Shown here: positions 1-64,000 of the stretch, piece after piece | Position numbering within the stretch: the first letter of the stretch is position 1 | Layout of the letters: the number at the start of each line of letters is the position of its first letter | Source: an alpha proteobacterium HIMB59 | GTDB taxonomy: Bacteria; Pseudomonadota; Alphaproteobacteria; HIMB59 | Direction: 5' to 3' | Assembly (NCBI GenBank): GCA_000299115.1 | Contig: CP003801.1 | Span: 744,001-808,000, forward strand | Length of the DNA stretch: 64,000 bases | Translations under genes and position numbers: made by a program | Notes under the pieces: model-generated | Told to the model about the DNA's origin: nothing | What the model saw: the letters and a program-made list of their open reading frames with translations, nothing else | The model's database searches: none

Positions 1-1837
1 GATTAGTATATTTTTTAGGATCATCAAGGTTTTCCCCCTCCATTAATTTTGCATGATCGTAAAGAATTTCACTAAATTTATCTTTTGAGTTTTTATCTAA
101 GGACATGACCTTTGAAACAAGACTGTGGTTTATATTGATTTCAAGTATTCTTTTTTCATCCGAAATTGTTTGGTTATTTGCAGCCATGAGCTTTTTTAAA
201 TGCATATCCATATCATTCTCATCAGCTACTAAACATGAAGCGCTTGTTGTTAATCTTTTAGATACCTTCACATCTTTAACCTTGTCTTTTAAATGATCTT
301 TTAGATAGGAGATAAAATCTTTGTTCTCTTTTGGTTGTTCGCTCTCTTTTTTATCATCTTTACTGTCCTCTAGATCTACCTCTCCCTTTGTAATAGATGT
401 AAAATCGTATTCTTTGAATTTCATCTTCATAGGCATCCAGAACTCATCCACAGGATCAGTAATCAAAAGGACATTTATATTTTTATTTTTGAATAGCTCC
501 ATTTGAGGGCTGTTCAGTAAGTTTTCTTTATTTTCACCTGAGATATAATAAATTTTCTTTTTATCATTCGCATAATCATTGATGTATTGGTCTAGGGTGA
601 TCATTTCATCTTTTTCAGAACAATGAAAAATTGAAAAATCAAAAATCTGATCATGAAAATCATTGAATTCATACAAACCCTCCTTGATAACAGGGCCAAA
701 GTTTTTCCAAAAAGCTAAAAATTCTTCAGGTTTTTTCTTCTTAAGTTCGGACAGTTCTTTGAGTATTCGTTTCGTGATAGCAGTAGATATCTTATTTATC
801 ACGGCATTATTTTGTAATATCTCTCTTGAAATATTCAGACTTAGATCCTCTGTATCGACTACTCCTGGAATAAAACGAAGCCAAGCAGGAATAAGGGAGT
901 CTAGTTTGTCAGATATAAATACCTTATTCACATAGAGTTTTAATTTATTTTTTCTATCGGGATGGTAGAGATCTTGTGGTTGAGATTTTGGAAGATATAA
1001 AAGAGCAGTGTAATTCACAACACCTTCTGCTTTAAAATGAATTGTTTGTAAAGGTTCGTCATAATAGGTGGATGTTTGGTTAAAAAATGACTTATATTCG
1101 TCTTCTTTAATTTTAGTTTTATCTTTAAGCCATATAGCTTCAGCTGAATTTACCTGTTCTTCTTTTTCCTCTTTGTCTTTTTTTTCTTTTTTCTCTTCTT
1201 CAGAGGTAACAAAAATAGGAAATGGAACAAAATCTGAATATTTTTTAACTATTTCTTCAATTCTATATTTACTTAAAAACTCATCCTCATCTTTTTTGAT
1301 AGATAGAGTGATTTCTGTACCAGACATATTAAATTCTGTTGGTTCAATAGAAAAAGTACCCTTGCCATCAGATGTCCATAAATAGCTAGAAGAGGAGTCA
1401 TATTTTTTCGATCTTACTACAACTTGATCGGAAACCATAAATGATGAATAAAAACCTACACCAAATTTACCTATTTGATTAATGTCACCTTTTTTATCGC
1501 CTAGTTTTTTAATAAAATCTTCCGTTCCTGATTTTGCAATAGTTCCAAGGTTGGCTTGCATATCATTTTCATCCATGCCAATACCATTATCTTGAATTGT
1601 AATCGTCTTATTTTTTTCGTTTACATGAATTTTAATCTCAAACTTATCTGTTTTTTTGACATTGGTATCAGTTTGACTAACATAACGTAATTTTTCACAT
1701 GCATCTGATGCGTTTGAAATTAATTCTCTTAAAAAAATCTCTTTTTCTGTGTAAAGAGAATTTGCAACAATATCTAGAAGTTTGGATACTTCTGTTTCAA
1801 ATTTTACTGTTTTCTTTTCCGCTTGTTGTTTAGTCAT
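1..1837 (-). CDS. htpG: Chaperone HtpG (Hsp90), C-terminus cut by window edge
   Basis: Bacterial Hsp90, a cytosolic ATP-dependent homodimeric chaperone. Reading from the ATG at 1837 towards position 1 gives 612 residues without a stop. E. coli HtpG is about 624 residues, so only the last few are missing. The GHKL ATPase motifs are intact: ELISNASDA (38-46), DNGIGM (83-88) and GKFGVGFYS (123-131). A charged Lys/Glu linker follows the N-terminal domain, then the middle domain (LNISREILQ) and the dimerisation domain. It is divergent from the M17 peptidase with only 26 bp between start codons, so the two promoters must overlap. Identification is secure. Confidence 0.97.
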   Translation of the reverse strand, partial: MTKQQAEKKTVKFETEVSKLLDIVANSLYTEKEIFLRELISNASDACEKLRYVSQTDTNVKKTDKFEIKIHVNEKNKTITIQDNGIGMDENDMQANLGTIAKSGTEDFIKKLGDKKGDINQIGKFGVGFYSSFMVSDQVVVRSKKYDSSSSYLWTSDGKGTFSIEPTEFNMSGTEITLSIKKDEDEFLSKYRIEEIVKKYSDFVPFPIFVTSEEEKKEKKDKEEKEEQVNSAEAIWLKDKTKIKEDEYKSFFNQTSTYYDEPLQTIHFKAEGVVNYTALLYLPKSQPQDLYHPDRKNKLKLYVNKVFISDKLDSLIPAWLRFIPGVVDTEDLSLNISREILQNNAVINKISTAITKRILKELSELKKKKPEEFLAFWKNFGPVIKEGLYEFNDFHDQIFDFSIFHCSEKDEMITLDQYINDYANDKKKIYYISGENKENLLNSPQMELFKNKNINVLLITDPVDEFWMPMKMKFKEYDFTSITKGEVDLEDSKDDKKESEQPKENKDFISYLKDHLKDKVKDVKVSKRLTTSASCLVADENDMDMHLKKLMAANNQTISDEKRILEININHSLVSKVMSLDKNSKDKFSEILYDHAKLMEGENLDDPKKYTN

Positions 1838-1863
1838 TTTTTTCTAATATCCTTTTATATCGA

Positions 1864-3216
1864 ATGTTTACAAATGATAATACTGAGTGTTCTACTAAAG
1901 TTACTGTCATTTCACAAAATAAGTTTGATAAGTGGCTTGAAAAACAACCCACTTTTATAAGAAATTGGTGTTTATCTAATAATTTCAAGGGCGAAAATAG
2001 CAAAATTTTAAAAATTCCCTATCCAGATGGCCGTCTAAAAGAGGTGTTAATTGGAGAGGGACTAAATCAAGACTTATCTGGCGTATCTGATTTTTCCGCT
2101 AAAAATAAAGGAAATTATTATTTATTTATTAAGTTTGCAGATTCTAAAGAAATAGAAATTCAAAAGGCATGGGCTTGGGGAGGGTATAAATTCAATAAAT
2201 CATCTCCAAAAAATCTAATTTATGTCAAAAATCCAGAAACTTTAAGATATCTCGATCATTATTTAGAATTTACCAACTTATCACGAGATTTAATAAATAC
2301 CCCAGCAAATGAACTAAATCCAAAGTCTTTCCTGAGTTTAGTAAAGAGAAATAAGTTTTTTGAAAAATTTATTTTTACAGACTATAGCCAAACTAAAATT
2401 AAATCAAAGTTCCCCTTAACATATGCTGTTGGTCAATCCTCAACTATCAAACCAGAAATTTTACATATCTCTAATAAAAAAATTTCAAAAAAAGACAAAC
2501 CGATTGTCATCATTGGTAAAGGAGTCACCTTTGATACAGGTGGGGTAAATATAAAACCAGGTAACTCTATGCGAAATATGAAAAAGGATATGGGCGGTGC
2601 AGCAATCGCAATTTCTTTATTTCTGATGGCTAACAGCTTATTGAAGAAATCAAAAATTATGCTGATTATTCCCATGGCTGAAAATTCAGTATCTGGAAAT
2701 TCAATGAGGCCAGGAGATATATATTCTTCCTCTAATGGAAAAAAAGTTGAAATATCACATACAGATGCAGAGGGGAGATTGCTTTTAGCAGATGCGATGG
2801 AGTTAGCAAATACTTATAACCCATCTTTGATTATAGATTTTGCAACTCTTACTGGAGCAGCCAGAGTGGCATTAGGAGAAGATATTCCAGCTTACTTTAG
2901 TAATGATGAAGAAGTTGCAAAAAAAATTGATACTTTAAATCAAAAAAAAATTCGCGCATGGAGACTTCCGCTCTATCACCCTTATAAGAATAAACTCAAC
3001 TCTCAAAATGCAAATTTATGTAATGCTTCTCTGGATGGCATGGCAGGATCAATAACAGCTGCTTTGTTTATTGAGGATTTTATTGAAAATAAAAAAACAC
3101 CTTGGATACACTTCGATACCTACGCTTGGTCATCAGGTTCAATTTTAAAAACACAAGGTGCCGCTCTTCAAGGATTAGATATTATGATTGAATATCTAAA
3201 TAAATACTTTTCATGA
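1864..3216 (+). CDS. M17 leucyl aminopeptidase family protein
   Basis: Two-metal cytosolic aminopeptidase that removes N-terminal residues from peptides. 450 residues, normal for the PepA/PepB-like proteins of alphaproteobacteria. The variable N-terminal domain is followed by the catalytic domain with the Lys/Asp metal-ligand stretch GKGVTFDTGG, a second Lys/Asp stretch (MKKDMGGAA), ENSVSGNSMRPGD, and the metal/catalytic motif TDAEGRLLLADA. The residue before TDAEGR is His (ISHTDAEGR) rather than the usual Asn of NTDAEGR, an unusual substitution next to the metal ligands. The stop overlaps the start of the next gene by 4 bp (ATGA). Family certain; exact peptide preference unknown. Confidence 0.93.
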   Translation: MFTNDNTECSTKVTVISQNKFDKWLEKQPTFIRNWCLSNNFKGENSKILKIPYPDGRLKEVLIGEGLNQDLSGVSDFSAKNKGNYYLFIKFADSKEIEIQKAWAWGGYKFNKSSPKNLIYVKNPETLRYLDHYLEFTNLSRDLINTPANELNPKSFLSLVKRNKFFEKFIFTDYSQTKIKSKFPLTYAVGQSSTIKPEILHISNKKISKKDKPIVIIGKGVTFDTGGVNIKPGNSMRNMKKDMGGAAIAISLFLMANSLLKKSKIMLIIPMAENSVSGNSMRPGDIYSSSNGKKVEISHTDAEGRLLLADAMELANTYNPSLIIDFATLTGAARVALGEDIPAYFSNDEEVAKKIDTLNQKKIRAWRLPLYHPYKNKLNSQNANLCNASLDGMAGSITAALFIEDFIENKKTPWIHFDTYAWSSGSILKTQGAALQGLDIMIEYLNKYFS

Positions 3217-3797
3217 GAAAGTTTTTTTTTGCTTTGGCGATCATTTTATCTGGATGTGTCACTGACAGAAACTTTAACCAATCTAATGTGTGTGATATTT
3301 TCAAGACTAATCCTCAGTGGAAATCATATGCTGAGAAAACCAAGGAAAAATGGGGGGTTCCGGTAAGTTTGCAGCTGAGTTTTATTAAACAAGAATCCTC
3401 CTTTAATAGAACAGCTCGACCACCTAGACAAAAAGTATTAGGTTTTATACCTGGTCTTCGACCTTCTAGTGCTTATGGATACAGTCAGGCTCTTGACGGT
3501 ACTTGGGAAGAGTATAAACAATCAACTGGAAACTATAATGCTGATCGAAAAAACTTTGCTGACGCTAGTGATTTTATAGGCTGGTATGTTGATGGGTCTT
3601 ATCGTTTATTGAAATTAGAAAAATCTGATGTATACAATCATTATCTTGCATACCATGAAGGGAAAGGTGGATTTCAAAAAAAATCCTATATTAAGAAAAA
3701 ATGGCTTTTAGGTGTTGCAGAAAAAGTTGAGCGTCAAGCAAAAGAATACTCTAATCAAATAAAAAAATGTAATTTCCATAAGAACAGTGTGTTTTAA
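3213..3797 (+). CDS. Lytic-transglycosylase-like lipoprotein (SLT fold)
   Basis: Predicted outer-membrane or periplasmic lipoprotein of 194 residues. The N-terminus has a short hydrophobic signal and a lipobox LSGC with Cys15 as lipidation site. The mature part resembles soluble lytic transglycosylases: IKQESSF places the candidate catalytic Glu at residue 61, followed by SSAYGYSQALDGTWEEY, the usual Gly-Tyr-Gln region of SLT domains, and a YHEGKGGF segment late in the domain. Such enzymes cleave the MurNAc-GlcNAc bond of peptidoglycan. The gene is translationally coupled to the upstream peptidase (4-bp overlap) and is directly followed by gshA. Family moderately sure; activity inferred from the Glu motif only. 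Confidence 0.8.
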   Translation: MRKFFFALAIILSGCVTDRNFNQSNVCDIFKTNPQWKSYAEKTKEKWGVPVSLQLSFIKQESSFNRTARPPRQKVLGFIPGLRPSSAYGYSQALDGTWEEYKQSTGNYNADRKNFADASDFIGWYVDGSYRLLKLEKSDVYNHYLAYHEGKGGFQKKSYIKKKWLLGVAEKVERQAKEYSNQIKKCNFHKNSVF

Positions 3798-5135
3798 TTG
3801 TTACAAAAATCAGATTTAATAAATTATTTTTATTCAAGTTTCACTAGCCCGGAAGCTAAGGGAATTGGAACTGAGCATGAAAAATTTATTTTTCATTGCA
3901 AAGATAAAAAAAGAATAGAATTCGATGGTTCAATTAGTATTCAAAACCTTTTTCAATTTTTAATTGAAAAGGGGTGGCAAAAAGGTGAGTACAATGCTTT
4001 TAATCAATTAATATCTTTATCGAAAAATGGAGCTAGTGTTACTTTAGAACCTGGTTGTCAGCTAGAACTTTCTGGTAAAATTTTAAAAAACGTCCACCAA
4101 ACTTGCACTGAAACATATGAACATTTACATGAACTTCAAGAATATGCAAAACTAAACAACCTTTGCATTATCGGATTAGGCTTTGACCCTATTTCTAAAA
4201 GAGAGGATATAGAATTTATTCCTAAAGATCGGTACCGCATCATGCGAGAGTATATGCCTAAAGTTGGTTCTAGAGGTCTCGACATGATGACCAGAACTTG
4301 CACTGTTCAAGCAAATTTTGATTACTTTGATGAAAAAGATTTAATTAAAAAATTTGTCCTTTCTAATAGATTGCAACCTTTAGTAATGGCATTATTTTGC
4401 AATTCACCTTTTAGACAAGGTTCGCATAATTTTATTAAGAGTAATCGAATTCATACTTGGCAAGACACCGACAGCGAGAGATGTGGTATTAAAAAGGAAT
4501 TTTTGGATCAGTCATTTAACATTGAAAAATATGTTGATTTTGCTCTAGAGATTAAAAATTATTTTTTAAAAATTAATGGCAAACATATTGATACAACTTC
4601 ATATTCTTTTAATGACTTAGTTTCCAAAACACCAAAAGAGAAAAACATTAAAGAATATAATTTAACAATTAGTGATTGGATAAATCACCTTTCTACTATT
4701 TTTACTGAGGTTCGACTTAAGTCCTACTTAGAGGTAAGGGGTGCTGATGCAGGAAAGTGGGAGATGATATGCGCCTTACCTGCATTTTGGACAGGTATAT
4801 TATATGATGAGCAGAATTTAGATGAGTTATGGGAAATAACTAATGAGTGGAGTAAAGAAGATATACTTCAACTTTACCAAGACGTGGCTAAGAATGGATT
4901 ACAATGTTATTTCAATAATCAAGCCCTTCATGAATTAGGCAAAATGATTTTAGATATTTCAACTAGCGGTTTGCAAAGAAGAGGTTATCTCAATTCTGAA
5001 GGTCAGGATGAAAGCATACATCTTAAAAAATTGAAAAATATTATTGAAGATCAAAAAACACCCGCAGATATTTTAATTGATGAATATAATCTTTCAAAAG
5101 ATGTTATTGGTATTTTGAATAAGCCTTATTATTAA
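3798..5135 (+). CDS. gshA: Glutamate--cysteine ligase (plant/proteobacterial type)
   Basis: First step of glutathione synthesis: ATP-dependent joining of glutamate and cysteine in the cytosol. 445 residues. Signature segments of the GCS2-type ligase are visible: GIGTEHEKF near residue 21, RYRIMREYMPKVGSRG, DMMTRTCTVQANFDY and YLEVRGADAG. Translation starts at a TTG that immediately follows the stop of the lipoprotein gene; no in-frame ATG lies before the conserved GTEHEKF block. The next gene is glutathione synthase, 1 bp downstream, so both enzymes come from one transcript. Identification is secure. Confidence 0.96.
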   Translation: MLQKSDLINYFYSSFTSPEAKGIGTEHEKFIFHCKDKKRIEFDGSISIQNLFQFLIEKGWQKGEYNAFNQLISLSKNGASVTLEPGCQLELSGKILKNVHQTCTETYEHLHELQEYAKLNNLCIIGLGFDPISKREDIEFIPKDRYRIMREYMPKVGSRGLDMMTRTCTVQANFDYFDEKDLIKKFVLSNRLQPLVMALFCNSPFRQGSHNFIKSNRIHTWQDTDSERCGIKKEFLDQSFNIEKYVDFALEIKNYFLKINGKHIDTTSYSFNDLVSKTPKEKNIKEYNLTISDWINHLSTIFTEVRLKSYLEVRGADAGKWEMICALPAFWTGILYDEQNLDELWEITNEWSKEDILQLYQDVAKNGLQCYFNNQALHELGKMILDISTSGLQRRGYLNSEGQDESIHLKKLKNIIEDQKTPADILIDEYNLSKDVIGILNKPYY

Positions 5136-5136
5136 A

Positions 5137-6087
5137 ATGATTAAAAAATTTTTATTTCAAATGGATGATCCTACAAAAATCAATATTAAAGAAGACTCTA
5201 CGTATATGCTGATAAAAGAGTCTCTTTCTAGGGGTATTCGATGTTTTTATAATTCTCCAAGTTGGGTATATGCATCTTTGAATAAATATAATCAAATTAA
5301 ATCTAGCAACTTAGAGTTGTCTTTAACTAAGAGTGGAAAACTCACTTATAAAAGTAAAAAATCTAAAGATACAAATCTTGAAAAATTTAATGCAATTTTT
5401 ATCCGACAAGATCCTCCATTCAACATGGAATACATTTCTAATACATATTTACTCAGTCAACTTCAAAACCCTGTTTTGATTAATGATCCTAGTGAAGTTC
5501 GAAATTTTCCTGAAAAACACATAATGATGAACTTTCCTGAATTAACACCACCCACTTTGATTTCTTCTCATATCCCCTCCATATTGGCTTTTATTAGATT
5601 ACATAAGGAGGTCATACTTAAACCAGCTTATGGGAATGGAGGAATAGGCATTGAAAAAATTAAAATAAATCAACCAAATATGAAGAAATTTTTAACTAAA
5701 TATATTTCAAAATTCCAAAATAACCCTGTAATTATTCAAAAGTTTCTAAAGAATTTCAATAAAGGTGACAAAAGAATAATTCTTGTGAATGGCCAAGTGA
5801 AAGGCGCAGTCTTAAGAGTTCCTAAAAAAAATAGTATTAAAGCAAATTTCCATGCAGGTGGAACTGCTGTTAAAACAACCCTCTCACCAAGAGAAAAAAA
5901 AATATGCTCTACTATTAAGAGTTTTTTAAAAACTAAAAAATTATTTTTTGTTGGAATAGATGTAATAGATGGTTATTTGACAGAAATTAATATTACATCA
6001 CCAACAGGCATACAAGAGATAAACAGATTAAATAGAGTTAATATTGAAAAAGATGTTATTGATTTTGTAGAAAAATCACTGCAATAA
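5137..6087 (+). CDS. gshB: Glutathione synthase (ATP-grasp)
   Basis: Second step of glutathione synthesis, adding glycine to gamma-glutamylcysteine. 316 residues, the typical bacterial GshB length. Seen in sequence: the N-terminal FQMDDPTKINIKEDST block, RQDPPFNMEYI, DPSEVRNFPEK, the ATP-grasp loop LKPAYGNGGIGIEKI, FHAGGTA, and the C-terminal metal-binding EINITSPTGIQEINR. It follows gshA by one base. Its 3' end overlaps the convergent AsmA-like gene by 12 bp. Identification is secure. Confidence 0.96.
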   Translation: MIKKFLFQMDDPTKINIKEDSTYMLIKESLSRGIRCFYNSPSWVYASLNKYNQIKSSNLELSLTKSGKLTYKSKKSKDTNLEKFNAIFIRQDPPFNMEYISNTYLLSQLQNPVLINDPSEVRNFPEKHIMMNFPELTPPTLISSHIPSILAFIRLHKEVILKPAYGNGGIGIEKIKINQPNMKKFLTKYISKFQNNPVIIQKFLKNFNKGDKRIILVNGQVKGAVLRVPKKNSIKANFHAGGTAVKTTLSPREKKICSTIKSFLKTKKLFFVGIDVIDGYLTEINITSPTGIQEINRLNRVNIEKDVIDFVEKSLQ

Positions 6088-8256
6088 ATTCTCGAACAGT
6101 TTATTGATATTTTTTTGAATTAACTCCTCTAATGGTTTTCTAACTGTCCCATCAGGAATTACTCTTTCGTAAGAATATGAACCTTTGTCAAATTTTATGA
6201 TAAAGTCATCCTGTTCTATAATATCAAATATTGTAATTTTATAATTTGGATGAAAATATTCTATTTCTCCTTTTAGTTCTTGATTATCAGATGAAGTAAA
6301 AATTAAATCTTTGATAATTAATTCTTTATTATTCGAGTTAGTTACTTCACCTTCTATCGAAATATCATTATTAATAAACGATTGAGAAAGCGTATTAATA
6401 AGTTGATTAATTTGTTCGAAATCCTCAATATCTTGAGAGAGGGATTGCATGAATAAAAGTAAAGCTATTTCGTCTTCTTTGACATTAATCTTAACTTGAC
6501 CATTAATTTTTCCACTAATTCCAATCATGTTATTTAAATCAATGGGTTGAGATATATCCAAATTTAAATCTAAAAAGCCTTTCAATCTTGAACTTTCAAG
6601 AAAAAATTTCTCCATGTTTTCTAAGTCCAAATTTTTCAAACTGAGGTTTCCTGAAAATTTTTCATCAAATATATTTCCTGATAATGTGGAAATATTTTCA
6701 TCTTGAGTAATTTCAATATTTTCTAGAACATAATTACCAGTAGCAAGATCAATTATTAAATTTCCCTCGACGTTACTAAATAAATAGAGATCAAGATATT
6801 TAGCATATTCATCTTGGTCAGTGTATTTCAATAATTTGCTAAGATCATTTGAGTCAAATTGTTGTAAGTTGATATTTAAAAATGTCTGTTGGGTATTGGA
6901 AAGGTTAGTTTCCCCACTTAAAGATAATTTTAATTCATCTTCTTCAAAAACATCTAGGGAATTGATAATGATCTCTTCATTAATCACTGCCCCATCCATA
7001 GTAAAATGAGAAATATTTAGTTGATTGAGTATTTCTTTAATTTCAACGTTAGGAATAAGATCAAATTCCTTAAAATTATTAATTTTAATTTGTAGTCCTC
7101 GATTTGAAAAATTGTCTAAGTTGAAATCGCCCAGAATGCTGATCAATGTTTCATCTTTTGAGATGTTTAATTCTTTAATTTTTATATTTTCATTTTCAAT
7201 ATTTGAAGAGAGAGAAAGTTTGTCAAACCTAATTAAATTAGAGTCTAATTTGGGAAAGATTAGTTGAAAAAAATTAGATATATCATTTGATGAAGATGAG
7301 TTTAAATTTAAGTCAAAATTTGTATCTAAGAAATCGATGTAATTAAAACTTCCTTGTAAATCAAGTTCACTACCATTTTCAGTTAAATAATTCAGAGAAT
7401 TAATTTTAATCAAATCAGAATACTCAATATCAAAATTATCTAAATTTCCTTTTGGTAATTTTGTAGAGTTCAGAAAATTTATATTTTGCAAAAACTGAGA
7501 AAATACTTCAAAAGGGATATTGAATCCTTTTATATTAAGTTTGGAATTAAGAAAGTTTTCTAGATTAATCAAACCCGAAAACTTTAATTGAGAATTCTCA
7601 TTAAAATTAAGCTCTAAATTATTAATGGAAAAGTTATTTTGAGTATATTCACCACTCACATTTATTGTATCTAGGTTGATCTGTTTAAAAAATTTTTGAT
7701 AATTTTTATCAAGCAGAAGTACTAATTCATTAACATCTAATTCCTGAATTGAAAAATTTAATTTCTTGAGAACTTCATCTTCGATAAAAGCATCAAATTG
7801 AACTTCGGCTTCTTTATAGAAAAAAGTGTCAGAAAAAATCTCAGTAGTATTTTCATTAGATGAAATATTAAGATCTAGATTTTCAATTTCCCCTTCGAGC
7901 AATACTTCATTTTCAAGTGCATTAATATTTAGGTTTCCAATACTTGCGTTAGGAATAGAAATTGAAATATTGTTGCTATCAAGCAAAGATCTGGAAAACA
8001 TCACATTTTTTGTAATTAAGTCAGCGGAAAGCAAGTCATTTTGAACAGAAAAATTAGCCTCTTTAATCTCAATTTGAGGTTTTGGTAATAGTATTAGTGA
8101 CTGCTCTTCTGAGGATGTAAGGGAGACTGTATTATTTGTTTGCTCCATTATATTTGCATTAGTGATGGTGTTGATAGGTAGTTTGAAAAAGCTAAGAGCT
8201 ACTAAAATTAGAACTAAAAGAAAGACTATTAGGGTTATAATTTTTATTTTTTTCAT
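6076..8256 (-). CDS. AsmA-like inner-membrane anchored protein
   Basis: 726-residue protein with one N-terminal transmembrane segment (about residues 5-25) and a long region of repeating beta-strand-like segments rich in Asn, Asp and Ile (for example LNIKGFNIPF, LSGNIFDEKFSGNLSLKNL), the pattern of AsmA family proteins that reach into the periplasm. AsmA-type proteins are linked to outer-membrane assembly and bridge-like phospholipid transport; that role is inferred here from family resemblance. The C-terminus (GTVRKPLEELIQKNINKLF) resembles AsmA C-termini. It lies downstream of the antiporter gene (12 bp gap) and overlaps gshB convergently. Confidence 0.75.
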   Translation of the reverse strand: MKKIKIITLIVFLLVLILVALSFFKLPINTITNANIMEQTNNTVSLTSSEEQSLILLPKPQIEIKEANFSVQNDLLSADLITKNVMFSRSLLDSNNISISIPNASIGNLNINALENEVLLEGEIENLDLNISSNENTTEIFSDTFFYKEAEVQFDAFIEDEVLKKLNFSIQELDVNELVLLLDKNYQKFFKQINLDTINVSGEYTQNNFSINNLELNFNENSQLKFSGLINLENFLNSKLNIKGFNIPFEVFSQFLQNINFLNSTKLPKGNLDNFDIEYSDLIKINSLNYLTENGSELDLQGSFNYIDFLDTNFDLNLNSSSSNDISNFFQLIFPKLDSNLIRFDKLSLSSNIENENIKIKELNISKDETLISILGDFNLDNFSNRGLQIKINNFKEFDLIPNVEIKEILNQLNISHFTMDGAVINEEIIINSLDVFEEDELKLSLSGETNLSNTQQTFLNINLQQFDSNDLSKLLKYTDQDEYAKYLDLYLFSNVEGNLIIDLATGNYVLENIEITQDENISTLSGNIFDEKFSGNLSLKNLDLENMEKFFLESSRLKGFLDLNLDISQPIDLNNMIGISGKINGQVKINVKEDEIALLLFMQSLSQDIEDFEQINQLINTLSQSFINNDISIEGEVTNSNNKELIIKDLIFTSSDNQELKGEIEYFHPNYKITIFDIIEQDDFIIKFDKGSYSYERVIPDGTVRKPLEELIQKNINKLFENLLQ

Positions 8257-8268
8257 TAGTTGAATTTA

Positions 8269-9195
8269 CTAAATGTATAAATAGGTAAAGTAAGCCAAGT
8301 AAGCAAATATTAATCCTATCGATAGTAATTTTCCAGCCATCTTTTTTATGATCATGATGAAAAAAACTATTGAAACCAATAAGAATAGCCATTTGTCTAT
8401 CGATGATAGCAGTTCATAGTAATTAATTTGGCCATTCATAAATATAGCTATAAGTGTAATCCCAAAAATATTAGCGATATTTGAACCCAAAATATTCCCC
8501 ACTGCTAAATTATTTTGTTTTTTTACAATAGCGATAATAGTAGCCACTACTTCAGGAAGAGATGTACCAAAAGCAACTACAGTAATACCAATCGTAGACT
8601 CAGCAACACCTAATAACTCAGTTAAGTTTTTGGCATAGGTAATAAAAAAACGAGAACTAAAAAATAAAACAATAAATGCAATAATAATTTTAGAGATAAT
8701 CATAATTGTTGAATTATGACTATTTTCTTTTGAAATAAGATCTTCTTCAGAGGGTTTTTTTAATTCAAAATAAAAAAATAGAATTAAAAGGAAAACAAAG
8801 AAAAGACTAAATTTAAACCCTAAAGTAAAATCAAAGAAAATCAAAAAAAAGAAAAGTATCGAAAAACTTATAAAGAAGATTGCAGTACTTTGATCTTGTT
8901 TTTCAATATTTAGTGATCTCAGTGGAAAAACCATAATTCCACCAACAAGAAGAATATTTGCTATGTTACTTCCTACTAGATTTCCGGCTACAATGCCCTC
9001 AGCACCAATCTGAAGAGCTTGAAAAGTAGCAGCAAATTCAGGTAATGAAGTTCCAATCGCAATTATAAAAATACCTACAAATATTTCTCTTATTTGAAAT
9101 ATTTTTGAGACAAGAATAGAATTTTTAATTGCGTATTCGCAAGACCAGATGAGAATGGCTAAACTTATAATTAATCCAATAAAACTTTGTATCAT
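8269..9195 (-). CDS. Calcium/sodium antiporter (CaCA family, YrbG-like)
   Basis: Integral membrane cation exchanger of 308 residues with about ten hydrophobic segments. The two inverted alpha-repeats of the CaCA superfamily are clear: GTSLPEFAATFQA with GNLVGSNIANILL in the first half, and GTSLPEVVATIIA with GNILGSNIANIFG in the second. The acidic Glu of each GTSLPE motif forms the ion-binding site. The start ATG overlaps the uvrB stop by 4 bp, so it is probably co-expressed with uvrB. In other proteobacteria YrbG often sits with LPS-transport genes; no such context here. Direction and ion preference are not shown by the sequence. Confidence 0.92.
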   Translation of the reverse strand: MIQSFIGLIISLAILIWSCEYAIKNSILVSKIFQIREIFVGIFIIAIGTSLPEFAATFQALQIGAEGIVAGNLVGSNIANILLVGGIMVFPLRSLNIEKQDQSTAIFFISFSILFFFLIFFDFTLGFKFSLFFVFLLILFFYFELKKPSEEDLISKENSHNSTIMIISKIIIAFIVLFFSSRFFITYAKNLTELLGVAESTIGITVVAFGTSLPEVVATIIAIVKKQNNLAVGNILGSNIANIFGITLIAIFMNGQINYYELLSSIDKWLFLLVSIVFFIMIIKKMAGKLLSIGLIFAYLAYFTYLYI

Positions 9196-11177
9196 TGCCT
9201 AATTCCCATTTGATCCTTTTTAATTTTTCTAATTTCGTCTCGAAACATAGCTGCCTTCTCAAAATCCAAATTTTCTGCTGCTGTTAGCATCTTTTTTTCT
9301 AGTTTTTGAATGTGTTTTTCAAATTTACTTGGACTCAAATCCTCATCTTTAGATAAACTGACAGTATAACTATCTTTTTCATATATACTCTCAATTATTT
9401 CGCCAATATTTCTTTTGACAGATTGTGGGGTAATATTATGAACTTTGTTATATTCAAGTTGCTTTGACTTTCGATAGTTTGTCTCCTCCAAAGCTGCCTC
9501 AATACTTTTTGTTTTAATATCTGCATATAAAATTACTTTACCATCTACATTTCTTGCCGCTCTGCCAATAGTTTGAACGAGACTAGTTTTAGATCGTAGG
9601 TATCCCTCTTTATCTGCATCAAGAATTGCGACTAGACCGCACTCAGGAATATCTAATCCTTCTCTTAATAAATTGATCCCAATAATAATATCTATCTCTC
9701 CCATTCGAAGAGAGCGAATGAGCTTTATACGATCAATTGTATCTACATCAGAGTGCATATATTCAGCTTTAAAATTTTGTTCTTTTAGATAATTAGTTAG
9801 ATCTTCAGCATTTCTTTTTGTGAGAGTGGTAATAAGTACTCGATTATTTTGAGATAATGTTTTTTGAATTTCCCCTACAAGATCTTCAACTTGATTGACG
9901 GTAGTTCTAATTTCACAATTTGGATCAAGGAGTCCAGTGGGTCGAATGATTTGCTCTATATATTCATTGTTTACTTCTCCAAGTTCCCAAGGACCAGGCG
10001 TGGCAGATAAAAAAATTGTAGGAGGTCTCATCATATCCCACTCTTCAAATTTCAAAGGTCTATTATCAAGACATGATGGTAATCTAAATCCATAATCAGA
10101 AAGCGTCTGTTTTCTCGAACGATCTCCTTTATACATCCCGCTAATTTGAGGGACCGTTACATGAGACTCATCAATTATAAGTAATGAATTTTCGGGAATA
10201 AATTCATATAAAGTTGGAGGCGCCTCTCCTGGAGTCCTGCCACTTAAATATCTTGAGTAGTTTTCTATACCTGAGCAAGTTCCCGTAGCTTGTATCATTT
10301 CTAAATCGAAGTTTGTTCTCTCTTTAAGACGTTGATGCTCTAAAAGTTTATTATCAGTCGTTAATTCTTCTAAACGAGATTTAAGATCTTTTTTTATTTC
10401 TTGAATAGCAGTCTCTAATCTTGGTTTTGGTGTAATATAATGACTATTTGCAAATATTTTTACTTCTCCAAAATCCTGAAGAAACTCGCCAGTTAATGGG
10501 TCAAATTCTTTAATTTCTTCAACTTCATCTCCAAAAAAACTGACCCTCCACGCAATATCTTCTAAGTGTGCAGGAAAAATATCAACTCGGTCACCAGTTA
10601 CCCGAAACATTCCTCTTCTAAAATCAATATTATTTCTTTTATATTGCAACTCTACTAACTCACGTAGAAAAGCCATTAAATTTAATTTCTGACCTTTTTG
10701 AATCTCAAGAGTCATTTTTGAATAAGAGTCGACAGCACCAATACCATAAATACACGAGACACTAGCTACAATTATTACATCTTCTCTTTCTACCAAAGAT
10801 CGGGTAGCAGAGTGTCGAAAACGATCGATTTGCTCATTAATTGAAGACTCTTTTTCAATAAAAGTATCTGAGCGGGGTACATAGGCCTCTGGTTGATAGT
10901 AATCGTAGTAGCTCACAAAATATTCAACAGCATTCTCTGGAAATAGAATTTTTAATTCTTCATAAAGTTGGGCAGCCAATGTTTTATTTGGTGCCATTAT
11001 AAGAGTAGGACGATTAAATTTTTCAATTACATTAGCAATAGTAAATGTTTTGCCTGAACCAGTAACCCCCAGTAGTACCTGACTTCTTTTATTATTTTTC
11101 AATCCTTGAAAAAGTTTATCTATTGCCTGAGGTTGATCTCCCTTGGGTTGATTTTCACTGACTAATTTAAAAGGCAT
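9192..11177 (-). CDS. uvrB: Excinuclease ABC subunit B
   Basis: Helicase-like damage-verification subunit of nucleotide excision repair, working with UvrA and UvrC. 661 residues, full length. Walker A GVTGSGKT at 37-44, the beta-hairpin region YYDYYQPEAYVP, DEAD-box-like IIDESHVT, motif VI QTIGRAARN, and a C-terminal UVR domain (FEKHIQKLEKKM to FRDEIRKIKK) that contacts UvrC. The start at 11177 matches the standard N-terminus (PFKLVSENQPKGDQPQAI). Divergent from the aminotransferase gene across a 48-bp AT-rich spacer. Identification is secure. Confidence 0.98.
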   Translation of the reverse strand: MPFKLVSENQPKGDQPQAIDKLFQGLKNNKRSQVLLGVTGSGKTFTIANVIEKFNRPTLIMAPNKTLAAQLYEELKILFPENAVEYFVSYYDYYQPEAYVPRSDTFIEKESSINEQIDRFRHSATRSLVEREDVIIVASVSCIYGIGAVDSYSKMTLEIQKGQKLNLMAFLRELVELQYKRNNIDFRRGMFRVTGDRVDIFPAHLEDIAWRVSFFGDEVEEIKEFDPLTGEFLQDFGEVKIFANSHYITPKPRLETAIQEIKKDLKSRLEELTTDNKLLEHQRLKERTNFDLEMIQATGTCSGIENYSRYLSGRTPGEAPPTLYEFIPENSLLIIDESHVTVPQISGMYKGDRSRKQTLSDYGFRLPSCLDNRPLKFEEWDMMRPPTIFLSATPGPWELGEVNNEYIEQIIRPTGLLDPNCEIRTTVNQVEDLVGEIQKTLSQNNRVLITTLTKRNAEDLTNYLKEQNFKAEYMHSDVDTIDRIKLIRSLRMGEIDIIIGINLLREGLDIPECGLVAILDADKEGYLRSKTSLVQTIGRAARNVDGKVILYADIKTKSIEAALEETNYRKSKQLEYNKVHNITPQSVKRNIGEIIESIYEKDSYTVSLSKDEDLSPSKFEKHIQKLEKKMLTAAENLDFEKAAMFRDEIRKIKKDQMGIRQ

Positions 11178-11225
11178 ACTTGTAGTTTATTTAAATAAGT
11201 TTATAGATATCTAAATTAAAAAAAA

Positions 11226-12422
11226 ATGATTTCAAATAGAGTTAATAGTATTAAGCCATCTTTAACAATAGCCACAAATATTAAGGCTCAAGAACTCAAG
11301 CGCGCTGGACGGGATATCATCGTTCTTGCAGCGGGAGAGCCAGATTTTGATACCCCAGATCATATAAAAAAAGCTGCAATTAAAGCGATAAATGACGGTT
11401 TTACTAAATATGTTCCAGGTAAAGGAACCCCAGATTTACAAGCCGCAATTCAAAAAAAATTCAAAGAAGATAACAGTCTAAATTATGATTTAGCCAACAT
11501 TACCGTAGGTGTCGGTGGCAAACATATTATATACAATGCCTTTTCAGCAACAATCAATTCAGGTGATGAGGTTATCATCCCAGCTCCTTATTGGGTAAGT
11601 TATCCTGATATTGTAGTTTTAAATGGAGGGAATCCAGTTGTTGTTGAGTGTGGAGAAGACTCTGGTTTTAAATTATTGCCAGAAGATTTAGAAAAAAATA
11701 TTTCATCAAAAACTAAATGGCTAATGTTGAATAGTCCTAGCAATCCGACAGGATCAATGTACACCAAAGAAGAGTTAATGGCTCTTGGGGAAGTTTTAAA
11801 AAAACATGATCATGTCTATGTTTTATCAGACGATATCTATGAAAAAATTGTCTATGATGGAAATACTTTTCATACTATTGCTGAGGTTTGCCCATTTCTT
11901 TTTGATCGAACTTTAACCATGAATGGTTTATCTAAATCTTATTGTATGACAGGTTGGAGAGTTGGTTACGCAGCAGGTCCCACAAATATCATTAATGCGA
12001 TGAATAAAGTACAATCACAAAATGTTTCTTCAACAGCATCTATTTCAATGGCCGCTTCTGTTGAGGCTTTGAATGGAGATCAAAGTTTCATAGCTTCAAA
12101 CAATGAGTCCTTTTTAAGAAGAAGAGATCTAGTTGTTAAACACCTAAATGAAACACCAGGACTATCCTGTCGAGTGCCAGAAGGTGCATTTTATGTATTC
12201 GCATCCTGTAAGGGTGTTTTAGGAAAAAAAACGGATTCAGGAAAAATTATTGAAACCGATGGTGATTTCATGGATTACCTTCTTGAAGAAGTCGGAGTTG
12301 CTGGAGTACAGGGTTCTGCTTTTGGACTTGATGGTTTTTTTAGGATTTCCTATGCAACTTCAGACTCAATCTTAGAAGATGCTTGCCAACGTATTAAATC
12401 AGCTTGTTCAAAGTTAAGTTAA
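11226..12422 (+). CDS. aspC: Aspartate aminotransferase, class I PLP enzyme
   Basis: Cytosolic PLP enzyme interconverting aspartate/2-oxoglutarate and oxaloacetate/glutamate. 398 residues. Fold-type-I class I motifs: AAGEPDFDTPDHIK near the N-terminus, NSPSNPTGSMY, SDDIYEKIVYDG, the PLP-lysine segment NGLSKSYCMTGWRVGYA and the C-terminal substrate Arg in FFRISYAT. This is the Ib-type AATase common in alphaproteobacteria, some of which also act on prephenate or aromatic substrates, so specificity is inferred. Its 3' end overlaps convergent pyk by 9 bp. Confidence 0.9.
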   Translation: MISNRVNSIKPSLTIATNIKAQELKRAGRDIIVLAAGEPDFDTPDHIKKAAIKAINDGFTKYVPGKGTPDLQAAIQKKFKEDNSLNYDLANITVGVGGKHIIYNAFSATINSGDEVIIPAPYWVSYPDIVVLNGGNPVVVECGEDSGFKLLPEDLEKNISSKTKWLMLNSPSNPTGSMYTKEELMALGEVLKKHDHVYVLSDDIYEKIVYDGNTFHTIAEVCPFLFDRTLTMNGLSKSYCMTGWRVGYAAGPTNIINAMNKVQSQNVSSTASISMAASVEALNGDQSFIASNNESFLRRRDLVVKHLNETPGLSCRVPEGAFYVFASCKGVLGKKTDSGKIIETDGDFMDYLLEEVGVAGVQGSAFGLDGFFRISYATSDSILEDACQRIKSACSKLS

Positions 12423-13859
12423 CTTATTATCAGCAATAATTTTAGCTATTCGAAGAGTGTTCGTTGTACCGACTTTTCCAAAAGGAACTCCAGCTGTGAT
12501 AATAATTTTTTCACCATTTTTTAAAATTTTTCGAGTTTTAGCAACTCTACAGGCTCGATCAACCATTTCAGTAGAAGATGAAATTTCATCTACTACATCC
12601 ATAAAGGTACCCCAAGTTAAAGCATTTTGACGAGCCACTTTAGTATTGGTCGTCAATCCTATCAGGGTAACATCAGGTCTCATTCGAGCTACTCGAAGAA
12701 TAGATCTTCCCGATTGTGAGAAAGTAGCAATACAATTACAACCCGCTATGCTTGCAACTTCTAAAGCTGCAGTTGCTATAGCTTCAGTAGAAGTTTTAGT
12801 ATGATCAAGATTATAATTTTGGATATTAGCTAAGTATTTTGAGTCGCTTTCCACTCTCTTGATAATTTTATCCATCATTTCTACAGCCTCTTTTGGATAA
12901 TTACCGGCCGCAGACTCTGCAGATAACATAACAGCATCTACTCCTTGAAAGACAGCCGTCGCTACATCTGAAGCTTCAGCGCGAGTAGGAGTAGGAGAGT
13001 CAATCATGCTCTCTAACATTTGAGTTGCAACAATACAAGGTCGTCCAAACTTTCGACATGCAGCAACCATTGTTCTCTGATGAATAGGCACGTCTTCAGG
13101 ATTTGTTTCAACTCCTAAATCTCCTCTAGCTACCATTATTCCATCACAATTTTCGGTAATAGATTCAATTTCATCCATTGCAGATGGTTTTTCAACTTTA
13201 ACCATTACTTTAAATTTGGATGGGATGAGTTTCTTTGCAGTGAGCAAATCTTTAGTTGTTTGAATGAAAGAAAGGGCAATCCAATCAACATCTAATTTTA
13301 TAGCTAGTTGTAAATCCTTTTTGTCCTTTGGAGTAATAATTTTTAAATCAAGTTTAGTATCAGGAATATTCAGTCCCTTATTATTCGAGATCTCTCCACC
13401 ATCAGTTACAATACATTTGATTGAAGTGGGCGACTTTGATTTTACTTTTAAACGAACCTTTCCATCATTAACAAGAAGGCGTTGGCCAACAGATATAGAT
13501 TTAAAAATTTCTTTATGGGGTAAATATACTCTTTTATTATCTCCATCTTTTTTATTTTGATCAAAAGTAAATTCTTGGTTTTTCTTTAACTGTTCTTTGA
13601 CATTTGTGAATTTACCAACACGAAATTTTGGACCTTGAAGGTCACCTAATATACAAATATAACGATTATGCTTTTTTTCTAATTTTCTAACTATTTTAAC
13701 TTTTTGAATATGGTCCTCTTGAGATCCATGGCTAAAATTTAACCGAAAGACATCAACACCAGCTAAAAAAAGCTCTTCGATAGTCTTCTCCGTTTCGCAA
13801 GCAGGGCCTAGAGTGGCGACAATTTTTGCTCGTCTATTTCTTAATTTTAATTGATTCAT
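12414..13859 (-). CDS. pyk: Pyruvate kinase
   Basis: Final ATP-yielding step of glycolysis (phosphoenolpyruvate plus ADP to pyruvate). 481 residues. The N-terminal TLGPACETEKT and FRLNFSHGSQEDH segments, the active-site signature MVKVEKPSAMDEIE, the metal/substrate segment GIMVARGDLGVE, and ATQMLESMIDSPTPTRAEASD are all present. The C-terminal allosteric domain is complete. Convergent with aspC and divergent from the DUF1244 gene across 38 bp. Identification is secure. Confidence 0.97.
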   Translation of the reverse strand: MNQLKLRNRRAKIVATLGPACETEKTIEELFLAGVDVFRLNFSHGSQEDHIQKVKIVRKLEKKHNRYICILGDLQGPKFRVGKFTNVKEQLKKNQEFTFDQNKKDGDNKRVYLPHKEIFKSISVGQRLLVNDGKVRLKVKSKSPTSIKCIVTDGGEISNNKGLNIPDTKLDLKIITPKDKKDLQLAIKLDVDWIALSFIQTTKDLLTAKKLIPSKFKVMVKVEKPSAMDEIESITENCDGIMVARGDLGVETNPEDVPIHQRTMVAACRKFGRPCIVATQMLESMIDSPTPTRAEASDVATAVFQGVDAVMLSAESAAGNYPKEAVEMMDKIIKRVESDSKYLANIQNYNLDHTKTSTEAIATAALEVASIAGCNCIATFSQSGRSILRVARMRPDVTLIGLTTNTKVARQNALTWGTFMDVVDEISSSTEMVDRACRVAKTRKILKNGEKIIITAGVPFGKVGTTNTLRIAKIIADNKLT

Positions 13860-13897
13860 TTAGGTAAAAATTAATAACATGATATTAGTAAATTGCT

Positions 13898-14209
13898 ATG
13901 AGTAAAATAACTAAAGATAATGAAGTTTTGATTAAGGCAAAAGTCCTCGATCATCTAATTGAGCATCTACAAAAAAGAACTGATGTTCAAAATATTGATT
14001 TAATGAATCTTAGTGGTTTTTGTAGAAATTGTCTTTCTAAATGGTATGGAAAGTACTCATCTGAGTTAGGTTATGATCTAGATTATGAAGAAACTAGAAA
14101 GATTATATACGGCATGCCTTATTCCGATTGGAAAGAAAAATTCCAAAAAGAAGCTACGGCAGAACAGTTAAAAAATTTAAAGATAAATAATACAAATAAT
14201 TATGAGTGA
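13898..14209 (+). CDS. DUF1244 family protein
   Basis: Small soluble protein of 103 residues belonging to DUF1244, a family widespread in alpha- and gammaproteobacteria and without a known biochemical role. Recognised by the GFCRNCLSKWY segment with its two nearby Cys residues and the MPYSDWKEKFQKEAT segment near the C-terminus. It overlaps the start of the oligopeptidase gene by 8 bp, so the two are translationally coupled, but that does not reveal its function. Confidence 0.88.
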   Translation: MSKITKDNEVLIKAKVLDHLIEHLQKRTDVQNIDLMNLSGFCRNCLSKWYGKYSSELGYDLDYEETRKIIYGMPYSDWKEKFQKEATAEQLKNLKINNTNNYE

Positions 14210-15953
14210 AAATTTACCAAATTGGAATTTAAAGGATTTCTATACTGACACTAAAGATGATCAAATTAATATTGATTTGGATGCTTTTAGAGAATTTTCT
14301 GAGTCATTTAATAAAAAGTACAAAGAAAATATCGAGAAAAATTCAGATAATTTTGAGTCTGTCATAGAAGAATATGAAAATGGTAACGAGATAGGTGATA
14401 AATTAGGAAATTATGCATTTCTAATTTATGCAACTAATATGAACAATGAAGAAATTGTTCAATTTTACCAGGGTATTAATGAGAAACTAACTGAGATTTC
14501 TTCCAATCTAATCTTTTTCACTAATGAAATAAATTCTTTATCTGAAGAAAAGTTTTTAAAACTAGTATCAGGTTCTGGTCGATATGAAAACTGGCTTATC
14601 AATATTCGAAGATTTAAAGATCATCAGCTTGATGAAAAAAGTGAACAAATATTTCTTGATAAAAACCTAACAGCTAATTCTTCATGGGTAAGATTTTTTG
14701 AAGAACAAATTAATGACTTAAAATTTGATATCAAAGATAAACAATTAAATAGCTCAGATGCATTAAATTTATTATCAGACCATGATGCGGAAACTCGAAA
14801 AGAAGCGGCAGGAAGCATTGAAAGTGTTTTTAAAAAAAACTCAAAGATATTCACTTTTATCACCAACACCCTTGCTAAAGACAAAATCACCAATGATAAA
14901 TGGAGAAATTACAAATCTCCTGTAGAGTCTCGTAATCTAGCAAATAATGTTGAAGATGAGGTGGTAGAGGCACTTAGTCAGAGTGTTATTTCTAACTATA
15001 AAAATATATCCCACCGCTATTATGAAATTAAATCAAAACTATTTAATCAGCCAAAACTGAATTATTGGGACAGAAATGCCCCATATCCAAATTCTCCTAA
15101 TGTAAAAATTCAATGGGAAGAAGCTAAAGACATAGTTCTTAGATCTTATGGTAATTTTGATCAAAGTTTTAAAGACATTGTTCTTCTATTTTTTCAAAAT
15201 AATTGGATTGATGCAGAGTTAAAATCTGGAAAGTCTCCCGGTGCATTTGCTGCATCTACAATCCCCTCTATTCACCCATATATTCTCACTAACTTTCATG
15301 GAAAAACACGCGATGTCATGACTCTAGCTCATGAACTAGGTCATGGTTGTCATCAGTATCTATCATCTAAACAAGGATTATTGCTATCAAGCACACCTTT
15401 AACCTTAGCTGAGACCGCTAGTGTTTTTGGAGAAATGATGACTTTTAGAACTCTTCTTGCTGAGAGTAGTTCAGAGACGAAAAAATATTTATTAGCTTCT
15501 AAAATTGAAGATATGATTAACACAGTTGTAAGACAAATTTCATTTTTTGAATTTGAAAAACTCGTTCATAACGAAAGAAAAAATGGAGAATTATCATCCG
15601 ATCAAATTTGTGAATTTTGGATGAAAACTCAATCTGAAAGTCTCGGTCCTCATATAGAGTTAACCGAAGGATATAAGTACTTTTGGACTTACATTCCTCA
15701 TTTTATACATACTCCTTTTTATGTTTATGCTTATGCCTTTGGGGATTGTTTAGTAAATGTCTTAATTCAACTTTATGATGAGGGATTACCAGATTTTAAG
15801 AATAATTACATCGAATTGCTTAAAAGCGGCGGTTCTAAACATTATAGCGATGTACTTAAACCTTTTAATGTTGATCTGAAAAATAAAGATAGTTGGCAAA
15901 AAGGTTTATCGATGATCTCTGGATTAATTGATGAGTTTGAAAAAGCTATTTAA
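14202..15953 (+). CDS. pepF: M3 family oligoendopeptidase (PepF-like)
   Basis: Zinc oligopeptidase of the M3 family that trims cytosolic peptides. 583 residues. The zinc site HELGHGCHQYL (HExxH) is intact, with the third-ligand Glu region LTLAETASVFGEM about 28 residues later. The N-terminal helical half (MNNEEIVQFYQGI, NLTANSSWVRF) and C-terminal EGYKYFWTYIPHFIHTPFYVYAY are typical of PepF/M3B enzymes. Start chosen at the ATG overlapping the DUF1244 end. Followed after 11 bp by the ABC1 kinase gene. Confidence 0.93.
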   Translation: MSENLPNWNLKDFYTDTKDDQINIDLDAFREFSESFNKKYKENIEKNSDNFESVIEEYENGNEIGDKLGNYAFLIYATNMNNEEIVQFYQGINEKLTEISSNLIFFTNEINSLSEEKFLKLVSGSGRYENWLINIRRFKDHQLDEKSEQIFLDKNLTANSSWVRFFEEQINDLKFDIKDKQLNSSDALNLLSDHDAETRKEAAGSIESVFKKNSKIFTFITNTLAKDKITNDKWRNYKSPVESRNLANNVEDEVVEALSQSVISNYKNISHRYYEIKSKLFNQPKLNYWDRNAPYPNSPNVKIQWEEAKDIVLRSYGNFDQSFKDIVLLFFQNNWIDAELKSGKSPGAFAASTIPSIHPYILTNFHGKTRDVMTLAHELGHGCHQYLSSKQGLLLSSTPLTLAETASVFGEMMTFRTLLAESSSETKKYLLASKIEDMINTVVRQISFFEFEKLVHNERKNGELSSDQICEFWMKTQSESLGPHIELTEGYKYFWTYIPHFIHTPFYVYAYAFGDCLVNVLIQLYDEGLPDFKNNYIELLKSGGSKHYSDVLKPFNVDLKNKDSWQKGLSMISGLIDEFEKAI

Positions 15954-15964
15954 TAAATCACTGA

Positions 15965-17293
15965 ATGAAAGAAGATAATAATTTTGTATCTCGGGTAAAG
16001 CGCTACTCTAAAGTTACAACATCTTTAACATCTCTAGCTACACAGTTTGCTGGAAAAAAATACTTAAATTTTGATTTAAGTGATCAAAAATACGCTGCTC
16101 AAATTACTGAAATTCTTGGAAATTTAAAAGGTCCTTTAATGAAAGTGGCTCAGCTAAGCGCAACTATCCCAGATTTACTACCTGAAGAGTATGCGCGAAA
16201 ATTAGCAGAGCTCCAATCAAATGCACCACCTATGTCATGGGTGTTCGTCAAAAGAAGAATGAAAGCAGAGCTTGGAGAGAGTTGGGAAGATCATTTTTTA
16301 TCTTTTGATAAAGAAGCAAGTTTTGCTGCCTCTTTGGGTCAGGTCCATAAAGCTTCTCTGCCTAACAAAGATCATGTTGCATGCAAACTTCAATATCCTG
16401 ATATGGCTTCTGCAGTTGAAGCAGATCTTGGTCAGTTAAAAATAATTTTTAAAATTTATTCTAGTTATAATAAATCAATTCAAATTAGAGAAATTTATAA
16501 AGAAATTGAGGCAAGGCTCAAAGAGGAGTTAGATTATCGTCTAGAGCATAAACATTTAAAAGTATTCAACTTTATTCATCAGAAAAATGACTACATCAAA
16601 ATTCCAAAAGTTTATGAAAAAATTTCAACCAATAGGTTACTGGTGATGCAATACCTTGAGGGAAAAAAATTGATAGAATACAAAAAAGCTCCGCAAAAAC
16701 TTAGAAATGAACTTGCGAAAAAATTATTTATGGCTTGGTATTACCCTTTTTACAAATATGGAATTATTCATGGAGACCCACATCTAGGCAACTATTCTGT
16801 AGATAAAAAAAACAATATTAATTTATTTGACTATGGTTGCGTTAGAATTTTCCCTGCCAAATTCGTCAAAGGTGTAATTGATTTATATTTTGCTCTCAAA
16901 GAAAATGATAACTCTAAAATTAAAAAAGCTTATGAAGCCTGGGGTTTCAAAGATATAGATGACAAGTTAATGTCAGTGTTGAATAAGTGGGCATTGTTTC
17001 TTTATGATCCAATTCTTAAAAATGAAGTTCGAAGAATTCAGGATTCAGATAGCGGCATTTATGGTGCAAAAATAGCTGGTGAAGTTCACAGAGAACTTAA
17101 AAAATATGGTGGGGTTAAACCACCAAGAGAGTTTGTGTTTATGGATAGAGCAGCTGTTGGGTTAGGATCGATATTTATTCACCTTAAGGCAGAAATAAAC
17201 TGGTATAAGTTATTTCACGCGCTAATTAAGGATTTTTCTGTTAAGACTGTTGATAACAACCAGAAAAAAGCCCTTAAATTTGCTGGAATTTAA
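15965..17293 (+). CDS. ABC1/UbiB family atypical kinase
   Basis: 442-residue member of the ABC1/COQ8/UbiB kinase-like family. Seen: the KxGQ-like segment KGPLMKVAQLSATIPDLLPEEY (here KVAQ), the Ala-rich nucleotide loop AASLGQVHKA, the metal/catalytic region HGDPHLGNYSV and LFDYGCVR. Members of this family support ubiquinone synthesis or act as lipid-related ATPases. There is no clear C-terminal pair of transmembrane segments like those of E. coli UbiB, so it is nearer to the soluble AarF/COQ8-like branch. Coq9 lies 3 kb downstream, but in a separate unit. Exact role not resolvable. Confidence 0.85.
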   Translation: MKEDNNFVSRVKRYSKVTTSLTSLATQFAGKKYLNFDLSDQKYAAQITEILGNLKGPLMKVAQLSATIPDLLPEEYARKLAELQSNAPPMSWVFVKRRMKAELGESWEDHFLSFDKEASFAASLGQVHKASLPNKDHVACKLQYPDMASAVEADLGQLKIIFKIYSSYNKSIQIREIYKEIEARLKEELDYRLEHKHLKVFNFIHQKNDYIKIPKVYEKISTNRLLVMQYLEGKKLIEYKKAPQKLRNELAKKLFMAWYYPFYKYGIIHGDPHLGNYSVDKKNNINLFDYGCVRIFPAKFVKGVIDLYFALKENDNSKIKKAYEAWGFKDIDDKLMSVLNKWALFLYDPILKNEVRRIQDSDSGIYGAKIAGEVHRELKKYGGVKPPREFVFMDRAAVGLGSIFIHLKAEINWYKLFHALIKDFSVKTVDNNQKKALKFAGI

Positions 17294-17356
17294 TCTTAAT
17301 TTCGCATAATTTCGTTAAAAAACTCATATAAATATTTAAAATTAGGAATTTAATCT

Positions 17357-17371
17357 GGTATACAATATACC
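17357..17371. promoter_or_regulatory. Perfect inverted repeat in the pntAA promoter region
   Basis: GGTATA-CAA-TATACC, a 6-bp perfect inverted repeat with a 3-bp centre, lies 18 bp before the pntAA start. It contains -10-like TATA sequences, so it could be part of the promoter, an operator, or both. A Shine-Dalgarno-like AAAAGGA follows about 10 bp before the ATG. Confidence 0.35.
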
Positions 17372-17389
17372 ACCAAAAGGAACTCAATC

Positions 17390-18505
17390 ATGATAATCGG
17401 AACAACTAAAGAAAAAAAGAAATTTGAAAACAGGGTAGCTATTAGCCCTGATGAAGTGAAAAACTATGTCAAAGCTGGCCATCAAGTATTAATTGAAAAA
17501 AACGCTGGTTTGCTATCTGGCTTTACAGATAAAAGCTATAAAGAAGCGGGTGCTTCAATCACCTCTGCTAAAGAAATTTTAAGTAGCTCAGATATTGTTG
17601 TTAAAATTAATTGTCCTTCTTCCGATGAGGCAAAACAACTTAAAAGTAGTTCCATGGTTATATCTCAGCTCAATACACAAAATGAAGTTGATACTATTAA
17701 AATTTTTAACTCAAAAAAAATATCTGCATTTTCTCTTGAAAGGGTTCCTAGAATTACAAGAGCGCAGGATATGGATATCTTGTCCTCCCAGGCTAATTTA
17801 GCAGGTTATCATGCTGTTATCGATGCGGCTCAAGAATTTAATAGAGTTCTTCCATTATTTATGACTGCTGCAGGAAAAGTAACTCCTGCAAATGTTCTTG
17901 TTATTGGTGCCGGTGTTGCTGGACTGCAAGCTATTGCAACAGCAAAAAGATTAGGAGCAATTGTTTATGCTACAGACGTTCGAATAGCATCTAAAGAACA
18001 AGTAGAGAGTTTAGGTGGAAAATTCGTCATGGTAGAAGATGAAGAGTCAAAAAATGCAGAAACCAAAGGAGGTTATGCCAAAGAGATGAGTGCAGAATAT
18101 CAAAAAAAACAAGAGGCTCTTTTAGCTGAGACTCTTAAAGATATGGATATTGTTATTTGCACAGCTCAAATCCCTGGAAGAAAAGCTCCTCTTATTTTAA
18201 AAAAGGAAATGCTTGATAACATGAAACAAGGTTCAGTGATCGTTGACCTTGCAGTTGAGTCAGGAGGTAACTGTGAGTACAGCCAACTAGGCAAAGTAGT
18301 ATCCAAAAATGGATTGAAAATCGTTGGTCACGCAAATGTCCCTGGTAGAGTTGCTAATAACGCATCAAGCCTATTTTCAAAAAACGTTTCTAATTTTTTA
18401 AAACTCATGAATTTTGAGGATAAAAAGAAATCAGTTATTAACAAAAATGATGAAATTATCAAAGCAACTTTGGTTTGTTCAGCAGGAAAAAATTTAATCA
18501 AGTAA
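17390..18505 (+). CDS. pntAA: NAD(P) transhydrogenase subunit alpha 1 (NAD-binding domain I)
   Basis: Soluble NAD(H)-binding part of the proton-translocating transhydrogenase, which makes NADPH from NADH at the expense of the proton gradient. 371 residues. N-terminal [19 protein letters not shown] and the AlaDH/PNT domain with the Rossmann motif [20 protein letters not shown] are clear, as is [11 protein letters not shown]. In alphaproteobacteria the alpha chain is split in two, and the membrane half is the next gene. First gene of a three-gene operon (10-bp gaps). Confidence 0.96.
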
Positions 18506-18515
18506 AGGAGAGATT

Positions 18516-18905
18516 ATGTCAGAAATTTCAACACAATTAGAGCTTCTATCATACAAAGCTCAAAGTCTAGCTAATCATGCAAGTCAGTTGGCTAATACAG
18601 CGGTAGAGACAACCGGAGGACATAGTGATTTTTTAATATTTGGAATAACAGTTTTGCTTTTAGCATGTTTTGTTGGATATTATGTAGTTTGGTCAGTTAC
18701 CCCAGCTCTTCACAGTCCTTTAATGGGTGTAACTAATGCTATCTCATCTGTGATTATTGTCGGAGCTTTATTGGCAGCTGGTCCTATAGATGGAACAATC
18801 TCAAAATATTTTGGTTTAGTTGCTGTTGGTTTGGCAGCTGTAAATATCTTTGGTGGCTTTGTTGTAACCAACAGAATGTTATCAATGTTCAAGAAGAAAA
18901 GTTAA
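18516..18905 (+). CDS. pntAB: NAD(P) transhydrogenase subunit alpha 2 (membrane domain)
   Basis: 129-residue membrane subunit corresponding to the C-terminal part of a fused PntA. It has an amphipathic N-terminus and about four hydrophobic segments ([48 protein letters not shown]). The segment [15 protein letters not shown] is the conserved core of this family. It contributes to the proton channel together with PntB. A good ribosome site (AAAGGAGA) precedes the ATG. Confidence 0.96.
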
Positions 18906-18915
18906 GGAAATAGTA

Positions 18916-20307
18916 ATGTCAAATTTAACATCAATTGCTTATTTAGTTTCATCTATTCTTTTTATTCTCTCACTGAGAGGCCTATCTCATCCTACAACAG
19001 CAAGAAGAGGTAATTTTTACGGTATTGTTGGTATGGCCATTGCCATTATCACCACAGTTTCTAGTCCTGGTGTATTAAGTTACAAAGAAATTGCTATTGC
19101 TTTTGTGATAGGTGGTTTAATTGGAAGCGTGATTGCAGTGCGTATTCAAATGACGGCACTTCCTCAGTTAGTAGCAGCTTTTCATAGTCTTGTTGGATTA
19201 GCGGCTGTCTTTGTTGCAGCTTCTGCTTTTTATAACCCAGTTGCATTTAATATCGGTACGGAAGGAAATATCCCTCTTGGAAGCTTAATTGAAATGGCGA
19301 TCGGTACGGCTATTGGTGCGGTAACTTTCACTGGTTCAATTATTGCTTTTGGTAAACTTCAGGGTTTTGTCTCTGGAAATCCTTTAGTATTCAAAGGCCA
19401 ACATCTTCTTAACTTAGTTCTTGGTTTAGGTATCATCGCTTTAATTGCCAAGTTCTGTATTGATCAAAATCCAGAATATTTCTGGATGATTGTGGCAGCT
19501 TCTTTCTTAATTGGAGTCTTGTTAATCGTTCCAATTGGTGGTGCGGATATGCCTGTGATTGTGTCTATGCTTAATTCTTACTCAGGTTGGGCAGCAGCGG
19601 GAATTGGATTTACTCTATCAAACAATCTATTAATTATTACAGGTGCTCTTGTTGGATCTTCAGGTGCCATCCTCAGTTATATTATGTGTAAAGGTATGAA
19701 TCGATCATTCCTAAACGTTTTACTTGGTGGTTTTGGTGGTGAGCAAGCAGCAAGCACAGGCGGAGTTAAAGATGATCGAGTTGCAAAACAAGGTAACGCT
19801 GCAGACGCTGCTTTCATGATGAAAAATAGTAAAACAATTATCATTGTTCCTGGTTATGGTATGGCAGTTGCACAAGCACAACACGCCCTTAGAGAAATGG
19901 GAGATCTTCTAAAAGCAGCAGGAGCCCAAGTTCGTTACGCTATTCACCCAGTTGCTGGAAGAATGCCAGGTCACATGAACGTTTTATTAGCAGAAGCTAA
20001 TGTCCCTTATGATGAGGTTTTAGAACTAGACGAAATTAATAGAGATTTCTCTGAAACTGATGTTGCTTTTGTTATTGGAGCAAACGACGTTACTAACCCA
20101 GCAGCAAAGACAGATAAAACTAGTGCAATTTATGGAATGCCTATTCTCGACGTAGAAAATGCAGGACAAGTATTTTTTGTAAAAAGGGGTATGGCTAGTG
20201 GTTATGCGGGTGTGCAAAACGAACTATTTTTCCGTGACAACACACTTATGTTGTTTGGAGATGCGAAAAAAGTTTGTGAAGATATAATAAAGGGATTAGA
20301 AAACTAA
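18916..20307 (+). CDS. pntB: NAD(P) transhydrogenase subunit beta
   Basis: 463-residue subunit with about eight or nine N-terminal transmembrane helices and a C-terminal NADP(H)-binding domain III. Seen: [15 protein letters not shown] in the membrane part, and [36 protein letters not shown] and [13 protein letters not shown] in domain III, all diagnostic. Completes the pntAA-pntAB-pntB operon. The 3' end overlaps the convergent rpsU by 4 bp. Confidence 0.97.
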
Positions 20308-20504
20308 TCGAATTTCTTCTTACGCATTAGCTTTTTGAATCGTTTGATAGATTCCTCTTTTTCACGAAGCTTTCTCTCAGATGGTTTTTCGTAATGTTTT
20401 CTGAGTTTTAACTCCTTGAAAATACCTTCTCTTAAAAGCTTTTTCTTAAGTACGCGAATGGCTGCTTCTACGTTATTATCTCTAACTTGTACTTCTATAG
20501 TCAA
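20304..20504 (-). CDS. rpsU: 30S ribosomal protein S21 (TTG start)
   Basis: Small basic ribosomal protein that helps 30S subunits engage mRNA. The conserved N-terminus of S21 is (M)[10 protein letters not shown], which begins here at a TTG codon (20504-20502). A GAGG Shine-Dalgarno lies 8 nt upstream. This gives 66 residues, the usual family length; the reading frame stays open 22 codons further upstream, but that extension has no S21 similarity and overlaps the coq9 leader. The C-terminus [19 protein letters not shown] is typical. Divergent from coq9, an arrangement common in alphaproteobacteria. Confidence 0.93.
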
Positions 20505-20541
20505 TCTAGTAACCTCATAAAGGCGTAAGTTATATATAAAT

Positions 20542-21171
20542 ATGAAATCAAAGCAAGAAAAATTAGCCAACTTATTTGTTCAAGATGTGCCAAAATTTGG
20601 CTGGTCTAGAGAAACTCTTCTTCAATGTGCAAAAAAATTGAAGATTTCCACACCTAATTTAGCTCTTTTATTTCCATCATTTGAATACGATGTATTAAAA
20701 TTTTTAATAGCTCAAAATAACGCTCTTGTAGAAAAGAACTACAACTCTTTTAATAACTCCCGTTTAAAAGTAAGAGATAAAATTAAAACAATCCTAGAAT
20801 TAAAGTTTGAGAGTAATGCTTACTTAAAAAAGGCTTTACCAGAGATGCTAAAGTTCTTACTTCGTCCAGGAAATATTCTAATGTCCATAAAGTTACTTCA
20901 TGAAAATAGTGATTTTATTTGGAAACTTTCTGGCGATAAATCAAACGACTTTAGTTACTATTCAAAAAGAGGATTGCTTTCAATGATTTACCTCGCAACT
21001 CTAATTTATTGGTTAAATGATAGATCAAATAAAAATATTGCTACTAAAAATTTTATCAGCAAATCAGTCGATGGTATTGTCGATGGAGTATCTAGACTAA
21101 AACAACTTGGAACTTTAAGAAGCCTTGCCCAAAGTTTTATGGCAAGATATTCAACTAGCAAAGCCTCTTAA
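20542..21171 (+). CDS. coq9: COQ9 family ubiquinone biosynthesis protein
   Basis: 209-residue member of the COQ9 family: an N-terminal TetR-like helical region ([17 protein letters not shown]) followed by the COQ9 domain with its lipid-binding helix. COQ9 binds isoprenoid quinone intermediates and presents them to COQ7-type hydroxylases. Recognised from the N-terminal [11 protein letters not shown] and [12 protein letters not shown] segments and the neighbour rpsU, a standard alphaproteobacterial pairing. The 3' end overlaps the convergent SDR gene by 4 bp. Confidence 0.85.
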
Positions 21172-21926
21172 GGTCTCGCGGTTAAACCACCATCAATAAT
21201 TAACTCTGTGCCCGTGATATACTCACTTTGATCGCTTAATAAAAATAAAATTCCTTGAGCTATGCCCTCAGGCTGAATAATTTTTTTAATTGGCATAAAT
21301 TCTTTTAAGTTTTTTTTCGCATTGGGGATTTTTTTCCAACGATCTTGCATTGGAGTCTCTACAGCACCTGGAAGAATACAGTTACTTCTGATGTTGTATG
21401 CCCCAAACTGAATAGCCAATGATTTAGATAGTCGGATCATGGCAGCTTTGCTAGCTCCATAAGCATCTTGGGGCTTGTCATCTCCCGATAGTGCATCAAC
21501 TGATGAGATATGAACCATAGATCCAAATTTATTTTTTTTCATGACAGGGATGATGTATTTAGATAGCAAAACCATAGTTTTAAGATTTATATCAAAAACT
21601 TGATCCCAAATATCCAAGTCAAGATCTACGGCAGAAACATCTTTTCCAAACCACAAAACCCCTGTGGTATTTACTAGGTAATCTATTCTTTTATTAGTTT
21701 TTATAAAATTGTTGATGGTTTTTTTTAATTCTCCTTCATTGACCAAATTAATTTGACAATACGTTACTTTTTTGTGATGAAGAATTTTCTTAGTTGGTTT
21801 TTGTATATCTACAGCAAGAATTTTCACGTTGTAATCTAGTAATAACTTTATAGTTGCTAGCCCCATACCTCCTGCAGCTCCAGTGACTACAACCGTTTTT
21901 CCCTTGAGATTTAATTTCACAAACAA
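21168..21926 (-). CDS. SDR family NAD(P)-dependent oxidoreductase
   Basis: Classical short-chain dehydrogenase of 252 residues. Cofactor loop VTGAAGGMGLA near residues 13-23, the VNTTGVLWFG equivalent of the NNAG motif, catalytic Ser in VHISSVDALSG, and the YGASKAA motif with catalytic Tyr and Lys. Asp at the end of beta-2 (LAVDIQKP) suggests NAD(H) preference. The C-terminus [14 protein letters not shown] is typical. Substrate unknown. It is divergent from the aldehyde dehydrogenase, 103 bp away, and could belong functionally with that catabolic cluster, but nothing in the sequence proves it. Confidence 0.88.
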   Translation of the reverse strand: MFVKLNLKGKTVVVTGAAGGMGLATIKLLLDYNVKILAVDIQKPTKKILHHKKVTYCQINLVNEGELKKTINNFIKTNKRIDYLVNTTGVLWFGKDVSAVDLDLDIWDQVFDINLKTMVLLSKYIIPVMKKNKFGSMVHISSVDALSGDDKPQDAYGASKAAMIRLSKSLAIQFGAYNIRSNCILPGAVETPMQDRWKKIPNAKKNLKEFMPIKKIIQPEGIAQGILFLLSDQSEYITGTELIIDGGLTARP

Positions 21927-21976
21927 AATCTAAATTTTTATTAATATAAGTAAACCTAGTAATTTAAAGAAAGCCA

Positions 21977-22005
21977 TTGACTTTTTTTGAGCAAATTTTC
22001 ATTAT
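21977..22005 (+). promoter_or_regulatory. Candidate sigma70-type promoter for the catabolic cluster
   Basis: TTGACT (21977-21982) and CATTAT (22000-22005) are separated by 17 bp and lie upstream of the aldehyde dehydrogenase ATG at 22030. An overlapping TATATT at 22003 is an alternative -10. The start is preceded by GGAG (22021-22024). No transcription-factor gene lies nearby. Confidence 0.45.
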
Positions 22006-22029
22006 ATTGCCTTTAACTGTGGAGCAACT

Positions 22030-23418
22030 ATGAGTATTCAAAAAACAATTACCCCCATTGATAATTCTGTTTATTTAGAAAGACCTCTGTCAACTGAAGC
22101 TGAAATTGATAAAGTTATCGAGAGTTCTAAAAAAAGTTTTCAATCCTGGAAAAATACTTCTATTGAAGATCGAATTACGATTATTAACAAATTTATTGAT
22201 AATTTAATTGTGCTAAAACCTGAGGTGTCAAAAGAAATCTGTTGGCAAATCGGAAGACCTATTTCCCAATGTGGAAATGAACTAAGAGGTTTTGAAGAAA
22301 GATCAAGACACATGGTCAAGATTGCAAAAGAGTCTCTTCAAAATATTCCTGCAACCAAAAATGATGAATTTGATAATTATATTTATAAGTCTCCACTCGG
22401 TGTCATTTTTGTTATGGCTCCATGGAATTATCCTATTATAACCGCAACTAATACTATCGTTCCTGCCTTATTAGCAGGTAATACTATTTTGATTAAGCAT
22501 TCATCTCAGACACCTCGATGTGCTGAGTTAATTTCTCAAGCTTTTGAAAATACGGGATTACCTGAAGGTGTATTCCAATTTGTTCATACAGATCATCAAT
22601 CTTGCGAAAAAATTATTTCAGACAATCGAATTGCCCACGTTGTCTTTACCGGATCAGTAAAAGGTGGCCAAGAAGTAAAAAAATATATCGGTACTCGTTT
22701 TATAAATGTTGGACTTGAGTTAGGAGGTAAAGATCCTGCTTATGTTCGATCCGATGCAGATATAAATCATGCTATCGAGAATTTAGTCGATGGCGCAATG
22801 TTTAACTCTGGACAGTCATGTTGTGGTATTGAGAGAATTTATGTAGATCAATCAATTTATAAGGACTTTATTGATGGTTTTAAAAATTTAACTGAACAGT
22901 ATAAGTTAGGCGATCCCTCAAAAGAAGACACTAATCTTGGACCAGTTGTTCGCCTTTCAGCTGCAAATTTTATTCGAAGTCAAATGGCTGAAGCAGAACA
23001 GCAAGGCGCTAAAAGATTAATAGATGAATCTAAATTTAGTATTTCTAAAGAAGATAATTGTTATGTAGCACCTCAAGTAATGATTGATGTTGATCATTCT
23101 ATGAGGTTTATGATGGAAGAAACATTTGGTCCTGCTGTTGGTATCATGCCAGTAAAAGATCACAATGAGGCTAAAAAATTAATGAATGATAGCCCTTATG
23201 GTTTAACCGCTTCTATTTGGACCAAAGATTTAGATTTTGCTAAAGAATTTGGCAGAGATATTGAAACTGGTACTTTTTTCATGAATAGGTGTGATTACCT
23301 TGATCCTGCACTCGCTTGGACTGGCGTTAAGGATACAGGAGTAGGTTGTTCTCTTTCAGTTTTAGCTTTTGATCAATTGACAAGACCTCAAAGTTTTCAT
23401 ATGAGAAGCTTAAAATAG
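22030..23418 (+). CDS. NAD(P)-dependent aldehyde dehydrogenase
   Basis: 462-residue aldehyde dehydrogenase oxidising an aldehyde to the acid. Complete ALDH fold: MAPWNYPI cofactor segment, FTGSVKGGQEV, general base Glu230 in LELGGKDP, and nucleophile Cys264 in NSGQSCCG. ETFGPAVGI lies near the C-terminus. It is closest in character to the succinate-semialdehyde/gamma-aminobutyraldehyde-type ALDHs of about 460 residues. It opens the plus-strand run with the PLP enzyme, TRAP transporter, glutamine-synthetase-like ligase and Fe-ADH, so the substrate is probably the aldehyde made by that ADH or by the PLP enzyme (inference). Confidence 0.93.
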   Translation: MSIQKTITPIDNSVYLERPLSTEAEIDKVIESSKKSFQSWKNTSIEDRITIINKFIDNLIVLKPEVSKEICWQIGRPISQCGNELRGFEERSRHMVKIAKESLQNIPATKNDEFDNYIYKSPLGVIFVMAPWNYPIITATNTIVPALLAGNTILIKHSSQTPRCAELISQAFENTGLPEGVFQFVHTDHQSCEKIISDNRIAHVVFTGSVKGGQEVKKYIGTRFINVGLELGGKDPAYVRSDADINHAIENLVDGAMFNSGQSCCGIERIYVDQSIYKDFIDGFKNLTEQYKLGDPSKEDTNLGPVVRLSAANFIRSQMAEAEQQGAKRLIDESKFSISKEDNCYVAPQVMIDVDHSMRFMMEETFGPAVGIMPVKDHNEAKKLMNDSPYGLTASIWTKDLDFAKEFGRDIETGTFFMNRCDYLDPALAWTGVKDTGVGCSLSVLAFDQLTRPQSFHMRSLK

Positions 23419-23431
23419 TAACTTCATATTT

Positions 23432-23464
23432 TTAGCTAATTGTAATAGCTTAGACATTAGCTAA
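23432..23464. promoter_or_regulatory. Inverted repeat before the class III PLP gene
   Basis: TTAGCTAAT (23432-23440) and ATTAGCTAA (23456-23464) are perfect 9-bp inverted arms separated by 15 bp. They end 4 bp before the start codon at 23469 and take up most of the 50-bp intergenic gap. The element could be a regulator site or an RNA hairpin hiding the start. There is no T-run after it, so it does not look like an intrinsic terminator. Confidence 0.45.
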
Positions 23465-23468
23465 CCTT

Positions 23469-24836
23469 ATGACAAAAAAAAACAAACTAAGTTCAAGTGA
23501 AAAGGTATCAGAAGGTGATATAAATTTATCTCCTCAAAGAAAAGCATGGTCAGAGGCTCATATAAATAAAGAGACACAGAATTTATTATCTGAAGACGCA
23601 AAATATTTTTTACATCAATCACTCTCCAGCCCTTGTTTGAATGTTCTTACTAAAAGTGAAGGTATTTATTTAAAAGATTTACAAGGCAGAGATATTATGG
23701 ACTTTCATGGTAATAGTGTGCATCAAGTAGGTTATGGTAATGCTAAAGTTGTCAATGCAATCAAACAACAACTTGATGAACTTCCTTTTTGCCCTAGACG
23801 TTATACAAATCAATCAGCCATAGATCTTGCAAAGCGTTTAGCGGAATTAACTCCAGGGAAATTAAATAAAATGCTTTTTGCACCTGGTGGTACTAATGCA
23901 ATTGGAATGGCTCTTAAACTGGCTCGATACGCAACAGGAAGATACAAAACAATTTCCATGTGGGATAGTTTTCACGGTGCCTCACTTGATGCTATTTCAA
24001 TAGGGGGAGAGAGTTTATTTCGAAAAGATTTAGGACCTCTTTTGCCTGGAAATGAGCACGTTCCCCCTCCTACCCAAGGCAAGTGTCATTTTAACTGCAA
24101 AGATGAAAATCATGACGGCTGTATTGAGTATTTAAAATACATAATTGAGACAGAAGGAGAGATAGGCGCTCTCATTGCAGAACCAATGCGATGGACTACT
24201 GTCGAGCTTCCACCAAAGAATTATTGGCAGAGGGTTCGTGAAATATGTGATCAAAATGAAATTCTGTTAATTTTTGATGAGGTCCCATCTGCAATTGGCA
24301 GGACAGGAAAAATGTTTGTTTGTGAACATTTTAACATTGTGCCAGATATGCTGGTAATCGGAAAGGGACTAGGGGGAGGAGTTTTTCCACTAGCCGCATT
24401 AATTGTAAATGAAAACTTAGATATTACTGGTGATAGGGCTCTGGGACATTATACGCATGAAAAAAGTTCGGTGGGTTGTGCCGCAGCATTAGCAACTATT
24501 GATTGTCTATATGAAGATAAACTTATTGAAAATTCAGTTTCACTTGGGATTAAAGGTTTGGAATTTTTGAAAAATATGAAATCAGAACACTCAATTATTA
24601 GCGATGTAAGAGGTCTAGGTTTATTTTTTGGAATAGAATTGCGAGTGGATGGCGAACCCGCTCTCAAAGAAGCAGAAGCAATGATGTACCATTCACTTTC
24701 AAATGGGTTGAGTTATAAAATAGGTGGGGGTTGCATCATAACTCTTTGCCCTCCATTAAATATTTCTGAAAAAGAATTATTTACCGCTCTTGAAATTATT
24801 AACGCAGGCCTTCATGAGATAGCAAGAAAAGATTAA
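23469..24836 (+). CDS. Class III PLP enzyme, PbfA-like (possible ammonia-lyase rather than aminotransferase)
   Basis: 455-residue fold-type-I PLP enzyme. PLP contacts are APGGTNAIGMALKLA (phosphate loop), WDSFHGASLDA (ring stacking), IFDEVPSAIGRTGK (Asp to pyridine N) and VIGKGLGGG with Schiff-base Lys299. Segments such as DFHGNSVHQVGYGN, LDELPFCPRRYTN and GNEHVPPP recall, as I remember the family, (R)-1-hydroxy-2-aminoethylphosphonate ammonia-lyase PbfA and the phospholyase branch rather than GABA or ornithine aminotransferases. No phosphonate genes (phnW, phnX, phnA) are in the window, so the substrate may differ. A Cys/His-rich insert (GKCHFNCKDENHDGC) is notable. Fold certain; the PbfA link is a moderate-confidence inference. 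Confidence 0.8.
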   Translation: MTKKNKLSSSEKVSEGDINLSPQRKAWSEAHINKETQNLLSEDAKYFLHQSLSSPCLNVLTKSEGIYLKDLQGRDIMDFHGNSVHQVGYGNAKVVNAIKQQLDELPFCPRRYTNQSAIDLAKRLAELTPGKLNKMLFAPGGTNAIGMALKLARYATGRYKTISMWDSFHGASLDAISIGGESLFRKDLGPLLPGNEHVPPPTQGKCHFNCKDENHDGCIEYLKYIIETEGEIGALIAEPMRWTTVELPPKNYWQRVREICDQNEILLIFDEVPSAIGRTGKMFVCEHFNIVPDMLVIGKGLGGGVFPLAALIVNENLDITGDRALGHYTHEKSSVGCAAALATIDCLYEDKLIENSVSLGIKGLEFLKNMKSEHSIISDVRGLGLFFGIELRVDGEPALKEAEAMMYHSLSNGLSYKIGGGCIITLCPPLNISEKELFTALEIINAGLHEIARKD

Positions 24837-24870
24837 TTTTTCTAATTAATTATGCTAGCTTAACCACTTT

Positions 24871-25380
24871 ATGCCAAATCTATTTATTATTTATGTTCAT
24901 TTCATCGATAAAATAACAGACATAATTGGCAGGATTACTATGTATACAGTCTTTGTCATGATGGGCATCCTGGTATTATCTTTCGTAACCAGAAATATCA
25001 TAAACTTTCCATTACTTTGGATTATTGAAATGGCTCAATTTATTATGACTGGCTACTATTTGATGGGTGGAGCATACTCGATGAAAGAAAATCAACATGT
25101 CCGCATGGATCTTGTTTATGGAAATTTATCTGAGAAAAATAAAGCTCGAATGGATTTGTTTACAAGTGTATTTCTAATTTTTTATCTCGTAGTCTTATTA
25201 ATCGGTTCATACAATAGTTTGGTTTACACTTTAGAGACAAACAAAAGACTATTTACTGCTTGGGCGCCGTATGTATGGCCTATCAGCAGTATTATGTTTT
25301 TAGGAATTTTATTGATGATTCTTCAAACATTTTCAACAGTATTTAAAGACTATGCAAAGGTTAAGGGTCTAAAAATTTAA
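24871..25380 (+). CDS. dctQ: TRAP transporter small permease (DctQ)
   Basis: 169-residue four-helix membrane protein, the small subunit of a tripartite ATP-independent periplasmic transporter. Hydrophobic segments at roughly 20-40, 50-70, 95-115 and 130-155; the IIEMAQFIMTGYYLMGGAYSMKENQHVRMDL stretch contains the GAxxxxxxNxHVRMD-like core of DctQ proteins. The stop codon overlaps the dctM start by 1 bp (TAATG). Works with the next two genes to import a small carboxylated or zwitterionic solute. Confidence 0.93.
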   Translation: MPNLFIIYVHFIDKITDIIGRITMYTVFVMMGILVLSFVTRNIINFPLLWIIEMAQFIMTGYYLMGGAYSMKENQHVRMDLVYGNLSEKNKARMDLFTSVFLIFYLVVLLIGSYNSLVYTLETNKRLFTAWAPYVWPISSIMFLGILLMILQTFSTVFKDYAKVKGLKI

Positions 25381-26711
25381 TGCTTGCTGAATATTTTAGT
25401 TACGAAGCTATTGCGATCCTTATGTTCGCTACGATGCTAGTGATGTTATTAACTGGCCAAAGAGTTTTTGGAGCAATTGGTTTTGTTGCTGCAGCGGCCG
25501 CTTTACTTTTATGGGGAGATGGTGCCGTAGAAATGCCATTCACAGCATCTTGGAAACTTTTCAAATGGTATCCAATGCTCACACTTCCTCTCTTTATATA
25601 TATGGGATACATGATCTCAGAGTCAGGTATCGCAAATGATTTATATAAAATGTTCCATGTATATTTTGGAGGAACGCGAGGCGGATTAGCAATTGGAACG
25701 ATGTTTATGATGGTCGCTATATCAGCGATGAACGGTTTAAGCGTTGCGGGAATGGCAGTAGGTGCAACAATTGCCTTACCTGAAATGTTAAAAAGAAATT
25801 ACGACAAACGGATGATCAGTGGTGTTGTCCAAGCTGGAAGTTCGCTTGGAATATTAATACCTCCCAGCGTCGTATTAGTTCTCTATGGAATGATTGCACG
25901 ACAGCCAGTTAGTAAGTTATGGCTCGCAGGATTAATTCCAGGATTAATCATGGCATCACTTTTTATCTTATATATCTACATCCGTTGTAGATTGCAGCCA
26001 GAACTTGGTCCAACTCTTCCCAAAGAAGAAAGAGAAATGCCCTTTATTGAAAAATTAAAACTTTTAAGAGCGGGCATTATTCCTTTCGCAATTTTCTTTG
26101 TTATGACAGGTCTATTTATTATGGGTATAGCTAGCTTGGTAGAATGTTCTGCGGTTGGCGCTCTTGCAGCTACCATTGCTGCATGGTCTAAAGGAAGATT
26201 GAACTTAAAAGTTATAGAGGATGTTTGTAAAAAAACTCTTGGTGTTTCATGTATGTTTATGTGGATCATCTTAGCTGCACTTTGTTTTGGCGCTGTTTTT
26301 GATGGTATCGGTGCAGTAAAAGCTATTGAGTCATTATTTATTGAGCGTTGGAATTTAAGTCCATGGGGCGTTCTGATAATGATGCAGTTATCTTATATCT
26401 TAATGGGAATGTTTTTAGATGACACCGCAATGTTAGTAATTGTTGCGCCGCTATACGTTCCTTTAATCATTGCTCTTGGATTTGATCCTATTTGGTATGG
26501 TGTTCTCTATACGATTACATGTCAAATAGCATATATGACTCCACCTTTTGGTTATAATTTATTCTTAATGAAAGCAATGGCCCCAAAAGAAATAACGTTA
26601 ATTGATATTTATCGCTCAATTATTCCGTTTGTTTTGGTTATGTTATTTGGTTTGGTGATTATGATGATGTTCCCACAAATTGCCCTTTGGCTACCTACAA
26701 CTCTGCTTTAA
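25380..26711 (+). CDS. dctM: TRAP transporter large permease (DctM)
   Basis: 443-residue integral membrane protein with about 11-12 hydrophobic segments, the Na+-driven transport subunit. Typical DctM segments are LPLFIYMGYMISESGIA, SSLGILIPPSVVLVLYG, IMMQLSYILMGMFLDDTAMLVI and ITCQIAYMTPPFGYNLF. The (G)ILIPPS and TPPFG motifs are family hallmarks. Coupled to dctQ by a 1-bp overlap. The substrate-binding gene follows after 72 bp with its own strong ribosome site, consistent with higher expression of the binding protein. Confidence 0.95.
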   Translation: MLAEYFSYEAIAILMFATMLVMLLTGQRVFGAIGFVAAAAALLLWGDGAVEMPFTASWKLFKWYPMLTLPLFIYMGYMISESGIANDLYKMFHVYFGGTRGGLAIGTMFMMVAISAMNGLSVAGMAVGATIALPEMLKRNYDKRMISGVVQAGSSLGILIPPSVVLVLYGMIARQPVSKLWLAGLIPGLIMASLFILYIYIRCRLQPELGPTLPKEEREMPFIEKLKLLRAGIIPFAIFFVMTGLFIMGIASLVECSAVGALAATIAAWSKGRLNLKVIEDVCKKTLGVSCMFMWIILAALCFGAVFDGIGAVKAIESLFIERWNLSPWGVLIMMQLSYILMGMFLDDTAMLVIVAPLYVPLIIALGFDPIWYGVLYTITCQIAYMTPPFGYNLFLMKAMAPKEITLIDIYRSIIPFVLVMLFGLVIMMMFPQIALWLPTTLL

Positions 26712-26783
26712 AAAAAAGTCAAGCTATAATCTTTATTCCTAATTTAAATTTTTTTTTATATAATTTGATTCCGGAGGAAAATT

Positions 26784-27866
26784 ATGTCGACAAAGAAGAA
26801 AAATAATATCTCTCCATCTTCAAGGAGAGGTTTTCTAAAAAAAGCCGGATTAGTATCAGCTGCAGCTATTGGCGCTACAGCTGCAAAGGCGCCATACGTC
26901 TATGCCGCTTCTAATCCAGTAAAGTGGAGATTACAAACTTATTCAGGTGCTCCATTAGGTGCTCACGTTGTTCTCCCTCAGATTGAAGCTTTCAATAAAG
27001 CTGCTTATGGGGAAATGGAAATTGAGTTGTACTATGCTGATCAACTAGTACCAACTGATGAGCTATTTAGAGCAATGCAAGCAGGAACCATTGATGCTGT
27101 TCAATCAGATGATGCAACTATGGGTTCACCAGTAGATATCTCTGTTTTTGGTGGTTACTTCCCATTTGCTACTCGTTATAGCCTCGATGTTCCAGCGATG
27201 TTCAGATACTACGGTCTTGATAAAATCTGGGCTGAAGCATATGGCGAAGTCGATAACGTAACATGGTTAAGCACAAGTGCTTGGGATCCATGTCACTTAT
27301 TTACAGTTAATAAGAAAATCGAAAAGCTTGAGGACATGAAAGGTCTAAGAGTGTTCGGTGTTCCAACTGCTGGTCGTTTCCTAGCTCAATATGGATTGAT
27401 CCCTGTGATTGTTCCTTGGGATGATGTGGAAGTAGCTATGCAGACTGGTGAACTTGATGGTGTTTGCTGGTGTGGATTTACTGAGGCTTATGAAGTTGGA
27501 TGGGCAGATATTTGTAACTATGCTCTTACTAATTCAGTAACTGGTGCATGGTTTGGTTCTTATTTTGCTAACAGCGAAAGCTGGAACAAACTTTCACCAA
27601 AACTTCAAGAGCTTTTCAAAATGTCAATTGACCAATCTCACTACTATAGACAAGTATGGTATTGGGGTGGTGAAGCTGACCTACGTGTTAACGGAAAGAA
27701 GATGGAATTAACAAGTCTTCCTTCAGACGAGTGGGCCGGTGTTGTCAAAGACGCTGAAAAATTCTGGGATGATGTTGCGGCTTCTTCACCAAGAAGTGGC
27801 AAAGTAGTTGAGGCATTCAAATTGTATGCAGCAACTATGGACAAAGCAGGTTATCCATACAGATAA
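26784..27866 (+). CDS. dctP: TRAP transporter solute-binding protein (DctP), Tat signal
   Basis: 360-residue periplasmic binding protein. The N-terminus carries a twin-arginine signal (SSRRGFLKKAG, then a hydrophobic stretch ending KAPYVYA), so it is probably exported folded. The mature part is DctP-like: LRVFGVPTAGRFLAQYG, TGELDGVCWCGFTEAYEVGW. The Trp- and Cys-rich pocket region is consistent with the TRAP subfamily binding keto acids, amino-acid-derived or sulfonate-like ligands rather than C4-dicarboxylates, but the ligand cannot be read from sequence. GGAGG at 26773-26777, 6 bp from the ATG, is the best ribosome site in the cluster. Confidence 0.93.
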   Translation: MSTKKKNNISPSSRRGFLKKAGLVSAAAIGATAAKAPYVYAASNPVKWRLQTYSGAPLGAHVVLPQIEAFNKAAYGEMEIELYYADQLVPTDELFRAMQAGTIDAVQSDDATMGSPVDISVFGGYFPFATRYSLDVPAMFRYYGLDKIWAEAYGEVDNVTWLSTSAWDPCHLFTVNKKIEKLEDMKGLRVFGVPTAGRFLAQYGLIPVIVPWDDVEVAMQTGELDGVCWCGFTEAYEVGWADICNYALTNSVTGAWFGSYFANSESWNKLSPKLQELFKMSIDQSHYYRQVWYWGGEADLRVNGKKMELTSLPSDEWAGVVKDAEKFWDDVAASSPRSGKVVEAFKLYAATMDKAGYPYR

Positions 27867-27875
27867 TATAATATT

Positions 27876-27908
27876 AGCTCACCTCATTTATCAATGGGGT
27901 GAGCTTTT
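27876..27908 (+). terminator. Rho-independent terminator or attenuator after dctP
   Basis: AGCTCACCTC (27876-27885) pairs with GGGGTGAGCT (27896-27905), ten pairs including one G-U, with a 10-nt loop, followed by a short T-run (TTTTCT). It ends about 10 bp before the glutamine-synthetase-like start codon, so it either ends the dctP transcript or dampens read-through to the ligase and ADH genes. Confidence 0.75.
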
Positions 27909-27917
27909 CTCAATAAA

Positions 27918-29279
27918 ATGCCATTAAATTTTAAACAGTTAGAAAAAAAGATTAAGTCAGGCGATATTGATACGGTTCTTGTAGCTTTATCAGATATGCA
28001 AGGAAGATTAGTTGGCAAAAGGGTTACAGGTAAAGCTTTTTTAGATTATGTCCACAAAGAAACTCATTTTTGTAATTACCTCTATACGGTTGATATGGAC
28101 ATGTTCACAGTGCCTGGTTTTAAATCTTCTTCTTGGGAGACTGGTTACGGAGATATGACAGTCATCCCAGATCATCAAACAATAAAAGAATTACCTTGGT
28201 TAGAAAAAACTGCATTAGTTTTGGGAGATGCCTTTGAGCATGATGGAAAAACTCCAGTGGCACATTCTACAAGACAAGTTTTAAGAGAGGCTATAGCTAA
28301 AGCAAATAAAATGGGATTTGAGCCAATGCTTGGATCTGAATTAGAATTTTTTCTCTTTAAACAGACCTATGAAGAAATTCATGCTAATCACTATAAAAAT
28401 TTAAAAGAGACTTCTTGGTATATTGAAGACTATATGCTTTTTCAAACTTCCAAAGAAGAACCTTTTAATCAAGAGTTAAGAAATAGTCTTTTAGCTTCAG
28501 GTATTTATGTGGAATGTACCAAAGGTGAAGCGGCACCAGGCCAACAAGAAATTAATGTTGTTTTTACTGACGCTTTGAATATGGCAGATAACCATATTTT
28601 AATTAAAAACGCTGCAAAAGAAATTGCATTCAAGCATAATCGAGCAGCTAGCTTTATGGCAAAATATAATAAAGAAGCTTGTGGAAGTTCATGTCATATT
28701 CACAATTCTTTATTTGATAAAAAAACTAAAAAAAATATTTTTGCAGACTCAAAAGACAAATATGGCATGTCTAAAACTTTTAAAAGTTATGTTGCTGGAC
28801 AGATTTTATTCTTAAGAGATCTTTCTATTTTCTTAGCTCCAAATATTAATTCCTATAAACGCTTTCAAGAGGGTTCATTCGCCCCAACGACAGCGGCTTG
28901 GGGCATCGATAACAGAACGGCTGGTTTTCGCTTAGCCGGACATGGGGGCTCAATTAGAATTGAATGTCGAGTACCAGGTGCTGATGTAAATCCTTATTTG
29001 GCTTTTGCCGGTTTAATTCAAGCTGGTTTATATGGAATTGAAAATAAATTAGAGCTAGAAGATCCATTGATGGGAAACATTTACCAAAATAAAAAAGCTA
29101 AAAGTGTCCCTGGTACTTTGAGAGAAGCTATTGATTTAGCTAAAAAATCAAAGTTATTACCAAAGATTTTCCAAGCTGATGTTTTGGAACACTATATTCA
29201 TGCTGCCGAATGGGAACAGTCTGAATATGATAAATCTGTTAACGATTGGGAACACCAACGTTACTTCGAACGAGGATAA
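27918..29279 (+). CDS. Glutamine-synthetase-family ligase (gamma-glutamylamide synthetase-like)
   Basis: 453-residue ligase with the GS fold, related to PuuA/IpuC/GlnA4-type enzymes that gamma-glutamylate amines instead of ammonia. Visible active-site segments: LGSELEFFLF, GEAAPGQQEINVVF, ACGSSCHIHNS, NSYKRFQEGSFAP and the C-terminal RVPGADVNPYLAFAG. The FDGSS loop of true GlnA is replaced by KSSSWETGYGDM, as in amine-specific members. The start codon has no Shine-Dalgarno and lies 10 bp after a terminator-like hairpin. With Fe-ADH next and ALDH upstream, the set matches amino-alcohol routes where a gamma-glutamyl conjugate is oxidised (inference). Amine substrate unknown. Confidence 0.85.
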   Translation: MPLNFKQLEKKIKSGDIDTVLVALSDMQGRLVGKRVTGKAFLDYVHKETHFCNYLYTVDMDMFTVPGFKSSSWETGYGDMTVIPDHQTIKELPWLEKTALVLGDAFEHDGKTPVAHSTRQVLREAIAKANKMGFEPMLGSELEFFLFKQTYEEIHANHYKNLKETSWYIEDYMLFQTSKEEPFNQELRNSLLASGIYVECTKGEAAPGQQEINVVFTDALNMADNHILIKNAAKEIAFKHNRAASFMAKYNKEACGSSCHIHNSLFDKKTKKNIFADSKDKYGMSKTFKSYVAGQILFLRDLSIFLAPNINSYKRFQEGSFAPTTAAWGIDNRTAGFRLAGHGGSIRIECRVPGADVNPYLAFAGLIQAGLYGIENKLELEDPLMGNIYQNKKAKSVPGTLREAIDLAKKSKLLPKIFQADVLEHYIHAAEWEQSEYDKSVNDWEHQRYFERG

Positions 29280-29293
29280 AATAGGAGACTAAA

Positions 29294-30439
29294 ATGCAAA
29301 ATATGAACTGGAATTATCCAACCACTGTCTGGTTTGGTCCTGATCGATCTCAGCAAATACAACAAGCTTGTGATGCTTTGGGCGTAAAAAACCCTCTTAT
29401 TGTGACTGACCCAGGTCTGCTACAAACCCCTATTATTGATGAAATTAATTCTAATCTTTCATCTAAAACAAATGTTTACTCTGATGTTCAAGGTAATCCT
29501 ACTGGTTCAAATGTTACCAATGGAGTTAAAGTATTTTTAGAAGGTAATCATGATGGGGTTATTGCAATAGGTGGTGGTTCCGGTATGGATGCGGGAAAGG
29601 GTATTGCCTTTCTAGCTCATCAGTCAAGACCATTATGGGATTTTGAAGATATTGGAGATTGGTGGACTCGAGCTGACTCTGATGTCATTAAACCTATTAT
29701 TGCGATTCCAACAACAGCGGGTACAGGCTCTGAAGTTGGTAGAGCAGGGGTTTTCTTAAATGAAGAAAACCATAAAAAGAAAATTATTTTTCATCCAAAA
29801 ATGTTACCTCAAATCGCAATCTTAGATCCTTCATTAACAATTAACTTACCAAAAGGAATTACAGCAGGAACAGGAATGGATGCATTAGCTCATTGCTTAG
29901 AAGCTTATTCATCTCCTTTTTACCATCCTATGGCAGAGGGTACGGCTTTAGAAGGTCTTCGATTGGTTAAAGAAAATATTCAAGAAGTTTATCACAATGG
30001 AAAAAATATTGATGCTCGTGCTCATATGCTTGTTGCATCAATGATGGGTGCAGCTGCTTTTCAAAAAGGACTAGGAGCCATTCATTCAATTACACACCCA
30101 GTTAATTCTCTCTATCATACTCACCATGGTACAACGAACGGAACAGTGATGCCTTTTGTCTTAAACTATAATCGAAGCACAATTGAAGATAAATTTGTGC
30201 GTTTAGCTAATTTCTTAGATATCAAAGGGGGTTTTGACGGAATAGTTCAATGGATTATTGATTTGAAAAAAGAAATGGAAATTCCTGAAACACTTAAAGA
30301 TATGGATGTTCAACCAGGAGATGAGGTCAAATTGGCACCGTTAGCTCAAGAAGATCCAAGCACGGGCGGTAATCCATTGGAGATGACTGAAGAGAAATTC
30401 CAGGAGTTAATTTCGAACTGTATTTTAGGTAAGTATTAA
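29294..30439 (+). CDS. Iron-containing alcohol dehydrogenase
   Basis: 381-residue group III (Fe) ADH. The N-terminal Rossmann part has IAIGGGSGMDAGKG and IPTTAGTGSEVG for NAD(P). The metal site is fully conserved: Asp196 and His200 in GMDALAHCLEAY, His264 and His278 in the IHSITHPVNSLYHTHHG segment, the same spacing as in FucO. A good ribosome site (AGGAGA) precedes the ATG, 15 bp after the ligase gene. It probably oxidises an alcohol, or reduces an aldehyde, within the amine pathway of this cluster. Specificity not determinable from sequence. Confidence 0.92.
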   Translation: MQNMNWNYPTTVWFGPDRSQQIQQACDALGVKNPLIVTDPGLLQTPIIDEINSNLSSKTNVYSDVQGNPTGSNVTNGVKVFLEGNHDGVIAIGGGSGMDAGKGIAFLAHQSRPLWDFEDIGDWWTRADSDVIKPIIAIPTTAGTGSEVGRAGVFLNEENHKKKIIFHPKMLPQIAILDPSLTINLPKGITAGTGMDALAHCLEAYSSPFYHPMAEGTALEGLRLVKENIQEVYHNGKNIDARAHMLVASMMGAAAFQKGLGAIHSITHPVNSLYHTHHGTTNGTVMPFVLNYNRSTIEDKFVRLANFLDIKGGFDGIVQWIIDLKKEMEIPETLKDMDVQPGDEVKLAPLAQEDPSTGGNPLEMTEEKFQELISNCILGKY

Positions 30440-30443
30440 AATT

Positions 30444-31220
30444 TTATAATTTTAAAAACTGTTTATGTGCTTTAGCAGATATGCTCGCTACTACATCGCC
30501 GTTTGAGTTAAAATTAAGTGATTTTCCATGCCAATCGGTAATAATCCCCCCAGTTTCTTCAATAATATTTACTAAAGGTAGATAATCAAAGGGCTTCAAA
30601 AAAGACTCTACTACAAAAGGAATTCTTTTCTCAGCTAAAAGCCCATATTGAACACAGTCACCACCAAAAGTGATGTATTGGGTTTTTTTTGCTAAGGATC
30701 TGTATTTTCTATTTTTTGATGAGTCTTGATAGGCGGTCATGCCCGATGTGCTAAAGAACAGCTCTTTTAAAGATTGATTTGAGGATACTTTTTTAAGTTT
30801 TTGATTATTACAAAAAGCACCATGGTTCTTAATTCCTATCCATCTTTTTTTTAATTGAGGACAATTAATAATTCCAATAATGGGAACGCCTTGATGACAT
30901 AGAGCTAAAAGCGTACCGTAGTTTCCATTTCCATTAATAAAGTTTTTTGTTCCATCAATGGGATCAATTACCCATATAAATTCAGATTGAAGATTTTTAT
31001 TTTGATATTCCTCACCAAAAATTCCATGTTCAGGATATTTCTGACTTATTAGTTTTCTCAATGACTTCTCTACTTGCATATCAATTTTAGTAACAGGAGA
31101 TCGGTCTATTTTGAAATTTACTTTTATTTTTGATGGGGTGTTTTGTTTAACTATTTTTTCTGAGACATTAATTAGTTTTTTGGCAAAACTTAAATAAGAA
31201 CTTAATTCACTCTTTCTCAT
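30444..31220 (-). CDS. hisN: Inositol-monophosphatase-family phosphatase, probably histidinol-phosphatase
   Basis: 258-residue Mg2+-dependent phosphatase. Metal motifs: EEYQ near residue 70, WVIDPIDGTKNFI, and the C-terminal LKPFDYLPLVNIIEETGG. The segment TFGGDCVQYGLLAEKR and GGIITDWHGKSL resemble the HisN branch of the family, which dephosphorylates histidinol phosphate. That fits the presence of hisG and hisD 10 kb away, but myo-inositol phosphatase or CysQ-like roles are not excluded. It ends 4 bp from the convergent Fe-ADH gene. Confidence 0.75.
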   Translation of the reverse strand: MRKSELSSYLSFAKKLINVSEKIVKQNTPSKIKVNFKIDRSPVTKIDMQVEKSLRKLISQKYPEHGIFGEEYQNKNLQSEFIWVIDPIDGTKNFINGNGNYGTLLALCHQGVPIIGIINCPQLKKRWIGIKNHGAFCNNQKLKKVSSNQSLKELFFSTSGMTAYQDSSKNRKYRSLAKKTQYITFGGDCVQYGLLAEKRIPFVVESFLKPFDYLPLVNIIEETGGIITDWHGKSLNFNSNGDVVASISAKAHKQFLKL

Positions 31221-31263
31221 TTTATTTGAATATATAGAAAAACATCATGACTACTATTTATAA

Positions 31264-31899
31264 TTAATGAATGTTATTCGTTAATTTCTGAAAAATAAGT
31301 TCAAAATTTTCAGAGGTTTGTGCACCATTAATTACTATTTGTTTGTTAACTATAAATGTAGGAACACTATTAATACCCATATTTCGAGCTTGAATTTCTT
31401 CATTTGCTAAAGGTTCAATGTTTTCTTGATCAGACAAGTAGTTTTTGAATTCATCTTCATCGATTGAGTGACTGACGGCTATACTTAGAAGAATATTAGG
31501 ATTTCCAATATCCTCGCCTCTAATAAAATAGGCCTCAAACAAATCATTTAAAACATCTTCTTGTATATTTTGCTTATAGGCTAATGCTAAAAGGCGATGC
31601 GAATTAAAAGAATTTGGCGTAACTTCTATGGAGTCAAAATTAAAATCAATTCCCTCTTTTTTGCCCTCTTCAAAAATATTGTCATATATAGTTTTAGCGG
31701 CGTCAGCACTTCCAAATTTTGAAATTAAATACTCTTGTCGATCCATGCCATCAGGCGGCATTCCTGGATTTAACTGAAAAGGTCTCCAAGTTTGTTTAAT
31801 TTCAAGATGTGAGTGTTTTTCAATAGCTTTATCAAGACGTTTTTTTCCTATATAGCACCAAGGGCAAATCGTATCTGAGAATATATCCAACTCAATCAT
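31264..31899 (-). CDS. DsbA family oxidoreductase, FrnE-like
   Basis: 211-residue cytosolic thioredoxin-fold protein with an inserted helical domain. The active site CPWC is at residues 12-15 (FSDTICPWCYIGKKRLD), and the cis-Pro loop is INSVPTFIVNKQ. There is no signal peptide. Proteins of this FrnE branch are thiol-disulfide isomerases or glutathione/CoA-dependent isomerase relatives with roles in oxidative stress. In the minus-strand run with the symporter and dehydrogenase genes; no specific partner evident. Confidence 0.85.
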   Translation of the reverse strand: MIELDIFSDTICPWCYIGKKRLDKAIEKHSHLEIKQTWRPFQLNPGMPPDGMDRQEYLISKFGSADAAKTIYDNIFEEGKKEGIDFNFDSIEVTPNSFNSHRLLALAYKQNIQEDVLNDLFEAYFIRGEDIGNPNILLSIAVSHSIDEDEFKNYLSDQENIEPLANEEIQARNMGINSVPTFIVNKQIVINGAQTSENFELIFQKLTNNIH

Positions 31900-31940
31900 G
31901 ATCGCATATTAACACTGAAGCAGAGATAGAAAAATTATAT

Positions 31941-32789
31941 TTACCGGTTTTTTATAAAAAAGATAAATATCAACGAGGTAAGATACATAACTAAACTATA
32001 AGTTGCGGCCGGGATAATATATAGACCTCCACCAAATACACTTGTGCCTACAAAAATAGCTAGTGTCCCATTTTGTAATCCACATTCAATTGCAATAGCT
32101 TTTTTCTGAGATATTCCTGTTCCAAAAAATCCTGACCAATAAAAAGCGATTAACATCATTAAAATATTCAAAGCTAGAACTACTAGACCTGTTTGAGCAA
32201 AATAGCTAACCACATTTTCTCTTTCAGCTAAAATGGCACCCAGTAGAACCAAAACAAATAAAAGTGTTGAGATAAAACGAGCAGATTTTTCTATTTTCAA
32301 AGTCAAACTATTTAAAAAAGATCTTACTCCCATTCCTAAAAGCACAGGAAGAGTTACAATTAAAAACATACTCAATGCTATACCTGTAAGAGAAATAGAC
32401 TCTGGTAAACTAGAGTCCCCAATCAATCCAATTGATATTGCGAGAACAATTGGGACACTTACAGCACTTAGTAAGCTCATTACTGCAGTAAGGGACACAG
32501 AAAGCGCTACATCTCCTCGAGCAAAAAAGGTAAGAATGTTTGATGTGACACCGCCTGGTGCAGCAGCTATCAGCATTACGCCAATGGCAATTTCAATGGG
32601 TAGGGGCCAAACAATGACTAAAATTAAACCCACGATGGGAAGAAAAATGAGCTGACTTATGAGCCCAACGAGAAAATTTTTTGGTTTTTTAAATACATTT
32701 GAAAAATCAGAGATTGATAAGCCCAATCCTAAGGTAAACATAATAAAGGCTAAGGCTAGAGGTAGAATCACATCGGTTACAAAATTCAT
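31941..32789 (-). CDS. Bile acid:sodium symporter family (SBF) transporter
   Basis: 282-residue membrane protein with about nine hydrophobic segments, the BASS/SBF fold. Seen: FTLGLGLSISDF at the first helix, MLIAAAPGGVTSNILTFFARGDVALSVSLTA (the crossed-helix APGG motif region), and IECGLQNGTLAIF, all family hallmarks. Bacterial members move small organic anions such as pantoate or 2-keto acids with Na+; bile acids are unlikely in this setting. The downstream enzyme genes on the same strand give no firm substrate. Confidence 0.9.
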   Translation of the reverse strand: MNFVTDVILPLALAFIMFTLGLGLSISDFSNVFKKPKNFLVGLISQLIFLPIVGLILVIVWPLPIEIAIGVMLIAAAPGGVTSNILTFFARGDVALSVSLTAVMSLLSAVSVPIVLAISIGLIGDSSLPESISLTGIALSMFLIVTLPVLLGMGVRSFLNSLTLKIEKSARFISTLLFVLVLLGAILAERENVVSYFAQTGLVVLALNILMMLIAFYWSGFFGTGISQKKAIAIECGLQNGTLAIFVGTSVFGGGLYIIPAATYSLVMYLTSLIFIFFIKNR

Positions 32790-32819
32790 AAGAAAACCCT
32801 AACAAATATTTTTAATATT

Positions 32820-33761
32820 TTATATTTCATATCCTTTGACTTTTTCCTCATCATCCTCTAATTCCTCGGGAAACCCTGGAGCTCTAAAGTTAGTTTCATA
32901 TTTATCTTCAAGCCTTTTTACTACCATTGATGACCATGCACGACTGCCATACTTCTCTTTGGCGTCTTTAATAATACTGAGAACAAGAGGGGAGATCTCT
33001 AAATCAATATCAAGTTTTTCTGCTAAACCCTCAAAAAGACCAACATCTTTCTCAACTAAATCCATAGTGAAATTAATATTGTAAGATCCATTTAAAATTA
33101 CCTGACTTTCTGTTTCATGTACAAATGAGTTTCCTGAAGAAGCGGCAATACCCTTAAAGGCTTTATTGAGGTCCAGTCCTGATTTCTTAGCTATAGTCCA
33201 AGCTTCTCCTAAAGATACAAGATGAACTGTTGCTAAATAATTGGTAATAACTTTTAGGATAGAGGCAGATCCAAAATCCCCTACGTGAAGAATTCTTCTT
33301 CCAAGACAACTTAAGACGGGTAGAGCTTTTTCAAACCCTTCTCTTTTTCCACCAACAAAAATAGAAATATTTCCAGTTGCTGCACGATGACAGCCTCCAC
33401 TTACTGGCGCTTCCAGTGCAATTGCTTTTTTACTTTCTATAAGCGCAGCATGTTTTTTTAACTGATCTTCATCAGTTGTGCTCATTTCCATCCAAATTTG
33501 ATTTTCTCTAATGGATGCAGCTATGCCTTTTGAAGACTCAATTACGTCTTTACAAGCTTCTGGCGAAGGTAGACATGTTATTAAAATATCATTATTGAAC
33601 ACTAACTCTTCAATAGATGATGCAACCTTTGAACCTTTGTTTTTAAATAAATTTAATACCTCGCTATCTTTATCAAAGACCATTAGATCAAAATTATTGT
33701 TTAATAAATTGCTTGCAAGTTTTCCACCAACATTGCCTAAACCGATGAAGCCAATTCTCAT
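32820..33761 (-). CDS. NAD(P)-dependent oxidoreductase, 3-hydroxyisobutyrate dehydrogenase family
   Basis: 313-residue beta-hydroxyacid dehydrogenase. Rossmann loop GFIGLGNVGGKLASNLL at the N-terminus, substrate segment EAPVSGGCHRAATGNISIFVGG, and the catalytic-Lys segment SILKVITNYLATVHLVSLGEA. The family includes 3-hydroxyisobutyrate, tartronate-semialdehyde and sulfolactaldehyde-type enzymes, so the hydroxy acid is not identified. First gene of the minus-strand set, divergent from the thioesterase gene across an 84-bp spacer with an inverted repeat. Confidence 0.88.
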   Translation of the reverse strand: MRIGFIGLGNVGGKLASNLLNNNFDLMVFDKDSEVLNLFKNKGSKVASSIEELVFNNDILITCLPSPEACKDVIESSKGIAASIRENQIWMEMSTTDEDQLKKHAALIESKKAIALEAPVSGGCHRAATGNISIFVGGKREGFEKALPVLSCLGRRILHVGDFGSASILKVITNYLATVHLVSLGEAWTIAKKSGLDLNKAFKGIAASSGNSFVHETESQVILNGSYNINFTMDLVEKDVGLFEGLAEKLDIDLEISPLVLSIIKDAKEKYGSRAWSSMVVKRLEDKYETNFRAPGFPEELEDDEEKVKGYEI

Positions 33762-33823
33762 AACCTACCCCCAATAATAATTTTAAAAAATATAATAGTC
33801 CTATTTTTAGATATTAATAATGA

Positions 33824-33842
33824 TGAATTTTTATAAAATTCA
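33824..33842. promoter_or_regulatory. Perfect inverted repeat just before the thioesterase start
   Basis: TGAATTTT (33824-33831) and AAAATTCA (33835-33842) form an 8-bp perfect inverted repeat with a TAT centre. It ends 3 bp before the thioesterase ATG and sits in the spacer between divergent genes. No Shine-Dalgarno is visible, so a hairpin here could control translation, or the site could be an operator for both directions. Confidence 0.4.
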
Positions 33843-33845
33843 TTC

Positions 33846-34313
33846 ATGTCAATTTATTTAAGAACCGAACCAATAATACCAGATTGGACAGATTACAATG
33901 GTCATATGAATCTGGCTTTTTATATTCACTTATTTGATCAAGGTTGGGATGTATTATTAGACAAATTTGAAATGGGTGGGGACTCAGCTAAAATTGAAAA
34001 AAGGTCTACATTTGCTGTTGAATCTCATACAAAATATATCAAAGAAGTAAAAGAAGGAGATTTAGTTGACATCAACTTGTTATTTTTGGATAGAGACTCA
34101 AAACGATTTGTTTACCAACTTGAGATAGTTAATAAAAATGGGGATTACAGAGCTGCGACTACAGAAGTTTGCTCAGTATATGTTAACCTTGATGTAAGAA
34201 AAGTAACTGAAATTGAACCACATAAATTAAAATTAGTAGATGATTTCATAGAGAAAAATAAGAGCAATTTCTCACCTATAGAATTTTATTTAAAAGATAA
34301 AATTAAAAAATAA
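33846..34313 (+). CDS. Hotdog-fold thioesterase (4HBT/FcbC-like)
   Basis: 155-residue acyl-CoA thioesterase-like protein. The segment IIPDWTDYNGHMNLAFYIHLFDQGWD contains the D-Y-N-G-H-M-N motif of 4-hydroxybenzoyl-CoA-type hotdog enzymes. TKYIKEVKEGDLVDI and YRAATTEVCSVYVNL complete the fold. The segment resembles thioesterases found with L-carnitine dehydrogenase (betainyl-CoA thioesterase, CdhB), but no carnitine genes are recognisable here. Substrate unknown. Confidence 0.82.
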   Translation: MSIYLRTEPIIPDWTDYNGHMNLAFYIHLFDQGWDVLLDKFEMGGDSAKIEKRSTFAVESHTKYIKEVKEGDLVDINLLFLDRDSKRFVYQLEIVNKNGDYRAATTEVCSVYVNLDVRKVTEIEPHKLKLVDDFIEKNKSNFSPIEFYLKDKIKK

Positions 34314-34366
34314 ATGTTATTAATTTTTTGTTTGACATATAGAATATAATTCTATAAAAAGAACAT

Positions 34367-34417
34367 AATCGTGATTTGCACATATTGCAGCGATTTAAAA
34401 TAACTTGCTAAAAAGTC
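34367..34417 (+). ncRNA. SAM-II riboswitch
   Basis: Pseudoknot riboswitch that senses S-adenosylmethionine. Stem P1 is AATCG (34367-34371) with CGATT (34391-34395). The intervening loop has the same 19-nt length as the Sargasso Sea SAM-II aptamer that I recall and keeps TGATTTG and ATATTGCAG. The 3' part keeps TAAAA and GCTAAAAAG. The pseudoknot CC/GG pairs of that RNA are replaced by AC/GU (loop positions 9-10 with 34415-34416), a compensatory change. It precedes an OsmC gene (ATG at 34460) and metZ. Identified by eye, so boundaries are approximate. Confidence 0.82.
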
Positions 34418-34459
34418 TTCTCATTGAAAACATTTTAGCCATAAACATAAGGAGTATTT

Positions 34460-34987
34460 ATGTCTACTAATGAACTGCAGGAAGCCATTTCTGGTCTTCA
34501 AAAAACTTTTAAAGAACATCCTGAAAAAGCAATCGTTGACTATCACAGTGAGTCATCACTTGTGAATGGTTTCAGATCAGATGTTAAACTTCGCCAACAC
34601 AGCTTAATTGTCGATGAACCCAAAACTATTGGCGGTACGGATGAGGGCGCTAGTCCTGTTGAACTAATCTTGGCAGCCTTGGCTACTTGCCAAGAAATTT
34701 CATATAAAGCTTATGCAACAGCTTTAAATATACCTTTAGAAAAAGTAAGTGTTAAATTAACTGGCACTTTAGATTTGAAGGGTTTTCTTGGTATAGATCA
34801 ATCAGTAAGACCTGGTTTTCAAAATATTCAAGGAACAGTTGATATTCAATCTTCTGCGGACTCTAAAACTATTGAAAACTTAAAGACTATAGTTGATAAA
34901 CATTGCCCTGTGTTAGATATTTTAAATAAAGGGGTAAGTGTTCAATTAGAATTAGCCGAAAAAGAAAAAGAAAGAAAAATAGCTTAA
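34460..34987 (+). CDS. OsmC family protein
   Basis: 175-residue OsmC/Ohr-fold protein. The two family cysteines are in LAALATCQEIS and KHCPVLDIL; in Ohr and OsmC these reduce organic hydroperoxides, though this longer YhfA-like branch has less clear activity. The segment GTDEGASPVELILAALATC is characteristic. A good ribosome site (AAGGAG) lies 6 bp upstream. The gene is the first one after the SAM-II riboswitch and 101 bp before metZ, so its expression is probably tied to methionine supply, which suggests a sulfur-related role (inference). Confidence 0.88.
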   Translation: MSTNELQEAISGLQKTFKEHPEKAIVDYHSESSLVNGFRSDVKLRQHSLIVDEPKTIGGTDEGASPVELILAALATCQEISYKAYATALNIPLEKVSVKLTGTLDLKGFLGIDQSVRPGFQNIQGTVDIQSSADSKTIENLKTIVDKHCPVLDILNKGVSVQLELAEKEKERKIA

Positions 34988-34996
34988 TTAAAACTA

Positions 34997-35051
34997 GGCA
35001 CCTTATAAATTAGCAAACTAGTCCTCCGTTTTTTCTAATTTATAGGGTGTC
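34997..35051 (+). promoter_or_regulatory. 17-bp RNA hairpin between osmC-like gene and metZ
   Basis: Arms 34997-35013 and 35035-35051 pair over 17 consecutive positions (15 Watson-Crick, two G-U) around a 21-nt loop that contains TCCTCC, the anti-Shine-Dalgarno sequence. No T-run follows, so it is not a simple terminator. It ends 37 bp before the metZ ATG at 35089. Possible processing, stability or translational-control element. Confidence 0.6.
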
Positions 35052-35088
35052 GCTCAAACAATTTTTTACAAGAAACAATAATTCATTA

Positions 35089-36267
35089 ATGCAAAAAAAG
35101 AATTACAAAAAACAAACACAGTTAATCAGGGGCGGTATTGCACGTTCTCAACATGGAGAAACAAGTGAGGCGCTTTTTTTTAACTCTGGCTATGTTTACA
35201 AGAATGCGGAAGAGGCAAGAGATAGGTTTGCAGGAGAGCAAGATGGTTATCTTTATTCAAGGTATGGAAACCCAACAGTATCAATGTTTCAAGAAAGATT
35301 GGCTTTAAATGAAGGTGCAGAAAATTGTTTTGCTACATCTAGCGGCATGTCAGCTGTATTTGCTTCTTTGATGAGCTATCTTGAAAGTGGAGATGAAGTA
35401 GTTTCCTCAAGGGCTCTATTTGGTTCTTGTTATTACATTTTGAATGAACTTTTGCCCAAATATAACATCAAAACTCACTTGATTGATGGAACTGATATTA
35501 AGCAATGGGAAAAATATATTACCAAAAAAACTAAATGTATTTTTTTAGAAAGCCCTTCTAATCCAACAATGGAGATAGTGGATATTCAAGCCGTTGCTAA
35601 AATAGCTCATGAAGTAGGGGCTTTGGTTATTGTCGATAACATATTGGCTTCACCAGCTTTGCAAAAACCACTTGAACTAGGGGCTGATATAGTTGTTTAT
35701 TCGGCAACAAAACACATAGACGGGCAGGGAAGGGCTATGGGTGGAGCTATTCTCTCAACAAAACAACATTTTGAGGATCACATAAAAACCTTTACTCGAC
35801 ATACTGGCCCTACATTAAGCCCATTTAATGCTTGGATTTTATTAAAAGGTCTTGAGACTTTAGAATATCGAATTAATCAACACTGTAAAAATGCTAAAAC
35901 TGTTGCGGAGTTTTTAGCTCAACATCAAAGTGTTGAAAAAACTATTTACCCTGGATTAAGTACCCACCCGCAGTATGAATTGGCTAAGAAACAAATGACA
36001 CAGCCAGGATCTATTGTCACTTTTTGTATTAAAGGAGATAAGGCTTTTAATTTTATTAATAATTTAAAATTATTTGATATTTCAAATAATTTTGGTGATA
36101 CTAAGAGTTTAGTCACTCATCCTACAACCACTACTCATAGGGTGCTAGGAGAAGAGGGAAGAGAAAAATTAAGCATAACTAAAAATATGGTTAGACTGTC
36201 AATAGGACTTGAAGATGTTGAAGATTTAATTGAAGATATTGATCAAGCTCTAAGTAAAGCTAATTGA
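35089..36267 (+). CDS. metZ: O-succinylhomoserine sulfhydrylase
   Basis: PLP enzyme of the Cys/Met metabolism family that makes homocysteine directly from O-succinylhomoserine and sulfide. 392 residues from the ATG at 35089. Motifs: YSRYGNPTVSMFQERLA, ATSSGMSAVFASL, ESPSNPTMEIVDI, and the PLP-lysine segment YSATKHIDGQGR with AMGGAIL, the latter typical of MetZ rather than MetB. The frame is open back to a GTG at 35047, but that lies inside the upstream hairpin arm. Downstream of a SAM-II riboswitch, the classic setting for metZ in alphaproteobacteria. The O-acetyl versus O-succinyl substrate is inferred from family. Confidence 0.92.
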   Translation: MQKKNYKKQTQLIRGGIARSQHGETSEALFFNSGYVYKNAEEARDRFAGEQDGYLYSRYGNPTVSMFQERLALNEGAENCFATSSGMSAVFASLMSYLESGDEVVSSRALFGSCYYILNELLPKYNIKTHLIDGTDIKQWEKYITKKTKCIFLESPSNPTMEIVDIQAVAKIAHEVGALVIVDNILASPALQKPLELGADIVVYSATKHIDGQGRAMGGAILSTKQHFEDHIKTFTRHTGPTLSPFNAWILLKGLETLEYRINQHCKNAKTVAEFLAQHQSVEKTIYPGLSTHPQYELAKKQMTQPGSIVTFCIKGDKAFNFINNLKLFDISNNFGDTKSLVTHPTTTTHRVLGEEGREKLSITKNMVRLSIGLEDVEDLIEDIDQALSKAN

Positions 36268-36279
36268 TAAGGAGTAAAT

Positions 36280-36483
36280 ATGAAATTTTATCGTTTTTTA
36301 ACTGGTGAAGATGACTCTAAGTTTTGCCATAAAGTAACTGAGGCACTTTCTAAAGGCTGGGAATTATATGGTAGTCCACAATTATCTTATGATGCTAAGC
36401 AAAAAAAATTTAGATGTGGTCAAGCAGTAATAAAGATCTCAAAAAAAAAATATACGCCAAGCACAAAACTTTCTTCAATTTAA
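36280..36483 (+). CDS. DUF1737 family protein
   Basis: 67-residue protein of the DUF1737 family. Recognised from FYRFLTGEDDSKFCHKVTEAL and GWELYGSPQLSYDAK, the family core; a GQAVIK segment follows. Function unknown. It starts 13 bp after metZ with a good ribosome site (AAGGAG), so it is part of the riboswitch-led operon. In other alphaproteobacteria DUF1737 genes are also found next to metZ-type genes, as far as I recall. Confidence 0.85.
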   Translation: MKFYRFLTGEDDSKFCHKVTEALSKGWELYGSPQLSYDAKQKKFRCGQAVIKISKKKYTPSTKLSSI

Positions 36484-36504
36484 ATATTAATCTTTGGAAA
36501 TTTA

Positions 36505-36579
36505 TGGTGCCGCCGAGAAGAATTGAACTTCCGACCCCACCCTTACCAAGGGTGTGCTCTACCACTGAGCTACGGCGGC
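36505..36579 (-). tRNA. tRNA-Thr (anticodon GGT)
   Basis: Read on the minus strand from 36579: 7-bp acceptor stem GCCGCCG/CGGCGGC, D-arm TAGCTCAGTGGTAGAGC, anticodon arm CACCC-TTGGTAA-GGGTG with anticodon GGT, T-arm with GTTCAATTC, discriminator A and an encoded CCA (36507-36505). Decodes ACC/ACT threonine codons. Confidence 0.97.
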
Positions 36580-36591
36580 TTGTAGGGCTCA

Positions 36592-36620
36592 ATTAATAGT
36601 TAACTAGCTTATCTAGTCAA
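36592..36620 (-). promoter_or_regulatory. Promoter of tRNA-Thr
   Basis: On the minus strand TTGACT (36620-36615) and ATTAAT (36597-36592) are spaced by 17 bp, ending about 12 bp before the mature tRNA 5' end. The -35 overlaps the stop codon of the small ORF at 36617. Confidence 0.6.
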
Positions 36621-36799
36621 GAAATTTCATAATCTCCATAAATAACAGTATTGGAGCTATCTAGTTGATATTTCTTTAAAAGTTTAACTTTTTTATTTTT
36701 TTCTCTTAATTCTCTAATTTCTGAGGCTGCTTCTCTTCGATATTTTCTATTTTTCCACCATGAGGAATTACCAATTTCTAAAGTAATTACTTTTTTCAT
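36617..36799 (-). CDS. Small basic hypothetical protein coupled to yqaA
   Basis: 60-residue Lys/Arg-rich soluble protein (MKKVITLEIGNSSWWKN, then a charged helical stretch). I do not recognise a family. Its ATG overlaps the yqaA stop by 1 bp (TAATG), an arrangement that favours a real, translationally coupled gene. It lies on the opposite strand from the metZ operon and directly upstream of the tRNA-Thr gene. Confidence 0.5.
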   Translation of the reverse strand: MKKVITLEIGNSSWWKNRKYRREAASEIRELREKNKKVKLLKKYQLDSSNTVIYGDYEIS

Positions 36800-37233
36800 T
36801 AAACAAAACTAGCCAAATAAAGAATGAACACATATCGAGATATCTTAGAAACACTTACTAGTAAGAAAAAAACACCAAATCGAACTTTCAGTACACCTGC
36901 AAGTAAGGTTAGGGGGTCGCCAATGATAGGAACCCAAGCTAAAAGCAAAGACCAAAGACCATATTTTTGAAAATATTTTTGACTTCTATTTAATTGATCT
37001 GGTGATACAGGAAACCATTTACGATCTTGAAATACAGTAATTTTTTTTCCCAGGTACCAATTTGTAATCGAGCCTAAAATATTTCCTATGCTTGCAAAAA
37101 TTAAAAGAAGGTAAGTTTCAAATGAATTCGATAGATACATGGTAGTTAGTACTACTTCCGATGAAAAAGGAAGAATGGTAGCAGCTAAAAAGCTGATGAT
37201 CAGAAGTTGAAAATAGGAGAATAAAATTAACAA
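36799..37233 (-). CDS. yqaA: YqaA family membrane protein (DedA/VTT superfamily)
   Basis: 144-residue membrane protein with about four hydrophobic segments. Seen: LAATILPFSSEVVLTTMYL, GNILGSITNWYLGKKI and WSLLLAWVPIIGDPLTLLAGVL, the conserved Pro/Gly/Asp features of the YqaA branch of the VTT superfamily, thought to act as lipid scramblases or transporters. The start is a TTG at 37233 with a weak ribosome site; no ATG lies before the conserved N-terminus. Two tiny ORFs flank it on the same strand. Confidence 0.85.
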   Translation of the reverse strand: MLILFSYFQLLIISFLAATILPFSSEVVLTTMYLSNSFETYLLLIFASIGNILGSITNWYLGKKITVFQDRKWFPVSPDQLNRSQKYFQKYGLWSLLLAWVPIIGDPLTLLAGVLKVRFGVFFLLVSVSKISRYVFILYLASFV

Positions 37234-37249
37234 GAAGAGTTAGTTGAAA

Positions 37250-37339
37250 TTATTTCTTTCTAGACATTACTGTTTTGACAATAATGAATAAAAGAAAACA
37301 AATAACAGCAACACAAATAAGTGTGAATACTAAAGCCAT
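37250..37339 (-). CDS. Possible single-helix small membrane protein
   Basis: 29-codon ORF encoding one hydrophobic helix (MALVFTLICVAVICFLLFII) followed by a basic tail ending MSRKK, the usual positive-inside pattern. It lies 16 bp upstream of yqaA and 24 bp below the clpB stop, on the same strand. The hydrophobic-plus-basic design supports it, but there is no recognised family and the ORF is short enough to arise by chance. Confidence 0.3.
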   Translation of the reverse strand: MALVFTLICVAVICFLLFIIVKTVMSRKK

Positions 37340-37363
37340 AACTAATTATATCATAAATTTAGA

Positions 37364-39940
37364 TTAAGAAGATAAAACTTTTAAATCTTTATTAGCTATT
37401 TTAAGTCCATACTTATCTTTAGTAAAAATAATCTTTTCAGATATATTTTCACCTAATTCTAAAATTACTTCAGAGAGGGGATTAAGCACTTCATCTTGAA
37501 GTAATCTTTTCAGAGGTCGAGCGCCAAAAATAGGATCAAACCCTTTTTCGGATAAGAATTCTAATGCCTCATCAGAGAAGCTAATTTTAATACCTTTTGA
37601 ACTAATTCTATCTTGAATGATATCAATTTGATTTCGAAGTATATGATTAATATTTTCCTTCGATAGTTTGTTGAAAAGGATGATGTCGTCGATTCTATTT
37701 AAAAATTCGAGTCGGAAGTGATTTTTTAACTCCTCTAAGGCTAAATTCTTTTTGGTGGCGTAATCAAAATTATCATCAATAGGAATTTGGGATCCAATAT
37801 TTGATGTCATGATAATCAAAGTATTTTTAAAGTTTACTATCTTGCCTTTGGAGTCGGTTAATCTTCCATCATCCAATATTTGCAGCAAGATGTTAAATAC
37901 ATCAGGGTGTGCTTTTTCTATTTCATCAAAAAGAATAACCTGATAAGGACGTCTTCGAACGGAGTCAGTTAATTTACCTCCATCGTCATAACCAACATAT
38001 CCTGGAGGTGAACCAATTAATTTGCTCACAGAGTGTTTTTCCATATATTCAGACATATCTAGGCGAAGCATTTGTTTTTCATTATCAAACACATACTCTG
38101 CTAAGGCTTTAGATAGTTCAGTTTTACCCACTCCTGTTGGTCCTAAAAAGAGGAACGAACCCAAGGGTTTATTCGGATCCTGCAATCCTGCTTTTGATAT
38201 TTTGATCGCCTTAGATACTTTCTCAATGGCATCATTTTGACCAATAACTCTTTTTTCAAGTAATTGTTCGATGTTAACTAATTTGTTGTTTTCACCACTG
38301 GATAATTTCTCCAGAGGTATCCCAGTCCATTTTGAGACAACACCTGCAATATCTTCTGCATTAATGACCTCATTGATAATCTTTGACTGCTCTTGTTCAT
38401 TAAGCGAATTATATTCTTTTTGAAGATCTGGAAGTAATCCATACATAATTTCACTGGCTTTTGTCAAATCACCATTTCGTTGTGCAGCCTCTAAATCCTC
38501 TTTTGCTTGGTCGATACGCTCATTAAGATTTCTTTTTGTATCTAAGATCTTTTTTTCTGCCTCCCAAGTAGCATTGAGACTTTTTAGTTTTTCTTCCAGT
38601 TCTTGAATTTGTTTATTGATGGATTCATTTTTCTTTTCATCTTGTTCACTATCTTTTGATAAGACGTTCTTTTCCATTTGAAGCTTGATTAAATCTCGAT
38701 CTAATTGATCGATCTCTTCTGGTTTACTATCAATTTCCATTTTTACTTTACTCGCTGCTTCATCCATTAAGTCAATCGCCTTATCAGGAAGAAAACGATC
38801 AGTAATATATCGATCAGATAATTGAACCGCAGCCAGAATAGCTTCATCGCTTATTCGAATACCATGATGAATTTCATATTTTTCTTTTAGGCCTCTTAGG
38901 ATGGCAACTGCATCTGTGGTGGAGGGTTCATTGACAAATACTGGTTGAAACCTTCGAGTAAGTGCAGCGTCTTTTTCAAAATATTTTTTATATTCATCTA
39001 GGGTTGTGGCGCCCACACAATGTAATTCACCTCGTGCTAAAGCAGGTTTTAACATATTGGAGGCATCCATCGCACCATCAGACTTACCAGCACCCACTAA
39101 GGTATGAATTTCATCAATAAATAAGATAATAGTTCCATTTTCTTTATGAATTTCTTTTAAAACGTTTTGAAGTCGCTCTTCAAATTCTCCTCGGTATTTG
39201 GCACCAGCAAGAAGTAACCCAAGATCTAGAATACGAATTACTTTATTTTCCAGAGATCTTGGAACATCTTTATTAACTATTCTTTGAGCTAATCCTTCGA
39301 TAAGAGCTGTTTTTCCAACACCTGGATCACCAATGAGAATAGGGTTGTTTTTGGTTCTTCGAGATAAAACCTGAATAGTTCTTCGTATCTCTTCATCACG
39401 ACCTATGACAGGATCTAATTCTCTGTTCTGTGCTTTTTGTGTAACATTAATGGTATATTTTTCTAATGCATTGAAGTTATCATCAGAGCTTTCACTATCA
39501 GATTTAGAACTTTTTCTAATCTCAGAAATCTTACTTTGAATTTTATTTAGGTTTAAACCTACTTTTTTGATAATTGCCTCAATGTTGTTATCAGATTGAA
39601 TAGAGCTAATTAAGAGTGAGTCGATTGAAACATAATTATCTTGTTGCTCGGAAGCGAGCTTTTCTGCTTTTTCAAAAAGTTGAATTAACTTTGGGTCAGC
39701 AAAGATTTGACCATTTCCTCCATTTGAAGGTTCTTTTGCTAAATTGTCTTGAGCCGATAATTTAACCTGATTGAAATCACTGCCTTCAAAAGCTTTTACG
39801 ATGAGGTCATGATTGCTATTAAGTAATTCAGAGAAAATATGCATAGGAGTGATTTTTTGATGTTTTTTTCCTAATGCTAAATTTTGAGCAGCATTAATTA
39901 TTTTTTTTGAACTATTAGTATATTTTTCAAAATTCATCAT
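37364..39940 (-). CDS. clpB: ATP-dependent disaggregase ClpB
   Basis: Hsp100 hexamer that threads proteins out of aggregates with DnaK. 858 residues from the ATG at 39940 (or 857 from 39937; E. coli ClpB is 857). N-terminal [21 protein letters not shown], first Walker [15 protein letters not shown], the coiled-coil middle domain, second Walker [15 protein letters not shown] and the [14 protein letters not shown]-terminus are present; pore loops YRGEFEER and GYVGYDDGG too. The frame stays open upstream to 40261, but that stretch overlaps murA and is not ClpB. No heat-shock promoter was recognised. Confidence 0.97.
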
Positions 39941-39962
39941 ATAATTTATGTGGTTATAATTT

Positions 39963-40070
39963 ATGAAGAAACAAGACCCGAAGAAAAAAAATTTGGAAGA
40001 CATAAAAAAAGAGAAATTAGCGCAAAAGCTAAGAGAAAATTTAAGAAAAAGAAAAAAAATAACTAAGTAA
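39963..40070 (+). CDS. Small basic protein preceding murA
   Basis: 35-codon ORF (MKKQDPKKKNLEDIKKEKL, then AQKLRENLRKRKKITK), very rich in Lys and Arg. It ends 3 bp before the murA ATG. The LAxxLRENLxRRK-like tail resembles short basic proteins commonly annotated beside housekeeping genes in alphaproteobacteria. Position and amino-acid character support a real gene; function unknown. Confidence 0.5.
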   Translation: MKKQDPKKKNLEDIKKEKLAQKLRENLRKRKKITK

Positions 40071-40073
40071 AAA

Positions 40074-41330
40074 ATGCAAAAAGTAATTATTGAAGGTCCT
40101 GTCGCCTTAAAGGGTGAAATTAATATTTCGGGCTCTAAAAACGCTTCCCTTCCAATTATGATTTCCACTGTCTTATCAAAAGGAAGTTGTTTGATAAGCA
40201 ATGTCCCCAATCTTCGCGATACAAGATTTTTAGTATCTATTCTCCAAGACTTAGGTTGCAAGGTAGATTTTCAAAAAAATATTTTTGCTGTTCATAATTC
40301 ATCAATTAAAAAAAAATCAGCGGATTACGAGTATGTTCGTCAGATGAGGGCTTCGATAGTTTTACTTGGTCCCGTTATTGCAAGATATCCAAAATTTAAA
40401 ATAGCTCTTCCTGGCGGTTGCTCAATTGGAACTCGAGGGATTGATTTACACTTAGAGGCATTGAAATTAATGGGTGTAAAAATTTCTATCCGTGGTGGCT
40501 ACGTAATAGCAGAGCGAAAAAATAAACAATTAAATGCCATCAATCATAAATTCCCCAAAATTAGTGTCGGAGCCACACAAAATATTGTGATGGCAGCCAC
40601 ATTGGCGAATGGGAAAACAGTTCTTAAAAATTGCGCCGCAGAACCTGAAGTAATTGATCTAATTAATTTTCTGAATAATTGTGGTGCTAAAATTTTTATT
40701 AAGAATAGAACAATAACAATTTTAGGTGTCACAGATCTAGAACTTCAAAATCATGAAGTCATTCCAGATAGGGTGGAAGCGGGGTCCTATATTCTGGCTG
40801 TCATGGCAACAAAAGGAAAAGTCATCATGAAAGATTTTGAACCTAACCATCTCGAATTTCCATTAAATATCTACCAATCCATGGGATTAAAAATTAAGAG
40901 AGTATCTAATCGATCTTATGAATTTAGTTGTAGAAATTTAAAATCAATAAAAAAAATTACTACAAAAGAATATCCAGGATATCCAACTGACCTTCAAGCA
41001 CAGATTATTGCTACTTTATTAAAAACTGGCATAAAATCTCGAGTTACAGAAAATATTTTTGAAAATAGATTTATTCATATTCCCGAATTAAGACGATTTG
41101 GGGCTGAATTAAAATTAAAGGATAAAACAGTTGAGATACAAAAAGTAAGTGAACTTTATGGTGCAGAAGTAATGGCGACCGATATTCGTGCTAGTTTTTC
41201 TCTTATAATTGCGGCCATGATGGCTAAAGGGACCACTACTATCGATCGAATTTATCACTTAGATCGTGGATATGAAGATTTTGATTTAAAATTAAAAAAA
41301 TGTGGCGTAAACATAAAAAGGAAAAAATGA
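40074..41330 (+). CDS. murA: UDP-N-acetylglucosamine 1-carboxyvinyltransferase
   Basis: First committed step of peptidoglycan synthesis, transferring enolpyruvate from PEP to UDP-GlcNAc. 418 residues, full length. Active-site features: ISGSKNASLPIMIS (Lys), RQMRASIVLLGP, the mobile loop PGGCSIGTRGIDLHL with its Cys (the fosfomycin target), and DLQAQIIATLL plus the C-terminal MATDIRASFSLIIAAMMAKG segment. Overlaps hisG by 4 bp (ATGA). Identification is secure. Confidence 0.97.
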   Translation: MQKVIIEGPVALKGEINISGSKNASLPIMISTVLSKGSCLISNVPNLRDTRFLVSILQDLGCKVDFQKNIFAVHNSSIKKKSADYEYVRQMRASIVLLGPVIARYPKFKIALPGGCSIGTRGIDLHLEALKLMGVKISIRGGYVIAERKNKQLNAINHKFPKISVGATQNIVMAATLANGKTVLKNCAAEPEVIDLINFLNNCGAKIFIKNRTITILGVTDLELQNHEVIPDRVEAGSYILAVMATKGKVIMKDFEPNHLEFPLNIYQSMGLKIKRVSNRSYEFSCRNLKSIKKITTKEYPGYPTDLQAQIIATLLKTGIKSRVTENIFENRFIHIPELRRFGAELKLKDKTVEIQKVSELYGAEVMATDIRASFSLIIAAMMAKGTTTIDRIYHLDRGYEDFDLKLKKCGVNIKRKK

Positions 41331-41959
41331 ACTCAAATTTAATTATTGCTTGCCCAAAGGGCAGACTAGAAAAGAAGGTTGTTAAGTACCTCGCTGATCG
41401 TGGCCTAGAAATGGAAAAAGCATTTTTTGATGATGAAATTAGAAAACTGACATTTGATACAAATTTTAAAAATATCAAAGTAATTAAACTCAAACCTTCA
41501 GATATCCGCTCTTATACAATTCTTGGTGCTGCAGATATAGGCTTTGTTGGGTATGATGATATTTTAGAGAACTCATCTGAGAATATCGTACTTTTGCAAA
41601 AGACTTCTATTGGCAAGTGTCGAATTTCAATTGCTTCAGATCGAAAAAAAATAGATTTTTCTGAAAAAAAGGTATTTAAAGTTGCCACTAAATTTCAAAA
41701 CATATCTGAGCGATATTTTCGTGAACTTAATATACAAACTGAGACAATCAAACTAAATGGATCTATTGAATTAGCGGTCAAATACGGAGTGGCAGATTTC
41801 ATCTTAGACTTGGTTCAATCAGGTCAGACACTAAAAGACAACCAACTTTATGAAAATGTAATTATTAATAATGATATCTCGACAGTAATTATTAGCAGTT
41901 ATTATGCTTACGATACAAAAAAAGTATTCATTAAAAAACTCTTAACAAAAGGTTTGTAG
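41327..41959 (+). CDS. hisG: ATP phosphoribosyltransferase, short form
   Basis: First enzyme of histidine synthesis, joining PRPP and ATP. From the ATG at 41327, which overlaps the murA stop and follows an AAGGA site, the protein has 210 residues: the short HisG form, which needs the regulatory partner HisZ (not in this window). Motifs: LIIACPKGRLEKK, GAADIGFVGYDDIL, and DFILDLVQSGQTLKDNQL, the PRPP-binding segment. An earlier in-frame ATG at 41300 would add residues with no family similarity. Confidence 0.93.
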   Translation: MNSNLIIACPKGRLEKKVVKYLADRGLEMEKAFFDDEIRKLTFDTNFKNIKVIKLKPSDIRSYTILGAADIGFVGYDDILENSSENIVLLQKTSIGKCRISIASDRKKIDFSEKKVFKVATKFQNISERYFRELNIQTETIKLNGSIELAVKYGVADFILDLVQSGQTLKDNQLYENVIINNDISTVIISSYYAYDTKKVFIKKLLTKGL

Positions 41960-43230
41960 TGAAAATAGTCAATAAAAATTGGATTTTATCCAACTTAAAA
42001 TCATCCCTTCAGACTTCATCTTCAGTTTCTTCAACCGTGAAGTCTATTATCGAAGACATAAAAAAAAATGGTGATAAAGCACTTTTAAAATATGTTAAAA
42101 AGTTTGAAAATTCTAAAGCTACAATTAAAAATATAAAATTATCAAAGCAAGATTTAAAGAGAGCGTATAATTCTATATCAAGACAAGATAAAGAAGCTTT
42201 AAAATTAGCTTATAAAAGAATTCATTACTATCACACCAAACAAAAGAAACCTTCTTATTCTTATAAAGATCAATTAGATACTAAGTTTTACGTTCAATGG
42301 AATCCCATCGATAATGTCGGTCTTTATATCCCCGGGGGCATGGCTTCTTATCCCTCAACAGTTTTGATGACTTCAATCCCTGCTAAAATAGCAAAAGTAC
42401 CCAATGTGATGCTTTGCGTTCCATCTAAAAATGGAATTACTTCCAATTTAACATTAGCTGCAGCTTATATTTGTGGTGTTGATCAAGTTTATAATATTGG
42501 TGGGGCCCAAGCTATAGCTGCTTTTGCTCATGGAACAAAAACTATAAAAAAAGCTGATAAAGTTTTTGGTCCTGGTAACCAGTTTGTAGCGGAAGCAAAA
42601 AAACAACTTTTTGGTACCATTGGTATCGATCTACCTGCGGGCCCATCGGAGGTGCTTGTTATCGCCAATAATAAATCTAATCCAAATTGGATAGCCTATG
42701 ATGTGCTAGCTCAAGCTGAGCATGATCCTAATGCTAAGACTTATGTTGTCAGTACCTCTAAAAACTTGCTTGAGAAAGTAAAAAAAGAAATTTCTTCATT
42801 AGTGCAAAATTCTAAAATTCAAAATATTGATCAATCCATCAAAAATCATTGTTTTTTAATTCTATCTCAAGGCAAAAAAGAGATTTATGAAATTTCTAAC
42901 TTTATTGCTCCTGAACACCTTCACATTCACTCAAAGTTTTCTAAAGATTTATTAAAAAATATCATCCATGCAGGATCAGTTTTTGTTGGAGAAAAGGCAC
43001 CTGTTGCTTTGGGGGACTATACTATTGGCACTAATCATGTTTTACCAACTGATCAAACTGCAAAATTTGCCTCTGGACTGAGTGTTGATGATTTTATGAA
43101 AAAGACTGTCTTTATTGATGTGGGTGATAAAACTTTGAAGAAAATTTCTAAACCCACTTCTCATTTAGCCAGAAAAGAAGGTTTAGAAGCACACGCTTTA
43201 TCAGTTGAAATTAGAAAAATCAAAACATAA
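41959..43230 (+). CDS. hisD: Histidinol dehydrogenase
   Basis: Last two steps of histidine synthesis, a zinc- and NAD-dependent four-electron oxidation. 423 residues. Starts at a GTG overlapping the hisG stop by 1 bp (TAGTG). Motifs: LYIPGGMASYPSTVLM, IGGAQAIAAFAHGTKTI, VFGPGNQFVAEAKKQLFG, DLPAGPSEVLVIA, LAQAEHDPNAKTYV and APEHLHIHS, including the zinc ligands Gln/His. Co-transcribed with hisG. Confidence 0.97.
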   Translation: MKIVNKNWILSNLKSSLQTSSSVSSTVKSIIEDIKKNGDKALLKYVKKFENSKATIKNIKLSKQDLKRAYNSISRQDKEALKLAYKRIHYYHTKQKKPSYSYKDQLDTKFYVQWNPIDNVGLYIPGGMASYPSTVLMTSIPAKIAKVPNVMLCVPSKNGITSNLTLAAAYICGVDQVYNIGGAQAIAAFAHGTKTIKKADKVFGPGNQFVAEAKKQLFGTIGIDLPAGPSEVLVIANNKSNPNWIAYDVLAQAEHDPNAKTYVVSTSKNLLEKVKKEISSLVQNSKIQNIDQSIKNHCFLILSQGKKEIYEISNFIAPEHLHIHSKFSKDLLKNIIHAGSVFVGEKAPVALGDYTIGTNHVLPTDQTAKFASGLSVDDFMKKTVFIDVGDKTLKKISKPTSHLARKEGLEAHALSVEIRKIKT

Positions 43231-43242
43231 TATACTCAAAAT

Positions 43243-43464
43243 ATGTCCAAAGAAGATGCAATCGAATTTCAAGGTGTAGTTTCAGAACTACTACCCAACG
43301 CTATGTTTAAGGTTAAGCTTGATAATGATCACGAGGTCATAGCGCACACATCTGGAAAGATGAGAAAAAACAGAATAAGAGTTTTAGCTGGGGATAGGGT
43401 TACAGTTGAAATGACACCATACGACTTAACTAAGGGCAGAATTACATTTAGGTCAAAAAACTAA
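43243..43464 (+). CDS. infA: Translation initiation factor IF-1
   Basis: 73-residue S1/OB-fold protein that binds the 30S A-site. The sequence [35 protein letters not shown] and [11 protein letters not shown] matches IF-1 throughout. Lies 12 bp after hisD and 28 bp before the RNase gene. In alphaproteobacteria infA is usually followed by maf, which is absent here. Confidence 0.98.
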
Positions 43465-43492
43465 TGAATTATTTTTTAAAAGGAGCAATGCC

Positions 43493-44620
43493 GTGTCTAC
43501 AAAACTTATTGTTACAAACTACAAAAATTTTAAATGTGGAGTTAAACTCAATGAAGGAGAGTTGGTTAATATCCGATTTCAACCTAATGAAGATGTTCAA
43601 ATTGGAGACATCTACAAAGTAAAGATAGCTGAGATACTCCCAAACGACAGTGGAGCATTTGTCACTTACGGTAAAGGAGATCAAAGAGGTTTTTTCAAGC
43701 GTATCAATCTTCCTAATGGAGACAAGGTGCATGAAGGGCAATCTTTATTACTCCAAGTAAGAAGTATTGGCTCAAAAGATAAAGTCCATCTATTTACCAA
43801 TAATATTATTCTTACAGGTAAATTTATAAATCTTCTTCCTTACGGTGATGAAATCATATTAAGTCGAAGAACTCGAAAAAATTTAGATACTAATCAACAA
43901 GATAAAATCATGGATGCATTAAGTGAGTCTGAGGTTGGATTAATTGCAAGACATAATTTAATTCCTGAAAACTTAGAGATAGCCCAAGCAGAACTTCAAT
44001 CATTAAACCAGCAATGGAAAGAAATTGAATTAAATGCAAAGGAACTATCTGAAGAGGGGCTTGTTTTTCAAAATACTTATTTTGACCAAAACTTTGTCTG
44101 TGATTATTCAGATAAAAATACTGATCAAATTATTTTTAGTGACCACGATCGCTTCGAGAAAGTTAAATCCTGGGATGAGGGACTAGACTCTAGTTTTGCC
44201 AATATCTGTGAAGAGATGTCACCAGAACAAATCGAGGAAAATTTTAATTTTGAAGAAAAAATTGATTATTTAATTGGACACCAATATTCCCTTCCAAGCG
44301 GAGGTAATATTATGTTTGGTAAAACAGATGCATTAACAGCAATTGATGTGAATACCGGAACAGCTAAACGCTTTGATACAAACCGTGAAGCAATTCAGTT
44401 AATTGCCAAGCTCATTAAATTGAAGAATATATCTGGAAAAGTAGTTATCGATCCAGTTGCAAGTGATCAAAACACTCTTCGAAAACTTGTTGGAATGCTT
44501 AAAAATGAATTCCGGGATGATCTTAGCATCACCAACGTTTATGGTTATACCCGCGGAGGATTATTAGAGTTAAGTCGATCAAGAAATGATCGATCTATTG
44601 ATGAGCTAAATCTTAATTAG
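43493..44620 (+). CDS. rng: Ribonuclease E/G family protein, short form
   Basis: 375-residue RNase E/G-like endoribonuclease. The N-terminal S1 region, the RRTRKN segment, AIDVNTGTAKRF with the metal-ligand Asp, VVIDPVASD with the second acidic position, and GYTRGGLLELSRSR are visible. The protein stops there, before the Zn-link CPxC and the small domain of E. coli RNase G (489 residues), as in the short copy next to infA/maf in alphaproteobacteria. Start is a GTG with AAGGAG 7-8 bp upstream; an out-of-frame ATG lies at 43488. Confidence 0.85.
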   Translation: MSTKLIVTNYKNFKCGVKLNEGELVNIRFQPNEDVQIGDIYKVKIAEILPNDSGAFVTYGKGDQRGFFKRINLPNGDKVHEGQSLLLQVRSIGSKDKVHLFTNNIILTGKFINLLPYGDEIILSRRTRKNLDTNQQDKIMDALSESEVGLIARHNLIPENLEIAQAELQSLNQQWKEIELNAKELSEEGLVFQNTYFDQNFVCDYSDKNTDQIIFSDHDRFEKVKSWDEGLDSSFANICEEMSPEQIEENFNFEEKIDYLIGHQYSLPSGGNIMFGKTDALTAIDVNTGTAKRFDTNREAIQLIAKLIKLKNISGKVVIDPVASDQNTLRKLVGMLKNEFRDDLSITNVYGYTRGGLLELSRSRNDRSIDELNLN

Positions 44621-44635
44621 TTATTGAAAATTAAG

Positions 44636-44711
<76 letters not shown>

Positions 44712-44727
44712 ATCGAACGTAATTTCT

Positions 44728-44733
44728 ATTATA
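44728..44733 (-). promoter_or_regulatory. -10 element of tRNA-Phe
   Basis: A perfect TATAAT on the minus strand ends 16 bp before the mature tRNA 5' end. The -35 region 17 bp further upstream (TTTAGT) is weak. Confidence 0.45.
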
Positions 44734-44819
44734 TAAATTTTATCTTTTCTACTAAAAATTAACGACTTTTTGAAGGATATGATAATTTTTTCACATCACA
44801 GAGAAGGGAATCGTTGCTC

Positions 44820-45191
44820 ATGACAAATTTTGAAAAAGTAAAACAATTCATGCAGACTTTTGGACAAGAGGTAAAAACAAAAGCATCCTTTAGTGATGAG
44901 AAAACTAATCAATTAAGGTTAGATCTTATTTCTGAAGAATTAGAAGAGTTAAAAAACGCAATGTCATCTAAAGACTTACTAGAAGTGGCAGATGCATTAA
45001 CAGATATTCTTTATGTTACTTATGGAGCAGGTCATGCATTTGGAATAAATTTAGATAAGTGCTTTGATGAAGTTCAAAACTCTAATATGAGCAAGTTAGG
45101 TTCTGATGGAAAACCTATCTATAATGAGTCAGGCAAAGTTATGAAAGGCCCGGATTATTTCAAACCAGACCTCTCCAAATTTTTAGTCTAA
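44820..45191 (+). CDS. MazG-like nucleotide pyrophosphohydrolase
   Basis: 123-residue all-alpha NTP pyrophosphohydrolase of the MazG/phosphoribosyl-ATP pyrophosphatase superfamily. The acidic metal-binding signature is visible: RLDLISEELEELKNA, then LLEVADALTDILYVTYGAG (EExxE and ExxD). It is of the short, phage-like type rather than full MazG, so a house-cleaning role on noncanonical dNTPs is inferred; a HisE role is less likely. The ATG at 44820 is chosen; a TTG 6 bp earlier (44814) is nearer to the GAAGGG site and is a possible alternative start. Confidence 0.8.
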   Translation: MTNFEKVKQFMQTFGQEVKTKASFSDEKTNQLRLDLISEELEELKNAMSSKDLLEVADALTDILYVTYGAGHAFGINLDKCFDEVQNSNMSKLGSDGKPIYNESGKVMKGPDYFKPDLSKFLV

Positions 45192-45511
45192 TTATCCAAA
45201 TTGGTGGCAGCAGTTTCCATAAAAATAACTTTGCCATCTTTGAATTTATAATGAGCCATTACAGCTTGCCTTTTGCCATCTGAAAATTTCACGATTGAGT
45301 GATCGAAACCAACTTCATTATTCTCAAATAAAATTCTAGGTGGTTTCTCATTTTTTACATCACCGCTTTTAACCCATTCAATGACCTCAGCTTTTCCTAT
45401 ACTCGTACCACTGGAATGAAAATAAAATTCAAAATCATCATGAAGAATTTCTTCCATGCTTGATGCATCTATTTCCTCGATAGCTTTATTCATTTTTTCA
45501 AGTATTGACAT
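45188..45511 (-). CDS. NTF2-like (SnoaL-type) small protein
   Basis: 107-residue protein with the pattern of the NTF2/SnoaL-like alpha+beta cone: an N-terminal helix (LEKMNKAIEEIDASSMEEIL), HDDFEFYFHSSGTSIGKAEVIEWV and two C-terminal strands (QAVMAHYKFKDGKVIFMETAA). Last gene of a four-gene minus-strand operon, with an excellent AAGGAGG site. The fold includes isomerases, cyclases and ketosteroid-type enzymes; the reaction is not identifiable. Confidence 0.65.
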   Translation of the reverse strand: MSILEKMNKAIEEIDASSMEEILHDDFEFYFHSSGTSIGKAEVIEWVKSGDVKNEKPPRILFENNEVGFDHSIVKFSDGKRQAVMAHYKFKDGKVIFMETAATNLDN

Positions 45512-45529
45512 GTTTATTCCTCCTTAAAA

Positions 45530-45841
45530 TTAATCGGTGAATATCATTCTCATTTCATCTTGCATCGTTCCATGCACCATAACTTTTGATAATTTTTCTT
45601 GTAGTTCGATATATTTAGGATCAGCAGACATTGCCATATCCTTATCGTAATCTCCATCAAACATTTCACCTATCAAAGTCTCTCTAAAAGATCTAGGGTT
45701 GCCGCCAATTTGAAATGAAAAATAGCTTTGAGAGTCAGGGAAGTGCACCTTTCTTACTTCTGCTAAGCCTTTACATATTTCCATAGCTTCATTGAGTTTG
45801 TTGTCTTGAACTGTAAATGTTCGAGAATATATACCCTTCAT
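45530..45841 (-). CDS. Small uncharacterised protein, possible dimeric alpha-beta barrel
   Basis: 103 residues from the ATG at 45841, which follows a GGAGAG site and begins 1 bp after the cupin stop. The N-terminal MKGIYSRTFTVQDNKLNEAMEICK pattern (strand, then helix) and overall size suggest a ferredoxin-like dimeric alpha-beta barrel, but I recognise no named family. An upstream in-frame start at 45871 would overlap the cupin gene by 29 bp. Third gene of the operon. Confidence 0.55.
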   Translation of the reverse strand: MKGIYSRTFTVQDNKLNEAMEICKGLAEVRKVHFPDSQSYFSFQIGGNPRSFRETLIGEMFDGDYDKDMAMSADPKYIELQEKLSKVMVHGTMQDEMRMIFTD

Positions 45842-45842
45842 T

Positions 45843-46190
45843 TCACTCTCCCCAAGCTCCGTGAAACTCAATAGCTACCGCTGTTTCATCACCAACTACC
45901 CACGCATCATGCCCTGGTGTAATTGAGTATGCCTGTCCTTTGGTATAGGTGGCCTCTGTTCCATCATCCATGCGCACACAGATAGTCCCTTCAGCGATAT
46001 AGCCTAAGTGATTTGTTTGACAACTCTCTGTGCCAACATGGGGCTTTACATCATTAGACCATTTCCATCCTGGTTGGGCCGTTATCCTCATCATTCTTTG
46101 ATCACCTACTTTAACGACATCGACATTTGCGTTATTAAATTTGCTGATATTTTCGTCTGGATTATTAAAATCCTTAATTTCTATTCCCAT
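45843..46190 (-). CDS. Single-domain cupin protein
   Basis: 115-residue cupin. RMMRITAQPGWKWS, then CQTNHLGYIAEGTICVRMDDG and the second motif SITPGHDAWVVGDE. The His of HLGY and of PGHDAW are candidate metal ligands, but the usual HxH of cupin motif 1 is reduced to one His, so metal binding is uncertain. A TAGGAGA site lies before the ATG. Second gene of the four-gene operon of small proteins. Confidence 0.8.
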   Translation of the reverse strand: MGIEIKDFNNPDENISKFNNANVDVVKVGDQRMMRITAQPGWKWSNDVKPHVGTESCQTNHLGYIAEGTICVRMDDGTEATYTKGQAYSITPGHDAWVVGDETAVAIEFHGAWGE

Positions 46191-46207
46191 TATTTTCTCC
46201 TAAATTT

Positions 46208-46507
46208 TTAGTCTAAAGAAACTGGTGTTAATTCAAATAAATCAATACTTTGAATACACTCATCATAAATAGGTTTCATAACTGGATTTCTTCCACTAAC
46301 AAAATCTTTCATAGCTAGTTCATCATGGACGTGAACTTTAAACATGACACCACTTTTATCTGGTAATACCCCAGGGACTGTCTTTTCTACATGAGCAACT
46401 TTTTTTCTTTCTGCCATGCCTTCTTCAGATTGCATAAATCCCATAAATTTTTCAAAGTGACCTTCACCTTCTTTGAATTTTCCTATCGCTAACATAATTT
46501 TTTCCAT
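46208..46507 (-). CDS. Small uncharacterised protein, first gene of the small-protein operon
   Basis: 99 residues from the ATG at 46507, which follows a GAGGAG site by 10 bp; earlier in-frame starts (to 46534) run through that site. The strand-helix layout (IMLAIGKFKEGEGHFEKFM, KSGVMFKVHVHDELAMKDFV) resembles dimeric alpha-beta barrel proteins, but no family is certain. Starts the operon with the cupin, the second alpha/beta protein and the NTF2-like gene. Confidence 0.55.
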   Translation of the reverse strand: MEKIMLAIGKFKEGEGHFEKFMGFMQSEEGMAERKKVAHVEKTVPGVLPDKSGVMFKVHVHDELAMKDFVSGRNPVMKPIYDECIQSIDLFELTPVSLD

Positions 46508-46607
46508 TTTTGTAATACTCCTCATAATTAACAATAGGGATTAATTATTAAAAAAATATGAAAAAGATAAATTTAGACATGATCAAATTGCATATATTTT
46601 TAAATTT

Positions 46608-46757
46608 TTAAAAAAAAAACATTACGACTACTATGCAAACGACATAGTAGATAATTCTATTTCTTAAATATTTCCAAAATTCAACTCTTTTTCGAAAATA
46701 AAAGATTAGTTCAGCAATTACTGCAATGAGGATACAGAGTAGTATTGATTTGATCAT
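46608..46757 (-). CDS. Possible small membrane protein after ssrA
   Basis: 49-codon ORF with two hydrophobic stretches (SILLCILIAVIAELIFYF and IIYYVVCIVVVMFFF) separated by a basic stretch. It begins 6 bp beyond the T-run of the ssrA hairpin and ends in an A/T-rich tract. No ribosome site and no recognised family; could be chance. The 100 bp between this ORF and the small-protein operon hold nothing recognisable. Confidence 0.25.
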   Translation of the reverse strand: MIKSILLCILIAVIAELIFYFRKRVEFWKYLRNRIIYYVVCIVVVMFFF

Positions 46758-46762
46758 CTTCT

Positions 46763-46792
46763 AAAAGGGGCGTTCTGTTGCCCGGCCGCCCC
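46763..46792 (-). terminator. 3' hairpin of ssrA with T-run
   Basis: On the minus strand GGGGCG and CGCCCC (46792-46787 and 46772-46767) form a 6-bp GC stem around a 14-nt loop, followed by TTTT. It marks the transcript end and may also contribute to the last helix of the coding piece. Confidence 0.7.
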
Positions 46793-47013
46793 AAAGCCGC
46801 GCTTACCTAATTAGATTAAGCAGCGAGTGCTAATTCATTATCGTTAGCAATTATTTTAAAGTTTCTATGACGAAGAAACGCTTACAACGAGCAAAAACTA
46901 TATCCTTCAGAGCACGTCAAACCTATATCACCCCCAAATAATTTTTGGTGGAGGTGTCGGGTACCGCCCCCGAGTCCGATACACCTATTACATATAGCGT
47001 TTATTGCTATAGT
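46767..47013 (-). ncRNA. ssrA: tmRNA, permuted two-piece form
   Basis: Rescues stalled ribosomes. Order on the minus strand is acceptor piece first: a hairpin (CTATAGC/GCTATAT near 47012-46991), a T-arm TCGGG-GGCGGTA-CCCGA, acceptor strand CACCTCC, A and CCA (46948-46946). After a 10-nt intervening loop comes the coding piece, beginning GGGGGTG (46935-46929), which pairs with CACCTCC. The tag ORF follows (46848-46816) and encodes ANDNELALAA. This permuted layout is the alphaproteobacterial form; the loop is processed out. The T-loop lacks the usual TTCRA. Ends are estimates. Confidence 0.93.
46816..46848 (-). other. tmRNA tag reading frame (ANDNELALAA)
   Basis: Ten codons plus TAA read as Ala-Asn-Asp-Asn-Glu-Leu-Ala-Leu-Ala-Ala. 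The AND start and the Ala-Ala end are standard for SsrA degradation tags recognised by ClpXP and SspB-like adaptors. Confidence 0.93.
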
Positions 47014-47064
47014 TGATAAACAACGGAGATAATATAGTCTTAATAATGAATCATTTAAACACCT

Positions 47065-47991
47065 ATGAAAAAAAAATCTGTAAAAACACCAAAATTTAAA
47101 GAATTTAAGACAACAAGATCTACATCACCGGCTTTAGAGAAAATTCTATATAAGCCTATTCCTATATTGGATCATGGTTTCATTCGAGTCATTGACTATA
47201 TGGGAACTGACCAATCTATAGTTCAAGCAGCGCGAGTTTCATATGGAGAGGGAACGAAAAAACTAAGAGAAGATAGGGGACTCATAAGATATCTTCTTAG
47301 TCATTGGCACACCACACCCTTTGAGATGTGTGAAATCAAATTTCATATTAAGCTTCCCATATTTGTTGCTCGTCAGTGGATCAGACATCGTACAGCTAAT
47401 GTGAACGAATACTCAGCTCGTTATTCTGTTTTAGATAAAGAGTTTTATATCCCAGAGATGGATCAATTAGGTTCCCAATCAACAACTAATAAGCAAGGAC
47501 GTTCTAACACTTTAGATAAAAAATTTGCAAAGCATGCCCAAGATCTTATCAAGAAAAATTCTGAACAGTTATATGAAGACTATCAAGATCTCCTCAATGG
47601 CAAGCTTTTAAATAATGATGAGTATGTTGAGGGAGAGGGTTTAGCAAGAGAATTGGCTAGAACAACTCTTCCGTTGAATTACTATACCCAATGGTACTGG
47701 AAAATAGATTTACATAATTTGATGCATTTTTTACGCCTACGTGCTGATAGTCATGCCCAATATGAAATTCAAATTTATGCCGAAAAAATGGTTGAGATCT
47801 TAAAAAAATGGGTACCACTTACTTATGAGGCTTTCGAAGACTATCGCTCTGACTCTTTTCAACTTTCAAAAGAAGCAGCTAAGCTTTTAAAAGATAAATT
47901 AGCTAATAAGAAAATCAAACCTGCTAACTACAAACTATCTTTAAGAGAGATAAGAGAGATTGAAAATAAATTTAGTATTAAGATTTCTTAA
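47065..47991 (+). CDS. thyX: Flavin-dependent thymidylate synthase
   Basis: Makes dTMP from dUMP using FAD, NADPH and methylene-tetrahydrofolate. 308 residues. The ThyX signature is present as RHRTANVNEYSARY (RHRxxxxNExSxRY), with SYGEGTKKLREDRGLIRYL before it and RADSHAQYEIQIYAEKM after it. Divergent from ssrA and convergent with mrp (4-bp overlap). It is the only thymidylate synthase seen in the window. Confidence 0.96.
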   Translation: MKKKSVKTPKFKEFKTTRSTSPALEKILYKPIPILDHGFIRVIDYMGTDQSIVQAARVSYGEGTKKLREDRGLIRYLLSHWHTTPFEMCEIKFHIKLPIFVARQWIRHRTANVNEYSARYSVLDKEFYIPEMDQLGSQSTTNKQGRSNTLDKKFAKHAQDLIKKNSEQLYEDYQDLLNGKLLNNDEYVEGEGLARELARTTLPLNYYTQWYWKIDLHNLMHFLRLRADSHAQYEIQIYAEKMVEILKKWVPLTYEAFEDYRSDSFQLSKEAAKLLKDKLANKKIKPANYKLSLREIREIENKFSIKIS

Positions 47992-48734
47992 TTATTAAAT
48001 TTATTTGTTATTGCACTAGTAATATTTTCAAACTGCTTACTGTAATCATCTTTGTAATCAAAACAGTAAGGCTTTCCTTCATCACAACTTTTTGGGATAT
48101 TAAGATTAAAAGGAAGTTCTTCAATTAATGAGACATTTTCTTTTAAAAGTATTGATTTAGTCTTAGACTCACCAAAAATATATTTTTTTTGATTATCCTC
48201 TTCTAAATAAGACATATTTTCAACTACCCCTAATATAGGCACTCCTACTTTGATAAACATATTAATTCCTCTTACGACATCCTTCAAAGAAAGAAGTTGT
48301 GGGGTTGTAACGATTAATGTCCCATCTAATTTAAGTTTTTGCGACATAGAAATTTGGACATCCCCAGTGCCTGGCGGAAAGTCTACAATCAAATAATCCA
48401 AATCTCCCCAATGTGTCTTATTAATAAGTCCATCGAGTCCTTTAGCGAGCATTGGTCCTCTCCAAACAACTGCTTGATCCTCATTTACTAAAAATCCAAT
48501 GGACATCGCTTTGATCCCAAATACCTCAAAAGGTACAAACTTTCCATCCTTTACCTCTGGCTCTTTATCTCCAATTCCAAGAAGAGTTGGTACGCTTGGT
48601 CCATAAATATCAGCGTCTAAGAGACCGACTTTATATCCTTGATTAGCGAGGGTAACAGCGACATTGCATGATATGGTTGATTTTCCCACACCACCTTTAC
48701 AGCTTGAAATTCCAAAACAGGTCTTGATATTCAT
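47988..48734 (-). CDS. mrp: Mrp/ApbC family P-loop ATPase, iron-sulfur carrier
   Basis: 248-residue Mrp/NBP35-type ATPase that carries Fe-S clusters to target proteins. Deviant Walker A KGGVGKST at residues 13-20, GLLDADIYGPSVPTLLG, and DFPPGTGDVQIS are diagnostic. The N-terminal MIP18/DUF59 domain of the longer Mrp form is absent. The CxxC pair used for cluster binding is not obvious (only scattered Cys, as in PKSCDEGKPYC). Divergent from hflK (26 bp). Confidence 0.92.
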   Translation of the reverse strand: MNIKTCFGISSCKGGVGKSTISCNVAVTLANQGYKVGLLDADIYGPSVPTLLGIGDKEPEVKDGKFVPFEVFGIKAMSIGFLVNEDQAVVWRGPMLAKGLDGLINKTHWGDLDYLIVDFPPGTGDVQISMSQKLKLDGTLIVTTPQLLSLKDVVRGINMFIKVGVPILGVVENMSYLEEDNQKKYIFGESKTKSILLKENVSLIEELPFNLNIPKSCDEGKPYCFDYKDDYSKQFENITSAITNKFNN

Positions 48735-48760
48735 TATTTAAACACTACATATAATGTATC

Positions 48761-49864
48761 GTGATCAAAAACAAATTTAAAATTTTCGCTCTTGATGGGC
48801 CATGGGGACCGTCTTCTGGAAATAATAATCCAGGTTCTGGTGGTGGTTTCTCTGGAGGTAATAATAAAGACTCCATTGATGACTTATTAAACGATCTAAA
48901 AAATAAATATAAATTCAAAATGCCATTCAAAGGCGGGATGAAAGGGTTTTCCTTTATCATTGTTTTGGCAATTTTGGGCTGGCTTGCGACTGGTTTTTAT
49001 CGAGTTGAGCCAGACGAGCAAGGCGTTGAGCTTTTATTTGGTAAATGGAATGAAAGCACTACGGCACCAGGTCTTCATTACTTTTTCCCAACGCCAATTG
49101 GAAAAGTCTTAACTCCCAAAGTGGAAGCTATCAGGAAGATCAATGTAGGCTTCCGATCTAATGGCTCCTCATCAAGAGATGTCTTAGAAGAAAGTATGAT
49201 GTTAACTTCTGATCAAAATATTTCAGATCTGGACTATACCGTTCTTTATCGTGTTAAAGATGCTGGCCAATTCCTATTCAATCTGCGAGATCCAGAAGAA
49301 ACTGTGAAAGTTATTTCTGAGAGTGTTATCAGAGAGGTTGTAGGTCAAACTAGATTAGAAGACCTTCTTACTGTTTCACGTCAAAAAGTTGAAAGAGACT
49401 CCAGATCTCTTTTACAAGAGCTTTTAGACGAATACGAAGTTGGAATTTTGATACAATCTATTCAGCTTCAGGATGTTAATCCTCCAAGTCAAGTAATAGA
49501 TGCCTTTGATGATGTTCAAAAAGCCCGTCAAGATAAAGAGCGAACCGTGAACCAAGCTGAAGCTTATAGCAACAGAATTGTTCCAGAGGCTCGAGGTGAA
49601 GCAGAAAAAATCCTTCAAGAAGCTGAAGGTTATAAAAATAAGTTAATCAAACAAGCAGAAGGTGAAGCTAGCCGTTTTACTCAAGTTTTAGATACTTATA
49701 TGCAAGCAAAAGATACCACTAAAAAAAGAATTTATTTAGAAACACTTAGAGATGTATTATCGGGCTCTTCTAAAATTATGATTGATCAAAATTCTGGTAA
49801 CGGTGTAGTGCCTTACCTTCCTTTAAACGAACTTAACAAAAACAAACAAGGGAGTGATAATTAA
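48761..49864 (+). CDS. hflK: FtsH protease modulator HflK
   Basis: Membrane SPFH/prohibitin-domain protein that with HflC forms a large cage around FtsH. 367 residues with a GTG start. Gly/Asn-rich N-terminus (SSGNNNPGSGGGFSGGNN), one transmembrane segment (FSFIIVLAILGWLATGFY), then the SPFH domain starting RVEPDEQGVELLFG, and the coiled-coil with EAEGYKNKLIKQAEGEA. Its stop overlaps hflC (1 bp). Confidence 0.95.
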   Translation: MIKNKFKIFALDGPWGPSSGNNNPGSGGGFSGGNNKDSIDDLLNDLKNKYKFKMPFKGGMKGFSFIIVLAILGWLATGFYRVEPDEQGVELLFGKWNESTTAPGLHYFFPTPIGKVLTPKVEAIRKINVGFRSNGSSSRDVLEESMMLTSDQNISDLDYTVLYRVKDAGQFLFNLRDPEETVKVISESVIREVVGQTRLEDLLTVSRQKVERDSRSLLQELLDEYEVGILIQSIQLQDVNPPSQVIDAFDDVQKARQDKERTVNQAEAYSNRIVPEARGEAEKILQEAEGYKNKLIKQAEGEASRFTQVLDTYMQAKDTTKKRIYLETLRDVLSGSSKIMIDQNSGNGVVPYLPLNELNKNKQGSDN

Positions 49865-50736
49865 TGAAAAGTAGAAATTTAATAATTTTAGGAATCTCTT
49901 TCTTTTTTATTCTCTTTGCATCTGGATTTTTCTTTGTAGTAGATCAAACAAAACAAGTTATTGTTCTCCAGTTCGGTGAGCCTCGTGCAGTTCATCAAAC
50001 ACCAGGTCTTAAATTCAAATTACCTTTTATTCAAAATGTTGTTTACTACGATAGTCGTGTTCTTAATCTTGATCCTGCTCAAGAGGAAGTTATTTTAAGA
50101 GATCAGAAGCGTATTGTTGTGGATGCGATTGTTCGCTATATGATCAATGACCCTTTAAAGTTTTTCCAAACAACCAGAACAGAATTAGCTTTAAATGACC
50201 GTCTTGGACGTATTATCAACTCATCGGTCAGAGGTGTAATTGCTCAATATGAGCTAAATGATTTACTATCAGATAAGCGTAACGATATTATGGCTGAAAT
50301 TTTTGAAAATGTTAGAGAAGATCAAGATAATTTTGGTATAGAAATAGTTGATCTAAGATTAAAAAGAACAGATTTAACCGCTGAGGTCCAATCGAACGTT
50401 TTTGACAGAATGAGAACTGAAAGAGAAAGAGAAGCAAACTTGCTGCGAGCAGAAGGACAAGAGCTTTCTCAAAAAATTAAAGCGACCGCTGATCGTGAAA
50501 AAATTGAAATTATTGCCGAGGCTGAAAAGCAGTCAAATATTCTTAAGGGTGAAGGTGAAGCTGCTCGTAATATGATCTTAAATGATGCTTTTGCTAAAGA
50601 CCCTGAATTTTTTGAATTCATCCGATCAATGGAAGCGTATGCTGATACATTCAAAGATGGATCTACTACAATGGTTATTTCACCAGACAGTGATTTCTTT
50701 GAGTATTTCGAAAATGCTGAAGGTAACAATCAATAA
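49864..50736 (+). CDS. hflC: FtsH protease modulator HflC
   Basis: Partner of HflK. 290 residues, N-terminal transmembrane segment (LIILGISFFFILFASGFFFVV), then VDQTKQVIVLQFGEPRAV and an SPFH domain followed by a coiled coil (REREANLLRAEGQELSQKIKA, EAEKQSNILKGEGEAARN). Co-transcribed with hflK and the following DegP-type protease, a conserved alphaproteobacterial order. Confidence 0.95.
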   Translation: MKSRNLIILGISFFFILFASGFFFVVDQTKQVIVLQFGEPRAVHQTPGLKFKLPFIQNVVYYDSRVLNLDPAQEEVILRDQKRIVVDAIVRYMINDPLKFFQTTRTELALNDRLGRIINSSVRGVIAQYELNDLLSDKRNDIMAEIFENVREDQDNFGIEIVDLRLKRTDLTAEVQSNVFDRMRTEREREANLLRAEGQELSQKIKATADREKIEIIAEAEKQSNILKGEGEAARNMILNDAFAKDPEFFEFIRSMEAYADTFKDGSTTMVISPDSDFFEYFENAEGNNQ

Positions 50737-50755
50737 AACTTAGAAAGGAAATTTT

Positions 50756-52147
50756 ATGAAAAAATATTTCTTTTTATCTATTTTCACTTTTTTCTTTTTT
50801 ATTAATAACTCTTTTGCTCAATTTGAAAGAGGCTACGCAGACCTTGTTGAAAAACTCCTTCCTTCAGTTGTCAGTATTGCCACTTCCCAAATAGTGGAAA
50901 GAAGAACAAGTTCAATTCCAGAATTACCTGAAGGACACCCTTTTAATGATATGTTTGAAGATTTCTTTGGTAACCAAATGCCAAAAAGAGAAAATATGAC
51001 AGGATTAGGTTCTGGTTTTATAATTAGTTCTGAAGGATATGTTGTAACAAATAATCACGTAATTAGTGGTGCTGATCAAATAACAGTTATTTTTAATAAT
51101 GGCATAGATGAAGTTCCTGCTGAACTAGTTGGGACTGACCCAAAAACAGATATTGCAGTATTAAAAATTGATCCTTCTGAGGTTAAAATTCAAAATGTCA
51201 GTTGGGGAAATTCTGAAAGTTCTCGAGTTGGGGACATCGTACTTGCAATTGGTAACCCACTAGGACTTGGCGGAACAGTAACTTCTGGCATTATTTCTTC
51301 TATCAATAGAGATATTGGTGGAGGACCATATGTTGATTTCATTCAAACAGATGCCCCAATCAATCGAGGAAATTCAGGTGGTCCTTTATTCAATTTAGAT
51401 GGAGAAGTGATTGGAATCAATTCAATGATTATCTCCCAAACAGGTGGAAGTGTAGGTTTAGGTTTTTCTATTCCTGCGAATACCGCTAAACTAATCGTAG
51501 AGCAAATAATATCTTTCGGAGAGGCTAAAAGAGGTTGGTTGGGTGTACAAATTCAAGACCTTACCCCTGAGTTTTCGGAGAGCTTAGGCTATGACTCAAC
51601 AGAGGGTGCTTTTGTGGCATCCGTTAATCCTGAGAGTCCCGCCGCTAAATCAAATATACAAGCAGGAGATATTATTGTTGAATTTGATGGTAAGAAAATT
51701 TCCTCTTTTAAAGATTTACCCAAGGTAGTTGCTGAGACACCTATTGGTAATGAAGTAGTGGTAAGTGTTTGGAGAAATGGTGGTTTAATTGACATCAACG
51801 TTAAAATTGATGAACTCAACGAAGGAGGCACAATTAGCGCTAGCTCAGATGGACTATATATAGAAGAGTTAGATATCACATTAACTCAGCTTGATAAAAG
51901 TACAGCAGAGAATTTAGGCATAGACCCATCTACTAAGGGAATTCTGGTCAAACAAGTTGGCGAGAATAACAAAAATCTGATGGTAAATGATGTAATCATT
52001 CAAGTATCAAGCGAAAAAATTACAGACCTTGCTTCTTTTGAGAAAATATTAAGCGACAGTTTAAAGTTAAAGAGAGATAAATTGTTACTAAGAGTTATTC
52101 GCGAAGGCAATGAGTTCTGGTTAATCAATCCTCTCGTTATTGAATAA
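50756..52147 (+). CDS. degP: DegP/Do family periplasmic serine protease
   Basis: 463-residue S1C protease-chaperone. Sec signal peptide MKKYFFLSIFTFFFFINNSFA (cleavage near residue 21). Catalytic triad: His in VVTNNHVISG, Asp in DPKTDIAVLKID, Ser in NRGNSGGPLF. Two PDZ domains follow (GWLGVQIQDL and ILVKQVGENN regions). A typical companion of hflKC. Whether DegP, DegQ or a DegS-like type cannot be separated by eye. Confidence 0.94.
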   Translation: MKKYFFLSIFTFFFFINNSFAQFERGYADLVEKLLPSVVSIATSQIVERRTSSIPELPEGHPFNDMFEDFFGNQMPKRENMTGLGSGFIISSEGYVVTNNHVISGADQITVIFNNGIDEVPAELVGTDPKTDIAVLKIDPSEVKIQNVSWGNSESSRVGDIVLAIGNPLGLGGTVTSGIISSINRDIGGGPYVDFIQTDAPINRGNSGGPLFNLDGEVIGINSMIISQTGGSVGLGFSIPANTAKLIVEQIISFGEAKRGWLGVQIQDLTPEFSESLGYDSTEGAFVASVNPESPAAKSNIQAGDIIVEFDGKKISSFKDLPKVVAETPIGNEVVVSVWRNGGLIDINVKIDELNEGGTISASSDGLYIEELDITLTQLDKSTAENLGIDPSTKGILVKQVGENNKNLMVNDVIIQVSSEKITDLASFEKILSDSLKLKRDKLLLRVIREGNEFWLINPLVIE

Positions 52148-53048
52148 ATCAATCTTTATAGTTGGTCCCACTTGCGCGGGGAAAAATGATTTTGCATATG
52201 AATTATCAAAATATTTCAATTTTGAAATTATTAACGCAGATAGCATGCAAGTCTATAAACAGTTACGAATATTAACAAATAGACCAACCGACAAAGAGCT
52301 TAAAATTGTCCCTCATCATTTGTATGGTCATATAAATAATCAAGAATATTCAGTTAATCATTGGATTAATGATGTAAAACAAACTCTTCAAAATATTTAT
52401 AATAGAAATAAGGTGCCCGTTTTTGTCGGTGGAACAGGATTTTATATTCAAGCTTTAATCGAGGGTTTGTCTGAAATGCCAACCATTAGTCAAAAATTTA
52501 AAAAGGAAGCAGAGGATTTATTTTATAAAAAAGGTCCTGATATTTGTCTAGATTTATTATCTAAATATTATAACGAGAAAATATTTCCAAAAGATAAACA
52601 AAGATTAATTAATCGCTTAGCTTTTTGTCTTGAATACAATGACATTATGGAAAATCACTACAGTGAAAAAACCCCAGTTACATCGAACCCTTTAGTTATC
52701 CAAGTGGTCAAACCTAAAAGAGATTTGTACGAACTGGCAGAGTCAAGGTTCCACAAAATGATCGAACAAGGAGCTTTAGATGAAGTAAAAAAACTCCATG
52801 AGTCGAAAAAAATTTCCAAAACTCTTTATAAAGCTCATGGTTTACCAGAATTGTTAGCTTGTGTTAGAAATAAGATGAGTTTAGAGGATGCGATTTACGA
52901 TGGAATACACAATACGAAAAGATATATCAAGAGACAATTTACTTGGTGGAATAATCAAAAATTCAGCAATCTAAATTTAAGAATTAATTATAAAAAAAGC
53001 TTCCCTAAAGATTCAATTGAAAATATAAGTATATATCTAAATAAATGA
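52140..53048 (+). CDS. miaA: tRNA dimethylallyltransferase
   Basis: Adds a dimethylallyl group to A37 of tRNAs reading UNN codons. 302 residues, TTG start overlapping degP by 8 bp. Motifs: GPTCAGKN P-loop (9-16), INADSMQVYKQLRI, FVGGTGFYIQALIEG and NTKRYIKRQFTWW. The P-loop ends GKN rather than GKS/GKT, an unusual change at the Mg-ATP or diphosphate-binding Ser/Thr. Otherwise the fold looks complete. Confidence 0.93.
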   Translation: MNKSIFIVGPTCAGKNDFAYELSKYFNFEIINADSMQVYKQLRILTNRPTDKELKIVPHHLYGHINNQEYSVNHWINDVKQTLQNIYNRNKVPVFVGGTGFYIQALIEGLSEMPTISQKFKKEAEDLFYKKGPDICLDLLSKYYNEKIFPKDKQRLINRLAFCLEYNDIMENHYSEKTPVTSNPLVIQVVKPKRDLYELAESRFHKMIEQGALDEVKKLHESKKISKTLYKAHGLPELLACVRNKMSLEDAIYDGIHNTKRYIKRQFTWWNNQKFSNLNLRINYKKSFPKDSIENISIYLNK

Positions 53049-54817
53049 GCATAGATCAAGAAATCACTGGCGCAGAAATAATCCTTCAAGCCTTAAAAGA
53101 TCAAGAAGTTGATACTATTTTTGGCTATCCTGGAGGAGCTGTTCTTCCTATTTATGATGCTATCTTTGGTCAAAATTTTTTAAAACATGTTTTAGTTCGA
53201 CAAGAAGCAGGTGCAGTGCATGCTGCTGAAGGTTATGCGAGATCAAGTGGAAAAGTCGGAGTACTACTCGTAACTTCTGGACCAGGTGTAACGAATGTTG
53301 TGACAGGTCTTACAGACGCTCTGATGGATAGTATTCCAATTGTATGTATTAGCGGTCAAGTTCCGTCACATTTAATTGGTACTGATGCTTTCCAAGAATG
53401 TGATACCACAGGCATAACAAGACCATGCACAAAACATAATTATCTCGTTAAAGATGTAACTAAATTATCTGAAACAATTCATGAGGCTTTTGAAATAGCT
53501 CGATCTGGACGACCTGGACCTGTTTTGATTGACATTCCAAAGGATGTTCAATTTGCAAAAGCTAAATACACACCAAAGAGTGAGATAACTTTCAAACCCC
53601 ACCGAATAAAATCAGGATCATCAGAAATTGATATTGAATTCATTGAAAAATTAATTGAACACATTCAACAATCGAAAAAACCAATATTTTATGTTGGTGG
53701 AGGTTGTTTAAATTCAGGTCCCCAAGCGAGTCAGGAGTTGATGAAATTAGTTCAAAAAACAAATATTCCAGTTACTACCACACTGCATGGGTTAGGATGT
53801 TATCCAGGAGAGGACCCAAAATCTTTAGCTATGTTAGGTATGCATGGAACGTATGAAGCTAACCTGGCTATGAATGAGTGTGATTTAATGATTAATGTCG
53901 GTGCTAGATTTGATGATCGAGTAACTGGCCGTTTAGATGCTTTTTCTCCAAGCTCGATTAAATTTCATTTTGATATTGACCAAAGTTCGATCAATAAAAA
54001 TGTTAAAGTGGATTATCATACCAACACTGATATAGCGCTCTCTTTGAAGGCAATTAATAATCATATTGAGAATAGTGGAGTGAATTTTGATCAAAATCAA
54101 TACAGTCAGTGGTGGAACCAGATAGAAGAATGGAGAGGCAAGGACTGCCTTCTTTACGAGCAAGGAGATGAAGTTATTAAACCCCAACATGCCATCAGAA
54201 GACTGTATGAATTAACAAACAAAACAGATACTTTTGTTACAACAGAAGTAGGGCAACATCAAATGTGGGCTGCCCAATATTATAAATTTTCAAAACCAAA
54301 TCGCTGGATAACCTCCGGTGGTCTTGGGACCATGGGATTTGGTATGCCAGCTGCTATCGGAGCTCAAATGGCTAATCCAGAAGCACTTGTGATTGATATA
54401 GCAGGGGAAGCCTCTTTCTTAATGAATATTCAAGAAATAGCCACCGCTGTTCAATACAAACTGCCAATCAAAATATTTATCTTAAATAACGAGTACATGG
54501 GAATGGTCAGACAATGGCAAGAATTACTACATGGTAGTCGTTACTCTGAAAGTTATGTTGATGCTCTTCCTGATTTTAAAAAGTTAGCAGAAAGTTTTAA
54601 CGCTGTGGGTGTCAGAGCTAAAAATCTCTCCGAATTAGATGATGCTATTAATGAGATGATCTCTGTCGATAGGCCTGTTATCGCTGATATTTGGGTAGAT
54701 AAAAAAGAAAATTGCTTTCCAATGATTCCAAGCGGGGCGGCGCATAATGAAATGTTATTATCAAAGTATGATAAAGAAAAACCCGAGAACCAAGAAAAAG
54801 GAAAAGTTTTAGTTTAA
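53045..54817 (+). CDS. ilvB: Acetolactate synthase large subunit
   Basis: TPP-, FAD- and Mg-dependent enzyme opening valine/leucine/isoleucine synthesis. 590 residues. TPP Glu in VRQEAGAVHAAEGYARS, FGYPGGAVLPIYDAI, VNVGARFDDRVTGRLDAF and the Mg-TPP segment DIAGEASFLMNIQEIATA, whose GEA variant is normal in alphaproteobacteria. Starts 4 bp inside miaA; followed directly by ilvH. Identification is secure. Confidence 0.97.
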   Translation: MSIDQEITGAEIILQALKDQEVDTIFGYPGGAVLPIYDAIFGQNFLKHVLVRQEAGAVHAAEGYARSSGKVGVLLVTSGPGVTNVVTGLTDALMDSIPIVCISGQVPSHLIGTDAFQECDTTGITRPCTKHNYLVKDVTKLSETIHEAFEIARSGRPGPVLIDIPKDVQFAKAKYTPKSEITFKPHRIKSGSSEIDIEFIEKLIEHIQQSKKPIFYVGGGCLNSGPQASQELMKLVQKTNIPVTTTLHGLGCYPGEDPKSLAMLGMHGTYEANLAMNECDLMINVGARFDDRVTGRLDAFSPSSIKFHFDIDQSSINKNVKVDYHTNTDIALSLKAINNHIENSGVNFDQNQYSQWWNQIEEWRGKDCLLYEQGDEVIKPQHAIRRLYELTNKTDTFVTTEVGQHQMWAAQYYKFSKPNRWITSGGLGTMGFGMPAAIGAQMANPEALVIDIAGEASFLMNIQEIATAVQYKLPIKIFILNNEYMGMVRQWQELLHGSRYSESYVDALPDFKKLAESFNAVGVRAKNLSELDDAINEMISVDRPVIADIWVDKKENCFPMIPSGAAHNEMLLSKYDKEKPENQEKGKVLV

Positions 54818-54820
54818 CTC

Positions 54821-56391
<1,571 letters not shown>

Positions 56392-56395
56392 AACA

Positions 56396-59750
<3,355 letters not shown>

Positions 59751-59758
<8 letters not shown>

Positions 59759-60185
59759 AATATTTTTAATTATTTTTTGTTTTTTATCTTTTGGAAATTT
59801 TAATTATTTAATTGATAATTTGCTTATATTTTCACTGATAAACATGGCTTTTTATTCTTTTTTAAAAGAAAAAAAGATAGATTTGTTTGATTTTATTATT
59901 TTTATTTTATCAACTTATTTGGTCGAATTGTTTTTAGGACTTCCTCTTTTCATTTCAGTTGTTAGTTTTTCATTACCTTTATTAGCTCTGAGTTATGTCA
60001 TTAATAATTACTCTATTCACTACTCAATAAATTCTATTTTTATATTTATATTAAGTTTGCTGACATTTTATTTTTTATACCCTGAACTGTTTATGATTTT
60101 AAAAATCAAGGATTATTTACCATATTTTCTAGTCTTGATTTTTTTAAGTATGAGTTTGAGATTAGATGGAAAAGAACAAAGCTAG
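59751..60185 (+). CDS. mreD: MreD-like membrane protein
   Basis: 144-residue very hydrophobic protein with about five membrane segments. Sequence similarity is weak by eye, but length, hydrophobicity and the position between mreC and mrdA match MreD. Overlaps mreC by 8 bp and mrdA by 20 bp. Call rests mainly on context. Confidence 0.75.
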
Positions 60186-61938
60186 TCAAGATAGTATAAA
60201 AATACTTAATCGTAGATCATTTATTATTACTACAATTGGTTTGATATTAAGTTTAATCGTCTCAATAAGGCTTTTCTCTTTACAAATACTTAACTTTAAT
60301 TTTTATCAAAAAAAGTCTGTTGAAAATAAAGTAGCTGTAAAAGCGACTCCACCGCTTAGGGGAGATATCTTTGATAATGAAAAAAATTTAGTTGCTGCAA
60401 ATGCATCGCTTTACGAATTTGTAATTTATAAAAATTTAAATAAAAATTATATGGATGAAGTCTCTAATTTAAATAAATTAATTAATCTTGATTTAAAAAT
60501 ATCTAATATTTCAGAAAAACTTAAATCATTTAACGCTTATACTCCATTCATCTTATCGAGAGCCAATTGGCAGCAAATAGTTGAGTTTGAAAAGAACAAA
60601 TTTCTGTTCACCTCTATAAAGATCATTGAATCTAAAAAAAGATACTATCCTCATAAAAATTTATCTCAAATTATAGGTTATATGGGTCAATCCTCGGATG
60701 ATAAGTATTTATATCCAAAAGGTGTTTTTCATTTAGAAAAAACATATGATGAACTTTTAAAAGGAAAGCCTGGGAAAATATTTAATGAAGTCAATTCTCG
60801 TGGAAAAGTTATTAGAGAGATTTCCATTGAAGAACCAATAAAAGGTAATTCTTTAGAGTTAACTATCAATTTAAAACTTCAAAATTACGCTCAATCAGTT
60901 CTTCCATTGTCTAATAAAGGATCGATTGTTGTGATAAATAGATTTGATGGATCAATCTTATCTATGAATTCAAATCCAACTTATGATGCCCAAGTTTTTG
61001 AAGATCGAGATAATGAAACTATTAATTCTTTATTAAATGACCCTGAAAAACCTTTATTAAATAGGGCTTTTACTGGTTTTTATCCCCCTGGTTCTGTTTT
61101 TAAACCTATTCCTGCTTTATTGGGTTTGAAAAAAAATATGATAAACGAAAAAACAGAAGTATTTTGCTCAGGTTCAACTTCACTTGCAGATAGAAATTAT
61201 TATTGCTGGAAAAAAGGCGGGCATGGAAAAGTAAATTTAAAAAAAGCCATCAAAGAGTCTTGTGATTGTTATTTTTATGAACTTGCAAAAAAAATAAATA
61301 TTGATGACTTATCAGAGCTTGCTACCAATCTTGGTTTAAATAACACATACAAGATCGGTCTTTCTAATGCTCAAAAGGGTCTGATCCCAAATAAAAAATG
61401 GAAAAAATCAAATTTAGAGCAAGGTTGGTACCAAGGAGAAACACTCATAACATCAATCGGACAAGGATATAATTTAACCTCTCCTTTGCAGTTAGCTACT
61501 CTGTATTCAGCATTACTAAATGGTGGAAGGTTTCCCTCCCCAAAGCTTATCAAAAATGAACCATCAAAATATCTTGGTGAGGAGCTTAATTCAAACCATC
61601 AAAAAGCTATTTTAAACGCCTTGAAAGCTGCTGTCCAAGAGCCTTCAGGAACGGCCTATAAATTGAATTTAGATAACCCAAATTTTGTAAAGATAGGAGG
61701 TAAAACAGGAACTTCCCAAGTAGTTAGAATTAAAGAGGAAGATAGAGAAGACGATCTTTATAAAACCAAGGAAATCGAGGATAAATTTAAAGATCATTCA
61801 GTTTTTGTTGGTTATGCACCAATTGATGAGCCAAAATATATAGCTTCTGTGATTATTGAAAATGGTGGATCAGGTTCAGCTGTTGCTGCCCCCATAGCAC
61901 ATAATGTTTTAAACTTTGCCTATCAAGAAAATGTTTAA
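60166..61938 (+). CDS. mrdA: Penicillin-binding protein 2 (elongasome transpeptidase)
   Basis: Class B PBP cross-linking lateral-wall peptidoglycan. 590 residues: N-terminal membrane anchor (FIITTIGLILSLIVSIRLFSLQIL), dimerisation domain (PPLRGDIFDNEKNLVAANAS), and transpeptidase with SVFK (nucleophile Ser), KESCDCYFYELAKK in the SxN position (SCD, as often in PBP2), and KTGTSQV. Overlaps mreD and rodA. Confidence 0.96.
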   Translation: MEKNKASQDSIKILNRRSFIITTIGLILSLIVSIRLFSLQILNFNFYQKKSVENKVAVKATPPLRGDIFDNEKNLVAANASLYEFVIYKNLNKNYMDEVSNLNKLINLDLKISNISEKLKSFNAYTPFILSRANWQQIVEFEKNKFLFTSIKIIESKKRYYPHKNLSQIIGYMGQSSDDKYLYPKGVFHLEKTYDELLKGKPGKIFNEVNSRGKVIREISIEEPIKGNSLELTINLKLQNYAQSVLPLSNKGSIVVINRFDGSILSMNSNPTYDAQVFEDRDNETINSLLNDPEKPLLNRAFTGFYPPGSVFKPIPALLGLKKNMINEKTEVFCSGSTSLADRNYYCWKKGGHGKVNLKKAIKESCDCYFYELAKKINIDDLSELATNLGLNNTYKIGLSNAQKGLIPNKKWKKSNLEQGWYQGETLITSIGQGYNLTSPLQLATLYSALLNGGRFPSPKLIKNEPSKYLGEELNSNHQKAILNALKAAVQEPSGTAYKLNLDNPNFVKIGGKTGTSQVVRIKEEDREDDLYKTKEIEDKFKDHSVFVGYAPIDEPKYIASVIIENGGSGSAVAAPIAHNVLNFAYQENV

Positions 61939-63034
61939 AGATTTTAAATCACTACTAAATATCAATTGGATTTATTTTTTTCTTCTATTGATAATTTTTT
62001 GGGTAGGAGAAATTAACCTATATTCTGCAGCAGGTGGTAATCTTGAACCTTGGGCTATTAGTCAATTAAAAAGATTTATTATATTTTTACCTATTGTATT
62101 TTTTATTTTGTTACTTCAGCCAAAATTTATTTTTAATGTTACAGAATTAATACTCATAGCAGTCATGTTAGGCCTCCTTATTACTCTTTTTTTTGGTTAC
62201 ACGGGCATGGGAGCCAAAAGATGGATAAGAGTAGGTGGTTTTAATTTGCAGGTATCTGAATTTGCAAAAATTTCTTTAGTTATATTTATGGCCAAATATT
62301 TTCATAAATTAAATGCTCAAAAAACCATTGGGTTAATTAGATCAATCATCCCTTTGTTGATATCTATAGCGTTGTTTTTATTAGTGGCTGTACAGCCAGA
62401 TCTTGGAACTGCTTTAATCATCTTAATTCTTGGCCTAGTCGCCATTTTTTATGCGGGAATAAAATTAATTTACCCAATTCTTTCTTTAATATTAATTGCT
62501 CTGGTAAGCCCATTTTTGTGGACTTTATTAAAACCTTATCAACAAAATAGAATTATGATTTTTTTAAATCCTGATTTAGACCCCTTGGGTAAAGGCTATC
62601 ATATTATTCAATCAAAAATAGCAATCGGATCTGGAGGATTAAATGGAAATGGCTTTCTTGAGGGTTCTCAAAGTAGCTTGGATTTTCTGCCTGAAAAAGA
62701 AACTGATTTTGTTTTTGCTATTTTTTCTGAACAATTTGGATTTACGGGATCGTTAATATTAATTTCAATTTTTTTAATATTTTTTCTTATACCTATTTTT
62801 AAAACTTTCAAATTAACCCAAGTGTTTAATAAAATTATCCTATTTGTTTTATCATTTAAAATATTCTTTGAATTTTTGATTAATGTTTCAATGACAATTG
62901 GATTGCTTCCTGTAGTTGGAGTAGCGCTACCTTTTATGTCTTATGGAGGTAGTTCACTATTGAGTAATATGATTATTTGTGCATTATTAATGAACTTAAT
63001 GTCAGTAGAAGAAAAAAAGAGAATGTTTTCATGA
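61931..63034 (+). CDS. rodA: Peptidoglycan glycosyltransferase RodA (SEDS)
   Basis: SEDS polymerase that partners PBP2. 367 residues from the ATG at 61931 (8-bp overlap with mrdA); a TTG at 61916 would add five residues. About ten membrane segments, GYTGMGAKRWIRVGGFNLQ, the catalytic-Asp region VAVQPDLGTALIIL, FLPEKETDFVFAIFSEQFGF and ALPFMSYGGSSLLSNM are diagnostic. Confidence 0.95.
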   Translation: MFKDFKSLLNINWIYFFLLLIIFWVGEINLYSAAGGNLEPWAISQLKRFIIFLPIVFFILLLQPKFIFNVTELILIAVMLGLLITLFFGYTGMGAKRWIRVGGFNLQVSEFAKISLVIFMAKYFHKLNAQKTIGLIRSIIPLLISIALFLLVAVQPDLGTALIILILGLVAIFYAGIKLIYPILSLILIALVSPFLWTLLKPYQQNRIMIFLNPDLDPLGKGYHIIQSKIAIGSGGLNGNGFLEGSQSSLDFLPEKETDFVFAIFSEQFGFTGSLILISIFLIFFLIPIFKTFKLTQVFNKIILFVLSFKIFFEFLINVSMTIGLLPVVGVALPFMSYGGSSLLSNMIICALLMNLMSVEEKKRMFS

Positions 63035-63381
63035 GTAAACTAGTCAAACGACCATGGGGCACATATACCGTATTAGCTAAATCCAAAGATTTTCTTCTAA
63101 AAAAAATCACTGTACTGCCTGAAGGTGTACTCTCATATCAATCACATAATTATCGCTCAGAACATTGGATAATAATTGAGGGTAAAGCTACAGTAATCAT
63201 TAACAATCGAACTTATTATAAAACTGAAAACGAAAATATATTTATTCCCAAAAAAGCTAAACATAGGGTTTTAAACGAAAGTGCTAAAAAAAAGCTTGTG
63301 ATTATTGAAGTTCAAACAGGAACTAAGTTTCTTGAGAGTGATATTAAGAGATACTCAGATATTTATGGGAGAAATAATTAA
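63031..63381 (+). CDS. Cupin of the phosphomannose isomerase type II family
   Basis: 116-residue stand-alone cupin equal to the C-terminal domain of ManC/type II PMI: VKRPWGTYTVL, LLKKITVLPEGVLSYQSHNYRSEHWIIIEG, and IFIPKKAKHRVLN. Metal-ligand His residues are in QSHNYRSEHW and KHRV. Start at the ATG overlapping the rodA stop (ATGA); earlier starts lie inside rodA. In this family, it may interconvert mannose-6-P and fructose-6-P for sugar-nucleotide supply; the activity is inferred. DUF6165 follows directly. Confidence 0.85.
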   Translation: MSKLVKRPWGTYTVLAKSKDFLLKKITVLPEGVLSYQSHNYRSEHWIIIEGKATVIINNRTYYKTENENIFIPKKAKHRVLNESAKKKLVIIEVQTGTKFLESDIKRYSDIYGRNN

Positions 63382-63771
63382 ATGAAAATATTAGTTGAGA
63401 TTTCTGTAGGAGAACTTTTCGATAAAATTACAATCTTAAATATAAAAACCCAAAAAATCCAGGACTCAGAAAAACTTACCAATATTAAGAATGAATTAAA
63501 TTTTCTTAATAACCAAGCTTCAAATATTAATGTCAAAGATCAAGAGTCTTTGAATCAAAATATTAATAAACTTCAATCAATAAATGAGGAATTATGGGAT
63601 ATAGAAAATTATAAAAGAGAGTGTGAAGCCAATAAAGATTTCGGAGAAAAATTTATTGAATTATCTAGGGATGTTCATTTCAAAAATGATATTCGTGCAC
63701 AAATAAAAAAAGAAATTAATCTATTAACTGACTCAATAATAGTTGAAGAAAAAGAATATTCTAAGTATTAA
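63382..63771 (+). CDS. DUF6165 family protein
   Basis: 129-residue helical protein of DUF6165, found mainly in marine alphaproteobacteria and cyanobacteria next to sugar or cell-surface genes. Recognised from the N-terminal VEISVGELFDKITILNIKTQKI and the LWDIENYKRECE segment. Function unknown. It begins with no gap after the cupin stop, so the two probably act together or are co-expressed; its 3' end overlaps convergent apt by 11 bp. Confidence 0.8.
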   Translation: MKILVEISVGELFDKITILNIKTQKIQDSEKLTNIKNELNFLNNQASNINVKDQESLNQNINKLQSINEELWDIENYKRECEANKDFGEKFIELSRDVHFKNDIRAQIKKEINLLTDSIIVEEKEYSKY

Positions 63772-64000
63772 CTCTATAAAGACTTACTAACTTTTCTTTC
63801 ATTTTAGATCTGCCATGAAGAAAAGCTAACTCTAATAAAATTATAACTCCGAGTGTCTTTGCTTTTGTCTTCCTAATTAGTTTAAGTGAGGCTTGTATGG
63901 TACCGCTAGTAGCAAAAATATCATCTATTATTACCACTTTATCTTTTTCTTGAAGCATATCTTTTTGTATTTCTAATTGATTTTTTCCATATTCAAGTTT
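63761..64000 (-). CDS. apt: Adenine phosphoribosyltransferase, N-terminus beyond window
   Basis: C-terminal 79 residues of a PRTase, entering from the right edge. The PRPP-binding motif VVIIDDIFATSGTIQASLKL and the C-terminal ILLELAFLHGRSKMK match Apt, which salvages adenine to AMP. The N-terminal part lies beyond position 64000. Confidence 0.9.
   Translation of the reverse strand, partial: KLEYGKNQLEIQKDMLQEKDKVVIIDDIFATSGTIQASLKLIRKTKAKTLGVIILLELAFLHGRSKMKEKLVSLYRVNT

Follow-up and report, generated by a model that had tools for sequence, protein, structure and literature searches.

A predicted ethanolamine operon with a probable PbfA insertion in a marine HIMB59 genome

Seven plus-strand genes in the HIMB59 genome very probably represent an operon for ethanolamine, or a close amino alcohol, that carries an inserted gene for PbfA, a separate lyase of (R)-1-hydroxy-2-aminoethylphosphonate ((R)-HAEP). 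The ethanolamine reading is predicted from the gene content, from the homology of EtoX to Csal_0678 and of the ligase to those of the eto type, and from the six-gene set that sister genomes possess without PbfA. Most likely, the operon is ordinary apart from PbfA, and PbfA is its unusual passenger. The HIMB59 order is made up of small marine genomes. The genome under study is a single contig of 1,410,127 bases and is 99.87% complete; the window, that is, the whole stretch of DNA analysed, is 64,000 bases in length and covers positions 744001–808000 of that contig. The seven open reading frames lie at 22030–30439 of the window, with intergenic gaps of 50, 34, −1, 72, 51 and 14 bp, and the class of each protein was assigned by NCBIfam and Pfam family searches. 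Together with one divergent neighbour, they are as follows.

21168..21926, minus strand: SDR oxidoreductase (PF13561), divergent neighbour of the ALDH gene, tentatively part of the locus
22030..23418, plus strand: ALDH (PF00171, E230/C264), predicted gamma-glutamyl-aminoacetaldehyde dehydrogenase (GAADDH equivalent)
23469..24836, plus strand: PLP enzyme, PbfA (NF049939, tree), probably a horizontally acquired insert
24871..25380, plus strand: EtoV-like TRAP small permease (DctQ, also called EtoQ; PF04290)
25380..26711, plus strand: EtoW-like TRAP large permease (DctM, also called EtoM; PF06808)
26784..27866, plus strand: EtoX-like predicted ethanolamine-binding protein (DctP; PF03480), with Tat signal
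27918..29279, plus strand: GS-fold ligase (PDB relatives, motifs), predicted ethanolamine gamma-glutamylase (ETAGA equivalent)
29294..30439, plus strand: Fe-ADH (PF00465, metal site), predicted gamma-glutamylethanolamide dehydrogenase (GETADH equivalent)

The sequence-only reading had described seven plus-strand genes in this region, and all of them were confirmed, together with E230/C264 of the ALDH, Lys299 of the PLP enzyme, the D196/H200/H264/H278 metal site of the Fe-ADH, the absence of FDGS from the ligase and the Tat signal of DctP. In sister genomes, the order ALDH-EtoQ-EtoM-EtoX-GS-FeADH is kept without the PLP gene, and Ruegeria sp. B32 and Paracoccus albus both show the order TRAP-GS-ALDH-FeADH; therefore, the cluster is not a chance arrangement. 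A scan of the locus for promoters and terminators gave sites no more frequent than in shuffled sequence. The SDR gene is divergent from the ALDH gene and adjoins it in both families of the order.

EtoX is present in 36 of the 162 genomes of the order. The closest plasmid-borne relatives of the window EtoX (L209, L246, L247, L248) have as neighbours one FGGY glycerol-kinase-like gene and two FAD oxidoreductases, in most cases along with a DeoR regulator. The window EtoX carries a twin-arginine SRRGFLKK signal; it matches Csal_0678 (4uab/4xf5) with 435 bits and 58% identity over 318 aligned positions, and the next solved relative scores 51 bits. The Csal_0678 structure (PDB 4UAB) was solved with ethanolamine, which is held via a platform Glu (PMC12410723). 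Glu234 of the window EtoX, which at least 97% of 60 homologues share, aligns with index 217 of the 4uab chain; assuming a numbering offset of 3, it is probably the equivalent of the published Glu220. The two permeases, DctQ and DctM, are 46% and 73% identical to their Ruegeria B32 counterparts, respectively.

The nearest EtoX relatives (70–79%) mostly adjoin glycerol-kinase-like and FAD-oxidoreductase genes, often with glycerol-3-phosphate-oxidase-like and DeoR genes; because of these glycerol-kinase-like neighbours, the operon may target another small amino alcohol (2-amino-1-propanol, serinol or aminopropanediol) and not ethanolamine. We consider this unlikely, however, since the Chelatococcus EtoX (74%), a member of the same EtoX group, has eutBC nearby, the window EtoX has the probable binding Glu, along with many aromatic residues, in common with the ethanolamine-bound homologue, and P. 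albus carries the same GS-ALDH-FeADH set.

The ligase and the dehydrogenases are in agreement with the ethanolamine reading. The best PDB relatives of the window ligase are 11zs and 5dm3, at 483 and 434 bits, and the next scores 195; we take 5dm3 to be Csal_0679 of Chromohalobacter salexigens. The ligase lacks the FDGSS loop, and its flap is SFAP, compared to YEAP in the GlnA of the genome. It scores 239 bits versus a GlnA cut-off of 429 and groups with the ligases of other eto clusters, apart from the genome's own GlnA, which bears out the earlier claim that it is not an ammonia-using GlnA. With their counterparts in the Ruegeria B32 eto operon, the ALDH shares 43% identity and the Fe-ADH, the metal site of which is intact, 53%. 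The earlier proposal of an uptake, gamma-glutamylation and oxidation system for a small amino alcohol gains support. The 1.41 Mb genome (L229–L232) encodes six GS-family proteins, one of which, recognised by eye, is a GlnA adjoining a PII-like gene. Family f2 of the order (L067–L076, L094–L096) has EtoQ-EtoM-EtoX, SDR, ALDH and Fe-ADH, with no ligase beside EtoX; in the f2 genomes without an EtoX-linked ligase, no GS exceeded 31% full-length identity with the window ligase, although absence is not proven in these assemblies, which are 67–84% complete.

The window cluster contains neither a gamma-glutamylglycine amidohydrolase gene (FGase family) nor an RpiR regulator gene. The lack of a gamma-glutamyl hydrolase in the cluster had been pointed out before; it was confirmed here, and a search of 11 order members (the HIMB59 genome and 10 others) revealed no FGase (PF05013). 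The amidohydrolase and RpiR genes are present in the eto clusters of Phaeobacter MED193 and Ruegeria B32 and missing in P. albus, so they are not universal. In Ruegeria B32, the amidohydrolase position is occupied by one FGase-family gene annotated as N-formylglutamate amidohydrolase. Presumably, another hydrolase serves the last step in the window genome. The C26 peptidase encoded at 684332–684958 of the genome matches PuuD with 57 bits versus a cut-off of 266; owing to this weak score it was rejected as the proven last hydrolase, and it stays a candidate. That the known final amidase appears to be missing from the order suggests that the last step can be replaced.

By analogy, the window operon would supply the uptake and enzyme steps for ethanolamine. 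EtoX would capture ethanolamine and EtoVW would import it; the ligase would couple it to glutamate with ATP. The Fe-ADH would oxidise the alcohol of gamma-glutamylethanolamide, and the ALDH would convert the resulting aldehyde to gamma-glutamylglycine, from which an amidase encoded elsewhere in the genome, the C26-type peptidase being one candidate, would free glutamate and glycine.

The PLP enzyme scores 665 bits against NF049939 (PbfA), for which the cut-off is 525. Besides Lys299, it keeps 91 of the 92 near-invariant PbfA columns (conservation of at least 95% across 64 PbfA sequences), the sole departure being I272V. The enzyme had been called PbfA-like before, and the tree agrees, placing it with PbfA and apart from the other class III aminotransferases of the genome; on the same grouping, transamination was ruled out. 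In the IQ-TREE analysis, the window PbfA and the copy of a second genome, CP.5, are nested in marine Rhodobacteraceae (sets of 5 and 9 rows, 100/96 and 100/98), whose pbfA genes mostly neighbour phnY-phnA-phnW; the wider PbfA clade also includes gammaproteobacterial loci with AEP transporters. Whereas PbfA of close relatives is found with phnY-phnA-phnW or an AEP transporter, the window pbfA gene is located in the eto operon, outside any aminophosphonate cluster. Vibrio PbfA has virtually undetectable activity on ethanolamine (PMC8154272). Based on this near-inactivity, the family score, the tree, the neighbours of its relatives and the intact columns, (R)-HAEP is the best-supported candidate for the substrate of the window PbfA.

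PbfA is encoded in only 3 of the 162 genomes of the order. In genus members with an eto cluster, EtoQ starts 11–49 bp past the ALDH gene, with nothing between; a PLP gene after ALDH is present only in the window genome and CP.5. The CP.5 contig ends just past the PLP gene, and its PLP-EtoQ link was deduced from synteny. In the third genome, the copy (70%) belongs to a phosphonate cluster that also encodes PhnT2, PhnS2, PhnU2, PhnW and PhnX. The full set of seven genes does not extend beyond two genomes, and with PbfA in 3/162 genomes and sister eto clusters without it, a co-inherited seven-gene unit was ruled out. The pbfA gene was probably acquired laterally, its insertion separating the ALDH gene from EtoQ. 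The neighbouring genes span a GC range that includes the value of the PLP gene (36.8%), so base composition was rejected as proof of transfer, and the transfer claim relies only on the tree and on gene order in the sister genomes.

The same genome possesses phosphonate genes at 401.6–411 kb, namely those for PhnA (482 bits, cut-off 408), PhnY (744, cut-off 636), a TIGR03364 FAD oxidoreductase and the PhnS2-T2-U2 transporter (PhnS2 523, cut-off 393), as well as a DUF6-type permease below its family cut-off. This phnA/phnY/AEP-transporter cluster is ∼366 kb away from the window pbfA gene. The sequence-only reading had found no phosphonate-specific gene; this stands for the window and does not stand for the genome. 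PhnX, as a downstream enzyme, was not found in the HIMB59 genome or CP.5, and matches to PhnW in the HIMB59 genome were all sub-threshold. A hydrolytic AEP route has already been reported in the HIMB59 clade (PMC11366302). PbfA, probably coming from a marine Rhodobacteraceae-like donor, would act separately from the eto enzymes: it would convert (R)-HAEP to phosphonoacetaldehyde, with loss of water and ammonia, and PhnY and PhnA would turn the latter into acetate and phosphate. A purely phosphonate role does not explain the position of PbfA in the eto operon, away from phnA and phnY.

A single dedicated phosphonate pathway made up of all seven genes, in which the TRAP system would bring in HAEP, is scarcely plausible. 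PbfA is part of the operon, and relatives of the ALDH and Fe-ADH adjoin AEP-transporter/PbfA clusters in one alphaproteobacterial family and PbfA in another. However, MED193 EtoX, which binds ethanolamine with a Kd of 7.9 μM, did not bind phosphorylethanolamine (PMC10132767), an AEP-type ABC transporter is encoded separately in the genome, which also has a PhnY of its own scoring above the family cut-off, and most sister eto clusters are without PbfA.

We also surveyed 71 PbfA loci (1.06 Mb of DNA), using tblastn for the neighbourhoods in high-GC loci. Relatives of GS-ALDH-FeADH were found near PbfA in two alphaproteobacterial families (L098/L100 and L104/L105; in the latter the ligase is ∼5 kb further, in L233/L234) and in one betaproteobacterial MAG (L175), and one Vibrio plasmid (L245) has EutB near phnW-pbfA-phnX. 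Assuming one set per 4 Mb, 0.27 GS-ALDH-FeADH sets are expected by chance, and the chance of three lineages is ∼0.003, a rough figure that is post hoc, has no matched control and comes from non-independent loci in which nutrient genes cluster anyway. We regard the recurrent linkage of HAEP and ethanolamine use in other lineages as a lead. In marine Rhodobacteraceae (L143, 6086–7996, and relatives), PbfA comes after genes for a zinc-type alcohol dehydrogenase and a hydroxypyruvate-isomerase-like protein, a pairing of which we know no description.

These neighbourhoods bear on whether the PLP enzyme was retuned to act on ethanolamine or a related amino alcohol, as a B12-free lyase that yields acetaldehyde and ammonia and forms a second branch beside gamma-glutamylation. 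The gene lies inside an eto operon, PbfA chemistry removes an OH beside CH2-NH2, which is the ethanolamine skeleton, other lineages also have PbfA near gamma-glutamyl or eut genes, and 29 of the 71 PbfA loci have no phosphonate gene in the DNA examined. Nevertheless, retuning is very improbable, given the near-inactivity of the Vibrio enzyme on ethanolamine (PMC8154272), the retention of 91/92 columns, the phn clusters around the nearest PbfA relatives, the phnY and phnA genes of the genome, and the persistence of sister eto clusters without the PLP gene. There is likewise only a slim chance that the operon PbfA became, or doubles as, a B12-independent PLP ethanolamine (amino-alcohol) ammonia-lyase in a two-branch pathway.

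Ethanolamine is a common lipid head group. The pbfA and eto genes may share one operon because both substrates could derive from lipid head groups, and the PbfA insertion suggests that ethanolamine and hydroxy-aminoethylphosphonate use may be coupled in some marine bacteria. With our analysis, a complete HIMB59-type genome joins those predicted to carry the EtoX-type ethanolamine route, which is reportedly abundant in the ocean; Pelagibacterales account for 19% of etoX hits (PMC10132767). In a literature search with subscription papers mostly outside its reach, which makes it weak evidence of absence, we found neither a paper linking HIMB59 with ethanolamine nor a description of the eto and PbfA combination.

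The sequence-only reading knew of no described pathway with this combination; its six-gene part is known for ethanolamine in Phaeobacter MED193 (PMC10132767), with a homologue structure in 4UAB. The MED193 route consists of EtoVWX, ethanolamine gamma-glutamylase, gamma-glutamylethanolamide dehydrogenase, gamma-glutamylacetylaldehydeamide dehydrogenase and gamma-glutamylglycine amidohydrolase (Westermann et al. 2023, PMC10132767), and the products of the MED193 eto operon rise on phosphorylethanolamine (PMC10132767). Like the MED193 operon, the window cluster combines a TRAP system, a GS-type ligase, an ALDH and a Fe-ADH in one operon. Different from MED193, it has no RpiR and amidohydrolase genes, it has the divergent SDR and PbfA, and its ALDH gene comes first, whereas that of MED193 follows the ligase. 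Chromohalobacter salexigens offers a structural counterpart, as its binding protein (4uab/4xf5) is 58% identical over 318 residues and its ligase (5dm3) matches with 434 bits. In the GlnA4 pathway of Streptomyces coelicolor (PMC6529630), the first step is ethanolamine gamma-glutamylation, as predicted for the window operon. Compared to PbfA of the Vibrio (PMC8154272) and Rhodobacteraceae phosphonate clusters, the window protein is above the NF049939 cut-off, has the same signature residues and is nested in the clade; however, its gene lies in an ethanolamine operon, with phnY and phnA distant, in a genome without phnX and without phnW above the cut-off.
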